DNA of 64,000 bases. Source: Streptomyces sp. YIM 121038. Lineage in GTDB: Bacteria; Actinomycetota; Actinomycetes; Streptomycetales; Streptomycetaceae. Of the stretch, positions 1 to 64,000 are shown piece by piece (position 1 is the stretch's first letter; each line of letters opens with the position of its first letter). The position numbers were made by a program, and so were the translations under genes. Location of the stretch: NCBI RefSeq assembly GCF_006088715.1, contig NZ_CP030771.1:2418001-2482000 (forward strand). Direction: 5' to 3'. The notes under the pieces are model-generated. The model was given only the letters and a program-made list of their open reading frames with translations. It made no database searches and was not told the DNA's origin.

Positions 1-4403
<4,403 letters not shown>

Positions 4404-4790
4404 ATGTGTACCCGTAATCGGGTGCAACACCACGAGAGCGGAACAACCAGGAGGAATAATCCCGGTCGTTCACAGCGTCCTCGCTGTGCGCCTCCCACAG
4501 TGTGGAAGGACTTTTTCAAAGGAACCTCGCCGCCGGAACTGATGTCCGGCAGACGGGGTATCAACATATCTGGCGTTGACTTTTGGCACGCTGTTGAGTT
4601 CTCAAGGAACGGACGCTTCCTTTGTACTCACCCTCTCGGGCTTTCCTCCGGGCGCTTCCCTTCGGTATTTCGTGTTTCCAACCCTACCAGATCCGTTTTC
4701 CGTTCCGTTCCCGGTTCGGATTTCATTTCCGGTGGCCGTTGGAGGGCCTTTGCCTTTCGGCGTGGTCACTACTTTAGCGGATTCTCCCGG
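4404..4790 (-). promoter_or_regulatory. rRNA operon leader and tandem promoters
   Basis: Non-coding stretch upstream of 16S. The minus strand contains the conserved leader element CCTTGAGAACTCAACAGCGT (near 4590-4610), typical of Streptomyces rrn leaders. Two -10-like hexamers stand out on the minus strand: TAAAGT at 4771-4776 and TAGGGT at 4681-4686, about 90 nt apart, which fits the multiple promoters known for Streptomyces rrn operons. The -35 boxes are not convincing, so the transcription starts are inferred. Confidence 0.55.
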
Positions 4791-4956
4791 CGACTCATAA
4801 TCGAGTCTGCGGATTCGAATTTCGGCATGCGGACATGCGAAATAGGACCCCGCGAAGGGGAAGTCGTAGGTAGTGGTTGGCCGCTTCCGGCTGCAGGCTG
4901 AATGCCGTACCCGGGTCAAGCGGCTCGGGCCACATTACGGACCTGCCAACGCCACG

Positions 4957-5598
4957 TCAAGTTCGTCGACGCCGGGGCGTATGAGCCCGATAAGGGCTGA
5001 CCGTGGGGTCGTTGGCCGCCCAGAAGCGCCAGGGGTGGACGCCACCCTCGCCGCCGACTCCGGTTCGGGGTCCGCTCTTGACCTGGTCGGGGTGGGTGGG
5101 CGTCCCGGTGAGGAGGCTGAGCGGCGCCCCGGGGCCCGCGCAGAAGTCGGCGCCGTTGAGAGCGCGGTCCACGTCGAGGGCCGTGGCCAGGCGTGCGGGC
5201 CCTTTGGCCAGTTCCTTGTCGTTCCGGGCCGAGAGTCGACGTTTGCGAGCCAGCTCGGCGCCTTCGACCACCTCGCCCGCCCGCAGCAGCACTCCGCTCG
5301 CGGTGCCCTCCGGGCCGCACACGACGTTGAGGCAGTGCCACATGCCGTAGGTGAAGTACACGTACGCGTGCCCGGGCGGGCCGAACATCACGTCGTTGCG
5401 GGCGGTGCGGCCGCGATAGGCGTGCGAGCCGGGGTCCATCTCCCCCGCGTACGCCTCGACCTCCGTGAGGCGCAGCTCGATCGGGCCGTCCGGGGAGGCA
5501 CGCACGAGGACGCGGCCGAGCAGGTCGGGAGCCACCTCCAGGACGGGCCGGTCGAAGAAGTGTCGGGGCAGGGGCGTACGGTCAGGTCCCGCGATCAT
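4957..5598 (-). CDS. DNA-3-methyladenine glycosylase (AAG/Mpg family)
   Basis: 213 aa. Base-excision repair enzyme that removes alkylated purines. It matches the AAG/Mpg fold along its length: N-terminal DLLGRVLVR, then [20 protein letters not shown] with the catalytic Glu in the 'EAY' motif, then [20 protein letters not shown]. The length is normal for bacterial members (about 200 aa). ATG at 5598 has no good ribosome site; a TACGCT hexamer about 10 nt upstream suggests a leaderless transcript. The frame stays open much further upstream, but that part is antisense to spo0M. The C-terminus is Arg-rich. It diverges from spo0M. Confidence 0.93.
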
Positions 5599-5799
5599 GC
5601 CGAACGAGCGTAGTGCACCGGATGTGTGCGGGTTCGGCGCGGAGGGCGGGCGGAGCCTGGCCCGAGGGCCTTCTCGCCGCGAGGGTGAGGACGCGAGGGT
5701 GAGAGCGCGGAACCACACACGCGCTGGTCGCGTTTGTACGGATCGAAGTCGACGATCCGATCGAATCAAGCCACAGGCAGGGTCCTGGGGAGGAGAGTC

Positions 5800-6582
5800 A
5801 TGGGGTTCAAGAAGCTCCTTGCGAGTCTGGGTGCCGGCGGCGCGTCCGTCGAGACGGTGCTGACCGAGGCCAATGTCGTGCCGGGTGGTGTGGTCCAGGG
5901 CGAGGTGCGCATCCAGGGCGGCTCCGTCGACCAGCGGATCGAGGGACTCTCCGTGGGTCTGCAGGCCCGGGTCGAGGTCGAGGGCAACGACCAGGAGTTC
6001 AAGCAGGACATCGAGTTCACCAAGCAGCGCCTCGGCGGTGCCTTCGAGCTGAAGGCGAACGCGGTGCACGCGGTGCCGTTCGGGCTCGACATCCCCTGGG
6101 AGACGCCGATCACCCACTTCGCCGGGCGCGAGCTGCACGGCATGAACATCGGCGTGACGACGGAGCTGGCGATCGCCCGTGCCGTGGACTCCGGTGACCT
6201 GGACCCGATCCACGTCCACCCGCTGCCCGCGCAGCAGGCCGTCCTCGACGCCTTCGGGCAGCTGGGCTTCCGCTTCAAGAGCGCCGACATGGAGAAGGGC
6301 CACATCCGCGGCACGCGCCAGAAGCTGCCCTTCTACCAGGAGATCGAGTTCTTCCCGCCGGAGCAGTACCGCGGTCTGAACCAGGTCGAGCTGAGCTTCG
6401 TCGCCGACGACCGCGAGATGGACGTCATCCTGGAGATGGACAAGAAGCCCGGCCTGTTCAGCGAGGGCAGCGACTCCTACAAGTCGTTCACGGTCGGTCT
6501 CCACGACTTCCAGGGCACGGACTGGGCCGCGTATCTGAACGCGTGGCTGTCCGAGGTCGGCAGTCGGCGCAACTGGTTCTAA
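5800..6582 (+). CDS. spo0M: Spo0M family sporulation-control protein
   Basis: 260 aa, starting at ATG 5800 behind a strong ribosome site (GGGGAGGAGAG). Arrestin-like Spo0M protein, beginning [20 protein letters not shown], with the family's paired beta-sandwich region ([16 protein letters not shown], then [17 protein letters not shown]). In Bacillus the family modulates the sporulation phosphorelay; in Streptomyces its role is not established. Cytoplasmic, with no signal peptide or membrane segment. It is transcribed alone, divergent from the glycosylase, and PEBP follows 119 bp later. Confidence 0.9.
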
Positions 6583-6652
6583 GGCCTAGGCTCGGCAGCG
6601 CGGGCGACCGTCGTGAGGGTGGCCGGTCGCCGCGTCGACGAACCGTTGTCTG

Positions 6653-6690
6653 TACCGATCAGTCCCTACCGATCAGTCCCTACCGATCAG
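6653..6690 (+). repeat. 14-nt tandem repeat upstream of PEBP gene
   Basis: The unit TACCGATCAGTCCC occurs twice in full (6653-6666 and 6667-6680) and a third copy is cut after 10 nt (6681-6690), where the PEBP ribosome site GGAGG begins. Its position just before the start codon suggests either a regulator binding array or simple slippage. No function is demonstrated. Confidence 0.85.
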
Positions 6691-6701
6691 GAGGTGTCTA
6701 C

Positions 6702-7241
6702 GTGGCCGAGGTCAACAGGCCGCCGCTGCCGCACGACTTCCACCCGCCCGTGCCGTCGTTCACGGTCGTGAGCGCGGACTTCGAGGCGGGCGCGACGCTG
6801 CCGGACGCTCAGGTGTACGCGGCCGGGAACACGTCGCCGCAGCTGCGGTGGGAGGGGTTCCCGCCGGAGACGAAGAGCTTCGCCGTGACGTGCTTCGACC
6901 CGGACGCCCCCACGGGGAGCGGATTCTGGCACTGGGTCGTGTTCGACGTCCCGGCCTCGGTGACCGAGCTGCCGACCGGTGCGGGCACCGGCAAGTTCGA
7001 CGGCCTGCCCGAGGGCGCGGTCCAGGTGCGCAACGACTACGGGACGAAGGACTTCGGGGGCGCCGCCCCGCCGCCCGGTGACCCGGCGCACCGCTACGTC
7101 TTCACCGTGTACGCGGTCGACCAGGAGAAGCTGGGTCCTGACGCGGACGCCACGCCCGCCGTGGTCGGCTTCAACCTGCGGTTCCACACGCTCGCGCGGG
7201 CGCACGTGGTCGCCGAGTACGCGGCGCTCGCGGAGGACTAG
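6702..7241 (+). CDS. YbhB/YbcL family phosphatidylethanolamine-binding protein (PEBP)
   Basis: 179 aa from GTG 6702, with GGAGG at 6690-6694. Small cytoplasmic PEBP fold. The two signature stretches are present: [20 protein letters not shown] (anion-pocket DPDAP and HW) and [20 protein letters not shown]. Bacterial homologues bind anionic ligands and have been proposed to modulate kinases; no substrate can be assigned here. It is a single gene followed by a strong terminator at 7269-7304. Confidence 0.92.
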
Positions 7242-7268
7242 CACCCGCCGACCGTTCATGGAACGTTT

Positions 7269-7304
7269 GCCCGCCCCTGGTCTTGGAAGTGATCAGGGGC
7301 GGGC
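7269..7304 (+). terminator. Rho-independent terminator after PEBP
   Basis: Perfect 11-bp stem: GCCCGCCCCTG (7269-7279) pairs with CAGGGGCGGGC (7294-7304) and is followed by ATCTTTTATT. A T-rich tail is unusual in this GC-rich genome. Confidence 0.85.
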
Positions 7305-7396
7305 ATCTTTTATTGCGTTGTCCATCCCGGCGCGCCCGGCCAGAGTTGATCCAAGCCCGCCAGGGGGTGGGCCGGTGCACACGGGAGGTGGGCGAG

Positions 7397-7903
7397 ATGC
7401 GAGACACGCTGGTCCTGAACGCAAGCTTCGAGCCGCTGTCGACGGTGACGCTGAACCGCGCCGTCGTGCTGGTCCTCCAGGACAAGGCCGTCGTGGAGCA
7501 CGCCCACCCCGGGCTGCGGATGCGCGCCGCCGACCTGGATCTTCCGGTGCCCCGGGTGATCCGGCTCTGCCGGTACGTACGCGTGCCGTTCCGAAGACGC
7601 GCTCCGTGGTCACGGCGCGGTGTGCTGGTGCGCGACCGGCACCGCTGCGCGTACTGCGGCAGGCGCGCGACGACCGTGGACCACGTGGTGCCGCGGTCCC
7701 GGGGCGGCGCGGACAGCTGGCTGAACACGGTGGCGTCGTGTGCGCTCGACAACCACCGCAAGGCGGACCGGACGCCGGAGCAGGCGGGGATGCCGCTGCT
7801 TCGGCAGCCGTTCGAGCCGACGCCCGCCGACGCGATGCTGCTCGCGCTCGGGCGTGAGGACCTGGAGGCCCTGCCCGACTGGCTGGGACAACCGGCCGCC
7901 TGA
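7397..7903 (+). CDS. HNH endonuclease
   Basis: 168 aa from ATG 7397 (GGTGGGCGAG upstream). The HNH domain lies at about residues 85-130: CAYCGRRATTVDHVVPRSRG supplies the first zinc Cys pair and the catalytic His; NTVASCALDNHRKADRTPEQ supplies the second metal half and the terminal Asn-His. This is the widespread single-copy actinobacterial HNH protein; its cellular job is unknown. The N-terminal LVLNASFEPLSTVTLNRAV region is the usual family lead-in. It is not linked to a restriction system. A perfect terminator palindrome follows. Confidence 0.9.
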   Translation: MRDTLVLNASFEPLSTVTLNRAVVLVLQDKAVVEHAHPGLRMRAADLDLPVPRVIRLCRYVRVPFRRRAPWSRRGVLVRDRHRCAYCGRRATTVDHVVPRSRGGADSWLNTVASCALDNHRKADRTPEQAGMPLLRQPFEPTPADAMLLALGREDLEALPDWLGQPAA

Positions 7904-7908
7904 GCGCC

Positions 7909-7960
7909 GGTACGAGGCTGGGGCCGCACTCTTCGAAGAGTGCGGCCCCAGCCTCGTACC
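7909..7960. terminator. Bidirectional terminator (52-nt perfect palindrome)
   Basis: A perfect 26-bp inverted repeat centred on TTCGAA between the convergent HNH and SPFH genes. It can terminate transcription from both sides. Confidence 0.9.
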
Positions 7961-7969
7961 GTACGGGTG

Positions 7970-8914
7970 TCAGTCGATGGGCGGCTGTTCGCGGCGCTCC
8001 ACGCTGCTCGGGGTCTTGGGGGCGGGACCGCCGCCGCCGATGGGGCCGAAGTTGCCGAGCGCGCCGCCGAGGCCCTTGAGGGCGTCGCCGATCTCGCTGG
8101 GCACGATCCAGAGCTTGTTGGCGTCGCCCTCGGCGATCTTCGGGAGCATCTGGAGGTACTGGTAGGACAGCAGCTTCTGGTCGGGGTCGCCCGCGTGGAT
8201 GGACTCGAAGACCGTGCGGATGGCCTGGGCCTCGCCCTCGGCGCGCAGCGCGGCGGCCCTGGCCTCACCTTCGGCGCGCAGGATCGCGGACTGCTTCTCG
8301 CCCTCGGCGCGCAGGATCTCCGACTGCCGGACACCTTCGGCCTGGAGGATCGCGGCGCGCTTGTCACGGTCGGCGCGCATCTGCTTCTCCATCGAGTCCT
8401 GGATGGAGGTGGGCGGCTCGATGGCCTTGAGCTCGACGCGGTTGACGCGGATGCCCCACTTGCCGGTGGCCTCGTCGAGGACGCCGCGCAGGGCCGCGTT
8501 GATCTCCTCGCGGGAGGTCAGGGTCCGCTCCAGGTCCATGCCACCGATGATGTTGCGCAGCGTGGTGACGGTGAGCTGCTCGATCGCCTGGATGTAGCTG
8601 GCGACCTCGTACGTCGCGGCGCGGGCGTCGGTGACCTGGTAGTAGATGACCGTGTCGATGTTCACGACCAGGTTGTCCTGGGTGATCACCGGCTGCGGCG
8701 GGAAGGGCACGACCTGCTCGCGCAGGTCGATGCGGTTGCGGATGGAGTCGATGAACGGGACGACGATGTTCAGGCCCGCGTTCAGGGTGCGGGTGTAGCG
8801 GCCGAAGCGCTCCACGATGGCGGCGCTGGCCTGCGGGATGACCTGGATCGTCTTGATCAGGGCGATGAAGACCAGCACCACCAGAATGATCAGGACGATG
8901 ATGATTGGTTCCAT
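7970..8914 (-). CDS. SPFH/stomatin-prohibitin family membrane protein
   Basis: 314 aa. One N-terminal transmembrane helix (IIIVLIILVVLVFIALI), then the SPFH/band-7 domain (about residues 30-190: VPQASAAIVERFGRYTRTL, ITQDNLVVNIDTVIYYQVTD), then a coiled coil with four near-identical LRAEGE/LQAEGV blocks (about 195-235). QmcA/stomatin-like proteins form membrane scaffolds and may protect or chaperone membrane proteins. The next gene upstream on the same strand is NfeD-like, the classical partner of stomatins, so the two probably work together. Confidence 0.93.
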   Translation of the reverse strand: MEPIIIVLIILVVLVFIALIKTIQVIPQASAAIVERFGRYTRTLNAGLNIVVPFIDSIRNRIDLREQVVPFPPQPVITQDNLVVNIDTVIYYQVTDARAATYEVASYIQAIEQLTVTTLRNIIGGMDLERTLTSREEINAALRGVLDEATGKWGIRVNRVELKAIEPPTSIQDSMEKQMRADRDKRAAILQAEGVRQSEILRAEGEKQSAILRAEGEARAAALRAEGEAQAIRTVFESIHAGDPDQKLLSYQYLQMLPKIAEGDANKLWIVPSEIGDALKGLGGALGNFGPIGGGGPAPKTPSSVERREQPPID

Positions 8915-9061
8915 CGTGGTTCCCCACTACCCTTCGTGCTTCGGCTTGTCCGGAGGATCTTGGCGATCTCGCTGCGAGTCTGTCAGAACGCCGCCTGCCC
9001 CGTGAGGGGTTCCGATCACCCGGCGGCGTCGTACGGCGGCCCGGCGGACGGCTTCGCGCCG

Positions 9062-9490
9062 TCACATGACGACGGCGGTCGCTCCGTCGATCTCGACGAC
9101 GTCCACCTGCTGGCCGGCCTCGAAGATCTGCTCGGTGTCGAGCGGACGGGCCGACCACACCTCGCCGGCGAGCTTGATGCGCCCCCCGGAGGCGTCGACC
9201 CGCTCCAGGACGACCGCGGACCTGCCCCTCAAGGCGTCGATTCCGCTGGCCAGTTCGGGCCGTTGGGAGCGGTGGCGGTTGGCGATGGGCCGTACGACCG
9301 CGATCAGGGCGACGGAGACGGCGGCGAAGACGATCGTCTGCGCCGCGACTCCGCCGCCGACGGCCGCGGTCGCCGCGGCCGCCACGGCGCCGACGGCCAG
9401 CATGCCGAACTCCGGCATCGCGGTCATTACCAGCGGGATTCCCAGACCGACCGCGCCGATCAGCCACCACACCCATGCGTCGATGTCCAC
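9062..9490 (-). CDS. NfeD family membrane protein
   Basis: 142 aa. Short NfeD type: two or three transmembrane helices (about residues 5-65) followed by a C-terminal OB-fold (about 80-142; LRGRSAVVLERVDASGGRIK, GQQVDVVEIDGATAVV). NfeD proteins occur beside SPFH proteins and are thought to assist their membrane assembly. It lies 147 bp upstream of the SPFH gene on the same strand, so co-transcription is likely. Confidence 0.88.
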   Translation of the reverse strand: MDIDAWVWWLIGAVGLGIPLVMTAMPEFGMLAVGAVAAAATAAVGGGVAAQTIVFAAVSVALIAVVRPIANRHRSQRPELASGIDALRGRSAVVLERVDASGGRIKLAGEVWSARPLDTEQIFEAGQQVDVVEIDGATAVVM

Positions 9491-9538
9491 ATAATCATGG
9501 TAGGGCCGCGGCTCCCGTTACGGACAGGGCGTACCGCG

Positions 9539-10330
9539 TCAGCCGAGCGGCAGGCCCTGCGCGCTCCAGCGGTCGCCCCGCTGCTCGACGACCAGCGGCA
9601 GGCCGAAGCAGAGCGAGAGGTTGCGCGAGGTCAGCTCGAGCTCCAGGGGGCCCGCGGCGAGGACCTCGCCCTGGCGGATCATCAGGACGTGCGTGAAGCC
9701 CGGGGCGATCTCCTCGACGTGGTGCGTGACCATGATCATCGAGGGGGCGATGGGGTCGCGGGCGAGGCGGCCGAGGCGGCGCACGAGGTCCTCGCGGCCG
9801 CCGAGGTCGAGGCCCGCGGCGGGCTCGTCGAGGAGCAGCAGCTCGGGGTCGGTCATCAGGGCGCGGGCGATCAGGGTGCGCTTGCGCTCGCCCTCGGAGA
9901 GGGTGCCGAACCGCCGGTCCAGGTAGTCGCTCATGCCGAGGCGGTCGAGGAAGGCGCGGGCGCGCTGCTCGTCGACGTCCTCGTAGTCCTCGCGCCAGCC
10001 CGCGGTCATGCCGTACGCGGCGGTGAGGACGGTCTGCAGAACGGTCTGGCGCTTCGGCAGCTTGTCGGCCATGGCCATGCCGGCCACGCCGATGCGCGGG
10101 CGCAGCTCGAACACGTCGACCTTGCCGAGCTGTTCGCCGAGGACGGTGGCGGTGCCCTTGCTCGGGAAGAGGTAGCTGGACGCGACGTTGAGGAGGGTGG
10201 TCTTGCCCGCCCCGTTCGGGCCGAGGATGACCCAGCGCTCCCCCTCCTTGACCGACCAGGAGACCTGGTCCACCAGAGCCCGGCCCTCGCGGACCACGGA
10301 TACGTCCTTAAGCTCCAGTACTTCGCTCAT
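9539..10330 (-). CDS. Stand-alone ABC transporter ATP-binding protein
   Basis: 263 aa. Complete nucleotide-binding domain: Walker A GPNGAGKTT (about residue 40), signature LSEGERKR (about 150), Walker B LLLLDEPAAGLD (about 170), switch His in VTHHVEE. The ModF/iron-type subfamily is the nearest fit, judging by the WVILGPNGAGKTTLLNVAS pattern. No permease gene is adjacent, so its partner is unknown or it acts without one. Start at ATG 10330 (MSEVLEL) has GGGAGAG 11 nt upstream; an in-frame ATG six codons earlier is less likely. Confidence 0.88.
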   Translation of the reverse strand: MSEVLELKDVSVVREGRALVDQVSWSVKEGERWVILGPNGAGKTTLLNVASSYLFPSKGTATVLGEQLGKVDVFELRPRIGVAGMAMADKLPKRQTVLQTVLTAAYGMTAGWREDYEDVDEQRARAFLDRLGMSDYLDRRFGTLSEGERKRTLIARALMTDPELLLLDEPAAGLDLGGREDLVRRLGRLARDPIAPSMIMVTHHVEEIAPGFTHVLMIRQGEVLAAGPLELELTSRNLSLCFGLPLVVEQRGDRWSAQGLPLG

Positions 10331-10462
10331 GAGCGCGGTCTCTCCCATTGCAGTCTCGGCTGTCGCGGCGCCCGTGGATTTCGCTGTGGACGCAGCCCCC
10401 GGATAAAACCTACGCCACTGGCCGACCGTTCCCGTGCTGAGGCCGGTCCTTAGGCTGTGTGC

Positions 10463-11266
10463 ATGCTCTCGGAACCACGCTCAGGACGCTTGGCCGCATG
10501 GGGAAACGCCCTTTTGGCCGGACTTGTTTCACCGGACGACGCGGTGCACGCGATCGTGGATGACGACGCGGTGCACCGCGTCGAGGGGCTGCCCGGGGAG
10601 CCGGCGCCCGTCGGTCTGACGCTCGCGCTCGGGCGGCTGCGGGGGCTCGGCGTGACCGGGTTCCGGGTGGCGCTGCCCGTGCCGGGCCATCCGCTGGGGC
10701 TGAGCGGGCCGCCCGCCTTCAACGAGCGGGCGCTGGAGGCCGAGGAGGCCGTCGTCGCGTCCGGCGCGGCGTTCGGTCTCGTGCCCGAGGTGTACGAGGC
10801 GGGCCCCGAGGAGGCCGCGGACGCCGAGGACGTCCATGTGGAGGTCGTGTGGCACTGCCTGCCGGTGCGGGAGGCGCCGCCCGCCGACGTGCCGTCGCTC
10901 GGTGAGGCGGAGCGGGAGCTCGCGGAGGCGATGCGGGAGGCCACGCGGGTGCTCTCGCGGCTCGACGTGGCGGCTTCGGGGCCGCTCGCCGAGGCGGCGC
11001 TCGACGCCTACCGGGCGCGGGCGGAGCGGGGGCGCGAGCTCCTCGCGCCGGGGTATCCGCCCCGCGCGGTGCGGGTGTTGGAGCTGGCGCAGCGCGTGGG
11101 CCTGCTGGTGTCGATGGCCTACGACCACGGGCACGGCGGGGCCGTGAGCGCCTCGGAGATGGCGGCACGGGCGGGGGCCCTGCAGCCGGTGGAGCGAACG
11201 GCTCGGCGGGCACAGGTCGCCGCGTACAACGCGTACGTGGAGGTGTTGGAGGGCGGGCGGGGGTAG
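10463..11266 (+). CDS. Conserved Streptomyces hypothetical protein
   Basis: 267 aa. Not recognised as a named family. It is acidic and Ala/Glu-rich, has no membrane segment or signal peptide, and contains the helix-rich stretch EAERELAEAMREATRVLSRL. The start is placed at ATG 10463 because TAGGCT lies about 6 nt upstream with no ribosome site, the pattern of a leaderless transcript; GTG at 10457 is possible. It diverges from the ABC ATPase. Third positions are strongly G/C, so it is a real gene. Confidence 0.7.
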   Translation: MLSEPRSGRLAAWGNALLAGLVSPDDAVHAIVDDDAVHRVEGLPGEPAPVGLTLALGRLRGLGVTGFRVALPVPGHPLGLSGPPAFNERALEAEEAVVASGAAFGLVPEVYEAGPEEAADAEDVHVEVVWHCLPVREAPPADVPSLGEAERELAEAMREATRVLSRLDVAASGPLAEAALDAYRARAERGRELLAPGYPPRAVRVLELAQRVGLLVSMAYDHGHGGAVSASEMAARAGALQPVERTARRAQVAAYNAYVEVLEGGRG

Positions 11267-11437
11267 CGCGGCCTCTGCTGCCGGGGCGCCGGCGCGGGGC
11301 GGGTGCCGGGGCGTCAGCGCGGGCGGACCCGCTGGTGGCCTCGCGCGGGGGCCTCGCGGGCGGGGCGCCAGCGTGGAGCGGATACCGCGGGACTCAGCGC
11401 GGGCGGACCCACGGGGCGGGGGCGCGGGGGCGGGCGT

Positions 11438-11633
11438 GCCGGGGCGGACACGCAGGAGCAGCCACGCACCAGCAGAGACTCAGGAGCGGGCACGCGGGAG
11501 CAGACACACAGGAACGCACGCGCAGGAGCGGGCGTGCGGGAGCAGCCACGCCGGAGCGGACAAGCGAGAGTGGGCAAGCGAGAGCAGCTGCGCGGGAGCG
11601 GACACGCGGGAGCGGACACGCGGGAGCGGACAC
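11438..11633. repeat. 14-nt minisatellite, 14 contiguous copies
   Basis: Reading in steps of 14 from 11438, every block fits GCGGGAGCGGACAC with substitutions: 14 copies without an indel, the last three (11592-11633) identical. The period is not a multiple of three, so the array is not coding. Upstream (11314-11410) is further related GC-rich repetition, including TCAGCGCGGGCGGACCC twice, 80 nt apart. The whole 11267-11687 gap holds no convincing gene. Confidence 0.9.
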
Positions 11634-11636
11634 GCG

Positions 11637-11666
11637 GGACCCCGCGGACTGTGGTCCGCGGGGTCC
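11637..11666 (-). terminator. Terminator downstream of first chaplin gene
   Basis: Perfect 13-bp stem (GGACCCCGCGGAC, 11637-11649, with its complement at 11654-11666) and a TGTG loop, directly after the minus-strand chaplin gene and at the end of the minisatellite. Confidence 0.8.
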
Positions 11667-11687
11667 AGGGCCCGTGGGTGTCGCGCG

Positions 11688-11930
11688 TCAGTGGTTCGCC
11701 GACTGGTTGCCGAACGCGGGGTTGAGGATGCCGACCACGTTCACGCTGTTGCCGGTGGCGTTCACCGGGATGTGGATCGGGGCCTGCACGAGGTTGCCGG
11801 AGCCGATGCCCGGGGAGTGCTTGGCGTTGCCGTCGGCGTGGGCGTCCGTGGCGGAGGCGGCCCCGGCGGAGGCGCCCGCGGCGATTCCGGCGACGGCTAC
11901 GGCCAGGGCGGCCTTCTTGGCGATGCTCAT
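11688..11930 (-). CDS. chpE: Short chaplin, cysteine-free (ChpE-like)
   Basis: 80 aa. Signal peptide (about residues 1-27, ending ASAGAASA) followed by one chaplin domain: GIGSGNLVQAPIHIPVNATG then NSVNVVGILNPAFGNQSANH. Chaplins are secreted amyloid-forming surfactants that coat aerial hyphae and spores. The domain lacks both conserved cysteines (Asn-Ala-Thr and Gln-Ser-Ala where others have Cys), the hallmark of ChpE in S. coelicolor. The synteny of neighbouring genes also fits the chpE locus as I recall it. Ribosome site AAGGAA precedes ATG 11930. A second chaplin with both cysteines lies just upstream. Confidence 0.92.
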   Translation of the reverse strand: MSIAKKAALAVAVAGIAAGASAGAASATDAHADGNAKHSPGIGSGNLVQAPIHIPVNATGNSVNVVGILNPAFGNQSANH

Positions 11931-12006
11931 GGGTGTGTTCCTTCTGGTGGCGGGGGTGGCGGGGGCCCCGGCCGTGCGGCCGGGGGCTGTGCGGGGCGAC
12001 GCCGAC

Positions 12007-12035
12007 GCGCGCGGCCGGGGGGGGAGGCCGCGCGC
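12007..12035 (-). terminator. Terminator between the two chaplin genes
   Basis: GCGCGCGGCC (12007-12016) pairs perfectly with GGCCGCGCGC (12026-12035) around a purine loop, 7 nt beyond the stop of the upstream chaplin. The two chaplins are therefore probably transcribed separately. Confidence 0.7.
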
Positions 12036-12042
12036 GAGCGGG

Positions 12043-12288
12043 TCAGACGTTCTCGCAGACGTTCCCGAAGGTGGGGTTCAGGATGCCGACGACGCTGACG
12101 CTGTTGCCGCAGGCGTTCACCGGGATGTGCACCGGGGCCTGGACCAGGTTGCCGGAGACGACACCCGGGGAGTTCTTGGCCTCGCCGTTGGCGTCGGCGC
12201 CACCGTGGGCGGAAGCCATACCGGCACCGGCGACCAGCAGGCCACCCGCCATCATCGTGATGGCCGCGGCCTTCTTCACGTTCTTCAC
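12043..12288 (-). CDS. Short chaplin with disulfide cysteines (ChpH-like)
   Basis: 81 aa from GTG 12288, with an excellent ribosome site (AGGAGGG). Signal peptide (about residues 1-28, ending GAGMASA), then one chaplin domain: VVSGNLVQAPVHIPVNACGN followed by SVSVVGILNPTFGNVCENV. The two Cys residues form the conserved intramolecular disulfide of short chaplins (ChpF/G/H type). It is secreted and assembles at the air interface during aerial growth. In S. coelicolor chaplin genes depend on sigma BldN; I did not find a confident BldN promoter here. Confidence 0.93.
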   Translation of the reverse strand: MKNVKKAAAITMMAGGLLVAGAGMASAHGGADANGEAKNSPGVVSGNLVQAPVHIPVNACGNSVSVVGILNPTFGNVCENV

Positions 12289-12484
12289 TGCTGAAACCCT
12301 CCTAGCGGAAGCTGCGGCTGAGGCGCCGCAGCACGCACTGGAGAACGGCCGGGCACCCCGGGGGATGCGCCATCCGGGGGACATCCACACGACGGTATGA
12401 ATCTCAGCCCGGAACGCGACGGTCCGTACTGACCGCGCCCGGTGTGCGCCCGGGGCGCTCGCCGCCCCGGCGCACCAAGGGGAA

Positions 12485-13159
12485 TCAGCCCGCCACGCCG
12501 TGGCGCACGGCCCAGAGGGCGGCCTGGGTGCGGTCGGCGAGGTCGAGCTTCATGAGGATGTTCGACACGTGTGTCTTGACGGTCTTCTCGGAGAGCACCA
12601 GGGCGCGGGCGATCTCGCGGTTCGAACGGCCGTCCGCGATCAGGCCGAGCACCTCGCGCTCCCGCTCGGTCAGGGAGCCGCCCCTGCCCTGTGAGTTGTT
12701 GGCCTCCTCCTGGGACAACAGGGCGCCCGCCACCTCGGGCTGGAGCAGGACGTGTCCGGCGTGCACGGAGCGGATGGCTCCGGCGAGGGCGTCGGGGTCC
12801 ACGTCCTTGTACACATAGCCGGCGGCGCCCGCGCGCAGGGCGGGCACGACCGTGCGCTGCTCGGTGAAGCTGGTGACGATGAGCACGCGCGCGGGGTTGG
12901 CGAGCTCGCGCAGCTTGCGCAGGGCTTCCACGCCGTCCATGCCGGGCATCTTGACGTCCATCAGGACGACGTCCGGCTTCAGCTCCTCGGCGCGCGCGAC
13001 GCCTTCGGCGCCGTCCGAGGCCTCGCCGACGACCTCGATGTCGTCCTGGATCTCCAGGAACGTACGCAGGCCGCGGCGCACCACCTGGTGGTCGTCGACC
13101 AGGAGCACCCGGATCCGCCGTGTGACCGGGGCGGGCACCGCCCCTTCGTTCTCAGCCAC
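12485..13159 (-). CDS. NarL/LuxR-family response regulator
   Basis: 224 aa. Receiver domain at residues 15-135, with the acidic pair in VLLVDDHQ, phospho-acceptor Asp in VVLMDVKMPGMDG, Thr/Ser in VTSF and Lys in YVYKD; C-terminal LuxR HTH (about 155-220: LTEREREVLGLIADGRSNRE, then KTVKTHVSNIL). Its start overlaps the end of the histidine-kinase gene by 8 nt, so the pair is translationally coupled. Target genes are unknown; the chaplin genes directly downstream on the same strand are obvious candidates but nothing in the sequence proves it. Confidence 0.94.
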   Translation of the reverse strand: MAENEGAVPAPVTRRIRVLLVDDHQVVRRGLRTFLEIQDDIEVVGEASDGAEGVARAEELKPDVVLMDVKMPGMDGVEALRKLRELANPARVLIVTSFTEQRTVVPALRAGAAGYVYKDVDPDALAGAIRSVHAGHVLLQPEVAGALLSQEEANNSQGRGGSLTEREREVLGLIADGRSNREIARALVLSEKTVKTHVSNILMKLDLADRTQAALWAVRHGVAG

Positions 13160-14297
13160 CGGGAACCTCCATCTCGATCGTCGTGCCCTTGCCGGGCTCC
13201 GATGCCACGGTCAGCCGTCCGCCGACCCCGCCGGCCCGGTCCCGCATGGAGACCAGGCCCAAGTGCCGCCCGGCGCGACGCGTCGCGCGCGGGTCGAATC
13301 CCTTGCCGTCGTCCGTGACGCGCAGCACCGCGCCCGTGCCGTGCCGCTCCAGGGCGACGCCCACGCGCTGCGCCTCGGCGTGCCGCAGCGCGTTGTGCAG
13401 GGCTTCCTGGGCGACGCGCAGCATGGCCTCCTCCTGGGCCGCGGGCAGGGCCCGCACGCCGGTGTCGGCGAAGGTGACCGTGGCCGAGTGGGCGCGGTCG
13501 AGGACCTGGACGTGGGTGCGCAGGGTGGCGACGAGACCGTCCTCGTCGAGGGCGGCGGGGCGCAGCTCCACCACGGCCGCGCGCAGCTCGTCGGCCGCCT
13601 CGGCCGCGAGCGCGGCCACCTGCTGGAGCTCGCCCTTGGCGCGGGCCGGGTCCCGGTCGACCAGGGCGGTGGCCGCCTGGGCCGTCAGGCGCAGCGAGAA
13701 CAGCTTCTGGCTGACGGCGTCGTGCAGCTCGTGGGCGAGCCGGGAGCGCTCCTCGGCGATGGTCAGCTCGCGGCTGCGCTCGTACAGCCGGGCGTTGGTG
13801 AGGGCGATCGCCGCGTGCTGGGCGAGGATCGAGAGCAGTTCCTCGTCGTCCTCGTCGAAGCCGCAGCCGCCGGTGGGCTTCGAGCAGTTCTTGTTGGCGA
13901 GGAAGAGGGCGCCGAGCGTCTCGTCGCCGTGCCGGATGGGCAGGCCGAGGAAGTCGGACATGTCCGGGTGGGCGGAGGGCCAGCCCTCGAAGCGGGGGTC
14001 CTCGCGGACGTCGGCGAGCCGCTCGGGCTCGGCCTTCTGGAGCATCGCGGCGAGGATGCCGTGCTGGCGCGGGAGCGGGCCGATGGCCTTCCACTGCTCT
14101 TCGGTGACGCCGTCGACCACGAACTGGGCGAAGCCGCCGTGGTCGTCGGGGACGCCGAGTGCCGCGTACTCCGCGGAGAGCAGCTCGCGGGCCGAGACGA
14201 CGATCGTCTTGAGGACGTCGCGCACCTCCAGCTGGCTGCTCATGGCGAGCAGGGCCGAGCTGACCGCGTACAGCCCGGACCGGGGACCTTGACTCAT
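13152..14297 (-). CDS. GAF-domain sensor histidine kinase (HisKA_3)
   Basis: 381 aa, soluble, with no membrane segment. GAF sensor domain (about residues 25-170), dimerisation/phospho-acceptor helix with the H-box ERSRLAHELHDAVSQ (about 185-200), then HATPase (about 290-378; N-box AQEALHNALRHA, G-box DDGKGFD and HLGLVSMRDRA). DevS/NreB-type organisation. The cysteines in NCSKPTGGCGF within the GAF domain could carry redox sensing, but that is inference. Co-transcribed with the response regulator. Confidence 0.94.
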   Translation of the reverse strand: MSQGPRSGLYAVSSALLAMSSQLEVRDVLKTIVVSARELLSAEYAALGVPDDHGGFAQFVVDGVTEEQWKAIGPLPRQHGILAAMLQKAEPERLADVREDPRFEGWPSAHPDMSDFLGLPIRHGDETLGALFLANKNCSKPTGGCGFDEDDEELLSILAQHAAIALTNARLYERSRELTIAEERSRLAHELHDAVSQKLFSLRLTAQAATALVDRDPARAKGELQQVAALAAEAADELRAAVVELRPAALDEDGLVATLRTHVQVLDRAHSATVTFADTGVRALPAAQEEAMLRVAQEALHNALRHAEAQRVGVALERHGTGAVLRVTDDGKGFDPRATRRAGRHLGLVSMRDRAGGVGGRLTVASEPGKGTTIEMEVPGG

Positions 14298-14899
14298 GCG
14301 CCCACCGTACCGGCGGGGTGTGACAGGCCGTATCCGACCTGTGGCGGCACGGAGGTAGGGCGCTGGGACTAGGTCGTGTGGCCCTCGTTCCCCTCCTCAG
14401 GACGGCCCGGCGCCTTGGGCCCGACGGCCGGGGCGCCGCCCGTGCGCGGGCGGGCCCTGAGGGGCCGTCCGCCGACGGTACGGGGAGCGGGGTGATGCCG
14501 AGGCGGTACGCCGTCTCTACCCGTGGCAGGAGTCCGGCGTCGTACGCCTCATCCTCGGGGAGGAGTTTGCTCACTGAGAGCATTGCTTCAGCAACGGATG
14601 GTGAAACTGTTACGCGTCCGATGTGAGCCCGCGCATAGGACGCACATCACGTACGAAGCATCTTAGTGGAGGGCGGGACGCAGTAAAGGAAGGCTAAGCG
14701 CGGGTCTCGGCACGGGCCGCCGACCCCCCGGTCCACTATCGCGGATCGTACGTCGCAGCTTTGCCACCGAATTTTGCGCCCGCTAAGAATTGCTCCCGTC
14801 GCTCGGCGCCGCGGTCCTCGCACCGCGGCGTTTTGCCGGTAGCACCACGTCCCCCGCCGGCGCCAGGGCGGCCTCCCGATACGAAGAGGTCCACTCCGC
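14298..14899. other. 602-bp intergenic region
   Basis: No convincing gene. A minus-strand frame opens at ATG 14583 with a protein-like beginning (MLSVSKLLPEDEAYDAGLL) but then turns into Arg/Pro/Ala-rich shadow sequence overlapping the kinase gene. Near 14610-14655 there are short inverted elements (GCGTCC/GGACGC and GATGTG/CACATC). I looked for a c-di-AMP (ydaO) riboswitch ahead of the SLT gene, common in Streptomyces cell-wall hydrolase leaders, and did not find its conserved elements. Confidence 0.5.
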
Positions 14900-15589
14900 A
14901 TGTCCAAGCGCACCCCCTCTGGTCATAGTCGCTCGACCCTGACCAAGGCCCAGAAGTTCTCGATCGCCGGTGTCGCCACGCTCGGCGCCGCCGCCCTCGC
15001 CTTCTCCATCGCGCCGGGCAGCTCCCAGACCGAGGCGACGCGGACCGAGGCCCTCGGCGCCCACGCCGCCGCCTGGTCCGTGCCCGCCAAGACGCAGCAG
15101 GCCGTGCACGAGAACGTCAGCAAGCAGCACGCCAACGCCGACAAGCAGGCCAAGGACGCCGCCGCGAAGAAGAAGGCCGAGGACGAGGCCGCGGCGAAGA
15201 AGAAGGTCGAGGAGGACCGCAAGGCGAAGGAGGCCGCGAGCCGCGCGGCCGCGCGCAAGCCGGTCTACACCAACAACCTCGACGGCTGGATCCGCCAGTC
15301 CCTCGACATCATGAAGAGCAGGGGCATCCCCGGCTCGTACGAGGGCCTGCACCGCAACATCATGCGCGAGTCCACGGGCAACCCGAACGCCATCAACGGC
15401 TGGGACATCAACGCCCAGAAGGGCACCCCGTCGATCGGCCTGCTCCAGGTCATCCAGCCGACGTTCAGCGCGTACCACGTCGAGGGCACCTCGACGAACA
15501 TCTACGACCCGGTCGCCAACATCACCGCCGCCGCCAACTACGCGGCCCACCGGTACGGCTCGATCGACAACGTCAACGGCGCCTACTGA
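14900..15589 (+). CDS. Secreted lytic transglycosylase-like (SLT) protein
   Basis: 229 aa. N-terminal secretion signal with one hydrophobic helix (about residues 18-42: FSIAGVATLGAAALAFSIAP), an Ala/Lys/Glu-rich coiled-coil linker (about 70-120, KKKAEDEAAAKKK), then a C-terminal SLT/lysozyme-like domain (about 125-229). The putative catalytic Glu is in IMRESTGNPNAIN, followed by SIGLLQVIQPTF, the classic substrate groove motif. Likely exported to cleave peptidoglycan. It is a single gene with a strong terminator behind it. Confidence 0.88.
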   Translation: MSKRTPSGHSRSTLTKAQKFSIAGVATLGAAALAFSIAPGSSQTEATRTEALGAHAAAWSVPAKTQQAVHENVSKQHANADKQAKDAAAKKKAEDEAAAKKKVEEDRKAKEAASRAAARKPVYTNNLDGWIRQSLDIMKSRGIPGSYEGLHRNIMRESTGNPNAINGWDINAQKGTPSIGLLQVIQPTFSAYHVEGTSTNIYDPVANITAAANYAAHRYGSIDNVNGAY

Positions 15590-15638
15590 GCCCCACCTCC
15601 AGGACCGGACCTCCCCCGAGGCCGAGCTCACAGACGCC

Positions 15639-15672
15639 GAAGGGCGGCACCCCGCGTGGGGTGCCGCCCTTC
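15639..15672. terminator. Terminator between SLT and FHA-ABC genes
   Basis: Perfect 15-bp stem (15639-15653 with 15658-15672, loop GCGT) followed by TTC TTC. It lies between convergent genes and can serve both. A short direct repeat (TTCGTGTCCGCTCCG twice, 18 nt apart) follows. Confidence 0.88.
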
Positions 15673-15741
15673 TTCGTGTCCGCTCCGCTCTTCGTGTCCG
15701 CTCCGCGTGACTCCGCGCTGGGCGTGTCCGCGCGAGCGGTG

Positions 15742-18381
15742 CTACTTGCGCATGACCTCCGGCTCGTGGCGGCGCAGGAAGCGGGCCACGAGGAAGCCGC
15801 AGAACGCGCCGAGGGCGAGCAGCGCGGCCATGTCCATGACGTAGGCACCGCCCTCGTGGTCCCACAGCGGGTCGGTGCTGCCCGGGTCGTCCGGGTTGGG
15901 GCTGATCCGGTTGAAGTCCAGCGTGCTGCCGGCGGCGGCCACCGCCCAGCGCGAGGGCATCAGATACGAGAACTCGTTGACGCCGACCGTGCCGTGCAGG
16001 ATGAACAGACAGCCGGTGAACACGACCTGGATGATCGCGAACATGACCAGCAGCGGCATGGTCTTCTCGGCGGTCTTCACCAGGGCCGAGATGATCAGGC
16101 CGAACATCATCGAGGTGAAGCCGAGGCCCATGATCGGCAGGGAGAGTTCGAGCAGCACCTGGCCGCCGAGGACCAGCCCCTTCTCCGGGATCTCCCGGGT
16201 GGAGAAGCCGATCGCGCCGACCAGGGCTCCCTGGAGCACCGTGATCATGCCGAGGACGATGACCTTGGACATCAGATACGCGGAGCGCGACAGGCCGGTC
16301 GCGCGCTCGCGTTCGTAGATCACCCGCTCCTTGATCAGCTCGCGTACGGAGTTCGCGGCGCCCGCGAAACAGGCGCCGACCGCGAGGATCAGGAGCACCG
16401 TCGTGGCCGTGCCATTCGGGATGATCTTGCCGGTCTTCGGGTTCACGACCGGCAGCAGGCCCTTGTCCGGGTCGATGAGCAGGCTGACCGCGCCGAGCAC
16501 CGCGGGCAGGATCAGCATCAGCGCCATGAAGCCCTTGTCGGACGCGATGACCGACACATAGCGGCGGATCAGGGTGATCAGCTGTGAGCCCCAGCCCTGC
16601 GGCTTGGGCGGCTTGATCGCCTGCGGCGGCGGCATGTGTACGGACTGCGCGGCGACGGCGTCGATGTCCGCGGCGTACATCTGGTAGTGCTGCGAGCCCT
16701 TCCAGCGGCCCGCCCAGTCGTAGTCGCGGTAGTTCTCGAAGGCGGAGAAGACGTCGGCCCAGGTGTCGTAGCCGAAGAAGTTCAGGGCCTCCTCGGGCGG
16801 ACCGAAGTACGCCACCGAGCCGCCCGGCGCCATCACCAGGAGCTTGTCGCACAGGGCCAGCTCGGCCACGGAGTGCGTGACGACGAGGACCGTGCGGCCG
16901 TCGTCGGCGAGCCCGCGCAGGAGCTGCATGACGTCGCGGTCCATGCCCGGGTCGAGGCCCGACGTGGGCTCGTCCAGGAAGATCAGCGACGGCTTGGTGA
17001 GCAGCTCCAGGGCGACCGAGACGCGCTTGCGCTGGCCGCCGGAGAGGGAGGTGACCTTCTTGTCCTTGTGGATGTCGAGCTTCAGCTCGCGCAGGACCTC
17101 GCCTATGCGCTGCTGGCGCTCCTGGTCGCTGGTGTCGGCGGGGAAGCGGAGCTTGGCCGCGTACTTGAGCGCCTTGTTGACGGTCAGCTCCTTGTGCAGG
17201 ATGTCGTCCTGCGGGACCAGACCGATGCGCTGCCGCAGCTCGGCGAACTGCTTGTACAGGTTCCGGTTGTCGTAGAGGACGTCGCCCTGGTTGGCGGGCC
17301 GGTAGCCGGTCAGCGCCTTGAGCAGGGTGGACTTGCCGGAGCCCGACGGGCCGATGACCGCGATCAGGGACTTCTCCGGGACGCCGAAGGAGACGTCCTT
17401 GAGGATCTGCTTGCCGCCGTCGACCGTGACGGTCAGATGGCGCGCGGAGAAGGAGACGTCACCGGTGTCGACGAACTCCTCGAGACGGTCCCCGACCAGG
17501 CGGAACGTGGAGTGACCGACGCCGACGATGTCGTTCGGCCCGATCAGGACCGTCGACGCCTTGGCGATCGGCATGCCGTTGACGTACGTGCCGTTGTGCG
17601 AGCCGAGGTCGCGCAGTTCGAAGCGGCCGTCGGGCGTCGAGGTGAACTCGGCGTGGTGCCGCGAGACCTGGAGGTCGGAGACCACCAGCTCGTTCTCCAG
17701 GGCGCGGCCGATGCGCATCTTTCGGCCAAGCGCGAACTGGTGGTACGTGGTCGGGCTGCGGTCGCCGTAGACCGGCGGGGCCCCCGCCGCGCCACCGGGT
17801 CCCACGCCCGCGCCCGGGCCCTGCTGAGGTGGCACCTGCGCGTGCTGCGGCTGCGGTGCGTGCTGCTGCGGCGCCTGCTGCCAGGCCTGCTGCTGCGGCA
17901 TCTGCTGCTGGTGCTGCTGATACTGCGGCGCCTGGTGCTGCGGCTGCGCCGCCCAGCCCGGGGCCTCCTGATGGCCGGGTCCTGCCTGGCCAGGGGCCTG
18001 CTGCGGCGACGCGTGCGCCGCCTGCGGCGGGCCGTGCTGCGCCTGCTGCGCGCCCGGCGCGGACACGGCAGCGGCGGCGGCGCCGGGCGCGCCGCCGGAG
18101 AGGACGAGCTGCGGCCCGTCCGTCGCGTTGCCCAGATGGACGGCCGACCCGGGGCCGATTTCCCTCTGGTGGATCCGCTGCCCCTGCACGAAGGTGCCGT
18201 TGGTGGAGCCGTGGTCCTCGATGACCCAGCTCCGGCCGCTCCAGCTGATCGTCGCGTGCCGCCAGGAGACCCTGGCGTCGTCGAGCGCGATGTCACCCTG
18301 CGGATCGCGTCCGAGGGTGTAGGTCCGGGACGCCTCCAGCGTCCAGGACCTGCCATTCAATTCCAGTACGAGTTCCGGCAC
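15742..18381 (-). CDS. FHA-domain ABC exporter (ABC-2 type half-transporter)
   Basis: 879 aa multidomain membrane protein: FHA domain 1 (about residues 15-95, YTLGRDPQGD and WRHATISW), Gln/Pro-rich linker (about 100-205), FHA domain 2 (about 215-300, MRIGRALENELV and SRHHAEF), ABC ATPase (Walker A GPSGSGKST near 345, signature LSGGQRKR near 450, Walker B LIFLDEPTSGLD near 467) and an ABC-2 membrane domain (about 600-879). FHA domains bind phosphothreonine, so transport is probably controlled by Ser/Thr kinases. The start is set at GTG 18381 (VPELVLELNG); the frame is open 22 codons further, but that stretch contains a promoter-like TAGACT. Confidence 0.92.
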   Translation of the reverse strand: MPELVLELNGRSWTLEASRTYTLGRDPQGDIALDDARVSWRHATISWSGRSWVIEDHGSTNGTFVQGQRIHQREIGPGSAVHLGNATDGPQLVLSGGAPGAAAAAVSAPGAQQAQHGPPQAAHASPQQAPGQAGPGHQEAPGWAAQPQHQAPQYQQHQQQMPQQQAWQQAPQQHAPQPQHAQVPPQQGPGAGVGPGGAAGAPPVYGDRSPTTYHQFALGRKMRIGRALENELVVSDLQVSRHHAEFTSTPDGRFELRDLGSHNGTYVNGMPIAKASTVLIGPNDIVGVGHSTFRLVGDRLEEFVDTGDVSFSARHLTVTVDGGKQILKDVSFGVPEKSLIAVIGPSGSGKSTLLKALTGYRPANQGDVLYDNRNLYKQFAELRQRIGLVPQDDILHKELTVNKALKYAAKLRFPADTSDQERQQRIGEVLRELKLDIHKDKKVTSLSGGQRKRVSVALELLTKPSLIFLDEPTSGLDPGMDRDVMQLLRGLADDGRTVLVVTHSVAELALCDKLLVMAPGGSVAYFGPPEEALNFFGYDTWADVFSAFENYRDYDWAGRWKGSQHYQMYAADIDAVAAQSVHMPPPQAIKPPKPQGWGSQLITLIRRYVSVIASDKGFMALMLILPAVLGAVSLLIDPDKGLLPVVNPKTGKIIPNGTATTVLLILAVGACFAGAANSVRELIKERVIYERERATGLSRSAYLMSKVIVLGMITVLQGALVGAIGFSTREIPEKGLVLGGQVLLELSLPIMGLGFTSMMFGLIISALVKTAEKTMPLLVMFAIIQVVFTGCLFILHGTVGVNEFSYLMPSRWAVAAAGSTLDFNRISPNPDDPGSTDPLWDHEGGAYVMDMAALLALGAFCGFLVARFLRRHEPEVMRK

Positions 18382-18689
18382 TCCATGCCCCACTGAGTTG
18401 TCCCCCGAGTTGCCCCCATCTATGGGGAGTCTAGGGATGTCGAACATCGGGAGGAACTATTTCAGGCGGAGGCCTCTGACCGAAAGTCGGGCCTTGTGAA
18501 GACTGCGTACGGGCCACTATGACTGCCCCGTTGACGGGGCAGATATCGCCTCGGAAAGTGGTAAGGGCTCTCAGCGAGTACGGATCACGAACATGCCGCA
18601 CATGTCGACCATGTCACTCATGTCGTCGATGTCGCCCCTGTCGTGCGTCCGCGGACCGAGGGCGACGCGCGGCGAGCTCGGGGGGTCTG
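18382..18689. other. 308-bp divergent intergenic region with 9-nt repeat
   Basis: It contains the promoter side of the FHA-ABC gene (minus-strand TAGACT near 18430), a hairpin at 18523-18542 (CTGCCCCG, TTGA, CGGGGCAG), and a 9-nt repeat at 18592-18645, six units of the form CATGTCGAC. The streptophobe frame is open back to ATG 18519, across the repeat, where it would encode a CxxCxxCxxC run; I take ATG 18690 as the start. Confidence 0.55.
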
Positions 18690-20459
18690 ATGGTGAGCGG
18701 CGGGTACGAGGGCGGGCGGCGGAGCGTGCCCTGGGGGGACGTCCTGCTCTCCGCGATCGCGGCGGTCAGCTGGGCGTTGATCGGCATGGCGGGCACGGCG
18801 GCCCTTGGTCTGCACCTGCTCGGCGCGGACGCCGCGGCGTCGCTCGGGCCGATGACGGCGGCGGCGATCGCCCTGGGCGTCGGGGGCTCCATCACCCCAT
18901 CCGGTGATGTGTCGGCCTTCGGCCTCAAGGGTGCCGAGGCGACCACGGCCATTGACGTGGCGCCCCTGGGCGTGGGGCTCGCCGGGGCGGTCCTCCTCTC
19001 CTACTTCTTTTTACGTTCCCTGCGCGGCGCGGGAGTTGTGATCTCACCCGCCGAACTCGCGGCGCGCGCCGGTGCGGTGATCGCGCTCTTCGTCGGGATG
19101 CTCGGCGGACTCGCCTGGGCCGGTCACGACATCATCACGATCAACGGCGAACAGCTGGGCATCGACAAAGGAATTGACAAGGGAATCGACAAAGGGCTCG
19201 GTGACCTTCCCGGGGGCATCGGCGACCGGATTCCCGACGGCCTCAAGGACATCGGCGGCATCGGTGACATCGGCGGGCTCCTGCCCGACCGGCTGCGCGA
19301 CCTCGTCGAGGCGAAGGCCGCGGTCGGCTTCACCGTCGACACCGGAGCCACCTTGCTCGGTGGCGCGATCTGGTCGGTCGTGGTGCTGCTCATCGCGCTG
19401 CTCGCGTCCCGCCGGACACCGCTGCCGCCCGGCTTCGACGTCGTCCACCGGCTGCTGCGGCCCGCGGCGTCCGCCCTCGTCGCGGTCGTTCTGATGGCCG
19501 TCGTCGCGGGGCTCGCCGCGGCCGCGTACGCGGCGATCGGCGACGACCACCCCAAGCGGGTCGTGGGCGGCGCGCTCCTCGGCACCCCCAACGGCGTCTT
19601 CCTCGGCCTGCCCGTCGGTCTCTTCGTCCCCTACGACGGCGAGGCCTCGGGCGCCCTGACGCGGTTCCTGCCGGACCCGGTGGACGATCTGCTGAGCGGC
19701 TCCGACAAGCCCCTGACGCTGGGGCGGCTCGCCGAACTCGACGGCCGGGTGTGGCTGCTCGGGGTCGCGACCGCGGTGATGATGCTGTTCGCGGGGGTGC
19801 TCACGGCGGTACGCAGTCCGCTGGCGCGGGAGGCCTCGGGGGCCCCGGCCGGGGACTCGCGGGGCACCGCCGGATTCGTCGCACGCTGTGCCCTGACGCT
19901 CGGGGCGGTCACGGCGGTGGCCCTGCCCCTGATGGCATGGCTGACCGGGGTGTCCGCGGACGCCTCCCTCTCCGTCCTCGGCTTCGACGCGTTCGGGGCC
20001 GGGCTCGAACTGCACGGGAACCTGGCGCTCGCCGCGGCCCTCGGCGCGGCGTGGGGCGCGGGGGCCGGGGCGGCCGGGGCCCTGCTCGCGCGGGCCACCG
20101 GGGCGGCGGGGGGCCGGGTGGCGCCGCCGGCCCGGGCCTCCGCGGAGGCGTCGCCGCCGCAGGTTCCGGGGCCCTATCAGCAGAGCACCCCGTACCGGCC
20201 GCCGCGGGCGGAGACCAATCCGTACCTGCGGGTCCAGGACGGGGGGCCTGGCCCTGGCGCGGGCGGGCCGCCCTCGGGCAGCGGGACCCCGACCGCCGCG
20301 GGCCCCGGGGCACCGCCGCCGGGCAGTGGGGTGCCTACCGTGGCCACACCTGTACCGCCGCCGGACGGGGCGAAGCGGGGGCGCCGGGGGGCGCGGGAGT
20401 GGCCGATGCCCCCGCCCCCGCCTCCTCCCCCACCGCCACCTCCGAAGCGGAGGCCCTGA
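18690..20459 (+). CDS. Streptophobe family integral membrane protein
   Basis: 589 aa from ATG 18690 (GGGGGG upstream). About ten hydrophobic helices across residues 12-470, then a proline-rich cytoplasmic-type tail ending in a run of prolines. It matches the Streptomyces-restricted streptophobe family (function unknown). A loop after the third or fourth helix carries a GIDK repeat (GIDKGIDKGIDKGLGDL, about residues 155-171). No enzymatic motif is visible. It is transcribed alone. A longer version starting at ATG 18519 would add a Cys-rich N-terminus. Confidence 0.82.
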   Translation: MVSGGYEGGRRSVPWGDVLLSAIAAVSWALIGMAGTAALGLHLLGADAAASLGPMTAAAIALGVGGSITPSGDVSAFGLKGAEATTAIDVAPLGVGLAGAVLLSYFFLRSLRGAGVVISPAELAARAGAVIALFVGMLGGLAWAGHDIITINGEQLGIDKGIDKGIDKGLGDLPGGIGDRIPDGLKDIGGIGDIGGLLPDRLRDLVEAKAAVGFTVDTGATLLGGAIWSVVVLLIALLASRRTPLPPGFDVVHRLLRPAASALVAVVLMAVVAGLAAAAYAAIGDDHPKRVVGGALLGTPNGVFLGLPVGLFVPYDGEASGALTRFLPDPVDDLLSGSDKPLTLGRLAELDGRVWLLGVATAVMMLFAGVLTAVRSPLAREASGAPAGDSRGTAGFVARCALTLGAVTAVALPLMAWLTGVSADASLSVLGFDAFGAGLELHGNLALAAALGAAWGAGAGAAGALLARATGAAGGRVAPPARASAEASPPQVPGPYQQSTPYRPPRAETNPYLRVQDGGPGPGAGGPPSGSGTPTAAGPGAPPPGSGVPTVATPVPPPDGAKRGRRGAREWPMPPPPPPPPPPPPKRRP

Positions 20460-20673
20460 GCCGGCCGGGGCGGTAACGCCGGGCACCGGAGGGCGCTATC
20501 CGCAGCGCTCCGCGCCGGGGCCGGGCCCCGGGAGCACTCCGTGTCGGGGCCCGGTCCGCGAAGCCAGGGAGATACAGGCGGGCGGGTGGGAGAAGTCCCG
20601 GCAAGGCCGGGGAGTGACAAGGAAGCAGGGCCAGGGCGAGCCCGGCGGAACCGGGGGATGAACAAGGGGGCGA

Positions 20674-20700
20674 GGGGGTGTCCGGCAGCCGGACACCCCC
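20674..20700 (+). terminator. Terminator between streptophobe and serB
   Basis: GGGGGTGTCCGG (20674-20685) pairs perfectly with CCGGACACCCCC (20689-20700) around a 3-nt loop. It lies 215 nt after the streptophobe stop and just before the serB promoter. Confidence 0.75.
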
Positions 20701-20739
20701 GTCACCCGGCCCGCGCCGCCAGCTACCGTGGGGATCACC

Positions 20740-22008
20740 ATGAGTGCCTCCACGCCCCCCGCGCCCCCCGGCGCCACCGCGCCGCCCGGCACCCCCTCGC
20801 CGGCGGGCGCCAACGCTGATCTCCCCACGCTGCTCGTCAAGATCTTCGGCAAGGACCGCCCCGGCATCACCGCCGGCCTCTTCGACACGCTCGCGGCGTA
20901 CTCCGTGGACGTCGTCGACATCGAGCAGGTCGTCACCCGGGGCCGGATAGTGCTGTGCGCGCTGGTCACCGCACCGCCGCACGGCCTCGAAGGGGATCTG
21001 CGGGCCACCGTCCACTCGTGGGCGGACTCCGTGAGCCTGCAGGCCGAGATCATCTCGGGCCGGGGCGACAACCGCCCGCGCGGCCTCGGCCGCTCCCACG
21101 TGACCGTCCTCGGCCACCCGCTCACCGCCGAGTCCACCGCCGCGATCGCGGCGAGCATCACGGGGACCGGCGGGAACATCGACCGCATCTTCCGGCTCGC
21201 CAAGTACCCGGTCACGGCAGTGGAGTTCGCGGTGTCCGGCACGGAGACCGAGCCCCTGCGCACGGCGCTCGCGCTGGAGGCCGCGGCGCTCGGCGTCGAC
21301 GTCGCGGTCGTCGCCGCGGGGCTGCACCGCCGCGCGCAGCGCCTGGTCGTGATGGACGTCGACTCGACGCTGATCCAGGACGAGGTGATCGAGCTCTTCG
21401 CCGCGCACGCGGGCTGCGAGCAGGAGGTCGCGGAGGTGACGGCGGCCGCGATGCGCGGCGAGCTGGACTTCGAGCAGTCGCTGCACGCGCGCGTCGCCCT
21501 CCTCGAAGGGCTCGACGCTTCGGTGGTCGACAAGGTCCGCTCGGAGGTGCGGCTCACCCCCGGCGCGCGGACGCTCATCCGCACCCTCAAGCGCCTCGGC
21601 TACCAGGTCGGCGTGGTCTCCGGCGGCTTCACCCAGGTCACGGATGATCTGAAGGAACGTCTCGGCCTGGACTTCGCCCACGCCAACACCCTGGAGATCG
21701 TCGACGGCAGGCTCACCGGCAAGGTGACCGGCGAGGTCGTGGACCGCGCGGGCAAGGCCCGGCTGCTGCGCCGCTTCGCCGACGAGGCGGGCGTCCCGCT
21801 GGAGCAGACCGTCGCGATCGGCGACGGCGCGAACGACCTCGACATGCTGAACGCCGCCGGTCTCGGCGTCGCGTTCAACGCCAAGCCGATGGTCCGCGAG
21901 GCCGCCCACACGGCCGTCAACGTGCCGTTCCTCGACACCGTCCTGTATCTGCTCGGCGTCACCCGCGAAGAGGTCGAGGCCGCGGACATGCACCTGGACC
22001 ACGACTAG
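20740..22008 (+). CDS. serB: Phosphoserine phosphatase
   Basis: 422 aa. Last step of serine synthesis: dephosphorylation of O-phospho-L-serine. Two N-terminal ACT domains (about residues 25-195; LLVKIFGKDRPGITAGLFDT) are probably serine-sensing. The HAD phosphatase domain (about 205-415) has the nucleophile Asp in VVMDVDSTLIQDEVIELFA, the second motif VVSGGF, and DGANDLDML for magnesium. Actinobacterial SerB with double ACT has this length. ATG 20740 is chosen over GTG 20728; TACCGT just upstream suggests little or no leader. Strong terminator behind. Confidence 0.95.
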   Translation: MSASTPPAPPGATAPPGTPSPAGANADLPTLLVKIFGKDRPGITAGLFDTLAAYSVDVVDIEQVVTRGRIVLCALVTAPPHGLEGDLRATVHSWADSVSLQAEIISGRGDNRPRGLGRSHVTVLGHPLTAESTAAIAASITGTGGNIDRIFRLAKYPVTAVEFAVSGTETEPLRTALALEAAALGVDVAVVAAGLHRRAQRLVVMDVDSTLIQDEVIELFAAHAGCEQEVAEVTAAAMRGELDFEQSLHARVALLEGLDASVVDKVRSEVRLTPGARTLIRTLKRLGYQVGVVSGGFTQVTDDLKERLGLDFAHANTLEIVDGRLTGKVTGEVVDRAGKARLLRRFADEAGVPLEQTVAIGDGANDLDMLNAAGLGVAFNAKPMVREAAHTAVNVPFLDTVLYLLGVTREEVEAADMHLDHD

Positions 22009-22030
22009 GCCGCCGCTCTCCGTACCGGTC

Positions 22031-22059
22031 GGGCCCGGCACCCCTGGGGTGCCGGGCCC
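22031..22059. terminator. Terminator between serB and sixA
   Basis: GGGCCCGGCACCCC (22031-22044) and GGGGTGCCGGGCCC (22046-22059) form a near loop-free hairpin between convergent genes, followed by TTCGC. Confidence 0.8.
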
Positions 22060-22089
22060 TTCGCATGGGTCGGTGGGTCCTGCCGTGTG

Positions 22090-22608
22090 CTATTCGGACG
22101 GCGCCCAGTAGTCCACCAGCGTCGCCGTGCCGGGCTCCAGGCCCTTCCACGAGCCGGTGTACGTGAGGACGGCGAAGGCCGAGGTGGGGAAGCCGCGACG
22201 GTTCATTCGCACCTGGGCGTCGCCCTCGGCCTCTCCGGCGAGGACGTCGGCGAGGCCGTGGACACCGGGGTTGTGGCCGATGAGGATCAGGTCGCGCACG
22301 TCGTCCGGTGTCTCGTTGAGCACGGCGATCAGCTCGCCCGGGGAGGCTTCATAGACCCGGTCCTCGTACACCGTCCGGGGACGCTGCGGGAGTTCCTGGA
22401 CGGCGAGCTTCCAGGTCTCCCGGGTCCTGGCGGCGGTCGAGCACAGGGCCAGGTCGAAGACGATTCCGGTGTCGGCGAGTTTGCGGCCGGCCACGGGGGC
22501 GTCCTTGCGGCCGCGCTCGGCGAGCGGACGCTCGTGGTCGGACACCTGGGGCCAGTCGGCCTTCGCATGCCGGAAAAGGACAATCCTGCGGGGTTCTGCG
22601 ACGCTCAT
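22090..22608 (-). CDS. SixA-type histidine phosphatase
   Basis: 172 aa. Histidine phosphatase superfamily: catalytic RHAKAD (RHG-type motif, about residue 13), LCSTAARTRET (second Arg) and LIGHNPGVHGLA with the second catalytic His. The SixA subgroup removes phosphate from phosphohistidine proteins in E. coli; the substrate in Streptomyces is unknown. ATG 22608 (MSVAEPRR) follows GGGACGC; an ATG eight codons upstream is less likely. Cytoplasmic single gene. Confidence 0.9.
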   Translation of the reverse strand: MSVAEPRRIVLFRHAKADWPQVSDHERPLAERGRKDAPVAGRKLADTGIVFDLALCSTAARTRETWKLAVQELPQRPRTVYEDRVYEASPGELIAVLNETPDDVRDLILIGHNPGVHGLADVLAGEAEGDAQVRMNRRGFPTSAFAVLTYTGSWKGLEPGTATLVDYWAPSE

Positions 22609-22737
22609 GCGTCCCAGCTTCGCATGAAACACGCCATCGGGCGCAGGGAGTTGGCGGGCTCTCCCGCCAGGGGTGACGGGGCGTTCACCGGGTGTCTCCT
22701 GAGGTGGTGAGGGCGCCCGCGACCAGGCACGAACGCC

Positions 22738-22959
22738 TTACTGGAGGGAGGCGAGGAGCTCCCTGACGCGCTCGAAGAGGTGGGTGACGACGGGCTCGCC
22801 GCCGGCCGCGTGGGCGTCCACCGGGTTCAGTATCAGCAGGAGCAGGGCGGCGAAGGCGATCGCGGGCAGGGCGATGGCCCACCACGGGAGCTGGATCTCG
22901 ACCGCGGCCGGCTCCGCCCGCTCTGCCGGGTCGCGTCGGGTGTGCGCACGGGCCGACAT
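22738..22959 (-). CDS. Small single-pass membrane protein
   Basis: 73 aa from ATG 22959, with ribosome site GGAGG. A charged N-terminus (RRDPAERAEPAAVE) is followed by one transmembrane helix (WWAIALPAIAFAALLLLILN, about residues 26-45) and a short amphipathic tail. I recognise no family. It sits between sixA and the SGM_5486 gene on the same strand, as a probable separate unit. Confidence 0.7.
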   Translation of the reverse strand: MSARAHTRRDPAERAEPAAVEIQLPWWAIALPAIAFAALLLLILNPVDAHAAGGEPVVTHLFERVRELLASLQ

Positions 22960-23150
22960 GCCGCCTCCAAGAACCTTCGAGTGCTCCGTGCCGCGTTGTC
23001 GCGGCCACATCTCGAAGGTACGGAGTTCCGGTCCCTCGGCCCATCCGGTGATCCACCCAGATAACCCTGACACTGGCCCCCTAGGGGATGGTGGGGCTAG
23101 CACCACCATCCCGTGGTGGAGGACTGGTTCGCCGATGGTCCGGCGGGGCC

Positions 23151-23267
23151 TCAGGGCGAGGCGACGGACGCGATGATCCCGATGATCACGGTGATGGCCA
23201 GCATCGCGCCGAGCACGATGAGGAGCTTCTTCTGGCCGTTCTGGGGGTTCGGGTCGAGCACTGGCAT
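23151..23267 (-). CDS. SGM_5486 family transporter-associated miniprotein
   Basis: 38 aa only. It begins MPVLDPNPQNGQKKLLIVLG and is otherwise one transmembrane helix (LLIVLGAMLAITVIIGIIAS). This matches the SGM_5486 family, always found next to NimT/CynX-type transporters in Streptomyces, and it is indeed downstream of one here. GGGAGA precedes the ATG. The frame is open further upstream, but the miniprotein start is the conserved one. Probably a small accessory subunit or regulator of the transporter (inference). Confidence 0.85.
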   Translation of the reverse strand: MPVLDPNPQNGQKKLLIVLGAMLAITVIIGIIASVASP

Positions 23268-23471
23268 GCCGCAAGTCTCCCATCCCGGGCCCGTGGGCCC
23301 GCCGTCGGGGTGCCCGCCGTCGGGGTGCGCGGGGCCGGGCAAGGGTGCCGACACCCGTCTTCTGCCCGCGGCGGCCCGCCCCCCGGCCTGCGGCGTCCCA
23401 CCCTCCGGCCGACGGCGTCCCGCCCTCCGGTTTGCTGCGACCCGCCCATGGTGGCGGGCGGGCCGCCCGGG

Positions 23472-24857
23472 TCAGGCGGCGGCCTTCGCCGCCACCTCGT
23501 CCTCGATCGTGCGGTCGCGGCCCGCCAGGAAGCCGACCGCGATCTGCGGCACCATCAGGCCCGCCATGAGCGCGAGCGGCAGGCCCCAGCCCCCGCTGTG
23601 CTGGTAGAGGACGCCCACCAGGAGGGGGCCCGGGATCGAGATCAGATAGCCGGTGCTCTGCGCGAAGGCGGAGAGCTTGGCCACGCCCGCGCTGCTCCTG
23701 GCGCGCATGCCGACCATGGTGAGCGCGAGCGGGAAGGCGCAGTTGGAGATGCCGCACAACAGCGCCCACGCCCAGGCGCCGCCCGCCGGGGCGAGGTACA
23801 GGCCCGCGTATCCGGCGAGGCCGCAGGCCCCGAGGACGACCACGACGGGGCCCTGGTGGGGCAGCCGGGTCGCCACGCGCGGGATCACGAAGGCGAGCGG
23901 CACGCCCATGGCCATCGTGACGGCGAGCAGGACCCCGGCCTCGCTCGCGGGTACGCCCGCGTCCCGGAAGATCTGCGGCAGCCAGCCCATGGTGATGTAG
24001 GCGGCGGTGGCCTGGAGCCCGAAGAAGCAGGCGAGGGCCCAGGCCGTGCGGCTGTGGGTGATGCGCAGCGCGTCGTCCTCGCGCCGGACGGCGGCCGGGA
24101 CCCGCTCGGCGGCGGCCGCCCCGGTGCCGCGCTCGCGCACCAGCGGCAGCCACGGCACGACGGCGACGACCGCGAGCACCGCCCAGACGCCGAGCCCGGT
24201 GCGCCAGCTGCCGCCGAGCGCGTCGGTCAGGGGCACGGTGACGGCGGCGGCCAAGGAGGTGCCGAGCGCGAGGGCCATCGAGTACAGGCCGGTCATCGAG
24301 CCGACGCGGTCGGGGAACCAGCGCTTGACGATGACCGGCATCAGGACGTTGCTCACGGCGATGCCCATGAGGGCGAACGCGGTGGCGGCCAGGAAGCCCG
24401 CGGTGCCGCCGACGAAGGGGCGGATCAGCAGGCCGGTGGCTATCGCGGCCATGCCCGCGCACACCACGGCGCCGGAGCCGAAGCGCCGGGCCAGGCGCGG
24501 GGCCTGGCTGCCGAACAGGGCGAAGCACAGCGGCGGCACGGAGGTGAGCAGCCCCGCGAGGGTGCCGCTCATGCCGAGCCCGTCCCGCACCTCTTCGAGG
24601 AGTGCGCCGAGGCTGGTGATGGCGGGCCGGAGGTTGAGGGCGGCGAGGACGATGCCGACGACGATCAGTCGCGTCGCCCACGCGCGCGGGGCGGTCGTTC
24701 CACCCGGCTCGACCGGCGCGTCCGCGGCGCCGCGCGCCGGTCCGCCGCCGTTCGCACCCGCCGGGCCCTCCGCGGCGGCCGCCTGCCGCACGGCCGCTCC
24801 GGCCGGGCCCGGTGGTGTCATCGTCCCGCGTGTCGTATCCGCTTCCTCACTGACCAT
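23472..24857 (-). CDS. CynX/NimT family MFS transporter
   Basis: 461 aa. Twelve-helix major facilitator (about residues 60-445) with a long Ala/Gly/Pro-rich N-terminal tail. The CynX/NimT (2-nitroimidazole/cyanate exporter) family is indicated by ALNLRPAITSLGALLEEVRD after the first helix. Substrate unknown. Start ATG 24857 fits a leaderless transcript from a -10 TATGAT at 24865-24870. The promoter is overlapped by the AATCATGGGATGATT palindrome, so the divergent FadR-type regulator almost surely controls it. Confidence 0.9.
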   Translation of the reverse strand: MVSEEADTTRGTMTPPGPAGAAVRQAAAAEGPAGANGGGPARGAADAPVEPGGTTAPRAWATRLIVVGIVLAALNLRPAITSLGALLEEVRDGLGMSGTLAGLLTSVPPLCFALFGSQAPRLARRFGSGAVVCAGMAAIATGLLIRPFVGGTAGFLAATAFALMGIAVSNVLMPVIVKRWFPDRVGSMTGLYSMALALGTSLAAAVTVPLTDALGGSWRTGLGVWAVLAVVAVVPWLPLVRERGTGAAAAERVPAAVRREDDALRITHSRTAWALACFFGLQATAAYITMGWLPQIFRDAGVPASEAGVLLAVTMAMGVPLAFVIPRVATRLPHQGPVVVVLGACGLAGYAGLYLAPAGGAWAWALLCGISNCAFPLALTMVGMRARSSAGVAKLSAFAQSTGYLISIPGPLLVGVLYQHSGGWGLPLALMAGLMVPQIAVGFLAGRDRTIEDEVAAKAAA

Positions 24858-24864
24858 GAGAGCC

Positions 24865-24893
24865 ATCATAGAATCATGGGATGATTACCTGTC
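24865..24893 (-). promoter_or_regulatory. Promoter of the MFS transporter gene
   Basis: On the minus strand TATGAT (24865-24870) lies about 8 nt before ATG 24857, with a TTGGAC-like -35 at about 24888-24893. The spacer is long (about 17-20 depending on the -35 chosen) and contains the palindromic operator. Confidence 0.55.
24872..24886. promoter_or_regulatory. GntR/FadR-type operator palindrome
   Basis: AATCAT GGG ATGATT is a perfect 6-3-6 palindrome inside the promoter of the transporter gene and between it and the divergent FadR-family gene. FadR-type GntR repressors bind such short palindromes and are usually autoregulated. Confidence 0.75.
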
Positions 24894-25019
24894 CAATCCC
24901 CGCCGGGCACACCGGGCACACCGGGCCGCCAGGCTGACCGGGTCCGCCAGGCCCACCCGGCGCAGTAAGCCCCCCCCCGTGCACGACGACAACACCGCCG
25001 ACCTCGCCGAAGGAAGCAC

Positions 25020-25700
25020 ATGCCGCTGACCACCCCGCGCCGCTCCGCGCTGTCCGAGCAGGTCATCGCCGCCCTGCGCAATCAGATCTCGTCGGGCGAG
25101 TGGCCGGTCGGCTCCCGCATCCCCACCGAGCCCGAGCTGGTCGAACAGCTGGGCGTGGCCAGGAACACGGTCCGTGAGGCCGTGCGCGCCCTCGCCCACA
25201 ACGGCCTGCTCGACATCCGGCAGGGCTCGGGCACGTACGTGGTCGCGACCAGCGAGCTGGCGGGCGTGATGCAGCGCAGGTTCGCCGACGCCGATCCGCG
25301 GCACATCGCGGAGCTGCGCGCCACGCTGGAGTCGAGCGCCGCGAAGCTCGCCGCCGAGCGGCGCACGGAGCGGGACCTGAAGCAGCTGGACACCCTGCTC
25401 GCGCGCCGCGAGGAGGCGTGGGCGTCGGGCGACGCCGAAGCGTTCGTGGCGGCCGACGCGACCCTGCACATGGCGGTGGTGGCCGCGTCCCACAACGACG
25501 TCCTGACCGCCCTGTACGCGGACCTGGGCGAGGTGCTGCGGGACTGGCTGCGCGAGGACATCGGCAAGGAGCTGACGCCGGCGGCGTACATGGACCACGG
25601 CCGTCTCGTCGAGGCGATCCGCGCGCGGGACGCGGACGCGGCGGCCGCCGAGGCGGCCAGCTACCCCTACCTGTGCCACCCGGAGCGGCTCAGCGGCTGA
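25020..25700 (+). CDS. FadR/GntR family transcriptional regulator
   Basis: 226 aa from ATG 25020 (GAAGGA upstream). N-terminal winged helix (about residues 10-75: SALSEQVIAALRNQISSGEW, VARNTVREAVRALAHNGLL, RQGSGTYVV) and C-terminal all-helical FCD ligand domain (about 90-215). FCD metal-ligand positions are visible as D-x3-H in AADATLHMAVV and His in SHNDV. Likely repressor of the divergent NimT-type transporter through the palindrome at 24872-24886; the ligand is probably the transported compound. Confidence 0.92.
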   Translation: MPLTTPRRSALSEQVIAALRNQISSGEWPVGSRIPTEPELVEQLGVARNTVREAVRALAHNGLLDIRQGSGTYVVATSELAGVMQRRFADADPRHIAELRATLESSAAKLAAERRTERDLKQLDTLLARREEAWASGDAEAFVAADATLHMAVVAASHNDVLTALYADLGEVLRDWLREDIGKELTPAAYMDHGRLVEAIRARDADAAAAEAASYPYLCHPERLSG

Positions 25701-25712
25701 GCGCCCCCAAGG

Positions 25713-26108
25713 TCAGCGCTGGTGGCTGATCCACACCGAGCGGACCTCTTTCCAGCAGCGGCCCGCGAGCCGCACCGTCATGGCGGGCCCGGCCACGACC
25801 GGGCGGCTGTCGCTGTCGATGTCCCACCACCGGTCGCACTCGATGTGCAGCCGCAGGCGGTCGGTGTCGGGGTACGGGTTGTGGCAGTACGCGACGACGT
25901 GGGAGCCGACGACGTTGCTGCGGCACTCCGCGCCGAACGGCCGGTCCGCCACGGCCGGACGCGGGTCCGGGGCCGCGCTCGCGGGCCGCTCCTGGTGCCC
26001 CCGCGCGCGCTGCCCGGCCGCGTGGGACGCCGCGTGGGACACGGCGTCGTACGGCAGGGTGATCAGGAGGGCGAGCGCGGCGAGCGCCGCACCGGGTGAC
26101 CAGCGCAC
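25713..26108 (-). CDS. Putative secreted protein, conserved in Streptomyces
   Basis: 131 aa. Hydrophobic N-terminal helix (GAALAALALLITLPYDAV) consistent with a signal peptide or anchor, a low-complexity His/Ala/Arg region, then a globular C-terminal half with four cysteines (in AECRS, AYCHN, IECDR, GRCWK) that could form two disulfides. No recognised family. Convergent with the fadR gene (12 bp between stops). Confidence 0.6.
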   Translation of the reverse strand: MRWSPGAALAALALLITLPYDAVSHAASHAAGQRARGHQERPASAAPDPRPAVADRPFGAECRSNVVGSHVVAYCHNPYPDTDRLRLHIECDRWWDIDSDSRPVVAGPAMTVRLAGRCWKEVRSVWISHQR

Positions 26109-26217
26109 ACTCCAGGGTGCGCGGCCCGGCCCCGGCGCCGCCCGGCCAGCGGGGCCGAACGGGCGACGCCCCGCCCCCGCGCGCTGCGGGAACGGGGCGT
26201 CGACGCGTCAGAGGGGG

Positions 26218-26991
26218 TCAGGCACCCATCATGTGCACGCCGCCGTCGACGTGGATGATCTCGCCCGTGGTCTTCGGGAAGAAGTCCGAGAGCAGCGCGA
26301 CGATGCCGCGGCCCGCGGGCTCGGGGTCGGCCATGTCCCACTGGAGCGGGGAGCGGCTGTCCCAGACCTTGGCGAGCTCGCCGAAGCCCGGGATGGACTT
26401 GGCGGCCATGGAGCCGATGGGGCCCGCGGAGACCAGGTTGCAGCGGATGTTCCGCGGGCCCAGGTCGCGCGCCAGGTAGCGGTTGGTGGCCTCCAGGGCG
26501 GCCTTGGCCGGGCCCATCCAGTCGTACTGCGGCCAGGCGAACTGCGCGTCGAAGGTCAGGCCGACGACCGCGCCGCCCTCCTCCTCCGGCATCAGCGGCA
26601 GCAGGGCCATGGTCAGCGACTTCAGCGAGAACGCCGAGACGTGCATGGCCGTGGCCACCGACTCGAACGGCGTGTTCAGGAAGTTGCCGCCGAGCGCGTC
26701 CTGCGGGGCGAAGCCGATGGAGTGGACGACGCCGTCGAGGCCGCCGAGCTCCTCGCGGACCAGGCCCTCCAGGCGGGCGAGGTGCTCCTCGTTGGTGACG
26801 TCGAGCTCGATGACCTTGGCGGGCTTGGGCAGCTTCTTGGCGATGCGCTCGGTGAGCGTGGGCCGCGGGAAGGCGGTCAGGATGACCTCGGCACCCTGCT
26901 CCTGCGCGACCTTGGCAGCGTGGAAGGCGATGGAGGACTCCATCAGCACACCCGTGATCAGGATCCGCTTGCCGTCGAGAATTCCGCTCAT
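26218..26991 (-). CDS. fabI: Enoyl-[acyl-carrier-protein] reductase (NADH)
   Basis: 257 aa. Final reduction of each fatty-acid elongation cycle. InhA/FabI-type SDR: nucleotide-binding ITGVLMESSIAFHAAKVAQ replacing the usual GxxxGxG, active-site Tyr in YDWMGPAKAAL (Y-x6-K), and the C-terminal GEIIHVDGGVHMMGA. It begins MSGILDGKRILITG. The gene lies 5 nt behind fabG, so the two form an operon supplying FASII, as in other Streptomyces. Confidence 0.96.
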   Translation of the reverse strand: MSGILDGKRILITGVLMESSIAFHAAKVAQEQGAEVILTAFPRPTLTERIAKKLPKPAKVIELDVTNEEHLARLEGLVREELGGLDGVVHSIGFAPQDALGGNFLNTPFESVATAMHVSAFSLKSLTMALLPLMPEEEGGAVVGLTFDAQFAWPQYDWMGPAKAALEATNRYLARDLGPRNIRCNLVSAGPIGSMAAKSIPGFGELAKVWDSRSPLQWDMADPEPAGRGIVALLSDFFPKTTGEIIHVDGGVHMMGA

Positions 26992-26996
26992 GGTGA

Positions 26997-27716
26997 TCAG
27001 TGACCCATGCCCAATCCGCCGTCAACGGGGATGACGGCTCCAGTGATGTACGAGGCGTCGTCCGAGGTGAGGAACCGCACCGTGGCGGCGATCTCCTCGG
27101 GCTGCGCGTAACGGCCGAGCGGCACCTGCGCCACGATGCCCGCGCGCTGCTCGTCCGTGAGCGCCTGGGTCATGTCGGTGTCGACAAAACCGGGCGCGAC
27201 GACGTTGAAGGTGATGTTGCGCGACCCCAGCTCACGGGCGAGCGAGCGCGCGAAGCCGACCAGGCCCGCCTTGGAGGCGGCGTAGTTCGCCTGGCCCGCC
27301 GAGCCGAGCAGCCCGACGACGGAGGAGATGAGGACGACGCGGCCCTTCTTGGCGCGCAGCATGCCGCGGTTGGCCCGCTTCACGACGCGGAAGGTGCCGG
27401 TGAGGTTGGTGTCGAGGACGGACGTGAAGTCGTCCTCGGACATGCGCATCAGAAGCTGGTCCTTGGTGATGCCCGCGTTCGCGACGAGGACCTCGACCGG
27501 GCCGTGCTTCTCCTCGATCTCCTTGTAGGCCTGCTCCACCTGTTCGGCGTCGGTGATGTCGCACTTGACGGCGAGCACACCGACGGCGGTGAGGTCCTTG
27601 GGCGGCTCACCCGAGCGGTAGGTGATCGCCACCTTGTCCCCGGCGTCGGCGAACGCGCGCGCGATGGCGAGGCCGATGCCCCGGTTTCCTCCGGTGACGA
27701 GAACCGAGCGGCTCAA
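26997..27716 (-). CDS. fabG: 3-oxoacyl-[acyl-carrier-protein] reductase
   Basis: 239 aa. NADPH-dependent ketoreductase of FASII. Classical SDR: GGNRGIGLAIARAFADAG (cofactor), NAG in VANAGIT, catalytic Ser-Tyr-Lys in LISSVVGLLGSAGQANYAAS followed by KAG, and the C-terminal PVDGGLGMGH. The start is a TTG at 27716 (reads MSRSVLVTGG) with ribosome site AAGGAGAAGGG; the frame is open upstream, but that region is AT-richer promoter DNA. First gene of the fabG-fabI operon. Confidence 0.96.
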   Translation of the reverse strand: MSRSVLVTGGNRGIGLAIARAFADAGDKVAITYRSGEPPKDLTAVGVLAVKCDITDAEQVEQAYKEIEEKHGPVEVLVANAGITKDQLLMRMSEDDFTSVLDTNLTGTFRVVKRANRGMLRAKKGRVVLISSVVGLLGSAGQANYAASKAGLVGFARSLARELGSRNITFNVVAPGFVDTDMTQALTDEQRAGIVAQVPLGRYAQPEEIAATVRFLTSDDASYITGAVIPVDGGLGMGH

Positions 27717-27958
27717 GGGATCACCCTTCTCCTTGACTGTGTGGTCTCCCGGAAACCTATCGGTCCCGTACGCGATCCGGAGAATCGGCGTCCGACAGTG
27801 GCGCAGATGACTCGCTGTTGGATCCCTACAGAAAGGTATGGCCGAGCAGCCGGTTCGCACGCGATGATCGGACCTGACCGGTGCCCGGGGGTGGCCGTGG
27901 ACCGGAGCAGACGGCGGCGGACCGGAGCCGACCGCAGATGACAGCAGGGAGACGTTCC

Positions 27959-29482
27959 GTGCCTCATTCCATCGATGAAGCCTTCACGGCGCTGCCGCTG
28001 CGGGCGCTGGCCGACGCGGCGCTCGCCCGCGCGCGGGCCCTCGGCGCCGAGCACGCGGACTTCCGCCTGGAGCGGGTGCGCAGCGCCGCCTGGCGGCTGC
28101 GGGACGCCAAGCCCGCCGCGTCCCACGACACCACGGACCTGGGGTACGCGGTACGGGTGGTGCACGGCGGCACCTGGGGCTTCGCCTCGGGCGTGGATCT
28201 GACCATGGACGCGGCGGCGCGCGTCGCGTCCCAGGCCGTGGCGATGGCCAAGCTGTCGGCCCAGGTCATCAAGGCGGCCGGGTCCGACGAACGCGTAGAG
28301 CTCGCGGACGAGCCGGTGCACGAGGACCGGACGTGGGTCTCCGCGTACGAGATCGACCCCTTCTCGGTGCCGGACGAGGAGAAGACGGGGCTGCTCGCGG
28401 ACTGGAGCGGGCGGCTGCTGGCCGCCGACGGGGTCGCGCACGTGGACGCCTCGCTGCTCACCGTCCACGAGAACAAGTTCTACGCGGACACGGCGGGGAC
28501 GGTCACCACGCAGCAGCGCGTGCGGCTGCACCCGCAGCTGACGGCGCACGCCGTGGACGAGTCGACCGGGGAGTTCGACTCCATGCGGACCATCGCGCCG
28601 CCGGCCGGCCGCGGCTGGGAGTATCTGACCGGCACGGGCTGGGACTGGGACGGCGAGCTGGAGCGGATCCCCGGGCAACTGGCCGAGAAGATGCGCGCCC
28701 CGAGCGTCGAGCCCGGCCTGTACGACCTGGTGGTCGACCCCTCCAACCTGTGGCTGACCATCCACGAGTCCATCGGCCACGCCACGGAGCTGGACCGCGC
28801 CCTCGGCTACGAGGCGGCGTACGCGGGCACCTCCTTCGCCACCTTCGACCAGCTCGGCAAGCTCAAGTACGGCTCGTCGCTGATGAACGTCACGGGCGAC
28901 CGGACGGCCGAGCACGGCCTCGCGACCATCGGGTACGACGACGAGGGCGTGGCCGCGCAGTCCTGGGACCTGGTCAAGGACGGCACGCTCGTCGGCTACC
29001 AGCTGGACCGGCGCATCGCCAGGCTCACCGGCTTCGAGCGCTCCAACGGCTGCGCGTACGCCGACTCCCCCGCCCACGTGCCGGTCCAGCGCATGGCGAA
29101 CGTCTCGCTCAAGCCGGATCCGGCGGGCCTGTCCACGGACGACCTGATCAGCGGCGTGGAGCGCGGCATCTACGTGGTCGGCGACCGGTCGTGGTCCATC
29201 GACATGCAGCGGTACAACTTCCAGTTCACCGGCCAGCGCTTCTACCGGATCGAGAACGGGCGGCTCGCCGGGCAGCTGCGCGACGTCGCCTACCAGGCGA
29301 CCACCACCGACTTCTGGGGCTCGATGACGGCCGTCGGCGGCCCGCAGACGTACGTCCTCGGCGGCGCCTTCAACTGCGGCAAGGCCCAGCCGGGCCAGGT
29401 CGCCGCCGTCTCCCACGGCTGCCCCTCCGCCCTCTTCCAGGGCGTCAACATCCTCAACACCACCCAGGAGGCCGGGCGATGA
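27959..29482 (+). CDS. tldD: TldD metalloprotease subunit
   Basis: 507 aa from GTG 27959 (AGGGAG upstream). TldD/PmbA family zinc protease; the motif HESIGHATELDR gives the HExxxH zinc ligands of TldD. With TldE it forms a heterodimer that degrades unfolded peptides and matures some RiPPs and microcins. N-terminal domain about residues 1-200, metal-binding C-terminal beta domain about 230-500. Its stop overlaps the tldE start (ATGA), the usual pairing. Confidence 0.95.
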   Translation: MPHSIDEAFTALPLRALADAALARARALGAEHADFRLERVRSAAWRLRDAKPAASHDTTDLGYAVRVVHGGTWGFASGVDLTMDAAARVASQAVAMAKLSAQVIKAAGSDERVELADEPVHEDRTWVSAYEIDPFSVPDEEKTGLLADWSGRLLAADGVAHVDASLLTVHENKFYADTAGTVTTQQRVRLHPQLTAHAVDESTGEFDSMRTIAPPAGRGWEYLTGTGWDWDGELERIPGQLAEKMRAPSVEPGLYDLVVDPSNLWLTIHESIGHATELDRALGYEAAYAGTSFATFDQLGKLKYGSSLMNVTGDRTAEHGLATIGYDDEGVAAQSWDLVKDGTLVGYQLDRRIARLTGFERSNGCAYADSPAHVPVQRMANVSLKPDPAGLSTDDLISGVERGIYVVGDRSWSIDMQRYNFQFTGQRFYRIENGRLAGQLRDVAYQATTTDFWGSMTAVGGPQTYVLGGAFNCGKAQPGQVAAVSHGCPSALFQGVNILNTTQEAGR

Positions 29483-30873
29483 GCCCTCGTACGAGCAAGC
29501 CGCACGAGATCGTCGAGCGGGCCCTGGAGCTGTCGACCGCCGACGGCTGTGTGGTGATCGCCGACGAGGAGTCGACGGCGAACCTGCGCTGGGCGGGCAA
29601 CGCCCTGACCACCAACGGCGTCACCCGGGGCCGCACCCTCACCGTCATCGCCACGGTCGACGGGGCCAAGGGCACCGCGTCCGGCGTCGTCTCGCGCTCG
29701 GCCGTGACCGGGGACGACCTGGAGCCGCTGGTGCGGGCCGCCGAGGCCGCGGCGCGCGCGGCCGGGCCCGCCGAGGACGCGCAGCCCCTGGTGACCGGCG
29801 CCCCGGCGGCCCCGGACTTCACGGACGGGCCCGCCGAGACGTCCTCGGCCGTCTTCGCGGACTTCGCGCCCGCCCTCGGCGAGGCCTTCGCCCGCGCCCG
29901 GGCGGGCGGCCGCGAGCTGTACGGCTTCGCCAACCACGAGCTGACCTCCAGCTACCTGGGCACGTCGACGGGTCTGCGGCTGCGCCACGACCAGCCGAGC
30001 GGCACCCTGGAGCTGAACGCGAAGTCCCCGGACCGCACCCGTTCGGCCTGGGCGGGCCGGGCCACGCGCGACTTCAAGGACGTCGACCCGGCGGCGCTCG
30101 ACGAGGAACTGGCCCAGCGCCTGGCCTGGGCGCGGCGGCGCGTGGAGCTGCCCGCGGGGCGGTACGAGACGCTGCTCCCGCCCACGGCGGTCGCCGACCT
30201 GCTGATCTACCAGCTGTGGTCGTCGGCGGCCCGGGACGCGGCGGAGGGCCGCACGGTGTTCTCCAAGGCGGGCGGCGGCACCCGCGTCGGCGAGCGGCTC
30301 ACCCCGCTGCCCCTGACGCTGCGCAGCGACCCGCACGAGCCGGGCCTGGAGGCGGCGCCCTTCGTGCTCGCGCACGCCTCGGGCGACGACGCGTCGGCCT
30401 TCGACAACGGCCTGCCGCTCACCCCCACCGACTGGGTGCGCGACGGTGAGCTGCGGCACCTGATCACCACCCGGCACAGCGCCGCCCTGACCGGTCTGCC
30501 GGTGGCCCCGGCGATCGACAACCTCATCCTGGAGGGCGGCTCGGACCGCTCCCTGGAGGAGATGGTGGCGGCCACCGAGCGCGGCCTACTGCTGACCTGC
30601 CTGTGGTACATCCGCGAGGTCGACCCGGCGACGCTGCTGCTCACGGGCCTGACCCGGGACGGCGTGTACCTGGTGGAGAACGGCGAGGTGGTGGGCGAGG
30701 TGAACAACTTCCGGTTCAACGAGTCGCCCGTGGACCTGCTGTCGCGGGCCAGTGAGGCGGGCCGGACGGAGAAGACGCTGCCGCGCGAGTGGGGCGACTA
30801 CTTCACCCGGGCGGCCATGCCCGCGCTGCGGGTCCCGGATTTCAATATGAGTTCGGTCAGCCAGGGCGTATAA
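29479..30873 (+). CDS. TldE/PmbA family metalloprotease partner subunit
   Basis: 464 aa, start ATG 29479 overlapping the tldD stop by 4 nt. PmbA/TldE fold without the HExxxH zinc motif, as expected for the non-catalytic partner. Recognisable stretches are DNLILEGGSDRSLEEMVA and LLLTCLWYIREVDPATLLLT near the C-terminus. It closes the active-site cavity of TldD. A promoter for tyrS may lie in the 60 nt after it. Confidence 0.93.
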   Translation: MSPRTSKPHEIVERALELSTADGCVVIADEESTANLRWAGNALTTNGVTRGRTLTVIATVDGAKGTASGVVSRSAVTGDDLEPLVRAAEAAARAAGPAEDAQPLVTGAPAAPDFTDGPAETSSAVFADFAPALGEAFARARAGGRELYGFANHELTSSYLGTSTGLRLRHDQPSGTLELNAKSPDRTRSAWAGRATRDFKDVDPAALDEELAQRLAWARRRVELPAGRYETLLPPTAVADLLIYQLWSSAARDAAEGRTVFSKAGGGTRVGERLTPLPLTLRSDPHEPGLEAAPFVLAHASGDDASAFDNGLPLTPTDWVRDGELRHLITTRHSAALTGLPVAPAIDNLILEGGSDRSLEEMVAATERGLLLTCLWYIREVDPATLLLTGLTRDGVYLVENGEVVGEVNNFRFNESPVDLLSRASEAGRTEKTLPREWGDYFTRAAMPALRVPDFNMSSVSQGV

Positions 30874-30933
30874 CCTCGTAGACCGCACCCTTGAGGTGCA
30901 CGTACTGATCACTCCCGAGGAGACAAGAGACCT

Positions 30934-32199
30934 GTGACGGACATCGTCGACGAGCTGAAGTGGCGGGGACTGTTCTCCCAGTCCACCGACGAAGAGGCAC
31001 TGCGCAAGGCGCTCGCGGACGGTCCCGTCACGTTCTATTGCGGCTTCGACCCGACCGCGGCCAGCCTGCACGTCGGGCATCTGGTGCAGGTCCTGACCGT
31101 GCGCCGCCTCCAGCTCGCGGGCCACCGCCCGCTGGCCCTGGTGGGCGGCGCCACGGGCCAGATCGGCGACCCCCGCCCGACGGCCGAGCGCACCCTGAAC
31201 GACCCGGAGACGGTCGCGGGCTGGGTGAGCCGGCTGCGGGCGCAGATCGAGCCCTTCCTGTCCTTCGAGGGCGAGAACGCCGCGCTGATGGTGAACAACC
31301 TGGACTGGACCGCGGGCCTGTCCGCGATCGAGTTCCTGCGGGACATCGGCAAGCACTTCCGCGTGAACAAGATGCTCACCAAGGAGTCCGTGGCCCGCCG
31401 CCTGGAGTCGCAGGAGGGCATCAGCTACACCGAATTCAGCTACCAGCTGCTCCAGGGCATGGACTTCCTGGAGCTGTACCGGCGCCACGGCTGTGTGCTC
31501 CAGACCGGCGGCTCCGACCAGTGGGGCAACCTCACGGCGGGCATCGACCTGATCCACCGCCTGGCGCCGGAGGCGACGGTGCACGCCATCGCCACGCCGC
31601 TGATGACGAAGGCGGACGGCACCAAGTTCGGCAAGACCGAGGGCGGCGCCGTCTGGCTCGACCCGGAGATGACGACGCCGTACGCGTTCTACCAGTTCTG
31701 GCTGAACGTGGACGACCGGGACATCTCCCGCTACCTGCGCATCCTGTCCTTCAAGTCCCGCGAGGAACTGGAGGAGCTCGAGCGGCAGACCGAGGAGCGC
31801 CCGCAGGCACGCGCCGCGCAGCGGGCGCTCGCCGAGGAGCTGACGACCCTGGTGCACGGCGCCGACCAGTGCGCCGCCGTGATCGCCGCGTCGAAGGCCC
31901 TCTTCGGCCAGGGCGACCTCGGTGACCTGGACGCGGCGACGCTGGCCGCGGCGCTCTCCGAGCTGCCGCGCGTCGAGGTCGCCGAGCTGGGCCCGGTCGT
32001 GGACCTGCTCGCCGAGGTCGGCCTGGTGGCGAGCAAGTCGGCCGCGCGCCGCACGGTCAAGGAGGGCGGTGCCTACGTGAACAACGTGAAGGTGCCGTCC
32101 GAGGACGCCGTCCCGGCCCGCGAGGACCTGCTGCACGGGCGCTGGCTGGTGCTGCGCCGGGGCAAGAAGAACCTGGCGGCGGTGGAGGTCACCGGCTGA
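30934..32199 (+). CDS. tyrS: Tyrosyl-tRNA synthetase
   Basis: 421 aa from GTG 30934 (GAGGAGACAAG upstream). Class I synthetase charging tRNA-Tyr. HIGH motif as HVGH (about residue 48), KMSKS equivalent KFGKT (about residue 230), tyrosine-pocket DxxQ in [20 protein letters not shown], and a C-terminal S4 RNA-binding domain (about 350-421). Bacterial TyrRS length. No T-box fits in the 60-nt leader. It ends at a 58-nt perfect palindromic terminator. Confidence 0.97.
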
Positions 32200-32205
32200 C
32201 CCGGT

Positions 32206-32263
32206 GAGCGCACGTGGAGGAGGGGCCGGTCCGCGCGGACCGGCCCCTCCTCCACGTGCGCTC
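32206..32263. terminator. Bidirectional terminator, 58-nt perfect palindrome
   Basis: Each 29-nt half is the exact reverse complement of the other, centred between 32234 and 32235, 6 nt after tyrS and 10 nt after the convergent glsB-like gene. The extreme symmetry makes both strands read alike, which creates twin spurious frames. Confidence 0.92.
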
Positions 32264-32273
32264 CGGGCGCGGC

Positions 32274-32549
32274 TCAGGTCGTCTGTCTGTTGCCCTTGAC
32301 GGCCTTGTACAGCATGTCGCCGACCGCCACGACCACGAGCGCCGCGCCGAGCTGGAGCGCGTGCCGCCCCCAGTCGATGCCCTTGGTCTCGTCGATGCCG
32401 AATCCCGCGGCCATCCAGTTTCCGAGCACGCCGCCGATGATGCCGAACACGGTCGTCAGCCAGAGCGGACTGTGCTGTTTCCCCGGCAGGATCGCCTTGG
32501 CGAGCAGACCGAGCACGAAGCCCACGATGATCGCCCACAACCAGCCCAT
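32274..32549 (-). CDS. GlsB/YeaQ/YmgE family stress-response membrane protein
   Basis: 91 aa from ATG 32549 (GAGGAGGCAG upstream). Three transmembrane helices with Gly-rich turns: MGWLWAIIVGFVLGLLAK, LTTVFGIIGGVLGNWMAAGF and LGAALVVVAVGDMLYKAV. Transglycosylase-associated (YeaQ) family, induced by stress in many bacteria; molecular role unknown. Convergent with tyrS. Confidence 0.9.
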   Translation of the reverse strand: MGWLWAIIVGFVLGLLAKAILPGKQHSPLWLTTVFGIIGGVLGNWMAAGFGIDETKGIDWGRHALQLGAALVVVAVGDMLYKAVKGNRQTT

Positions 32550-32759
32550 AGCTGCCTCCTCAGACGGCTCGACATGAGCATTACGCTCAGTGTCGGCCCA
32601 TCCTCCGTACGGCGCATGTCGGGCTCCGCCATACGTGGCACGACGCACCGGAGACCGTGGGGCGAGGCCGGACCCGGTCTACGCGACGGCGCAGGTGCGG
32701 CGTAACGTGGAGGGGTCCAGGCCGGGGAGAGTCTGGCGCGAACGGGCAGGCGGTGGAAT

Positions 32760-33152
32760 GTGATGCGGAAGCAGAACGACGCTCAGGTCTTCCGGATCAC
32801 AGGGGCCAGGCAGGGCCTCGCGGACGACGTGCGGGGACGGCAGCGGCGCTATGTGATCTCGATGTCCGTCCGCACTGTTTCGGTCATTGCCGCCGCGGTC
32901 CTCTGGAACGTCGAACGGCACGTCGCGCTCGTCGCGCTGGTGCTCGGAATACTGCTGCCGTACGTCGCGGTGGTGATCGCCAACGCGGGCCGGGAGAACG
33001 CGCCTTCGCTTCCGTCAACCTTCGTACCGGCACCGTCGCGGCCGATGCTGGCCACCGCCGCGCCCGGCGAGCGGAGCGCGGAACCCGTCGCGGAAGAGCC
33101 GCCCGGGGCCGCCCGCGAGGAGCCCCGGGCGCCGTCACGGGAACAGGGCTGA
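32760..33152 (+). CDS. DUF3099 family membrane protein
   Basis: 130 aa from GTG 32760 (or the following ATG 32763). Two transmembrane helices (about residues 36-56 and 59-75: SVRTVSVIAAAVLWNV, ALVALVLGILLPYVAVVI) after a conserved FRITGAR N-terminus, then a Pro/Glu/Ala-rich tail. This is the DUF3099 pattern of actinobacteria; function unknown. A CGTAAC element at 32701 lies about 60 nt upstream. Confidence 0.82.
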   Translation: MMRKQNDAQVFRITGARQGLADDVRGRQRRYVISMSVRTVSVIAAAVLWNVERHVALVALVLGILLPYVAVVIANAGRENAPSLPSTFVPAPSRPMLATAAPGERSAEPVAEEPPGAAREEPRAPSREQG

Positions 33153-33330
33153 CCGACGACGTTACGCCAAGCTCAAGAAAAGCTCAGATCAATCATGGAG
33201 TTCCGGTGCCAGGCGGCCACGCGGCCGTGACATACTTCGTACGCGCTCCGCATCCCCCGTCGGAGCGACAGACCGACGCCGGGCAGCTCCCCCCGTGGCT
33301 GCTCGGCGTCGCCTTGTTTGGGATGAATAC

Positions 33331-33567
33331 GTGACCGACGAAACCCCCGTCTGCTCCGCCAAGGGCTGCCGTGCGGCCGCCGTGTGGGTGCTCGCCTGGA
33401 ACAACCCGAAGCTGCACACGCCGGAGCGCCGGAAGACGTGGCTGGCCTGCGAGGATCACCGCGAGCACCTGTCCCAGTTCCTCGGTGTGCGGGGCTTCCT
33501 CAAGGACGTCGTCACGCTGGCGGAGTGGGATGCCGCGCAGCCGTCCGGGGACGGCCCGGCGGCCTAG
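33331..33567 (+). CDS. Small putative zinc-binding protein
   Basis: 78 aa from GTG 33331 (VTDETPVCSAKGC). Cys and His spacing (CSAKGC early, then CEDHREH) suggests a zinc site; WVLAWNNPKLHTPERRKTWL is the conserved centre. Homologues are annotated as hypothetical, and sometimes misleadingly as acetone carboxylase. No ribosome site, so perhaps leaderless. Convergent with moaA; stops 27 bp apart. Confidence 0.72.
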   Translation: MTDETPVCSAKGCRAAAVWVLAWNNPKLHTPERRKTWLACEDHREHLSQFLGVRGFLKDVVTLAEWDAAQPSGDGPAA

Positions 33568-33594
33568 GGCCCGTCCGGCGGGCCGGCGCCGGGG

Positions 33595-34587
33595 TCAGCC
33601 GCCGATCGCCGACATGGGGCGCTCGGGCTGGAGGAACGCCGGATCGTCCAGACCTGATCCCGCCTTTTTGCCCCACATCGCGAGCTTCCAGATGCGGGCG
33701 ATCTCCTCGTCCGTACTGTCCGCCGCGCGCAGGGCGGCCCGCAGATCGGTCTCCTCCGTGGCGAACAGACAGGTGCGGACCTGTCCGTCGGCGGTGAGCC
33801 GGGTGCGGTCGCAGGCCGCGCAGAAGGGGCGCGTGACGGAGGCGATCACACCGACGCGGTGCGGGCCGCCGTCGACGAGCCAGCGCTCCGCGGGCGCGGA
33901 GCCGCGCTGCTCGGAACCCTCCTCGGTGAGGTCGAAGCGGGTGCGCAGCGAGGCCAGGATGTCACCGGCCGTGATCATGCCCTCGCGCTTCCAGCCGTGC
34001 TGGGCGTCCAGGGGCATCTGCTCGATGAAGCGCAGTTCGTAGTCGTGCTCGACGGCCCAGGCCAGCAGGTCGGGGGCCTCGTCGTCATTGAGCCCCGGCA
34101 TCAGGACCGTGTTGACCTTCACGGGGGTCAGGCCCGCCGCGCGGGCCGCTTCGAGTCCTTCGAGGACGTCGTGGTGGCGGTCGCGCCGGGTGAGGGTCTT
34201 GAAGACGTCCGGGCGCAGGGTGTCCAGGGAGACGTTGACCCGGTCGAGACCGGCGGCCTTGAGGGCCGCGGCGGTGCGCTTGAGGCCGATGCCGTTGGTC
34301 GTCAGGGACATCCTGGGGCGCGGCTCCAGGGCGGCGCAGCGCTCGACGATGCCGACGAGGCCGGGGCGAAGCAGCGGCTCGCCGCCGGTGAAGCGGATCT
34401 CCTCGATGCCGAGGCGGGTGACGGCTATGCGGACCAGACGGACGATCTCGTCGTCGGTGAGGAGGTCGGGTTTGGCCAGCCACTGCAGGCCTTCCTCCGG
34501 CATGCAGTACGTGCACCGCAGATTGCACCGGTCGGTCAGTGAAACCCGCAGATCGGTGGCCACTCGGCCGTACGTGTCGATGAGCAC
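33595..34587 (-). CDS. moaA: GTP 3',8-cyclase (MoaA)
   Basis: 330 aa. Radical-SAM enzyme for the first step of molybdenum cofactor synthesis (GTP to 3',8-cyclo-GTP). N-terminal cluster CNLRCTYC (about residues 22-29), C-terminal cluster CAACDRTRLTADGQVRTCLF (about 265-285), and the GG terminal dipeptide required for activity (SAIGG). RFTGGEPLLRPG is the SAM-binding segment. Single gene, convergent with the small zinc protein. Confidence 0.96.
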   Translation of the reverse strand: MLIDTYGRVATDLRVSLTDRCNLRCTYCMPEEGLQWLAKPDLLTDDEIVRLVRIAVTRLGIEEIRFTGGEPLLRPGLVGIVERCAALEPRPRMSLTTNGIGLKRTAAALKAAGLDRVNVSLDTLRPDVFKTLTRRDRHHDVLEGLEAARAAGLTPVKVNTVLMPGLNDDEAPDLLAWAVEHDYELRFIEQMPLDAQHGWKREGMITAGDILASLRTRFDLTEEGSEQRGSAPAERWLVDGGPHRVGVIASVTRPFCAACDRTRLTADGQVRTCLFATEETDLRAALRAADSTDEEIARIWKLAMWGKKAGSGLDDPAFLQPERPMSAIGG

Positions 34588-34694
34588 GTGGGCCCCCTCC
34601 CCGGTCCGGATCGCTGGTGCGTTCGGTAGTACGCCCTTTGACCATGAGCCTACGTGACGTGACCGACATCGACAGAGGCCGTTTCCACAGGACG

Positions 34695-34734
34695 CGCGCG
34701 GCCGCGTCGTAGGGATCTACGACGCGGCCGCGCG
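34695..34734 (-). terminator. Terminator after the acetate symporter operon
   Basis: Perfect 18-bp stem (34695-34712 with 34717-34734, loop GGAT), 11 nt beyond the stop of the symporter gene. Confidence 0.88.
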
Positions 34735-34745
34735 ACGGCTTTCGG

Positions 34746-36407
34746 TCAGTGGGCGCCGGTGCCCGTGAGGGAGCGCACCTCCAGCTCCGCGTACTTGTCC
34801 TTGTCGGGCTCCTCCTTGGAGAGCATCGTGCCGAGCCAGCCGAGCAGGAAGCCCACCGGGATGGAGATGAGGCCCGGGTTCTCCAGCGGGAACCAGTGGA
34901 AGTCGACGCCCTTGAACATGGAGGTCTTCTCGTTGCCCGACACCACGGGCGAGAAGAGCACCAGGACGACGGCGGTGGTCAGACCGCCGTAGATCGACCA
35001 CAGGGCGCCCTGGGTGGTGAACCGCTTCCAGAACAGGCTGTAGAGGATCGTCGGCAGGTTCGCGGACGCGGCGACGGCGAAGGCGAGGGCCACCAGGCCC
35101 GCCACGTTCAGGTCGCGGGCGAGCGCGCCGAGGCCGATGGAGACGATGCCGATGAAGACCGTCGCCCAGCGGGCGGCCCTGACCTCCTCCTTCTCGTCGG
35201 CCTTGCCCTTCTTGATCACGTTGGCGTAGATGTCGTGCGCGAACGACGAGGACGAGGCGAGCGTGAGGCCCGCGACGACCGCGAGGATGGTGGCGAACGC
35301 GACGGCGGAGATCGTGGCGAGCAGGATCGCGCCCCAGTTGGAGTCGGTGCCTCCCAGATGCAGGGCGAGCAGGGGCGCCGCCGTGTTGCCCGCCGGGTTG
35401 GAGTCGGTGATCTCCTTGGGGCTGATCAGGGCCGCGGCGCCGAAGCCGAGGGCGATCGTCATCAGGTAGAAGGCGCCGATGATGCCGATGGCCCAGTTCA
35501 CGGACTTCCGGGCGGCCTTGGCCGTGGGCACCGTGTAGAAGCGGATGAGGATGTGCGGCAGGCCCGCGGTGCCGAGCACCAGGGCGATGCCGAGCGAGAT
35601 GAAGTCCAGCTTGGACGTCGACGTGGCGCCGTACTTGAGGCCGGGCTCCAGGAAGGGCGCGCCCTTGCCGCTGTTCTCGGCGGCGGTGCCGAGCAGGTCG
35701 GAGATGTTGAAGTCGAACTTCAGCAGGACCAGGAAGGTCAGCAGGAGCGCGCCCGCGATGAGCAGGACGGCCTTGACCATCTGCACCCAGGTGGTGCCCT
35801 TCATGCCGCCGATGGTGACGTACACGATCATCAGGACGCCGACGAGCGCGACGATGCCGACCTTGCCGCCGTCGCTGGTGATGCCGAGGAGCAGCGAGAC
35901 CAGGACGCCCGCGCCCGCCATCTGCGCGAGCAGATAGAAGATCGACACGACGATGGTGGAGGTGCCGGCCGCGGTGCGCACCGGGCGCTGGCGCATGCGG
36001 AAGGCGAGGACGTCGCCCATGGTGTAGCGCCCGGAGTTGCGCAGCGGCTCGGCGACGAGCAGGAGCGCCACCAGCCAGGCGACCAGGAAGCCGATGGAGT
36101 ACAGGAAGCCGTCGTAGCCGAACAGGGCGATGGCGCCCGCGATGCCGAGGAAGGACGCGGCGGACATGTAGTCGCCGGAGACGGCGAGGCCGTTCTGGAA
36201 GCCGGTGAACTGCCGTCCGCCGGCGTAGAAGTCCGCGGCGCTCTTGGTCTGGCGGCCCGCCCACACGGTGATGACGAGGGTGGCGACGACGAAGATCGCG
36301 AACAGCGTGATGATCAGCGGGCGGTGCTCGCTGGCCTGGCTGGCGGCGAGCACGGTGGAGCGGGCCTCGGGGAAGGCCGTGGCGGTCGAGGCGATCGGGG
36401 TGTTCAC
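34746..36407 (-). CDS. Solute:sodium symporter, cation/acetate symporter (ActP-like)
   Basis: 553 aa from GTG 36407, overlapping the DUF485 stop by 4 nt. SSS family with about 13 transmembrane helices: VWAGRQTKSAADFYAGGRQF after helix 1, YMSAASFLGIAGAIALFGYD, GLPHILIRFYTVPTAKAARK and SSSSFAHDIYANVIKKGKAD are ActP signatures. It imports acetate or related short acids with Na+. The preceding DUF485 (YjcH) gene is the standard partner, as in the E. coli acs-yjcH-actP operon. Confidence 0.93.
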   Translation of the reverse strand: MNTPIASTATAFPEARSTVLAASQASEHRPLIITLFAIFVVATLVITVWAGRQTKSAADFYAGGRQFTGFQNGLAVSGDYMSAASFLGIAGAIALFGYDGFLYSIGFLVAWLVALLLVAEPLRNSGRYTMGDVLAFRMRQRPVRTAAGTSTIVVSIFYLLAQMAGAGVLVSLLLGITSDGGKVGIVALVGVLMIVYVTIGGMKGTTWVQMVKAVLLIAGALLLTFLVLLKFDFNISDLLGTAAENSGKGAPFLEPGLKYGATSTSKLDFISLGIALVLGTAGLPHILIRFYTVPTAKAARKSVNWAIGIIGAFYLMTIALGFGAAALISPKEITDSNPAGNTAAPLLALHLGGTDSNWGAILLATISAVAFATILAVVAGLTLASSSSFAHDIYANVIKKGKADEKEEVRAARWATVFIGIVSIGLGALARDLNVAGLVALAFAVAASANLPTILYSLFWKRFTTQGALWSIYGGLTTAVVLVLFSPVVSGNEKTSMFKGVDFHWFPLENPGLISIPVGFLLGWLGTMLSKEEPDKDKYAELEVRSLTGTGAH

Positions 36408-36772
36408 GCGCCGCCCTCCATCCGGGACTTGATGGCGTCCGCGCGCGGGTCGAGCTTGGTGGCGGCGTGCCGCGAGTACCACCAGGCGATGAGGAAGGTG
36501 GTGAGGAACTGGGCGAGCCCGAGCACGAGCGCGATGTTGATGTTGCCGACCACCTTGGTGCCCATGAAGCCACCGGCGTAGTTCGAGAGGAGGACGTACA
36601 CGAGGTACCAGGTGATGAACGCGATGGTGAGGGGGAACGCGAACGAGCGGTGCGCGGCGCGCAGTTCGGCGAACTCCGCGCTCTGCTGCACCTCGACGTA
36701 CTCCTCGGTGGAGGGCACCGAGCGGGTGGGTTCTGGGCCGCCCTTCGACGGTGGGGTTGCGTCGGTGGCCAC
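36404..36772 (-). CDS. DUF485 (YjcH-like) membrane protein
   Basis: 122 aa from GTG 36772 (GAGGAG 7 nt upstream). Two transmembrane helices (about residues 45-65 SFAFPLTIAFITWYLVYVLL and 80-100 INIALVLGLAQFLTTFLIAW) with the conserved RSFAFPLTIAFI entry. Small partner of SSS acetate symporters. The frame is open to 36943, but the ribosome site decides for 36772. Translationally coupled to the symporter. Confidence 0.9.
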   Translation of the reverse strand: MATDATPPSKGGPEPTRSVPSTEEYVEVQQSAEFAELRAAHRSFAFPLTIAFITWYLVYVLLSNYAGGFMGTKVVGNINIALVLGLAQFLTTFLIAWWYSRHAATKLDPRADAIKSRMEGGA

Positions 36773-37131
36773 GGAGTCTCCTCGTGGTACGGGGGTGGTG
36801 GGGACGGAAACGGAAGCGGTGTGATCCATGTGCTCTGCTCTCGAAGTGACGCGGATCACGTGGGCCGAGGATGGTGATGTTAGGCCCAGGGGACGTGATC
36901 CGACAGGGGGTTGATATTGCTTCTCCGCGCTGTTCAACGTCACGACGGCGCGCCCGGAGCGGCTCGAACGGGCGCTTTCCCGGCCTTTTGCAAGAAGTCA
37001 TTGCTGGCCCGGGAGCACTGGGGTTAGCTTCACCCTGCACCACTAGTCATGCACCTGGCACCACCCGTCAGCATCTGCCCGAGCACCAGCAGTGTTCGGG
37101 CAGTTCCGTATCCGGATGATGTGGAGAACCC
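36773..37131. promoter_or_regulatory. Divergent 359-bp region of symporter operon and subtilase
   Basis: It holds three copies of GTGATCC in alternating orientation (36821-36827, complement at 36853-36859, and from 36895), candidate operator half-sites, and a minus-strand TAACAT hexamer near 36880 that could be the -10 of the symporter operon. A GAGCACCAG-type run precedes the subtilase gene. No additional gene is seen. Confidence 0.35.
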
Positions 37132-38715
37132 ATGGCTCATCTGCGCTCCTCGCGCCCGTCCCGCTCCAGACGGCTCGCGCTCGCCGTGCCGCTCGGTGTC
37201 GCCCTCGCCGCGGCTGTCGGCTTCGGCCCGGGCGCGGCGGCGGCCCCGCTCGACAACCCGGGGCCGGCCGCGGCGCGGGCCGTCGAGGCGCCCGCGGCGG
37301 GCAAGCTGGCGTACGTCGTGAACACCCGCACCGACGCCAAGACCATCGCCGCCGTGAAGAAGGCGATCGCCAGGGCCGACGGCACGGTCGTCGTGACGTA
37401 CCGGAAGATCGGCGTGATCGTCGCGCACTCGGCCAACCCGGACTTCGGCAAGCAGCTGCGGGCGGTGCGCGGCGTGCAGTCCGCGGGCGCCACCCGCACG
37501 GCCCCGCTGACGGCGGCCGGGACGACCGAGGAGGGCGCGCCCACCTTCCTGTCCAAGGAGCAGGTGAGGCAGGCCAAGTCGGGCGGGCAGAAGGCCGGTT
37601 CCGGCAGGGGTGCCGCCGAGCCGCTGGAAGCCGACCAGTGGGACCTGCGGGCCATCGGCGCCGACAAGGCCGCGCAGATCGACCCGGGCAGCAAGAAGGT
37701 CACCGTCGGCGTCATCGACACCGGCGTCGACGACACCCACCCCGACCTGGCGCCCAGCTTCTCCGCCAAGCAGTCGGCGAGCTGTGTCGGCGGCAAGGCC
37801 GACACCTCGCCCGGCGCCTGGCGTCCGGCGAAGAAGGAGCACTACCACGGCACGCACGTGGCGGGCGAGATAGCCGCGGCCCGCAACGGCATAGGCGTCG
37901 CCGGGGTGGCACCCGGCGTCAAGGTCGCGGGCATCAAGGTGGCCGACCCGGTCAGCGAGCTGTTCTACCCGGAGAGCGTCGTCTGCGCCTTCGTGTTCGC
38001 CGCCGACAACGGCATCGAGATCACCAACAACAGCTACTACGTGGACCCGTGGCTGTACAACTGCAAGGACGACCCGGACCAGCGGGCCATCCTCGACGCG
38101 GTCAACCGGGCCCAGCTCTACGCCCAGCGCAAGGGCACCCTGAACCTCGCCTCCGCGGGCAACTCCAACCACGACCTGGACGCGGACGAGATCGTCGACG
38201 AGTCGAGCCCCGACGACTCCACCCCGGTCAAGCGCACCATCGACCCGCACAAGTGCCTCGACGTGCCCACCCAGCTCCCGGGCGTCGTCACGGTCAGCGC
38301 GACCGGCGTGTACAAGGCCAAGTCGTACTACTCGACGTACGGCAACGGCGTCGTCGACATCGCGGCCCCCGGCGGTGACCGCCGCTACCAGAAGCCGACC
38401 GACACCCCCTCGAAGGACGGCGGCATCCTCTCCACGATGCCGGGCGGCGAGTACGCCTGGCTGCAGGGCACCTCGATGGCCTCGCCGCACGCCGCGGGCG
38501 TCGCCGCCCTGCTGAAGTCCACGCACCCCAAGGCGAGCCCGGCCCAGCTCCAGAAGCTCCTCAAGAAGCAGGCGGACAACCCGGGCTGCCCGGACAAGCC
38601 GTACGACCCGGACGGTGACGGCAAGGTCGACGCCGTCTGCAAGGGCGACAAGAACCGCAACGGCTTCTACGGCTACGGAATCGTCGACGCCCTCGACGCC
38701 GTGACGAAGAAGTGA
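37132..38715 (+). CDS. Secreted S8 family subtilisin-like serine protease 1
   Basis: 527 aa. Tat/Sec-type signal (RPSRSRRLALAVPLGVALAA, cleavage near residue 38), I9-like propeptide (about 55-115), then the subtilase domain with catalytic Asp (about 196, VGVIDTGVDD), His (about 239, HGTHVAGE) and Ser (about 448, GTSMASPHAAG). Near the C-terminus DPDGDGKVDAVC resembles an EF/dockerin calcium loop. Followed 14 nt later by a close paralogue, so a tandem duplication; probably part of the extracellular protease set used during development. Confidence 0.94.
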   Translation: MAHLRSSRPSRSRRLALAVPLGVALAAAVGFGPGAAAAPLDNPGPAAARAVEAPAAGKLAYVVNTRTDAKTIAAVKKAIARADGTVVVTYRKIGVIVAHSANPDFGKQLRAVRGVQSAGATRTAPLTAAGTTEEGAPTFLSKEQVRQAKSGGQKAGSGRGAAEPLEADQWDLRAIGADKAAQIDPGSKKVTVGVIDTGVDDTHPDLAPSFSAKQSASCVGGKADTSPGAWRPAKKEHYHGTHVAGEIAAARNGIGVAGVAPGVKVAGIKVADPVSELFYPESVVCAFVFAADNGIEITNNSYYVDPWLYNCKDDPDQRAILDAVNRAQLYAQRKGTLNLASAGNSNHDLDADEIVDESSPDDSTPVKRTIDPHKCLDVPTQLPGVVTVSATGVYKAKSYYSTYGNGVVDIAAPGGDRRYQKPTDTPSKDGGILSTMPGGEYAWLQGTSMASPHAAGVAALLKSTHPKASPAQLQKLLKKQADNPGCPDKPYDPDGDGKVDAVCKGDKNRNGFYGYGIVDALDAVTKK

Positions 38716-38729
38716 AGGGGAGTACCTAC

Positions 38730-40280
38730 GTGACCAGGCACTCCGCATCCTTCGGACGTCGTGCGCTCGCCCTTCCCCTCGGTGTGGCCGTGGTGTCCGC
38801 GCTCGCCTTCCTGCCGGGCACGGCGGCGGCGCAGCCCGACGCGCCGTCCGTGCCCGCCGCGCAGCAGCCGAAGGCCGAGGGATCGGCCATGAGCTACGTC
38901 GTCAACGTCCGTGAGGGACACGGCGGCTGGACGGCGAAGTACGTCAAGAAGGCCATCGCCGCGGCGGGCGGCGAGGTCGTCATCGCGTACGACCAGATCG
39001 GCGTCATCGTCGTGCACTCCTCCGACCCGGACTTCGCGAAGAAGATCCGCCAGGTCAAGGGCGTGCAGTCGGCGGGGGCCACGCGCACGACGCCGCTGTC
39101 CGCCCAGTCGAGCGACGACGTCGACGCGGCGCGGCCGCTGTCCGCGAAGGAGGCCCGGGCGGCCGCGGGCACGGCGGCCGACGGCCAGGACGAGCTGGAG
39201 CCGCTCCAGTGGGACCTGCCCGCCATCAAGGCGGACCAGGCGCACAAGGAGTCCCTGGGCAGCCCGAAGGTGACGGTCGGCGTCCTCGACTCCGGGGTCG
39301 ACGACACGCACCCGGACATCGCACCGAACTTCGACAGGAACGCGTCCGCGAGCTGTCTGGGCGGTGTGCCCACGCAGAAGGACAACGCCTGGCGGCCGGT
39401 GGCCAAGGAGAGCGACCACGGCATGCACGTGGCGGGCACGATCGCCGCCGCGAAGAACGGCACCGGCGTCACCGGCGTCGCGCCGGGCGTGAAGGTGGCG
39501 AGCCTGAAGGTGGCCGAGCCGGCGACCGGCCTGTACTACACGGAGGCCGTCGTCTGCGGCTTCGTGTGGGCGGCCGAGCACGGCGTGGACGTCACGAACA
39601 GCAGCTACTACACGGACCCGTGGCTGTTCAACTGCCGTACGGACGACGACCAGCGGGCCCTGGTCGACGCGGTCGGCCGCGCCAGCCGGTACGCGGAGCG
39701 CAAGGGCTCCGTGAACGTGGCGGCGGCGGGCAACGCCAAGACGGACCTCGCCCAGGAAGAGATCGTCGACAAGTCGAGCCCGAACGACTCGACGCCGGTC
39801 GAGCGCACCATCAAGACCGCGGACTGCTTCGACCTGCCGTCGCAGCTGCCGGGCGTCGTGACGGTGTCCTCCACGGGCGCGAAGGGCCTGAAGTCCTCGT
39901 TCTCCAACTACGGCAAGGGCGTCATCGACATCGCGGCCCCCGGCGGCGACTCGACGGCGTTCCAGAAGCCGCAGCCGCCCGCCACCAGCGGGCTGATCCT
40001 GTCGACGCTGCCGGGCGGCAAGTTCGGCTACAAGGCGGGGACGTCGATGGCGTCGCCGCACGCCGCGGGCGTGGCCGCGCTGATCAAGTCGGCGCACCCC
40101 AAGGCGTCGGCGGCCCGGGTGAAGGCCCTGCTGTACCGGCAGGCCGACGCCGTGCCGTGCACCGACCCCTACGACATCGACGGCGACGGCAAGGTCGACG
40201 CGGTGTGCGAGGGCGGCAAGAACAGGAACGGCTTCTACGGCGTGGGCATGATCGACGCGCTGGACGCCGTGCGGAAGTAG
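38730..40280 (+). CDS. Secreted S8 family subtilisin-like serine protease 2
   Basis: 516 aa from GTG 38730 (GGGGAG 8 nt upstream). Paralogue of the preceding gene, with the same order: signal peptide (to about residue 35), propeptide, catalytic Asp in VGVLDSGVDD, His in HGMHVAGT, Ser in GTSMASPHAAG, and the calcium-like DIDGDGKVDAVC. One visible difference is HGMH instead of HGTH at the active-site His. Co-transcribed with the first protease. Confidence 0.94.
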   Translation: MTRHSASFGRRALALPLGVAVVSALAFLPGTAAAQPDAPSVPAAQQPKAEGSAMSYVVNVREGHGGWTAKYVKKAIAAAGGEVVIAYDQIGVIVVHSSDPDFAKKIRQVKGVQSAGATRTTPLSAQSSDDVDAARPLSAKEARAAAGTAADGQDELEPLQWDLPAIKADQAHKESLGSPKVTVGVLDSGVDDTHPDIAPNFDRNASASCLGGVPTQKDNAWRPVAKESDHGMHVAGTIAAAKNGTGVTGVAPGVKVASLKVAEPATGLYYTEAVVCGFVWAAEHGVDVTNSSYYTDPWLFNCRTDDDQRALVDAVGRASRYAERKGSVNVAAAGNAKTDLAQEEIVDKSSPNDSTPVERTIKTADCFDLPSQLPGVVTVSSTGAKGLKSSFSNYGKGVIDIAAPGGDSTAFQKPQPPATSGLILSTLPGGKFGYKAGTSMASPHAAGVAALIKSAHPKASAARVKALLYRQADAVPCTDPYDIDGDGKVDAVCEGGKNRNGFYGVGMIDALDAVRK

Positions 40281-40320
40281 CCCCCCACGGGAGCAACGCC
40301 GGACCGCTGGGAGGCGGTCG

Positions 40321-40349
40321 GGGCCGGGCGGTTGCGGACCGCCCGGCCC
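40321..40349 (+). terminator. Terminator after the subtilase pair
   Basis: GGGCCGGGCGGT (40321-40332) pairs with ACCGCCCGGCCC (40338-40349), loop TGCGG, followed by TTCGCG. Confidence 0.82.
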
Positions 40350-40369
40350 TTCGCGAGAGGATGCCGCCC

Positions 40370-40936
40370 ATGTACGCCTACCGAGACTCGTCATTCGTCC
40401 ACGAAGGCCCCGACCAGTGGCGCGCCGAGCCGGTGCGCCCGACGTGGCAGCTGGCCCTGCGGTTCCTGGTCACGGTGGTCGTGCTGCCGGTGTGGTGGCT
40501 GCTGCTCCTCGTCCTCGCCGTCGTGGCCCTCGTGATCGCCCTGTTCGCGGAGATCCTCACCGTGATCCCGGGCTTCGAGAGCGGCGCCGAGCGCGTCATG
40601 GACCGGGTCCTCGGCCTGATCGCGATCTGGCCGCGCTGGACCGTGACCTGGCCCGAGCTGCGGCACGAGGGCGACGACGGCTTCTACCGGGCCCGGGTCG
40701 ACGGATACCTGGACACCTGGACGGAGCGGGCGTCGAAGCCCAAGGAGGACAAGAAGCCCAACCCGCCGGTGGAGTGCGAGGTGCCGCTGCGCAAGTACCG
40801 GGGCGTGGGCGGCGGTTACGTGGTCGAGGCGGCGGCGGCCCGCGGCTGGGAGCTGCGGCCCTCGGACCCCGCGGAGGAGATCCGGCTGTGGTGGTCGGCG
40901 GCCTCCGAGCCCGGGACCACGGGACCCACGCCATAG
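40370..40936 (+). CDS. Hypothetical membrane protein
   Basis: 188 aa from ATG 40370; GAGAGG is 9 nt upstream (an ATG three codons earlier abuts the ribosome site and is less likely). Two close transmembrane helices (about residues 28-62: LALRFLVTVVVLPVWWLLLL, LAVVALVIALFAEIL), then a soluble C-terminal part with conserved-looking WPRWTVTWPE and LRKYRGVGGGYVVEAAAARG. Not assigned to a family. A CoA-transferase gene starts 7 nt after it. Confidence 0.7.
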   Translation: MYAYRDSSFVHEGPDQWRAEPVRPTWQLALRFLVTVVVLPVWWLLLLVLAVVALVIALFAEILTVIPGFESGAERVMDRVLGLIAIWPRWTVTWPELRHEGDDGFYRARVDGYLDTWTERASKPKEDKKPNPPVECEVPLRKYRGVGGGYVVEAAAARGWELRPSDPAEEIRLWWSAASEPGTTGPTP

Positions 40937-40943
40937 TGACTGT

Positions 40944-42503
40944 ATGACACAACCACCTTTGCCCGACGGGGAGTCGACCGCCGGGGCCGCGTACGCGTGG
41001 GCGGCGCTCGGCGGCGCCCCGGAGGCCCTGGCCCGCCTCTCCCCCGTCGTGCGCGACGACACCCTGGCCGCACGGCTTCCGGTACGCGCCCTCGCACGGG
41101 CCTGCGTCGGCGCCTGCGCGCTCGCGGCGGCCGAGCTCGCGGCCCTGCGCACGGGAGGGCCCGTGCCGCACGCGCGCGTGGACGACGGTGCCGTGGCCGC
41201 CGCGTTCACCAGTGAGCGGCAGCTGCTCGTGGACGGGCGCGCGCCGGTCACCTTCGCGCCCCTGTCACGGTTCTGGCGCACCGCGGACGGCTGGGTGCGC
41301 ACGCACGCGAACTATCCCCACCACCGGGAGCGCCTGCTCGCCGGCCTCGGCCTCACCGCGAGCACGGCCGACGCGGACAGCGAGGCGACCGTGCACGCGG
41401 TGGCCGCGCGGCTCGCCGCGCTGCCCGCCGTCGAGGCCGAGGCCGCGGTGTACGCCGCCGGGGGTCTCGCCGTCGCGCTGCGCACCCCGCGGGAGTGGGC
41501 CGCGCACCCGCAGGCGGCGGCCGTGGCGCGGCTGCCCCTGGTGGCGCGCGAGCGGCTCGGCGACGGCGCGCCGCGCACCCTGCCGCCGTCCGCGGCGGGG
41601 CCGCTGCTGCCCGCGGCCGGGGTACGCGTCCTCGACCTCACCCGGGTGATCGCGGGCCCGGTCGCGACCCGCACCCTCGCGCTGCTCGGCGCGGACGTGC
41701 TGCGCGTGGACCCGCCGCACCGCTCCGAGCTGCCCGACCAGCACGCGGACACGGGCTTCGGCAAGCGCTCCACGGCCCTCGACCTCGGTGGCCGCGCGGG
41801 CCTGCGGACGTTCCGGGACCTGCTCGCCGGGGCGGACGTGGTGGTGACCGGCTACCGGCCCGGCGCCCTCGACCGGTTCGGGCTCTCCCCCGACGCACTG
41901 GCCGAGCGCCGCCCGGGTCTTGTGGTGGCGCAGCTGTCGGCGTGGGGCGCGGCGGGTCCCTGGGCGCGCCGGCGCGGCTTCGACAGCCTGGTGCAGGTGG
42001 CGACGGGCATCGCCGCCACGGAGGGCTCGCCGGAGCGGCCCGGCGCGCTGCCCGCGCAGGCCCTGGACCACGGCACGGGCTATCTGCTGGCCGCGGCGGT
42101 CCTGCGGGCGCTCACCGAACAGCGGACGAACGGCGCGGGCGGCACCCGCCTCGCCCGGCTCGCTCTGGCCCGGACGGCGGCGTGGCTGACCGGGGCGGTG
42201 GACGGCGAGGGCGCCCCGGGGCGCGCACCGGGGCTCGCGTCAGGACCCGCGTCGGGGCTCGCGTCAGGCTCTGCGTCGGGGCTCGCGACCGGGCTCGCGG
42301 CGGGCGAAGGATCCGCCGCGGACGCCCCCGCGGGCCCGTCCGACCGCACGCACGCGTACGACCCCGCGGACCGGCTCGCTCACACGGACAGCCCTCTCGG
42401 GCGGCTGCGGTACGCCCGGTCGCCGGTCGCCTTCACCGGCGGCCCGGTGAACTGGGCGTGCCCGCCGGGCCCTTGGGGCGCGGACGCACCCGTGTGGCGC
42501 TGA
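40944..42503 (+). CDS. CoA-transferase family III (CaiB/BaiF) protein
   Basis: 519 aa. Family III CoA-transferases move CoA between carboxylic acids. The signature DLTRVIAGPVATRTLALLGA with RVDPPHR is in the middle (about residues 232-260) and GYRPGALDRFGLSPDALAE follows, so a full-length-like N-terminal extension (1-220) precedes the core. An inserted low-complexity Ser/Gly/Ala run (GLASGPASGLASGSASGL, about residues 430-455) is unusual. Substrate unknown, with no pathway genes alongside. Possibly leaderless. Confidence 0.82.
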   Translation: MTQPPLPDGESTAGAAYAWAALGGAPEALARLSPVVRDDTLAARLPVRALARACVGACALAAAELAALRTGGPVPHARVDDGAVAAAFTSERQLLVDGRAPVTFAPLSRFWRTADGWVRTHANYPHHRERLLAGLGLTASTADADSEATVHAVAARLAALPAVEAEAAVYAAGGLAVALRTPREWAAHPQAAAVARLPLVARERLGDGAPRTLPPSAAGPLLPAAGVRVLDLTRVIAGPVATRTLALLGADVLRVDPPHRSELPDQHADTGFGKRSTALDLGGRAGLRTFRDLLAGADVVVTGYRPGALDRFGLSPDALAERRPGLVVAQLSAWGAAGPWARRRGFDSLVQVATGIAATEGSPERPGALPAQALDHGTGYLLAAAVLRALTEQRTNGAGGTRLARLALARTAAWLTGAVDGEGAPGRAPGLASGPASGLASGSASGLATGLAAGEGSAADAPAGPSDRTHAYDPADRLAHTDSPLGRLRYARSPVAFTGGPVNWACPPGPWGADAPVWR

Positions 42504-42587
42504 GCGGACCCCGCCGGGCGGAAGGGCACCGCACCAGTTGTTTGCCCGGACTTGCCCCGAAGTGGGATGACTGGTGAAGATCGTGTA

Positions 42588-43679
42588 GTGACCATACGAC
42601 CGTCCGTGGAAACCGGAGACTCCCTGGCGGCAGGAGCCCCCTCGGCGGGAGGCGAGGCCCCGTCGGAGGCGGCCGCCGCCCCGCGCGCGGGGCACCGTGC
42701 CGCGCACCGCCGCGCGTCGTCGGGACGCGCCGTGGCCGTGCTCGTGCTCGTGGCCGTCGCCGCGGTGGTGCCGCTGCTGGGCCCCGCGGCCGTGCTCGAC
42801 GGTACCGGCGAGGCCGAGGCGCCCGGCACGCAGGGCATCACGTTTCTGCGGACGGTCCTGTTCGCCGCGCTGTGCGTACAGCTCGGCGAGGTGTTCATCC
42901 GCCGGGTCGCGCGCCGGGTGCCCGGGGCTCCGATGGCGTCGGCGCCGCGCGCGTGGGGGTGGTGGGCCGCGGGCGCTGGCCTCCTCGCGGCGCTGGGGCT
43001 CGCGTCGGTCGTGGCCAGCGGCAATCTGGTACCGCACCAGCCGTCGGACCTGGACCTCGGCGGTCTGTACGCGTCGCGGGACGGTCGCCTCGCGCTCCTG
43101 GAGGCCAACGCGTTCCTCCTGGCCGCGCTGTGCGCGCGCACGCGCCGCCCGGACAGCGCGGTCCTGCCGCTGGCGGCGGTGGTCGTCGCGGAGGCGCTGC
43201 GCGCCCACCCGCCCGCGGAGGACGCCGCCCTGGCGGGATCCGGCCTGACCCTCGTCCATCTGACGTGCGCGGCCCTGTGGGCGGGCGGCCTGCTGTACGC
43301 GCTGCGGACCCTGTGGCGCTGGCGAACGTCCGCCCCGGAGGCGGCCGTTGCCGTACTGAGCCTCTACGCGCGCGTGGCGGCCGTCCTGTTCGCGGCGATC
43401 ACCGCGACCGGGATCGTCAGCACGCTGCGCCGCATGCCGCCGGACACCGTCGTCGACCAGCTGACGACGACCGCGTACGGCCGCACGATGCTCGCCAAGC
43501 TGCTGCTCGTGGCCGTCGTGGCCGTCCTCGCGCTGCTCGCCCGGCGCCGTCTGAAGCGGTGTTCCGGCGGTGACCGGATCGCGGCCTACGCGCCCGCGCG
43601 CGCCGAGGTGCTCGTGCTCGGCGCCGTGGTCGCCGTGTCGGCGCTGCTCACCGCCGTGCCGCTGCCGATCCGCTGGTGA
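42588..43679 (+). CDS. CopD-family copper resistance/transport membrane protein
   Basis: 363 aa with about eight transmembrane helices. The CopD domain is C-terminal (about residues 215-350): LTLVHLTCAALWAGGLLYAL carries the conserved His and Trp of CopD, then ITATGIVSTLRR and YGRTMLAKLLLVAVVAVLAL. The N-terminal half also forms helices. No CopC/YcnI partner is adjacent. The start is uncertain (ATG 42567 or GTG 42588). Its last 32 nt overlap the tail of the convergent lysoplasmalogenase gene. Confidence 0.8.
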   Translation: MTIRPSVETGDSLAAGAPSAGGEAPSEAAAAPRAGHRAAHRRASSGRAVAVLVLVAVAAVVPLLGPAAVLDGTGEAEAPGTQGITFLRTVLFAALCVQLGEVFIRRVARRVPGAPMASAPRAWGWWAAGAGLLAALGLASVVASGNLVPHQPSDLDLGGLYASRDGRLALLEANAFLLAALCARTRRPDSAVLPLAAVVVAEALRAHPPAEDAALAGSGLTLVHLTCAALWAGGLLYALRTLWRWRTSAPEAAVAVLSLYARVAAVLFAAITATGIVSTLRRMPPDTVVDQLTTTAYGRTMLAKLLLVAVVAVLALLARRRLKRCSGGDRIAAYAPARAEVLVLGAVVAVSALLTAVPLPIRW

Positions 43680-44412
43680 GGACGGAGCGGACCAGGAGGG
43701 CCTGGGCCGCCAGATAGGTGAGCATGATCCAGAAGTCGGGGCGCGGGGCCTGCGGCCAGTCGGCCACGTCGGTCGCGATGAGCGTGTCCGAGAGCAGGAA
43801 CAGCGCGCCGCCCGTGGCCGCCGTGAGCCCCAGAGTGGTGGCACCGCCCGCCATCGCCGTGAGCAGCAGGCTGTAGCCCGCGACCGGGAGGCGCATATCG
43901 GGCGGCAGGTCGGGCCAGAGCAGTGCCACGGTGACGCCGAGCGCCGCGCCGTACGCGAGGACCAGCCCCGCGCCCCGGGGCCTGGGGTGGGCGGTCCCCC
44001 ACCGCCGGAACAGGGCGAGGTAGCAGACGTGGCCCGCCGCGAAGGACGCCATTCCGGCGAGGAACGCGGGGTCGGCGTCCGCCAGGAGGAGGGTGTCACC
44101 GCCCCAGCCGAAGGCCAGCGCGGCCACGAGGAGGCGGGGGCCGCCGCTGAACACCACGTAGAGGGCGAGCGCCGGCATGAGGAGGGGCTTCAGGAGGGTG
44201 TGGGCGAGGCCGGATCCGGCGGCCACGCCGACCAGGTCGCCGAGCGCGAGCAGGGCGAAGGCGGCCAGGGCCCAGGGGGCCCGGCCCTGGTTTCCGGCGC
44301 GGGGCGGCGTGGGCTGTGCCCACCCTTCCCCAAGCTCTCGGCTTCGCTCGAGCAGGGGACACCCCGCTCGCCCTGCGGAACGATTGCCCACAGTGGGCGT
44401 GGGGCGGGTCAT
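43648..44412 (-). CDS. Lysoplasmalogenase (YhhN family)
   Basis: 254 aa from ATG 44412, overlapping the sterol desaturase stop (ATGA). Eight-helix YhhN/TMEM86 family with LLLADADPAFLAGMASFAAG and HVCYLALFRR motifs, and LLSDTLIATD near the end; family members hydrolyse the vinyl-ether bond of lysoplasmalogens. An N-terminal tail of about 45 residues is unusual. Tail-to-tail 32-nt overlap with the CopD gene. Confidence 0.85.
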   Translation of the reverse strand: MTRPTPTVGNRSAGRAGCPLLERSRELGEGWAQPTPPRAGNQGRAPWALAAFALLALGDLVGVAAGSGLAHTLLKPLLMPALALYVVFSGGPRLLVAALAFGWGGDTLLLADADPAFLAGMASFAAGHVCYLALFRRWGTAHPRPRGAGLVLAYGAALGVTVALLWPDLPPDMRLPVAGYSLLLTAMAGGATTLGLTAATGGALFLLSDTLIATDVADWPQAPRPDFWIMLTYLAAQALLVRSVLTSGSAAARR

Positions 44413-45302
44413 GCCGCGCGCTCCGGAGTCTTCTGCGGCTGTGGGGCGGCCGTCGGCTCGGGCGGAGGTGTCGGCTGCCAGCCCGGGCCCCGGAAGACGT
44501 GGCCCGCGCGGGCGCGCCAACTGGTCGCCCGCTTCACGTCCCTGGCGATGGCCGCGTACTCGTGGGTGGCCACGCGCAGGGGGTTGTACGTGGTGATGTC
44601 CTTGGTCAGGCCGTACACGGGGCGGTCCGTCTCCGGGACCCAGGAGCCGAAGAGGCGGTCCCAGACGATGAGGATGCCGCCGAAGTTGCGGTCCAGATAG
44701 CCGCCCTGGGACGCGTGGTGCACGCGGTGGTGCGAGGGCGTGTTGAAGACGTACTCGACGGGCCGCGGCAGCTTGCCGATGCGTTCGGTGTGGACCCAGA
44801 ACTGGTAGACCAGGTTGGCCGACGAGCAGAAGGCGACGGCCGCCGGGTGCACGCCGCACAGGATCATCGGCACGTAGAACGGCCACACCGTGAGGGACGT
44901 CCACGGCTGGCGCAGCGCGGTCGTCAGGTTGAACTTGCGGCTGGAGTGGTGCACCACGTGACAGGCCCACAGGATGCGGACGACGTGGTGCCCCCGGTGG
45001 GACCAGTAGTAGAAGAAGTCCTGCGCGAGCAGCATCAGCGGCACCGTCCACCACAGGACGGGCACGCGCAGCGGCGTCAGGGAGTAGAGGGCCGAGTAGA
45101 CCGCGACGATCGGGATCTTCCACAGCAGGTCGAAGACGAGGCTGCCGAGCCCCATGGTGACGCTGGTGGCCGCGTCCTTCGTCTCGTACCCGGCGGCGTC
45201 CTCGTCGGGGTGCACGCGGACGCTCACCATCTCGACGACGGTGAGCAGCACGAAGGCCGGGATCGACCAGAGCACCACATCGGGCAGGTTCGGGGACGAC
45301 AT
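44409..45302 (-). CDS. Sterol desaturase / fatty acid hydroxylase family protein
   Basis: 297 aa, membrane-bound di-iron oxygenase. Three histidine clusters are visible: HRGHH, HVVHHSSRKFN and HHRVHHASQG, plus the conserved hydrophobic hairpins around them. It modifies a lipid chain or sterol-like ring; the substrate is unknown. It is coupled to the lysoplasmalogenase gene, suggesting both act on ether or plasmalogen-like lipids (inference). Confidence 0.9.
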   Translation of the reverse strand: MSSPNLPDVVLWSIPAFVLLTVVEMVSVRVHPDEDAAGYETKDAATSVTMGLGSLVFDLLWKIPIVAVYSALYSLTPLRVPVLWWTVPLMLLAQDFFYYWSHRGHHVVRILWACHVVHHSSRKFNLTTALRQPWTSLTVWPFYVPMILCGVHPAAVAFCSSANLVYQFWVHTERIGKLPRPVEYVFNTPSHHRVHHASQGGYLDRNFGGILIVWDRLFGSWVPETDRPVYGLTKDITTYNPLRVATHEYAAIARDVKRATSWRARAGHVFRGPGWQPTPPPEPTAAPQPQKTPERAA

Positions 45303-45404
45303 GCCGTCACCGTAGGCGGGCTCCGGCCTGCTGCCTAGAGGTTGTTACCGACAAGTATTACCGGCGGTACGCCCTCAGTTGTTGGCGATCTCCGCCCTTG
45401 CCCC

Positions 45405-46115
45405 TCAGACTCCGGCCGCTCCCAGGAGCGCTCCCGCCGCGTAGGTCACCGCCATCGCCAGGGCCCCGCCGAGGACGTTCCTGAGCACCGCGGGGCGCAC
45501 GCGGGCCGCGCCCAGGCGGGCGCTCGCCAGGCCCGTGAGGGCGAGCGCGGCGAGGACCGAGACGACGGTGACGGGCAGGCGCCAGGAGGCCGGCGGCAGG
45601 ACGATCGCGAGGAGCGGGAGCAGGGCTCCGACGGTGAAGGCGACGAAGCTCGCCCACGCGGCGTGCCAGGGGTTGGCGAGCTCGTCGGGGTCGATGCCGA
45701 GCTCCACGCGCGCGTGGGCGCGCAGCGCGTCCCGTTCGGTGAGCTGCTGCGCGGCCTCGCGGGCCACGTCGCGGCTGAGCCCGCGCCCGGCCAGGAGGTC
45801 GGTCAGCTCCGCGAGTTCGGCCTCCGGCTGCTCGCGCAGCTCGCGCTTCTCCTGGGCCAGGGCGGCCTTCTCGGAGTCGCGCTGCGTGGACACCGACACG
45901 TACTCGCCCGCCGCCATGGACATGGAGCCCGCGAGCAGGCCCGCGAGGCCCGCCGTCAGGAGGGTGCCGCGGTCGTCGGTGGCCCCGGCGACGCCGACGA
46001 CCAGGCCCGCGGTGGAGACCACGCCGTCGTTGGCGCCGAGCACGGCGGCCCGCAGCCAGTTGAGGCGGGACCCCAGGGCGCCGCCGTGCGCTTCCTCGTG
46101 GGTGGCTTCCGTCAC
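45405..46115 (-). CDS. VIT1/CCC1 transporter family protein
   Basis: 236 aa. Vacuolar iron transporter family: LGANDGVVSTAGLVVGVAGA (helix 1 signature), LAGSMSMAAGEYVSVSTQRD (helix 2), a cytoplasmic metal-binding helical hairpin rich in Glu (about 85-140) and three C-terminal helices. Probable Fe2+/Mn2+ efflux. Single gene between the desaturase and the catabolic operon; a stop-to-stop gap of 24 bp separates it from the amidohydrolase. Confidence 0.92.
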   Translation of the reverse strand: MTEATHEEAHGGALGSRLNWLRAAVLGANDGVVSTAGLVVGVAGATDDRGTLLTAGLAGLLAGSMSMAAGEYVSVSTQRDSEKAALAQEKRELREQPEAELAELTDLLAGRGLSRDVAREAAQQLTERDALRAHARVELGIDPDELANPWHAAWASFVAFTVGALLPLLAIVLPPASWRLPVTVVSVLAALALTGLASARLGAARVRPAVLRNVLGGALAMAVTYAAGALLGAAGV

Positions 46116-46139
46116 AGGGGGAGCATGGCACCGCCCGTG

Positions 46140-47366
46140 TCACCAGACGCGGACCGACCCTCCGGAGGCGAACACCGGGCTCGTGGCGTCGGCCGGGGCC
46201 TCCTCGAGGGGTTCGGCGAGCTCCTCGACCGTGGGTCCGACCTCGGCCGCGAGGGCGCCGAGGCGCTCCAGGTCGAAGCCGTACACGCGCGCGGCGTTGC
46301 CTCCGACCATGGCGGCGACCTCCGCGTGCGGAAGGCCCGCGTAGGCGGCGCGCAGGCCCTCCCGGGAGTACGGGTAGGTCCCCTCGTCGTGCGGGTAGTC
46401 GCTGCCCCACATGACCTTGTCCAGGCCGATGCGCTCCCGCAGGGCCGCCTCGTGCGGGCGCATGAAGCTCGCGCCCACGAAGCAGTTCTCCCGCCACACC
46501 TGCGAGGGGCCCTTGCCCATCTGCTCCGCGAGCCCGGCCCCGAACTTGGACTCGGCGGTGTCCGCCCGCGTCGCCGCCGCGACGAGCCGCCCGTGGTAGT
46601 AGTCCAGCATCTCCAGGACGCCGGGGATCCAGCCGGAGCCCTGCTCGGTGAGGACGAGGCGGAGCCCGGGATGGCGGCGGAAGGCGCCGCCGAACATCAG
46701 GTGCCACAGCGCCCGGTGCGAGAACCACGTCGTCTCGACCATGAACACCGCGCGGGCCGCGGGCTCCTCGCCGAGCGGCGGCGACGCCGAGCCCGCGTGG
46801 TGGTTGACCGGCACCCCGAGCTCGGCGCAGACCGCCCAGATCGGGTCGTACGCGCGCGCGTGCAGCTCGGGCAGGCCCGAGCCCGGCGGGGTGCCCGGGA
46901 GCAGCAGACCGCCGGTGAGCCCCGCCGCGACGGCCCGGCGGATCTCCTTCACGGCCTCGTCGACGTCGTTGAGCAGGATCTGGAAGACGCCCGCGCGGCG
47001 GCCCGGGGCGGCCGCGCAGAAGTCGGCGAGCCAGCGGTTGTGGGCGCGCAGGCCCGCCCAGCGCAGCGCGTACTCCTCGCGCGTCGGGGCGGGCGCCATG
47101 AGGGACGCCGACGGGAAGAACGGCGGGATGGTGTTGGGGAAGACGACCTCGGCGACGATGCCGTCCCGCGCAAGATCCGCCAGGCGGCGCTCGGAGTTCC
47201 AGTTGCGGTCGGCGGTGTCGGCGAGGAGGTCCTCGTGCGGATTGACGTACGTGGCCGCCCAGGCGTCGAAGGCGTCGTGGTGGCGGGACTCCAGATAGGG
47301 CCGGTAGTCGAGGAGGTCCGCGCCCGCGTGGCAGTCGGCGGAGATGACGGTGTGGCGCTCGGTCAT
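46140..47366 (-). CDS. Amidohydrolase-2 family metal-dependent hydrolase/decarboxylase (A)
   Basis: 408 aa, last gene of a four-gene operon; ATG 47366 overlaps the upstream stop (ATGA). TIM-barrel amidohydrolase_2 family (ACMSD/LigW-like): metal site ISADCHAG near the N-terminus instead of DxHxH, NHHAGS for the barrel His, and WGSDYPHDEG with the catalytic Asp near residue 335. Family members decarboxylate or hydrolyse aromatic-derived acids. A paralogue lies directly upstream. Confidence 0.86.
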   Translation of the reverse strand: MTERHTVISADCHAGADLLDYRPYLESRHHDAFDAWAATYVNPHEDLLADTADRNWNSERRLADLARDGIVAEVVFPNTIPPFFPSASLMAPAPTREEYALRWAGLRAHNRWLADFCAAAPGRRAGVFQILLNDVDEAVKEIRRAVAAGLTGGLLLPGTPPGSGLPELHARAYDPIWAVCAELGVPVNHHAGSASPPLGEEPAARAVFMVETTWFSHRALWHLMFGGAFRRHPGLRLVLTEQGSGWIPGVLEMLDYYHGRLVAAATRADTAESKFGAGLAEQMGKGPSQVWRENCFVGASFMRPHEAALRERIGLDKVMWGSDYPHDEGTYPYSREGLRAAYAGLPHAEVAAMVGGNAARVYGFDLERLGALAAEVGPTVEELAEPLEEAPADATSPVFASGGSVRVW

Positions 47367-48757
47367 CGGTTCACCCCAAGGGTCGGGAAGTCGTGGCCGG
47401 TCAGCCAGTGGCGGCCGACCTCGCGCGAGCGCGCCCAGGAGGCGGTGACGGCGTCCTGGTCGGGGTCCTGGCCGAGTTCGGCGGGGGTCGGCCCGATGCG
47501 GCGGGCCAGCGGGGCGAGCCGCGCGGTGTCGAAGCCGAACACCTCGGCGGCGGCGAGGCCCAGCATGCGCCGGGTCTCCGCCACCGGGATGTCGTGGAAG
47601 GTGTCGCGCAGCCACGCGCGCGTGCCGGGCCAGGTGCCCTCGGGGTGGGGGAAGTCGCTGCCCCACAAGATGTTGTCGACGCCGATCTCGTAGCGCTGGG
47701 CGAGCTCGCGGCGCTTGGTGTTGGTGGCGCAGACGAACACCTGCCGGTCCAGATACGCGTGCGGCGGGCGCGTCAGCTCGGCGAAGGGCGACAGCTTCTT
47801 GCCGCCGTGCGCGCCCAGGTAGAGGCGGTCCATGAACCACAGGAGGTTCGGCAGCCACCAGCAGCCGGACTCCGCGACGCCGAACCGCAGCCCCGGGTGG
47901 CGCTCGAACACCCCGGACCACAGCAGGAACCACAGGGGCCGCGCGGGCCACCACGTCACCTCGGAGACGTAGACGCCGAGGTGGTCGCCGTACTCGTGCC
48001 GCGGCGCGGCCCCGGAGTGGGTCATCACCGGCATCGCGCACGCGGCCGCCGCGGCCCACACGGGGTCGTAGCGGCGGTCGTGGTAGGGCGGCTTGTCGAC
48101 CCACATGGAGGGGATCATCAGCGCGCCGAGCCCCGACTCCCTGGCCCGGTGGATCTCGGCCACCACGCGGCCGGGGTCCGCGGTGACGGGCAGCAGGGCC
48201 ACGCCGCAGTGCCGCTCGGGGTGCTCGGACACGAAGTCGGCGAGCCAGCGGTTGTGCGCCCGCGCGCCCGCCATGCCGAGGTCGGGGTCCTGGTCCCCGG
48301 AGAGGCCGAGGCCGACCCCGAAGGGCGCCGCGGTCCGGCTGTCGACGGCGTCGGCGTCCGGGAAGACGACCTCGGCGGCCACGCCGTCGCCGTCCAGCTC
48401 CTTGATCCGCCGCCCGGCGTCCCAGCCGCCCTTCAGGCCCTCTTCGTTGTCGCTGAACCACTTCGCGGCGAAGGCCTCGTTGCGGATGCCCAGCCGCGTC
48501 ATCTCCTCGCGGCGCCGCTCGCGCCCGGCCAGGAACGCGTCGAACTCCCGGTGGTACCGGGCCTCCAGATAGGGCCGGTACTCCTCGGTGGGCAGACCGG
48601 CGTGGCAGTCCGAGGAGATGACCAGGTACGGGTCGTGGGCGGCGGGGCCGTCGGGGGCGGCGGGAGCCTCGGGGGTCGCGCGGGTTTCGTACGTCTCGTA
48701 CGTCTTGCACGTCTCGTGCGTCTCGTGCGGCGTGTGCGTCTCGTGCGGGTCCGTCAT
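47363..48757 (-). CDS. Amidohydrolase-2 family metal-dependent hydrolase/decarboxylase (B)
   Basis: 464 aa. Same fold as the next gene: ISSDCHAG, MTHSGAAP (barrel His) and WGSDFPHPEG (catalytic Asp region). The N-terminus carries a low-complexity repeat, THTPHETHETCKTYETYE, encoded by near-repeats of CGTCTCGTGCG on the plus strand (about 48690-48750); it may be disordered or metal-binding, or the true start may be further in. Follows the SDR gene with a 9-bp gap. Confidence 0.86.
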   Translation of the reverse strand: MTDPHETHTPHETHETCKTYETYETRATPEAPAAPDGPAAHDPYLVISSDCHAGLPTEEYRPYLEARYHREFDAFLAGRERRREEMTRLGIRNEAFAAKWFSDNEEGLKGGWDAGRRIKELDGDGVAAEVVFPDADAVDSRTAAPFGVGLGLSGDQDPDLGMAGARAHNRWLADFVSEHPERHCGVALLPVTADPGRVVAEIHRARESGLGALMIPSMWVDKPPYHDRRYDPVWAAAAACAMPVMTHSGAAPRHEYGDHLGVYVSEVTWWPARPLWFLLWSGVFERHPGLRFGVAESGCWWLPNLLWFMDRLYLGAHGGKKLSPFAELTRPPHAYLDRQVFVCATNTKRRELAQRYEIGVDNILWGSDFPHPEGTWPGTRAWLRDTFHDIPVAETRRMLGLAAAEVFGFDTARLAPLARRIGPTPAELGQDPDQDAVTASWARSREVGRHWLTGHDFPTLGVNR

Positions 48758-48766
48758 CGGGACTCC

Positions 48767-49651
48767 TCAGTCGAGGATGAACTTCTCCAGGTAGTCCGGC
48801 GCGGAGCGCTCCAGCATGGACCGCGCCCGCGCCCTGATCTGCCGGTCGCTGTGCTCGCTCGCGGGCAGCAGCCAGAAGCGGTCCGCCACGATGCCCTCGA
48901 CCACCAGGTCCGCGACCTCCTCGACCGGGGTGAAGACGACCTCCTGCCCGGCCTCGCGCAGGGCGGCCTCCCACTGGCCGAGGGTGCGGTACGGGGCCTT
49001 GCGGGGGCGCTGCTTGGCGTACCGCTCGGGCCGGTTGCGGTGCGACTCCCACAGGCCCGTGCGGAGCATGTGGGGCCCGGGGAAGAGCACGGACGCGCCC
49101 ACGCGCGCGTGCTCCGCCCGCAGATGCGCGTACAGGGACTCCGTCATGGTGACGACGGCCGCCTTCGTGACCGCGTACACGGAGGCCGTCGGCAGCGGTG
49201 CGATGCCGCCGTCCCCGGAGGACGTGTTGACGACGTGCCCCGGCTCTCCCCCGGCGATCATCCGGGGCACGAACGCCTGGATGCCGTGGAAGACCCCCCA
49301 CACGTTGACCTCGAAGGCCCACTTCCAGTCGTTCGGCTCGTGCTCCCACATGCGGCCCTCCGCGCCCGAGCCGACCCCGGCGTTGTTGCACAGGACGTGC
49401 ACCGCGCCGAACCGTTCGTACGTGTCCTCGGCGAGCGCGTGGACCTGCTCGCGCACGCCGACGTCGACCACGCGCGCGTGGACCGTCGCCCCCTCCGCGC
49501 GCAGTCCGTCCGCCGCCTCGTGGAGGGCGCCCTCCTCGACGTCGGCGAGCACCACCGTCAGGCCCCGCGCCGCGAACCCGCGCGCGAGCGCGAGCCCGAT
49601 GCCGCCGGCCGCGCCGGTGACGACGGCCACCTGTCCCGTCGCGAGCTCCAT
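48767..49651 (-). CDS. Short-chain dehydrogenase/reductase
   Basis: 294 aa. Classical SDR: TGAAGGIGLALARGFAARGL (NAD(P) site), NNAGV, catalytic Ser in NTSSGDGG, and Tyr/Lys in SVYAVTKAAV (YxxxK). The C-terminal third (about 200-294) is longer than in typical SDRs. Its ATG shares one base with the stop of the upstream acetoacetate decarboxylase-like gene. Presumably oxidises or reduces an intermediate of the unknown pathway. Confidence 0.9.
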   Translation of the reverse strand: MELATGQVAVVTGAAGGIGLALARGFAARGLTVVLADVEEGALHEAADGLRAEGATVHARVVDVGVREQVHALAEDTYERFGAVHVLCNNAGVGSGAEGRMWEHEPNDWKWAFEVNVWGVFHGIQAFVPRMIAGGEPGHVVNTSSGDGGIAPLPTASVYAVTKAAVVTMTESLYAHLRAEHARVGASVLFPGPHMLRTGLWESHRNRPERYAKQRPRKAPYRTLGQWEAALREAGQEVVFTPVEEVADLVVEGIVADRFWLLPASEHSDRQIRARARSMLERSAPDYLEKFILD

Positions 49652-50448
49652 CAGGCACTGCCCTCCGGAGGCCCGTCGAGCACCTGCCGGGCGTCGTCGT
49701 AGCGCTGGTGGACGTACGGCAGGAGCGCCTCGGGGCTGACCCGCTCGACGACCGTGCCCCGCTGGTCGCTGGTCTTCTCGCCGATGGTGATCTCCACCAG
49801 GCGGCGCACGGGCAGGTCGGCCACCGGGTCGTACATCGACTCGCGCAGGACCACGTCCCCGGTGATCCGCTCCAGCTTGCGGACCTTCTCGTTGCGGACG
49901 CAGTGGACAAGCACGGGGTCCGTGTCGAAGCCCGAGCCGTCCACCGCGGGCAGGAACTTGAAGTAGAAGTCGGTCTTGCGCGTGGGCTCCGGCAGCGGCA
50001 GGGGGCCGCTGACGCCGCCGCGCACCTCGACGAACGCGATGCCGTGCCGGGCGAGCGCCGCGCGGACGACGAGGCCGTCGCGCTCGACCGTGACCTCGCC
50101 GAGCTTCTTCGGCTCGCCGAAGACCTCGCGGCCGCCGGTCAGGGCCCGCTCGTGGGTCATCGGCATCACCAGGGGGTACCAGCCCGCCACCGCCCCGTGC
50201 TCGGCGGCGACGGCGACCGAGCCCGCGCCCAGGGGGTAGCCGGGCAGCTCGACCTTGCTGATGTTCACGCGCACCAAGGGGCGCGCGGTGGGCTTCAGGG
50301 GCGGCGGCAGGACCGCCGCGACCACGTCCGGGTCGCTCTCCCAGAGGGCGACCACGCCCGTGGACCAGATCTCCGGGAGCCGCGCGTTCGCTGTCCGTGC
50401 CGCGGCCAGCTCCGCCTCGGTGCGCGCGCCGTAGCGTACGCGTGCCAT
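49651..50448 (-). CDS. Acetoacetate decarboxylase family protein
   Basis: 265 aa, first gene of the operon. ADC fold: catalytic Lys pair in VFGEPKKLGEV (Schiff-base Lys with its activating neighbour, about residues 112-116), with the preceding GYPLGAGSVAVAAEHG and the C-terminal GTVVERVSPEA. Some ADC-like proteins act as aldolases or dehydratases instead of decarboxylases. Starts at ATG 50448, just beyond the TetR palindrome. Confidence 0.87.
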   Translation of the reverse strand: MARVRYGARTEAELAAARTANARLPEIWSTGVVALWESDPDVVAAVLPPPLKPTARPLVRVNISKVELPGYPLGAGSVAVAAEHGAVAGWYPLVMPMTHERALTGGREVFGEPKKLGEVTVERDGLVVRAALARHGIAFVEVRGGVSGPLPLPEPTRKTDFYFKFLPAVDGSGFDTDPVLVHCVRNEKVRKLERITGDVVLRESMYDPVADLPVRRLVEITIGEKTSDQRGTVVERVSPEALLPYVHQRYDDARQVLDGPPEGSA

Positions 50449-50506
50449 GTCGTACCGCCCTTCGTTGACGATCCGTCAGGTGTCTGCGACGTCTTGCGGG
50501 AGGTTC

Positions 50507-50521
50507 TGTAACACAGTTACA
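50507..50521. promoter_or_regulatory. TetR-type operator palindrome
   Basis: TGTAAC ACA GTTACA is a perfect 6-3-6 palindrome, 9 nt before the GTG of the tetR gene and 58 nt before the divergent operon. The position and symmetry fit the binding site of the adjacent TetR protein, controlling both directions. Confidence 0.78.
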
Positions 50522-50530
50522 ACAGAGCCC

Positions 50531-51169
50531 GTGAAGGGTAAAGAGACGCGGACGGCCCACCTCGACCGGGACCAGGTCCTGGACGCCGCGGCGGGCCTCG
50601 TCAAGCAGCACGGCCCGCGCGCCCTGACCATGCGCAAGCTCGCCGCCGAGCTCGGCACGGCCGTGACCTCCATCTACTGGCACGTCGGCAACCGCGAGTC
50701 GCTCCTGGACGCCCTCGTCGAGCGCACCCTCGCCGACCTGGGCGAGATCCGGCCGCGGGGCCGCACCCCGGCCCAGCGCGTGGTCTCCGTGGCGCGCGCC
50801 CTGCGCCACCAGCTGCGCGACCATCCCCATCTGGTCGCGATGGTCCACGAACGCGGCCTGACGGACCGCATGTTCCTGCCCGCCCAGCGGGTCCTGGTGC
50901 GCGAGCTGCACGCGGCGGGGCTGCGCGGCGCCCGCGCGGCCGACGCCGTGCGGGCGCTCCAGGTCCACGTCGTCGGCCACGTCCTGGTGGAGCGCAACCG
51001 CGAGCGCGCGCCCGTCCAGCGCCCCGGCGAGCACCGGCTCTGGGACGCGGGCGCCGCGGACGCCGACCCCGCGCTCGCCCGTGCCCTCACGCGCCCCCTG
51101 GACGCGGAGCGGCTCTTCACCCTTTCGGTGCGGGCCCTGGTGAGGGGTCTGCTCGGCCCGGCGCCGTGA
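50531..51169 (+). CDS. TetR family transcriptional regulator
   Basis: 212 aa from GTG 50531. N-terminal HTH (about residues 12-58: LDAAAGLVKQHGPRALTMRK, AVTSIYWHVGNRESLLDALV, the TetR recognition helix) and a helical ligand-binding domain of TetR_C type. It most likely represses itself and the divergent ADC-SDR-amidohydrolase operon through the palindrome at 50507-50521. The start follows TACAAC by few bases, so possibly leaderless. Confidence 0.9.
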   Translation: MKGKETRTAHLDRDQVLDAAAGLVKQHGPRALTMRKLAAELGTAVTSIYWHVGNRESLLDALVERTLADLGEIRPRGRTPAQRVVSVARALRHQLRDHPHLVAMVHERGLTDRMFLPAQRVLVRELHAAGLRGARAADAVRALQVHVVGHVLVERNRERAPVQRPGEHRLWDAGAADADPALARALTRPLDAERLFTLSVRALVRGLLGPAP

Positions 51170-51246
51170 CGCGGAGGGCCGGGCGCGAGGGGAGGTAGGT
51201 GGCCCACGGGCGTGACTGTCAGTCGTGGCCCGTATCCTCAGGGACC

Positions 51247-52290
51247 ATGCTCGAAGACCGCACGCTCGCCGCGTCCGCAGACTCCTGGCCGACCGCCTAC
51301 CCGTCGAGGTACGCGGTCGTCGACGTGGAGACCACAGGGCTGTCCAAGGACGACCGGATCATCTCCGCCGCGGTCTACCGTCTCGACGCCCGCGGCGAGG
51401 TCGAGGACCACTGGTACACGCTGGTGAACCCGCAGCGCGACCCGGGCCCGGTGTGGATCCACGGCCTGACGAGCGACCAGCTCGCCGGCGCCCCGCTCTT
51501 CGCGGACATCGCCGAGGAGTTCGGCGAGCGCCTGCGCGACCGCGTCCTCGTCGCGCACAACGCGGTCTTCGACTGGTCCATGATCGCCAGGGAGTACGCG
51601 CGCGCGGAGCGCACCGCGCCGGTCCGCCAGCGCCTGTGCACCATCGCGCTCTCCAAGGAGCTCGGCCTGCCGCTGCCCAACCACAAGCTGGAGTCGCTCG
51701 CCGCGCACTTCGGCGTGGTCCAGCGGCACGCGCACCACGCCCTGGACGACGCGCGCGTCCTCGCCGAGGCGTTCCGCCCGAGCCTGCGCGCGGCCGCGAG
51801 CGACGGCGTGCGGCTGCCGCTCCTGGAGTGCCGCCCGCTGACCGAGTGGGCCGACGGCGCGGCCCGCATCGGCCGCCAGGCCACCGGCTCCCCGGCGTCC
51901 GAGTCCGCGTACCGCGCGCAGAGTTGGCGCGCCTCCCGCAAGCGCCCCGCCTGCCCCTACCCGAACCCGGGGCGGTACGAGCCGGGCGAGCCCCTCAAGC
52001 AGGGCATGCGCGTCGCCTTCTCCGGCGACACCTCCGTGGACCGCGAGCTCCTGGAGGACCGCGCCTTCGACGCGGGCCTGCACATCGCGACGAGCGTGTC
52101 CCGGCTCACGAGCCTGCTCGTCACGAACGACCCGGACTCGGGCACGTCCAAGACGACGAAGGCGCGGTCGTTCGGCACCCCGGTCATCGACGAGGCGGCC
52201 TTCGGCCAGCTCCTCCAGGACGTGGCCCCGGCCGACGGCACGGCCGCGGGCGCCGCCCGCCGCGCTCAGCCCCCGGCGTCAGACGGGTGA
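51247..52290 (+). CDS. DEDDh 3'-5' exonuclease with C-terminal BRCT domain
   Basis: 347 aa. DnaQ-like exonuclease domain (about residues 20-185): ExoI VVDVETTGL, ExoII HNAVFDWSM, ExoIII HHALDDARV; then a linker and a BRCT-like domain (about 250-330: MRVAFSGDTSVDRELLEDRA). Resembles DNA polymerase III epsilon-like proteins of actinobacteria that are not the replicative subunit; role in DNA repair likely. ATG 51247 follows TATCCT by a few bases (leaderless). Last intact host gene before the prophage. Confidence 0.92.
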   Translation: MLEDRTLAASADSWPTAYPSRYAVVDVETTGLSKDDRIISAAVYRLDARGEVEDHWYTLVNPQRDPGPVWIHGLTSDQLAGAPLFADIAEEFGERLRDRVLVAHNAVFDWSMIAREYARAERTAPVRQRLCTIALSKELGLPLPNHKLESLAAHFGVVQRHAHHALDDARVLAEAFRPSLRAAASDGVRLPLLECRPLTEWADGAARIGRQATGSPASESAYRAQSWRASRKRPACPYPNPGRYEPGEPLKQGMRVAFSGDTSVDRELLEDRAFDAGLHIATSVSRLTSLLVTNDPDSGTSKTTKARSFGTPVIDEAAFGQLLQDVAPADGTAAGAARRAQPPASDG

Positions 52291-52354
52291 TTGCCGGGCG
52301 ACTCGCCCGCCCGCCGCTCGCCCCGCACCGCCGCCGGGTCCCACCCTGTGGCGC

Positions 52355-52438
52355 ATGGCACGTTGCGAGGTCTGCGGAAACGACTACGGCATGTCCTTCG
52401 AAGTCCACGCCCAGGGCGCGGTACTCCTGTTTGACTGA
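52355..52438 (+). pseudogene. 5' stump of attB gene (Cys-rich zinc/metallothionein-like protein)
   Basis: 27 codons starting at ATG 52355: MARCEVCGNDYGMSFEVHAQ, then GAVLLFD and stop. The beginning matches the conserved small protein with CEVCGNDY and later C-x2-C and H-C pairs (often annotated prokaryotic metallothionein-like). The host reading is lost after Gly-Ala, where phage sequence takes over and gives a stop. The rest of the gene is found, fused to a phage-like beginning, on the minus strand at 54037-54297. Confidence 0.85.
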
Positions 52439-52445
52439 GTTGGCT
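52412..52445 (+). other. attL region (left prophage attachment junction)
   Basis: The host gene stays in register up to GGCGCG (52415-52420) and diverges from GTACTC onward, 70-90 bp upstream of the serine integrase. attP of serine integrases usually lies directly beside int, so the crossover is placed within about 52412-52445. The two-base core cannot be fixed without attB and attR. The phage arm begins with TGTTTGACTGAGT, which recurs with one change at the integrase stop (53977-53989). Confidence 0.7.
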
Positions 52446-52511
52446 ACTCGGCCATACAGTCGCCCTCGTTCGAGCTATCGCGCATCTGTGCGCGCCAGAG
52501 AGGGGGGCCTC

Positions 52512-53987
52512 ATGCTGGCCAAGCCCGTCGGCGGCTACTGCCGCATCTCCGATGCAGACCTAGCGGACATACGCAGGGCCGTGAAAGCCGGGACGCTCAC
52601 GCCCGAGGAAGCCGCCGAGGAGGAGCGCAAGGGCGTCCTACGCCAGCGCGAGGACATCGAAGGCCTCTCCGGAGGCGTGCCGGTCAGGTGGTACGAGGAC
52701 AACAACCTAAGCGCCTTCAAGCGCAACGTGAAGCGTCCAGACTTTGAGCGGATGGTCAAGGACCTCAAGGCTGGTCGAATCTCGGGGATCCTCGCCTACG
52801 ACATCGATCGCGTGTACCGGCAGCCACGTGACCTTGAACGGGTCATCGACATCTACGAGGTCTCGAAGGAATCGCTGATCTTCAAGACGCTCTCAGGCCA
52901 GAACTTCGACCTCACCGCCTCCGACGGACGATTCTCGGCACGCCTGTTCGTGAACATCGCCAACAAGTCCTCAGAAGACACGCGGCGACGGGTAGTTCGC
53001 GCAAACGTCGCCAAGGCTAAGAAGGGGAAGTCTCACGCGTCAGGCCAGGTCTTCGGCTGGCTGGAAGACGACCCAAGCAAGCTGGACGCGCAGACTGCAT
53101 CGATTCGACGACAAGCAGTAGAGAAGTACATCGCAGGTGATCGCGTGGCCACAGTCATGAAGTGGCTCGCATCAGAGAATGTGATCAATCAGGCCACAGG
53201 AAAGCACTTCACCTGGGGCGGCACCAAGGCCATGATCCTCGCCCCCCGCAACTGGGGCATCCGCACATACAACGACGATCTGATCTATGACGATAATGGG
53301 GAGATCGTCATGGGTGACTGGGAAGCGCTGTTCCAGAACCTCGAAACCTGGCACCAGATTCAAGCCCTAAAGGGCCGTGATGCCAAGGGAACCGGCGAGT
53401 CAAACGTGAGCTACTTGCTGACCTCCATCGCGCGGTGCGGTCGATGCGGAGGAAGCCTCAAAGGGCACCCCAAGTGGGCGAAAGGCAAACGCACGTCGGG
53501 CTACAACTACAACTGTAATAAGCAGCGACCGGAGCAATGCGGGTCTCTCTCCATCAATGGCCCTCAGTTGGATGAGATGATCCAGAACTTCGTATGGGCG
53601 CAGGTAATCAAGGCCAGCAAGCAGAAGAGGACGCTGGAGCCACCCGAGCCGTGGGCCAGGGAATCCGAGCTAAAAGACGTTGAAGAACAGATGGATGAGC
53701 TTCAGGCGCTCTGGGAAGCCAAGAAGGTGCGTGCGGGCTCGTACGTGACGGCGCTCGACGACCTAAAGGCCCAGAAGAACGAGCTTTTGGCTGACCGCGC
53801 CGTCCACGTGATCCCGTCGGGGACTCGGGCTATCTCTCAAGAGCTGCTTGCCAAGGGTTGGGAAGGCCTCTCAATCGAGCGCCAACGGCTCATCGTCCGC
53901 AAGGTTCTGCGGGCCGTCATCGTGTACCCGGCAAAAAGCCGGGGTGGACGGTTCGATCCGAGTCGTGTTGAGCCCGTGTTTCACTGA
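52512..53987 (+). CDS. int: Large serine recombinase (phage integrase)
   Basis: 491 aa from ATG 52512 (AGAGAGGGGGG upstream; GTG 52488 is an in-frame alternative). Catalytic domain: VGGYCRIS with nucleophile Ser at about residue 13, and AYDIDRVYRQPRDLE with active-site Arg. Then the recombinase domain (about 165-260), a zinc ribbon (CGRCGGSLKG and CNKQRPEQCG, about 300-345) and a coiled coil (about 375-430) that controls directionality. It catalyses attP x attB integration without accessory factors. Its position next to attL confirms the prophage end. Confidence 0.96.
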   Translation: MLAKPVGGYCRISDADLADIRRAVKAGTLTPEEAAEEERKGVLRQREDIEGLSGGVPVRWYEDNNLSAFKRNVKRPDFERMVKDLKAGRISGILAYDIDRVYRQPRDLERVIDIYEVSKESLIFKTLSGQNFDLTASDGRFSARLFVNIANKSSEDTRRRVVRANVAKAKKGKSHASGQVFGWLEDDPSKLDAQTASIRRQAVEKYIAGDRVATVMKWLASENVINQATGKHFTWGGTKAMILAPRNWGIRTYNDDLIYDDNGEIVMGDWEALFQNLETWHQIQALKGRDAKGTGESNVSYLLTSIARCGRCGGSLKGHPKWAKGKRTSGYNYNCNKQRPEQCGSLSINGPQLDEMIQNFVWAQVIKASKQKRTLEPPEPWARESELKDVEEQMDELQALWEAKKVRAGSYVTALDDLKAQKNELLADRAVHVIPSGTRAISQELLAKGWEGLSIERQRLIVRKVLRAVIVYPAKSRGGRFDPSRVEPVFH

Positions 53988-54002
53988 GTGTCCTAACAGC
54001 AC

Positions 54003-54034
54003 CAACGGCCCCTGTCTCATGACAGGGGCCGTTG
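54003..54034. terminator. Bidirectional terminator between int and replacement gene
   Basis: Perfect 14-bp stem (CAACGGCCCCTGTC with its complement, loop TCAT), extended by CTAACA/TGTTAG across a small bulge. It separates the convergent int and the 54037-54297 gene, and sits exactly at a suspected recombination breakpoint. Confidence 0.88.
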
Positions 54035-54036
54035 TG

Positions 54037-54297
54037 TTAGCCGATAGAACCGCTTGCGCTCCCCACCTTGTCGACGATGCCCACCCGCCCCTCCGCGCGC
54101 GAGCAGTGCGCCCCGCAGTACCAGTGCCCGTCGGCCTCGACGCCCTGGCCGATGATGCGGCACCGGCAGTGCTCGCAGATCGGCGCCATGCGGTGGATGG
54201 CGCAGGAGAAGCAGTCGAAGACGTGGCGAGCACCATCCTTGGTCTCTACGGTGAATGACAGCTCATAATCATTCCCGCACACTTCGCAATGAGTCAT
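54037..54297 (-). CDS. Complete mosaic copy of the attB gene (Cys-rich zinc protein)
   Basis: 86 aa. Four Cys pairs (CEVC; C-x2-C in CFSC; CEHC-RC; C-x3-C in CGAHC) plus conserved His suggest two zinc sites. It is the full-length relative of the gene broken at 52355. Codons 2-23 have 11 of 22 third positions G/C, like the phage. Codons 24-80 have 57 of 57, like the host. The last six codons are mixed again. The switch after Gly-Ala matches the point where the host stump stops. It is either a phage-borne replacement or the displaced attR. It has its own promoter and convergent terminator. Confidence 0.85.
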   Translation of the reverse strand: MTHCEVCGNDYELSFTVETKDGARHVFDCFSCAIHRMAPICEHCRCRIIGQGVEADGHWYCGAHCSRAEGRVGIVDKVGSASGSIG

Positions 54298-54333
54298 ATG
54301 CGGAATCGTTAGGGGGCGGGTCACGACAGGCAA
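54298..54333 (-). promoter_or_regulatory. Promoter of the mosaic attB-gene copy
   Basis: On the minus strand TTGCCT (54328-54333), 16-nt spacer, TAACGA (54306-54311), then ATG at 54297. There is no ribosome site, so a leaderless, probably constitutive transcript. The promoter is on phage-type DNA. Confidence 0.6.
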
Positions 54334-54391
54334 GCTGCCCTCACACTCGCGCAAAGAATTCCACCCGGTCGGCGTAGCAAACCGAAGATCG

Positions 54392-54532
54392 TCACTGCTT
54401 CGGCTTCAGGTCCATTAGCTCAAGGATCTCGTCTACTTCTTCATCAGTCAGGGGCGGGGCTTGGGCCAGCCACTTAACGAGCCACTCCTCACACGACACA
54501 GCGCAACACCCCTGCGGCCGCCCCTCCGTCAC
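54392..54532 (-). CDS. Small phage protein, 46 aa
   Basis: GTG 54532 overlaps the stop of the upstream gene (GTGA), so it is coupled. Sequence begins MTEGRPQGCCAVSCEEWLVK and ends in an acidic helix (LTDEEVDEILELMDLKPKQ). No family recognised. It fills most of what would otherwise be a 230-bp gap. Confidence 0.65.
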   Translation of the reverse strand: MTEGRPQGCCAVSCEEWLVKWLAQAPPLTDEEVDEILELMDLKPKQ

Positions 54533-54744
54533 GCACCGTCGTAGCCGCGGAAAAGCACCTCCCAGAGATCGGATGCGATCTCGTCTGTGACTGCCTGGCT
54601 CAGACCGGCGCCTTTCGCCGCCCGAGCCACCTCCCCAATCAGTCCCAGACGCTTGATGGTCACCCGCTTGAAGTGCTCCAAAGCGACGTCATCCAGGCCA
54701 TCCTTAAGATCCCGCACCATCTCAGCAAATTGGTCCTCGTCCAT
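54529..54744 (-). CDS. Hypothetical phage protein, 71 aa
   Basis: Starts at ATG 54744 behind GAGGAGGGG, beginning MDEDQFAEMVRDLKDGLDDV. Entirely helical in appearance, with no Cys and a slightly acidic composition. No function assigned. It lies 8 nt after the homing endonuclease stop and overlaps the next small gene. Confidence 0.7.
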   Translation of the reverse strand: MDEDQFAEMVRDLKDGLDDVALEHFKRVTIKRLGLIGEVARAAKGAGLSQAVTDEIASDLWEVLFRGYDGA

Positions 54745-54752
54745 GCCCCTCC

Positions 54753-55283
54753 TCAGTGTTTGCTGTCTACGTGCTTCCAAGTGCGGTTCGGATTACAGGC
54801 GTCATAGATGGTCCACTTACTGACGCCATACCTTCTTGCCAGTGAGTCCACCGATTCGCCATCTGAGCGCAGAGATCGAATAGCAGCAACCTCATCGTCC
54901 GCGAGCTTTGAACCGGGGTGCGCGCTTCCACGAACCCTCGTCCCATGCGCGTCCGTGTCGGCCATGTTCTCTTGCTGTGTCGCCCACCTCAGATTCTCAA
55001 CGCGGTTGTTTGCCGGGTTTCCGTCATTGTGAGCAACTATCGGCTTCCTATCCGGGTTGGGGATGAAGGTTGAGGCAACCAACCGATGCACGAGAAACAG
55101 CCGGTTAGCCCCATCGCGTTTGATTCGAATCTGTAGGTGTCCGTGCTTCATGCGGGTTGGCTTTAGGATTCTCGGTTGCGGACGAGGCTTGAGCCCCTGC
55201 CTGGTTGGCATAACCCAACTCCTCACCTTGCCGCGCGTCGACACCTGATAGGAGCCTTCACAACCTGGCACCCATTCCCACAA
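54753..55283 (-). CDS. NUMOD4/HNH homing endonuclease
   Basis: 176 aa from TTG 55283. NUMOD4 module (residues 2-40: WEWVPGCEGSYQVSTRGKVR), HNH core (about 66-108: VHRLVASTFIPNPDRKPIVA, then HNDGNPANNRVENLRWAT with the N-x8-N-L-x-W pattern), and a C-terminal HTH of NUMOD1/resolvase type (KLADDEVAAIRSLR, VSKWTIYDA). Free-standing homing endonucleases spread by cutting phage genomes lacking them; it is inserted right behind the polymerase gene, a frequent site. Confidence 0.88.
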   Translation of the reverse strand: MWEWVPGCEGSYQVSTRGKVRSWVMPTRQGLKPRPQPRILKPTRMKHGHLQIRIKRDGANRLFLVHRLVASTFIPNPDRKPIVAHNDGNPANNRVENLRWATQQENMADTDAHGTRVRGSAHPGSKLADDEVAAIRSLRSDGESVDSLARRYGVSKWTIYDACNPNRTWKHVDSKH

Positions 55284-55291
55284 CTCGCCTA

Positions 55292-57151
55292 TCAGTGTTT
55301 AGACTCCCCCGTCTCAAGCACGGAGCCCCAGCTTCGGTCACCGATTTCTGCATCAGCCGGGATCAAGAGGCCCTTGTATGTGAACTCCATAATCCGAGCA
55401 GCCTTCTCAGCCAACCCCTCAGCACGCTCCTCCGGGAAACTGAATACGATCTCGTCATGAATCACGAGTCGCATCCAGGGAGTGAATCCAGCTTCGTGGA
55501 GCTTGATGACTGCTCGGGCCATGATGTCGCGACAGCTTGATTGGATCCGGTAATTCATGGCTGCGTATGGCCGCTTAGGGTCCGTGAGGATCCGTCGACC
55601 GGTGACGGTGTAGATGAAGCCGTCCTTACGCGCCTCCTGCGTGCACTGGTCTGAGAGTCGCCTCGTAGCCGGATAGGTCGCCCAGAATCCACGTACGGCC
55701 TTCTTGGCGTCTCCCTCGCCGATATCCCATTGCTCGCTTACGGCCCGCCAGCCACCCCCAAAGCACACCGTGTAGTTGGTGCCCTTACCGGCTTTGCGCT
55801 TCGGGTGGTGCGTCTCGCCCTCCGGTATCGGTCCGAATGCCGCCGCGGCCGTGATGTCGTGCAGATCCTCGCCTTGCTTGTAGGCCTGCAACATCCGTCG
55901 ATCGCCGGAGTCTGCGGCGAGGAACATCAACTCCATGGAGGCGTAATCGACGGTGACCGTCACATGCCCCTCTTCCGCAAGAAAGGAATGACGCACGTAG
56001 CCCGTCCCCGCAGGAAGCGTCTGAGCGGCTATCGCCCCCGTAACCGTCATCCGCGCCGATCTGGCTTGGCACGAATTGATGGTTACGTGTACCCGACCAT
56101 TCTTGTCCCGGCCTTTTAGAGCAGCCTCAAACCACGTCGTCCGCTTCTTATGCGCGGCCTTCGCCTTGATGATTGCCTCGGAGAGCGGGTGATCGATCCC
56201 CTTCAGAACCGAGTCATCCATAGACCATTGGCCTTCGGGGTGGTTCTTACTCGGCTTCGTACGCTTGGTCAGCTTGAAGCCCAGGCCGGTGAAGGCCTCG
56301 ACGAGCTGAGGCGTAGACCCAATGCTGTCGACACCATACTGAGCCGCGACAGCCTTCCAATCAGCCTCCTCCTTGGTCAGCTCATCGATTCGTTGCCGGG
56401 TGTACTCCTCATCGACGAGGTAGCCAGTCCGCTCCATCTGGTACGTGACCCAGTGAAGTCGGTGCTCCCATCCGATAAGGCCTTGCCGTCTCGAACGAGC
56501 CGGAATCTTCGGGAGCAGGATGTTCAGCAGCCGGAAGGCGAATACCGGATCCATGCCTGCGTAGAGCGAAAACTCATCATCGAACAACTCGACAACGGAC
56601 CAGATTTCCGTCTTCTTGACCTTGTACCGGCGAGCGATCTCGGTCATGGACTTCTTGACCTTCTCGCCCGTCTCCGCACAGATGTAGTGCGGTACAAGCT
56701 CTTCGAGCTTGAGCCCAGGTCCACCTTCTTTGCGGGCACGGGAATCGACGAGATGGGCGAGGGTCTTCGTGCAGAAAGTCTTGCGTACGAGCACTTCCGC
56801 GGAGATTCCGAAACAGGACTCCAATACGTGGATGTCGAAGCCGCGGTTGTGGGCTGCTAGCCGCTCCGCCTTGTGCACGGCCCAGGTGACAGCATCGACG
56901 TACGGAGCCCCCAACTCGACGGGTATGACCCACGCTTCGTCGGCGTTGCCGAACTGGACGAGGCGGCAGCGGAAGCCGTCTCCGGCGTTCCACCAGTCGA
57001 GCCCTGTCGTCTCGGTGTCGAAGCCCATCACGGGGTTACTGCTGACGAACTCGTAGAAACCGGCGAGGTCTTGCTCAGTCTGGACGACGTTGATGCGGAT
57101 ACGCTGCCGCTTGAGGGTGTAGGTGATGACCTTCAGATAGCCCCCTCTCAT
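55292..57151 (-). CDS. Phage DNA polymerase, family A with 3'-5' exonuclease
   Basis: 619 aa. Exonuclease domain: ExoI VMGFDTETTGLDWW (about residue 42), ExoII AHNRGFDIHVL, ExoIII YAGMDPVFAFRLL. Polymerase: motif A VTVDYASMELMFLAADSGD, O-helix region KRKAGKGTNYTVCFGGG, motif C MRLVIHDEIVFSFPEE. No 5'-3' exonuclease domain, so T7/phiC31-type replicative polymerase. ATG 57151 is used; a start some codons in is possible because GAGAGGGGG sits inside. Replicates the phage with the primase and helicase-like genes upstream. Confidence 0.94.
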   Translation of the reverse strand: MRGGYLKVITYTLKRQRIRINVVQTEQDLAGFYEFVSSNPVMGFDTETTGLDWWNAGDGFRCRLVQFGNADEAWVIPVELGAPYVDAVTWAVHKAERLAAHNRGFDIHVLESCFGISAEVLVRKTFCTKTLAHLVDSRARKEGGPGLKLEELVPHYICAETGEKVKKSMTEIARRYKVKKTEIWSVVELFDDEFSLYAGMDPVFAFRLLNILLPKIPARSRRQGLIGWEHRLHWVTYQMERTGYLVDEEYTRQRIDELTKEEADWKAVAAQYGVDSIGSTPQLVEAFTGLGFKLTKRTKPSKNHPEGQWSMDDSVLKGIDHPLSEAIIKAKAAHKKRTTWFEAALKGRDKNGRVHVTINSCQARSARMTVTGAIAAQTLPAGTGYVRHSFLAEEGHVTVTVDYASMELMFLAADSGDRRMLQAYKQGEDLHDITAAAAFGPIPEGETHHPKRKAGKGTNYTVCFGGGWRAVSEQWDIGEGDAKKAVRGFWATYPATRRLSDQCTQEARKDGFIYTVTGRRILTDPKRPYAAMNYRIQSSCRDIMARAVIKLHEAGFTPWMRLVIHDEIVFSFPEERAEGLAEKAARIMEFTYKGLLIPADAEIGDRSWGSVLETGESKH

Positions 57152-57157
57152 GAGAAA

Positions 57158-57180
57158 GGGGGCCGAGAATCCCGGCCCCC
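57158..57180 (-). terminator. Hairpin upstream of the phage polymerase gene
   Basis: Minus strand GGGGGCCG (57173-57180) pairs with CGGCCCCC (57158-57165), then TTTCTC: a terminator or attenuator within the otherwise overlapping phage gene train, just before the polymerase start. Confidence 0.6.
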
Positions 57181-57200
57181 CACCTCAATCAACAATCAAG

Positions 57201-57749
57201 CTACTTGACCCACTGAATGAAGTCGCATCCGGCCGGGTCTCGATAATCAGCAACCTTCTTGGCGCACTTGTAGGCGCGGTTCGGCTGGCCGGGGTTGTAT
57301 CGGGACTGTCCCCACTCTGTGTAGGCCGATGGCGCACCGCACTTGCACGGCGGCCCTGGAGGCGCGCTCTGGGCCTGGGGAGCCGCCACAACGCGGCCGT
57401 TCTCGAACGTCTTGGGTGTGACTGCGGCCGGGGCCGCTCCGCCAGCGGCGTGTGTCTCTCGCATCTTGGTCGCCGCCGCGGACACCGCCTGAATCACCTG
57501 GTACTCCGCGAGGGCCTTCACCAACTCGACCACGCTCCGGGCTGCCTCAGCAGCGGTCCAGCCGTACACACGAGGCGTGAGCCATTCGGCCTCGAACCCT
57601 GCGGCGGCCTTGAGGGTGATGCCGATTTCGAATGGGCGCTGCGCCGAGGTCTCCGTAGGCGAGGCTGGGGCGTCTCCGGCCTCCTTCGGCTTGGCGTTGT
57701 CGGTCTCGCCCCACGGGGAGGGGCCATCGAACGGGCTCTGATACGTCAA
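57201..57749 (-). CDS. Phage protein with C-terminal zinc-finger-like region (possible ssDNA-binding protein)
   Basis: 182 aa from TTG 57749 (AAGGAG upstream). N-terminal Pro/Ala/Glu-rich linker, a central region RPFEIGITLKAAAGFEAEWL to about residue 95, another Ala/Pro linker, then a Cys cluster (CKCGAPSAYTEWG, YKCAK, GCDFIQW) resembling a GRF-type finger. Located between the sigma-like and polymerase genes, it probably binds DNA in replication. Specific role unproven. Confidence 0.7.
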   Translation of the reverse strand: MTYQSPFDGPSPWGETDNAKPKEAGDAPASPTETSAQRPFEIGITLKAAAGFEAEWLTPRVYGWTAAEAARSVVELVKALAEYQVIQAVSAAATKMRETHAAGGAAPAAVTPKTFENGRVVAAPQAQSAPPGPPCKCGAPSAYTEWGQSRYNPGQPNRAYKCAKKVADYRDPAGCDFIQWVK

Positions 57750-57761
57750 ACTGGTCTCCTT

Positions 57762-58307
57762 CTATCGACTACGTATGTCTCGGTTCATTTGTCGGGCCAA
57801 TGCGTCAACCGCCCTATTCGCCGCCCTGCGCTCCGAGTCGTCTGCCGGAGGCAGACCGTAGACGTAGCGGCGCATCAGTACTTCTCGCGTGGCCTTGGGG
57901 AGCTTGTTGATGGCGTTGGTGGCGTCCATGCGGGCGCTCACCACGTTGTCAGTGATCCGGCACTTCAGCAGGTCATCCTTCTTGCCCAGGGATGCGGACA
58001 GTTCGGAATCGGTGTAGACGAAGGTTTCCAGAATCGCGCGAGCCTCAGGCGGCGTGTAGTAGTACCGGTCATCCTCAACATCCCGTGCGTCTCGCACCTT
58101 TGAGGCGTACTGCTTAGCGGCTGTGCGCGAGAACTTCCAGAGGAATTCCTCCGTATAGTTCTCCTCAATCAAAGGACGACGCTCATACGCATGCAACAGA
58201 ATCTCTTGCTTCACGTCGTCTTTCTCAACGATGGGCCAGGAGGCGGCTGTTGAGCGGGCTACCTTGTCAGCGATCGAGGCTACCCATGCCCAGTCGATGA
58301 CGATCAC
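57762..58307 (-). CDS. Sigma-like/HTH phage protein
   Basis: 181 aa from GTG 58307, overlapping the stop of the metallophosphoesterase gene (GTGA). DDVKQEILLHAYERRPLIEE resembles sigma region 2, and the C-terminal INKLPKATREVLMRRYVYGL resembles sigma region 4. Sigma-like but divergent; it may direct transcription of late genes or be a DNA-binding relic. Confidence in the family is moderate. Confidence 0.6.
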   Translation of the reverse strand: MIVIDWAWVASIADKVARSTAASWPIVEKDDVKQEILLHAYERRPLIEENYTEEFLWKFSRTAAKQYASKVRDARDVEDDRYYYTPPEARAILETFVYTDSELSASLGKKDDLLKCRITDNVVSARMDATNAINKLPKATREVLMRRYVYGLPPADDSERRAANRAVDALARQMNRDIRSR

Positions 58308-59119
58308 CGGCCGCTCCTGCTGACGAATCGGCCATTAGCAGCTCGGGCAACGCGGCCGTACGACTCGCCCTCGACGATGAACGAGCCGTCGGCCGCGATG
58401 TCGATGCACTGCGGGGCGACCTGAACGTCATCGACGTACAGGATTCCGAAGCCCGTTTGCCAGTTGGCGACGCCACCAGGGCCTAGGTATGAGGCCTTGG
58501 AGGGCGCCATGAGGTGGCCGACCTCCATCCCCCAGCGGACAGTTCGCTTGCCGCCCTCGTAGCCCGTCCCGGCCCGCACGACGCCGAGCCGATGTGTGTG
58601 CCCCATGATCACGTTGACCCCGGCCTTGAGTGCGTGCCGTAGAGCTGTGCGACCTGCCTCCTGGCTGAGGCCCTTCACCTCGTGGCCGTGCAGGAGCACG
58701 GTGTCAGGGCCCACCTGATGGAAGGGCGGCACGAGGCTCACGCTGAAGCCGTCGAAATCCAAGAGCTTGGCAAAGTGGAAGTCGATGGCGTACTCCGCCA
58801 GTGCCGGGGCCTTCGAGGAGAGGTAGACCCGCGGTCTCAGGTCGTGATTGCCCTCCAGGATCCCGAACGGGCCGTCGTAGACGCTCCTGATGGGGTCGAG
58901 GAATACCCGCTTCGTCGCCTCGGAGTCGGCCTTTACGCGCTGTTCGTACTCTCGGCGTGTGCCCTCACTCCACCTCGACGGCGTGGGGTAATCGCAGAGG
59001 TCACCGATCTGGTACAGCTCGTCAGGCTGGTAACTGCCAATGAACTCAACTACGTTCTTCAGATACCGTGGATCGTGATACGGAATCTGAGTGTCGCTGA
59101 TGACTACGATTCGCTTCAA
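58304..59119 (-). CDS. Phage metallophosphoesterase
   Basis: 271 aa from TTG 59119 (GGGGAGG upstream), overlapping the preceding stop (TTGA). Calcineurin-type motifs in order: ISDTQIPYHD, IGDLCDY, LEGNHDLRPR, LLHGHEVKG, MGHTHRLG. Dinuclear metal phosphatase acting on DNA, nucleotides or RNA ends. Such enzymes are common in actinophage replication modules. A longer start at 59158 is possible but lacks a ribosome site. Confidence 0.9.
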   Translation of the reverse strand: MKRIVVISDTQIPYHDPRYLKNVVEFIGSYQPDELYQIGDLCDYPTPSRWSEGTRREYEQRVKADSEATKRVFLDPIRSVYDGPFGILEGNHDLRPRVYLSSKAPALAEYAIDFHFAKLLDFDGFSVSLVPPFHQVGPDTVLLHGHEVKGLSQEAGRTALRHALKAGVNVIMGHTHRLGVVRAGTGYEGGKRTVRWGMEVGHLMAPSKASYLGPGGVANWQTGFGILYVDDVQVAPQCIDIAADGSFIVEGESYGRVARAANGRFVSRSGR

Positions 59120-59484
59120 GCATCCTCCCCTGTGGTTTGCCGATAGGCCTCTCCCCATGACACGCCGTCATCCTGAAGACCCTGAACGCTGACGAACGTA
59201 TTGGTAGCGGAAATCGAAATATCATCGAAGAATTGGAGTAGCGGCACGGCTGCACCCTCACCCTCATATCGCGCGATATCTTCCAGAGAGATCCCAAGCC
59301 GATGAAGGACGGCGCCCACCAGACATCCCGGCTCGCTCGGGTCGCCGTCTTCAGTCGAGTGCACGTAGAAGCAGGAATACGTTTCGCCACCCGGCATGTG
59401 CTCCGGCTTGGCGTAGATCCGATCCGGGGACTCCTTCACCACACTGCGCAGCGCCTCAAGAAGTCGCTCATCTGTTTCGCTCAA
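59116..59484 (-). CDS. Hypothetical phage protein, 122 aa
   Basis: Begins at TTG 59484, overlapping the primase stop (TTGA). Acidic; two Cys (in YSCFYVH and PGCLVG). The C-terminal FVSVQGLQDDGVSWGEAYRQ has a conserved look. No family recognised. It is coupled to both neighbours, so part of the replication transcript. Confidence 0.7.
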   Translation of the reverse strand: MSETDERLLEALRSVVKESPDRIYAKPEHMPGGETYSCFYVHSTEDGDPSEPGCLVGAVLHRLGISLEDIARYEGEGAAVPLLQFFDDISISATNTFVSVQGLQDDGVSWGEAYRQTTGEDA

Positions 59485-60149
59485 TGGCCGATCCTTTCCA
59501 ACAGGGCCGCTCGGCCCGATTTGAGGAATGTCGCGTTACTATCCAGATCTCCCGGCATGGTGATGACCCGGGAATTCGGGAGGTCGGCAGCGATGCTGTC
59601 CATGAACGTCAGGCCGGGGCCGTCCTCGGCGATGAGGTAGACGGTGCGGTAGCCGCGGAGCGGCCCTGTCCAGTAGGCCGCCCATGTCCCGGTGCCGGGC
59701 GCTGCCACTGCGGGCACGCCCACCAGGGCCCACGTCATGGCGTCCAGCTCGCCCTCAACGACGACCATCGTGGGCGTCGGCTCGATCAAGGCCTGCGTGT
59801 TGAACAGCCGCGGTAGGTCGCCCGGCAGCGTCAGGTACTTGCCGTGGCCCTGGTGCTGCTCCTTCTCGGCCTGGAGGACCAGGAGGCCGCCGTCAGGGGC
59901 TCGTACGCACTCATCGGCGATACAGCGGTACCGGACGGTCGCAACCCCGTCTTCGCCCCCTGCGGGCCTCAGGTACGGGATGGCGAGGTATCCCCGGTAC
60001 CGCTCATGACCAGGTATCGCCGAACCGACGTAGCCGAGGCCGAACTGGTCGGCTGCCTCTCCGAGCCCCCTCGCCTTGATGTATTCCTCTGCCGGGCTCC
60101 CCCGGTACTGCTCGTGATACGTCCGGGCTGCCAAATCCGAGCCCGGCAC
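59481..60149 (-). CDS. Phage DNA primase, Toprim part
   Basis: 222 aa counted from GTG 60149. DnaG-like RNA polymerase core: GYLAIPYLRPAGGEDGVATV then RYRC, and Toprim TMVVVEGELDAMTWALVGVP with the catalytic Glu. The zinc-binding part is in another frame upstream, overlapping by 146 nt. Its start is unclear: GTG 60149 has no ribosome site, but GGGAGGAGGGGG lies about 30-40 nt upstream inside the CHC2 gene, with an in-frame CTG following; a +1 frameshift is the other reading. Confidence 0.85.
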   Translation of the reverse strand: MPGSDLAARTYHEQYRGSPAEEYIKARGLGEAADQFGLGYVGSAIPGHERYRGYLAIPYLRPAGGEDGVATVRYRCIADECVRAPDGGLLVLQAEKEQHQGHGKYLTLPGDLPRLFNTQALIEPTPTMVVVEGELDAMTWALVGVPAVAAPGTGTWAAYWTGPLRGYRTVYLIAEDGPGLTFMDSIAADLPNSRVITMPGDLDSNATFLKSGRAALLERIGH

Positions 60150-60405
60150 GTGCGCGTTCTTGGGCGTCAGCGAAACGAACCCCCTCCTCCCGCATGATTA
60201 CGTCGTAGCTGTCTTCGCTGAGGTTGCAGGCAAAGCAATTCCAGCGATTCTTATCGAGGTCGACAGACGCAGATGGATTCGAGTCCAGATGTGACGGGAG
60301 GGGGCAAGCAATTTTCACCCGCCCCCTCGTTGCCGTCAGCGTGAGCCCGTAGTAGTGGGCTAGGACTCTAGCGATCGGTGGTTTTGATGACCTGTCGTCT
60401 GCCAT
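60004..60405 (-). CDS. Phage DNA primase, CHC2 zinc-binding part
   Basis: 133 aa from ATG 60405. CHC2 zinc finger: IACPLPSH and CFACNLSEDS (C-x3-H and C-x2-C, the DnaG N-terminal ribbon), with the helix DSYDVIMREEGVRFADAQER. After that the frame turns into Arg/Gly/Pro-rich sequence that looks non-coding, exactly where the Toprim frame begins, so the functional part ends near residue 85. The two pieces together make one primase. Confidence 0.8.
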   Translation of the reverse strand: MADDRSSKPPIARVLAHYYGLTLTATRGRVKIACPLPSHLDSNPSASVDLDKNRWNCFACNLSEDSYDVIMREEGVRFADAQERARAGLGFGSPDVSRAVPGEPGRGIHQGEGARRGSRPVRPRLRRFGDTWS

Positions 60406-60529
60406 CAGGCCCGACCTTGTATGTCGTCACCGGGAAGTCGTACTTGCGGTACGAGTTGATCCAGGTGGCGCGGTCACCACGCCAACGCCTCGTGTGGGAT
60501 CCCCTACTCATCTGTTCGTCGCTGGCCAT
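60368..60529 (-). CDS. Small basic phage protein, 53 aa
   Basis: ATG 60529 overlaps the upstream stop (TAATG), and its 3' end overlaps the CHC2 gene start. Sequence runs MASDEQMSRGSHTRRWRGDR to RQVIKTTDR; rich in Arg and Lys. It fits the overlapping style of the operon. No family recognised; possibly nucleic-acid-binding. Confidence 0.65.
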   Translation of the reverse strand: MASDEQMSRGSHTRRWRGDRATWINSYRKYDFPVTTYKVGPDGRRQVIKTTDR

Positions 60530-60807
60530 TAGAAGGACATTCCCGTGACAAACTTCCGCGCCTCAGAGAATCGAAGGGTGCCCGTGAGGAGATGGGTCGG
60601 GTCCCCTTCCTGCGGGTAAAACGAGGGAACTACTTCGTCCAGAGTCTTACGGATCGCGTCAACGTGCTTTCGAGGGCTGCGCTGCACCGATCCGCCCACT
60701 CGGCCCAGAACTGCGCGCAGAACCGCCACCTCTTCCATGGTGAGCGTCAGAGCTACGCCCTCGACTTCCTCAAGCTTCATCACAGTCGTACGCTTAGCGT
60801 CAGCCAT
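60529..60807 (-). CDS. Hypothetical phage protein, 92 aa
   Basis: ATG 60807 lies 8 nt inside the upstream endonuclease VII gene. Begins MADAKRTTVMKLEEVEGVAL; the central LTMEEVAVLRAVLGRVGGS looks like an amphipathic helix pair. No recognised domain. Confidence 0.7.
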   Translation of the reverse strand: MADAKRTTVMKLEEVEGVALTLTMEEVAVLRAVLGRVGGSVQRSPRKHVDAIRKTLDEVVPSFYPQEGDPTHLLTGTLRFSEARKFVTGMSF

Positions 60808-61234
60808 TTGATTCTCCTTCAGGCGTGTATCTCGGCTCGCCCAGGGCTTCCCAGGCGGGATATTGCTCTAGGTAGTCCGCTGCTCGACGCAGAACATCGG
60901 CACGGTCCCGCGCTCCGCGAGCTAGGAGAGTCCCATTGCAGCGGGCACAAAGGAGGCCTCGCACTGCATTCGTCTTGTGGCAGTGATCGACGGCGAGATT
61001 GGTTCGCCGAGTCTCCCGGCAGATAGCGCAGCGGCCACCTTGGAACTTCAGGATCTGCTCGTAGTCGTCAGCAGACAGACCGTAGGTCTTTCGGACTCGC
61101 GCATTGCGGGCAGATGATCGCCGACTCGCCTTTCGGCAATTGAGGCAGACTCGGCCCCGCGGAGTGTAGAACCGCTCCGCTCGGTTCTTACCGCACTTGG
61201 TGCACTTTCGGTATCCCTTACGGGCAGGGGCCAC
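60800..61234 (-). CDS. Recombination endonuclease VII-like HNH nuclease
   Basis: 144 aa from GTG 61234, sharing a base with the TAG of the gene before. N-terminal zinc knuckle CTKCGKNRAERFYTPRGRVC with a further C-x2-C; then the Endo VII domain: YGLSADDYEQILKFQGGRCA, ICRETRRTNLAVDHCHKTNA with the catalytic DH-x-H, and RGLLCARCNGTL. Resolves branched DNA (Holliday junctions, mismatches) before packaging. Confidence 0.9.
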   Translation of the reverse strand: MAPARKGYRKCTKCGKNRAERFYTPRGRVCLNCRKASRRSSARNARVRKTYGLSADDYEQILKFQGGRCAICRETRRTNLAVDHCHKTNAVRGLLCARCNGTLLARGARDRADVLRRAADYLEQYPAWEALGEPRYTPEGESNG

Positions 61235-61572
61235 TAGGCCGCCAGCCGGACGCGGTACTCAGCCTGGAGCTGGGCCCGCTCCTCCTGGCTCGCGTCCACA
61301 TGCATCCACAGGGCGAAGACGGGAAGAGCAACCGGCTCGCATCCTGGCCGCACGACTACAGCCGTCTTGACGCCTCCGCTGGCAGCCCCGATGAGCAATC
61401 GTCCGAGCTTCCACACATTCAGCTTGCGGGGGTCTCCGACTCGGACAACGAGGGCCAACCCGCTCGTGTCCACGTCTGACAGGTCGATGCCCGGAAACCG
61501 GGATTCCAAGTGAAAACCAAACTCCCGCTCGACTACAAATCCCCCACTGACCATGCTTCGCATCTGCGTCAT
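61234..61572 (-). CDS. Hypothetical phage protein, 112 aa
   Basis: ATG 61572 follows AGGGAGGGG. Begins MTQMRSMVSGGFVVEREFGF and contains beta-rich stretches (GLALVVRVGDPRKLNVWKLG, VKTAVVVRPGC). No domain recognised. It stands between the RecA/DnaB-like ATPase and the endonuclease VII gene, so a replication accessory role is plausible but unproven. Confidence 0.7.
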   Translation of the reverse strand: MTQMRSMVSGGFVVEREFGFHLESRFPGIDLSDVDTSGLALVVRVGDPRKLNVWKLGRLLIGAASGGVKTAVVVRPGCEPVALPVFALWMHVDASQEERAQLQAEYRVRLAA

Positions 61573-61595
61573 GCCGCCCCTCCCTGGGCTGTCCT

Positions 61596-62429
61596 TCAGC
61601 TGATCGAATCGAACTCGAAACCGCCGTCTAGCTCCTCCAGGCGCAAATTGCTGCTGTTGAGCCGGAAGCTTGCAAATGTCCTGCCGCTCGGATCTGCGAA
61701 GCCCTCACGATTCTTCACTGGAGAGATGTTCAGAATCCGCCCTCCAACCCCGTCATCCTCCTTGTGCATTGTCAAGATGAGAGATGGAACCCGTGAGACT
61801 TTCCCTTTCACTCCACTTAGCGGGATCGGGCTCGTGCCGTCAGAATGTTCCCCCGTGGTGTGGTGCATCCCTAGCACATGTGCATTCGTCGATCGAGCCA
61901 TATCCGACAGGTACTCGCAAAGCGCTTCCAGCCCGAATGTGTAACTCTCAGCGTCTCGCACATTGCCGTAGTCAACATTCGTAACGTTGTCGACGCATAT
62001 CAAGTGGGCTGAGGTACCCAGTACCTCCAGGTAGCCGAGAAGGTCAAGCTCCATGGATTTTGGTGTCGGCTGTGCGTCGTAATTCATACGGATCCACCAC
62101 CGCTTTCCCAACTTCCCCTCGAAGAGCGAGTTGCGCCCAGCGGCCAGCGCGGCCTTAATCTCCCTCACGTCCGCCCCGGTGATGATGGCCGCGGCCCTGG
62201 AAATCTGCGTTGCTGCGCTGGAGTCGGCCGAGAAGTACAGGACTGGCATACCGCCCCGCATCGCCAGGTTCGCGGCCAGCAGCGACTTACCTGTACCAGG
62301 CCCCGCCACCACGAGCGAGAATTCGCCCCGCCGAAACTCGACCTCCAAGCGACTCAACGACTTGAACGGGTGCGGGATCGGCTCGCCCCCGGCCCCCTTG
62401 ATGTCTGCCGACTGGAACAGTGTGAACAC
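61596..62429 (-). CDS. RecA/DnaB-fold ATPase (probable replicative helicase or recombinase)
   Basis: 277 aa from GTG 62429. AAA_25/RecA-like core: Walker A VVAGPGTGKSLLAANLA (about residue 40), Walker B HLICVDN, and a sensor-like VLGMHHTTGE. No N-terminal DnaB primase-binding domain, so either a short phage helicase or a RecA-like loader. Located two genes from the polymerase accessory set and next to the RecB-like nuclease. Confidence 0.85.
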   Translation of the reverse strand: MFTLFQSADIKGAGGEPIPHPFKSLSRLEVEFRRGEFSLVVAGPGTGKSLLAANLAMRGGMPVLYFSADSSAATQISRAAAIITGADVREIKAALAAGRNSLFEGKLGKRWWIRMNYDAQPTPKSMELDLLGYLEVLGTSAHLICVDNVTNVDYGNVRDAESYTFGLEALCEYLSDMARSTNAHVLGMHHTTGEHSDGTSPIPLSGVKGKVSRVPSLILTMHKEDDGVGGRILNISPVKNREGFADPSGRTFASFRLNSSNLRLEELDGGFEFDSIS

Positions 62430-62463
62430 TACTCACCCCCGTCTTCGAAACACAAGTTTTTGG

Positions 62464-62489
62464 ATAAAAAAATAGGCCCCTCAGGGCTC
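62464..62489 (-). terminator. Possible terminator with seven-T run
   Basis: Minus strand GCCC/GGGC short stem followed by TATTTTTTTATCC. The 7-nt T run is exceptional for this genome. Located between the RecB-like nuclease and the ATPase gene. The stem is only 4-5 bp, so the call is weak. The AT-rich stretch could also be a promoter. Confidence 0.4.
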
Positions 62490-62510
62490 GCTTAGATCGA
62501 AATACACCGC

Positions 62511-63302
62511 TCACCGTCTCGCATAGTTGCATGCATGTGATACATCACAGAACCTGCAATGAAAGCCGGGCCGCGCCGGGAACTCCCCCGCCTTTATCCC
62601 TCGATCCAACTCAGCGTAGGCGCTCCCAACCGCCTCCTCTGTCGCATGTGACAGGTCGACCCTCCGGGACAGTCTCCCCGTCTTGGCCATATACCAATCC
62701 CCACCGTTGGTTTCTACCCCCAGAGCCTTTCTGACCAAGACAGCATATGTTTCTAGCTGAAACTTCGAGCGAGAGCTACCCGTCTTTAGATCCCGAATTC
62801 TCGCTGAACCGTCGGCCTCCACAATGAGCTGATCAATAATCCCCCTAACCTTCACGCCACAGATTTCATGTGCCAAATCCAGCTCAACGCCAGGCGCCCC
62901 ATCGGCCCCCTGCCATATCCGAGGCCCCTGCCCCCGAGACCACTGGACATAGCTTTCCGTCTGCTTCAGGCCAAGACGATATCGGTTTTCGATATCTGCA
63001 CCACCAGGGGGGCCAGCAGTCATCCACCGATCTAGGTTGGGTTCCTTATTCAAAGCCGATTTCGTGAGTCTGGAGTACTCGCGCCCAAAGACCTCTTGCA
63101 CCTCGCGAGCTGATGATTTACGCCCACCCAGCTCGAAGGCCTCGATAGCAGAATGGAACGCGCTTCCTTGATGGGACCAGGCCGCCGGTCGGGGTTCAAC
63201 TCGAACCACTCGCCGAAGACGGTACTGCTCCGGGCATTTCAGGTACTGCTCTGCCTGACTCGGAGACCTCGGAATGTCGAATACATCTGCATGGCCTGTC
63301 AT
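62511..63302 (-). CDS. PD-(D/E)XK nuclease, RecB/Cas4-like, with possible Fe-S cluster
   Basis: 263 aa from ATG 63302 (GGAGGGG upstream). Motifs: GSAFHSAIEAFE (motif I His), VRGIIDQLIV (Asp), ARIRDLKTG (D/ExK) and QLETYAVL (QxxxY). The first Cys in LKCPEQYRLRR and three more in FHCRFCDVSHACNY match the four-Cys [4Fe-4S] clamp of AddB/Cas4 nucleases. Likely processes phage DNA ends. No cas genes nearby. Confidence 0.9.
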   Translation of the reverse strand: MTGHADVFDIPRSPSQAEQYLKCPEQYRLRRVVRVEPRPAAWSHQGSAFHSAIEAFELGGRKSSAREVQEVFGREYSRLTKSALNKEPNLDRWMTAGPPGGADIENRYRLGLKQTESYVQWSRGQGPRIWQGADGAPGVELDLAHEICGVKVRGIIDQLIVEADGSARIRDLKTGSSRSKFQLETYAVLVRKALGVETNGGDWYMAKTGRLSRRVDLSHATEEAVGSAYAELDRGIKAGEFPARPGFHCRFCDVSHACNYARR

Positions 63303-63322
63303 ACCCCTCCGTGTGATCTTTA

Positions 63323-63655
63323 TCAGCAAACTGATGCCACCGTATACACAGTGAATGACTTAGAGCGCAACAGCCCGGGGTGAGGTCGTTCGAATGTGGC
63401 AGCGTGAACAATCCTATTCCGCCATGGTCTACCGGTGCCTCCGCCGGTGATCGCCTGAGCCGCCCCTTCATCTTCGTGCGGCATGCCGTCGCCTGCCACC
63501 AACATGTAATAGACGCCCCCCTGTCGAGTTGTCACCTGATTTACGAGCAGTGCGTCAGAGGCATACACCTCACACACTTCTGCGACCCCCGCGGACCGAA
63601 CCTCAGCCAGCCCGGCACCTGACTTCGGCGCACTTCTGCCCCCGCCCCTAGCCAT
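63323..63655 (-). CDS. Hypothetical phage protein, 110 aa
   Basis: ATG 63655 (MARGGGRSAPKSG). Central QVTTRQGGVYYMLVAGDGMP looks folded; the C-terminus has HPGLLRSKSFTVYTVASVC. Function unknown. The N-terminal Gly/Ser region may be non-coding if a later start is used. It precedes the nuclease gene by 20 bp. Confidence 0.6.
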   Translation of the reverse strand: MARGGGRSAPKSGAGLAEVRSAGVAEVCEVYASDALLVNQVTTRQGGVYYMLVAGDGMPHEDEGAAQAITGGGTGRPWRNRIVHAATFERPHPGLLRSKSFTVYTVASVC

Positions 63656-63730
63656 CCCCACACCCACGTTCGCTCACCGCCGCGCGTTCGCGCGCTCCAG
63701 CAAATCAAGGCCCCCATCTCGCTGCCTGAA

Positions 63731-63761
63731 CTGCCCGGAGATCCGATGGTTCTCCGGGCAG
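63731..63761 (-). terminator. Terminator after small exported protein gene
   Basis: CTGCCCGGAGA (63731-63741) and TCTCCGGGCAG (63751-63761) form a perfect 11-bp stem just past the stop at 63768. It insulates the replication gene train from the upstream gene. Confidence 0.75.
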
Positions 63762-63767
63762 GGATCT

Positions 63768-63977
63768 CTAGATGTTGATGTCGCCCATGGCGCTCCGCGC
63801 GCCTAGCTCCGTAGCCCCAGAGTCCGCCGTGGACGACTCGGACGTTTGCGCCGACCCGCCTCCCCCTGCGGAGTCTTCAGCCATCAGAACGGCCGGAGCC
63901 GCAGCCAAGGCCGTAACGGCGGCCGCAACCGCGAACGCCAGTCCGATCGTCTTCCGTATCGCTTGAGCGTTGATCAT
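63768..63977 (-). CDS. Small exported or membrane-anchored phage protein
   Basis: 69 aa from ATG 63977 (GAGGGAGAG upstream). N-terminal MINAQAIRKTIGLAFAVAAA with a hydrophobic helix to about residue 32 (TALAAAPAVLMA), an Ala-type cleavage-like end, then a Ser/Gly/Thr-rich tail. Might be a lysogeny-conversion or superinfection-exclusion protein (inference only). First gene at the right edge; it has its own terminator. Confidence 0.7.
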   Translation of the reverse strand: MINAQAIRKTIGLAFAVAAAVTALAAAPAVLMAEDSAGGGGSAQTSESSTADSGATELGARSAMGDINI

Positions 63978-64000
63978 TTCGTCTCTCCCTCTAGTGGTGA

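What the first reader, a model, noticed from the sequence alone, without database searches (positions are those of the whole stretch)
52355..54297. Phage-associated mosaic rebuilds the very gene it breaks
Seen: the host Cys-rich gene stops at attL after Gly-Ala (codon 22). 1.6 kb away on the opposite strand is a complete 86-codon version. Its codons 2-23 have 50% G/C third positions (11 of 22); the next 57 codons have 100%; the last six codons are mixed again. The switch is at the same protein position as the host break. Inference: either the phage carries a replacement gene whose attB left half is recoded so its own integrase cannot cut it, with a captured host 3' half, or this is attR itself, moved next to attL by one inversion of the remaining prophage. 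In both cases function is rescued from a phage promoter, which argues that the small zinc protein matters to the host or the phage.
Basis: partly seen in the sequence, partly recalled or inferred. Interest (0 to 1): 0.9.

Follow-up and report, generated by a model that had tools for sequence, protein, structure and literature searches.

The report
Phage carries spare of broken gene
A virus that splits a small zinc-protein gene when it inserts into a Streptomyces chromosome brings its own complete spare of that gene, and part of that spare has since been overwritten by the stranded half of the host's broken gene, which looks like a built-in repair of the damage the virus does.

Summary
The window holds the left part of an apparently intact 54.6-kb prophage. 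Its right end, 52.8 kb from the copy, holds the host gene's own 3' half on the plus strand, followed by SURF1. Joining the flanks gives an ordinary 77-aa gene, full-length in 50 of 60 other Streptomyces sampled. The phage carries a full 86-codon version downstream of its serine integrase. Copies in Streptomyces violens and genome G347 share its 5' type and extra codon but differ in the 3' half. In the window the 162-bp 3' block is identical to this host's stranded half; the nearest other host block differs at 15 sites. In G347, an independent remnant, the copy also matches its own host best (83-bp perfect run; next of 48 blocks, 41). So the mosaic is best read as gene conversion of a pre-existing phage gene by the stranded host half. 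Copies look purified by selection and survive in two decayed prophages. New: repeated host-to-phage tailoring of a whole-gene replacement. Known kind: elements that restore the gene they enter. Expression and function are untested.

The parts
51247..52290 (+). host flanking gene, exonuclease of the DNA polymerase III epsilon kind (name from recall); left neighbour of the attB gene
   Evidence: ORF (listed from 51199); neighbour also in G086, G045, G347
52355..52424 (+). 5' part (codons 1-23) of the split host zinc-protein gene
   Evidence: uninterrupted relatives
52415..52424 (+). attL core GGCGCGGTAC; the shared GT is the inferred crossover dinucleotide
   Evidence: attR variants with GTAC and GTGC
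52512..53987 (+). large serine integrase, 491 aa
   Evidence: Pfam Resolvase, Recombinase and Zn_ribbon_recom above cut-off; 54% identical to the Ibantik integrase
53993..54040 (.). strong inverted repeat between the convergent integrase and copy (inner hairpin 54003-54034), likely two-way terminator
   Evidence: fold z-score -6.2, 0 of 200 shuffles as stable; the terminator scan's two hits in the region equal the chance mean of 2.0
54037..54297 (-). phage-borne replacement gene, 86 codons plus stop
54226..54297 (-). phage-type 5' block of the copy (codons 1-24, with extra Asp21 and Arg24)
   Evidence: nearest to the S. violens copy (0.264 differences per site), then to two solitary subtype genes (0.278, 0.306), then to standard host genes (0.333 and more); 15 of 72 differences to the G347 copy
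54064..54225 (-). 162-bp host-type block, identical to the host 3' half at attR (G000:C1:2525014-2525175)
54040..54063 (-). phage-type C-terminal tail GSASGSIG, similar in the S. violens copy and begun in the G347 copy (GSAV), absent from the host gene
52425..64000 (.). left part of the 54.6-kb prophage, which runs on to G000:C1:2525013 outside the window
   Evidence: polymerase, primase, helicase, exonuclease, endonuclease VII here; terminase, portal, tape measure, endolysin further on

Best explanation
A temperate Streptomyces phage of the Ibantik kind integrates by a serine integrase into codon 23 of a conserved small zinc-protein gene and cuts it in two. It carries a complete, diverged version of that gene just downstream of its integrase, convergent with it. 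That version lacks the crossover dinucleotide (CGC where most hosts have GTN), so it should not be a target for the phage's own integrase. In the lysogen the phage copy is the only whole gene (shown) and probably supplies the function (inferred). Its 3' half faces the stranded, homologous host 3' half at attR, 52.8 kb away and inverted. Homologous gene conversion from that half has overwritten the whole 162-bp shared block here, and about 100 bp of it in an independent remnant, G347 (pattern shown; mechanism inferred). The stranded half cannot donate sequence left of the cut, and homology ends at the stop codon, which explains both ends of the host-like block in the window.
For: Second host 3' half at attR on the plus strand; joined flanks give the standard gene, full-length at 71% identity or more in 50 of 60 other Streptomyces. 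S. violens: integrase with an internal deletion plus the copy stand where the host gene should be, and the copy is the only match in that genome. G347: the copy is the only whole match; both host halves remain; no integrase found. Conversion: 0 of 162 differences to own host, next block 15; G347 copy 2 of 102 in the tract to own host, next best 9; longest perfect run 83 against 41 for the next of 48 blocks. Both flanks of the block are phage-type. Direction: all 57 codons 24-80 end in G or C, close to the host genes' mean of 94% in this block; the window copy's CSRAEG occurs in this host, in the host-type proteins P0012 and P0112, and in none of the six other aligned phage-type copies. Purifying selection: pN/pS 0.07-0.14 in four comparisons of short alignments.
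Against: No expression data; the one sigma-70-like promoter hit in the region is not on the copy's strand. Two genomes with a fossil attR (G045, G321) kept no copy, and five of 61 genomes had no match to the family at E 1e-10, so the function is not always needed. The G347 tract does not start at the cut, so the coincidence of block edge and att site in the window may be partly chance. Only two copy/host pairs could be tested; S. violens has no host half left. RCRIIG, which the window copy shares with its host, also occurs in P0009, a DGAR-type protein without the tail, so that motif alone does not give the direction. No phage record or viral contig with a close relative of the gene was found. 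No Rad52-like recombinase was recognised in the 29 prophage proteins scanned.
Confidence: 0.78

Rival explanations
1. Capture before integration: the phage copy took up the host 3' block from an intact host gene in an earlier infection of the same or a very close strain, and then integrated.
For: A 162-bp identity is equally recent under this reading; the 3' block is the better-matched half (host against the S. violens copy: 80%, and 68% for the 5' half; host against the window copy's 5' half: 62%), so a breakpoint near the cut needs no att site. Prophage genes include an exonuclease and endonuclease VII, and recombination of diverged phage DNA is reported (title and start of abstract of PMC3945230).
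Against: It needs an earlier infection of the same lineage, whereas the stranded half is permanently present. In G347 the copy also matches the half in its own genome best.
Confidence: 0.15
2. attR itself was moved next to attL by an inversion of the prophage.
For: The copy's 3' half is host sequence in inverted orientation.
Against: A host-type 3' half is still at the right end, preceded by right-end sequence like that at the attR of G045, G321 and G347 (compared by eye), and followed by SURF1. The copy has a phage-type tail beyond the host block. Gene order agrees with Ibantik.
Confidence: 0.01
3. The copy is ordinary phage cargo with its own use for the phage, and its kinship with the attB gene is a coincidence.
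For: Zinc proteins of this kind also occur elsewhere in genomes; function is unknown.
Against: The gene inserted into and the gene carried are the same family; the copy outlives most of the prophage in two lineages. Phages with integrases at 40-56% identity, whose attB is unknown, had no relative of it in 20 loci examined, nor in 11 loci, some of them the same.
Confidence: 0.12
4. Assembly or polishing artefact copied one 162-bp block onto the other.
For: Perfect identity of two blocks.
Against: If the blocks once differed as much as host and S. violens copy do (33 of 162), reads would hardly cross-map; the contig is 10.13 Mb long; G347 shows a partial version of the same thing.
Confidence: 0.02

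Closest known systems
Prophage e14 in icd of Escherichia coli
   Same: Integration cuts a conserved coding gene and the element makes up the loss; a duplicated piece of the gene remains at the other end (passages read in PMC6379469).
   Different: e14 supplies only the missing 3' end, through the attachment junction itself. Here a whole separate gene is carried 1.6 kb from the junction on the other strand, and the cut gene stays broken.
SXT in prfC and IMEVchUSA3 in dusA
   Same: Element restores the gene it enters; [quoted passage not shown]
   Different: They rebuild the gene at attR with a new 5' end; here attR stays a headless 3' half.
Streptomyces phage Ibantik
   Same: Closest annotated phage integrase (54%); HNH gene and DNA polymerase I follow on the opposite strand in the same order, and small genes beside the integrase look alike by eye.
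   Different: No zinc-protein gene downstream of its integrase.
Prokaryotic metallothionein (PF02069)
   Same: Weak match of the C-terminal Cys cluster; some database names use it.
   Different: Score 19.9 against a cut-off of 33; the model resembles small zinc fingers of LIM and L24e kind, with weak matches only, none at E below 0.001.

Membership tests
Integrative element that restores the gene it enters | attB lies inside a host coding gene that integration cuts | tested here: met
Integrative element that restores the gene it enters | element supplies coding sequence that yields a full-length product | tested here: met
   86-codon ORF with the cysteines that are invariant in a 42-sequence family alignment of which it is the first row
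Integrative element that restores the gene it enters | restoration occurs through the attachment junction (gene whole across attL or attR) | tested here: not met
   neither junction gives a whole host gene; the whole gene is elsewhere in the prophage
Integrative element that restores the gene it enters | product is expressed and functional in the lysogen | not testable with these tools
   only indirect: low pN/pS and retention in remnants
Large serine integrase | resolvase, recombinase and zinc beta-ribbon domains | tested here: met
   all three above cut-off
Gene conversion | internal block of one copy identical to the donor, flanks not | tested here: met
Gene conversion | exchange took place between the two copies within this lysogen | tested here: inconclusive
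   own-host match best in 2 of 2 testable pairs; capture from an intact gene not excluded
Prokaryotic metallothionein PF02069 | score above the curated cut-off | tested here: not met
   19.9 bits against 33; host protein 18.4

The most novel reading that the evidence does not exclude
This phage lineage keeps a self-adjusting replacement gene: the half of the host gene that integration strands at attR serves as a standing template, so that in each lysogen the phage copy is converted towards that host's own allele. The rescue gene becomes tailored to its host, can take over for good when the prophage decays, and, if the phage is induced, carries host sequence to the next host. As a by-product the identical inverted blocks could flip the 52.8-kb prophage interior and lock it by destroying attR.
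Probability: 0.3. Interest if true: 0.75.

Novelty: new variant of a known kind. Interest (0 to 1): 0.6.

Why it matters
Phages that settle in coding genes must pay for the damage. The known payers I found in print mend the gene at the junction. Here the payment is a whole second gene that the integrase should not be able to cut, and that outlives most of the phage in at least two lineages. The stranded host half then seems to act as donor to it. This gives natural replicates (other lysogens of the same integrase group) for measuring how fast a prophage gene is homogenised with host DNA, and it points to a conserved but uncharacterised zinc protein whose loss matters enough to be insured against.

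Tried and rejected
Inversion: rejected by the right end. Older conversion in the S. violens copy: its 5' half is much further from hosts than its 3' half (0.363 against 0.178), which first looked like a trace, but the solitary subtype genes L013 and L022 show the same imbalance (0.331/0.168 and 0.310/0.182), so dropped. Search for free phages with the gene: none in phage records; in three viral-contig scans, none, and one 37% partial match (L106), not a close relative. More lysogens: the integrase search of 394 genomes of the family gave 19 others, all at 34-43% identity; the attR pattern in 384 genomes of the family gave only this genome. Of the nine 2-mismatch hits, two genomes (G026, G222) were checked and have a full-length gene on another contig; the other seven were not checked. 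Known fold: no PDB match with E below 0.001. Literature: ten searches; no listed title or start of abstract described a phage carrying a whole replacement of the gene it cuts, but the listings were capped and subscription papers are mostly not held, so this is weak evidence of absence. Papers: passages read of PMC2791158, PMC6814406, PMC8409611 and PMC6379469; PMC3945230 seen as listing and start of abstract only.

Errors of mine, corrected: one search used the exonuclease in a wrong frame (redone). Searches aligned host-type genes with the extra codon without a gap (redone; the window and S. violens copies were gapped correctly). The difference counts printed at the end are void because a search string was not found (redone). 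The 48 blocks are the distinct 3' blocks that passed a filter on length and first codon; they may include some paralogues, and genes that did not pass were dropped.

Full report
What is there. The window lies at bases 2418001-2482000 of contig C1 of an 11.1-Mb genome. The genus is Streptomyces by inference: the S. violens record NZ_JOBH01000018 (L010) has the same contig number and coordinates as genome G086, which the tool lists as same genus. An exonuclease gene is followed at 52355 by the first 23 codons of a small Cys-rich gene, then by phage DNA starting with a serine integrase (52512-53987). The right end of the prophage is at C1:2525013. There the remaining codons of the Cys-rich gene stand on the plus strand, followed by a SURF1-type gene (name recalled from its sequence). 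The prophage is 54.6 kb long and looks intact: polymerase, primase, helicase, exonuclease, endonuclease VII, large terminase, portal, scaffold, adaptor, tape measure, tail and endolysin. Of 29 proteins scanned, eight had no match. Its closest annotated phage relative by integrase is Ibantik, 54%, which also has an HNH gene and polymerase I in that order on the opposite strand.

The empty site. Joining the flanks gives a 77-aa protein, MARCEVCGNDYGMSFEVHAQGAVHVFDCFSC...GIVDKV. A family match at E up to 1e-10 was found in 56 of 61 Streptomyces genomes, this one included. Of the 60 others, 50 have a full-length match at 71% identity or more, three only a 55-58% match, one a match cut by masked sequence, one a split gene (G045) and five none. 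SURF1 lies within the fetched stretch in 39 of 49 loci, some of them short or duplicates. The crossover is placed in the GT of the Val23 codon: attR reads AGAGTACACG here but AGAGTGCACG in G045 and G347, so the base right of GT is host-derived. At this codon the host-type genes and paralogues compared have GTN in 42 of 48.

The copy. On the minus strand at 54297-54037, convergent with the integrase across a strong hairpin, lies an 86-codon gene. It differs from the host gene by an extra codon (Asp21), Arg instead of Val at the crossover codon, and an eight-residue tail. Six other proteins aligned with it share the ETxDGARHVFD signature: the copies of S. violens and G347, and database clusters P0002, P0003, P0005 and P0008. 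The KVGS tail is present in five of the six. Further listed proteins with this or a like signature (P0004, P0006, P0007, P0009, P0013-P0015) were read but not aligned; some lack the tail, so not every such protein need be phage-borne. Cluster P0003 and integrase cluster P0126 are both listed with a longest contig of 6818 bases, which suggests, but does not prove, the same contig.

The mosaic. Codons 25-78 of the copy (162 bp) are identical to the host half at attR. Among 48 distinct 3' blocks the next closest differs at 15 sites. The S. violens copy differs from this host at 33 of 162 sites. To the left, the window copy is nearest to the S. violens copy (0.264); then come two solitary subtype genes, L013 (0.278) and L022 (0.306), and then standard host genes; from its own host it differs at 26 of 69 sites. 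To the right, it has the phage-type tail. The motif CSRAEG of the window copy occurs in the host, in P0012 (an uninterrupted host-type protein named Streptomyces sp. LHD-70) and in the stranded half P0112, but in none of the six other copies. RCRIIG is shared with host and P0012 too, but also with P0009, a DGAR-type protein, so it is not diagnostic. Together these show a replacement of an internal block, most simply from host to phage.

A second case. A pattern search for the attR junction in 392 genomes gave 13 with a match at up to 2 mismatches; three were exact (window genome, G045, G347), one had one mismatch (G321), and nine had two. G347 has both host halves, the exonuclease and SURF1 neighbours, and a phage-type copy 0.4 kb from attR; no integrase was found in the 18 kb and 11 kb read. 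Its copy is converted in part: positions 18-120 of the block differ from its own host at 2 of 102 sites, against 9 or more for every other block; the longest perfect run is 83 bp against 41. Outside that tract it is not closest to its own host (13 differences; best other 8). The tract was chosen after seeing the alignment, so the fair statement is rank: own host first of 48 in each of two genomes. The direction in G347 is not independently shown.

Is the copy used? S. violens has the copy and an integrase lacking 38 internal residues between the exonuclease and SURF1, and no other match to the family. G347's copy is its only whole match. Between copies, pN/pS is 0.07 (window/G347, 5' half), 0.12 (window/G086, 5' half), 0.12 (G347/G086, codons 1-78) and 0.14 (G347/G086, 5' half); the alignments are short and synonymous sites near saturation. 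So the gene is kept while the phage around it decays. Against a strict need: G045 and G321 carry a fossil attR and no copy; each has a protein of the same family, 48-56% identical to phage-type copies, elsewhere. Such a second match occurred in 5 of the 59 other genomes, so the pair of coincidences has p of about 0.007, but this was noticed after the fact.

How it probably works. Integration leaves a headless host 3' half at attR and a complete phage gene near attL, in inverted orientation. The phage gene lacks the crossover dinucleotide in all three copies read at DNA level (CGC), so it should be spared by the integrase. In the lysogen it is the only whole gene. Recombination between the two homologous blocks then copies host sequence into the phage gene. 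What is shown: the arrangement, the identity, the phage-type flanks, the own-host match in two genomes, low pN/pS and retention. What is inferred: expression, rescue of function, conversion within the lysogen rather than capture from an intact gene, and immunity to the integrase.

The protein. It is below the cut-off of the prokaryotic metallothionein family (19.9 against 33 bits) and has no NCBIfam match. The predicted model (mean pLDDT 84.5, tail below 50) looks like two small zinc-finger halves; matches to LIM and L24e structures are weak by E-value. The integration cut falls inside the first half. Function remains unknown.

How common. Integrases at 71-81% identity form 23 clusters (P0122-P0144; only the 7999 candidates sharing most words were scored), those with an organism name all from Streptomyces. 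In genome samples a close integrase was found in this genome and S. violens only: 2 of 295 and 2 of 392. Among 394 genomes of the family, 19 others match, at 34-43% identity. Phages with integrases at 40-56% identity (Ibantik and viral contigs) have no relative of the gene in the 20 loci, several of which are short.

Noticed in passing
L142-L146 (IMG/VR contigs), just downstream of the integrase: In the slot where the window phage has its zinc-protein copy, these relatives (integrase about 55%) carry a convergent 234-237 aa ORF with 94-95% G/C third positions; the one tested (L144) is a ThyX-type thymidylate synthase. It might be another attB replacement or plain nucleotide metabolism.
   Followed up: partly
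L092-L094 and L042 (G045:C3:1591-49540): The same host gene is split with about 48 kb between the halves and a fossil phage right end at attR, but no integrase or copy by tblastn; ORFs read near the right end look like sugar-metabolism and LacI-type genes by eye rather than phage genes.
   Followed up: partly
L013 (G060) and L022 (G051): Solitary genes of a subtype with the extra codon and Arg at the crossover codon, with no exonuclease or SURF1 in the fetched stretch; nearest relatives of the phage copy's 5' half after the S. violens copy, and perhaps its origin.
   Followed up: partly
L127 (G321:C1:4833980-4834144): Fossil attR with an unpaired host 3' half; no phage-type copy in that genome.
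   Followed up: partly
window 54753-55283 (-): HNH endonuclease with NUMOD4 and helix-turn-helix regions next to the polymerase I gene; Ibantik has an HNH gene at the same place.
   Followed up: no
   Followed up: no
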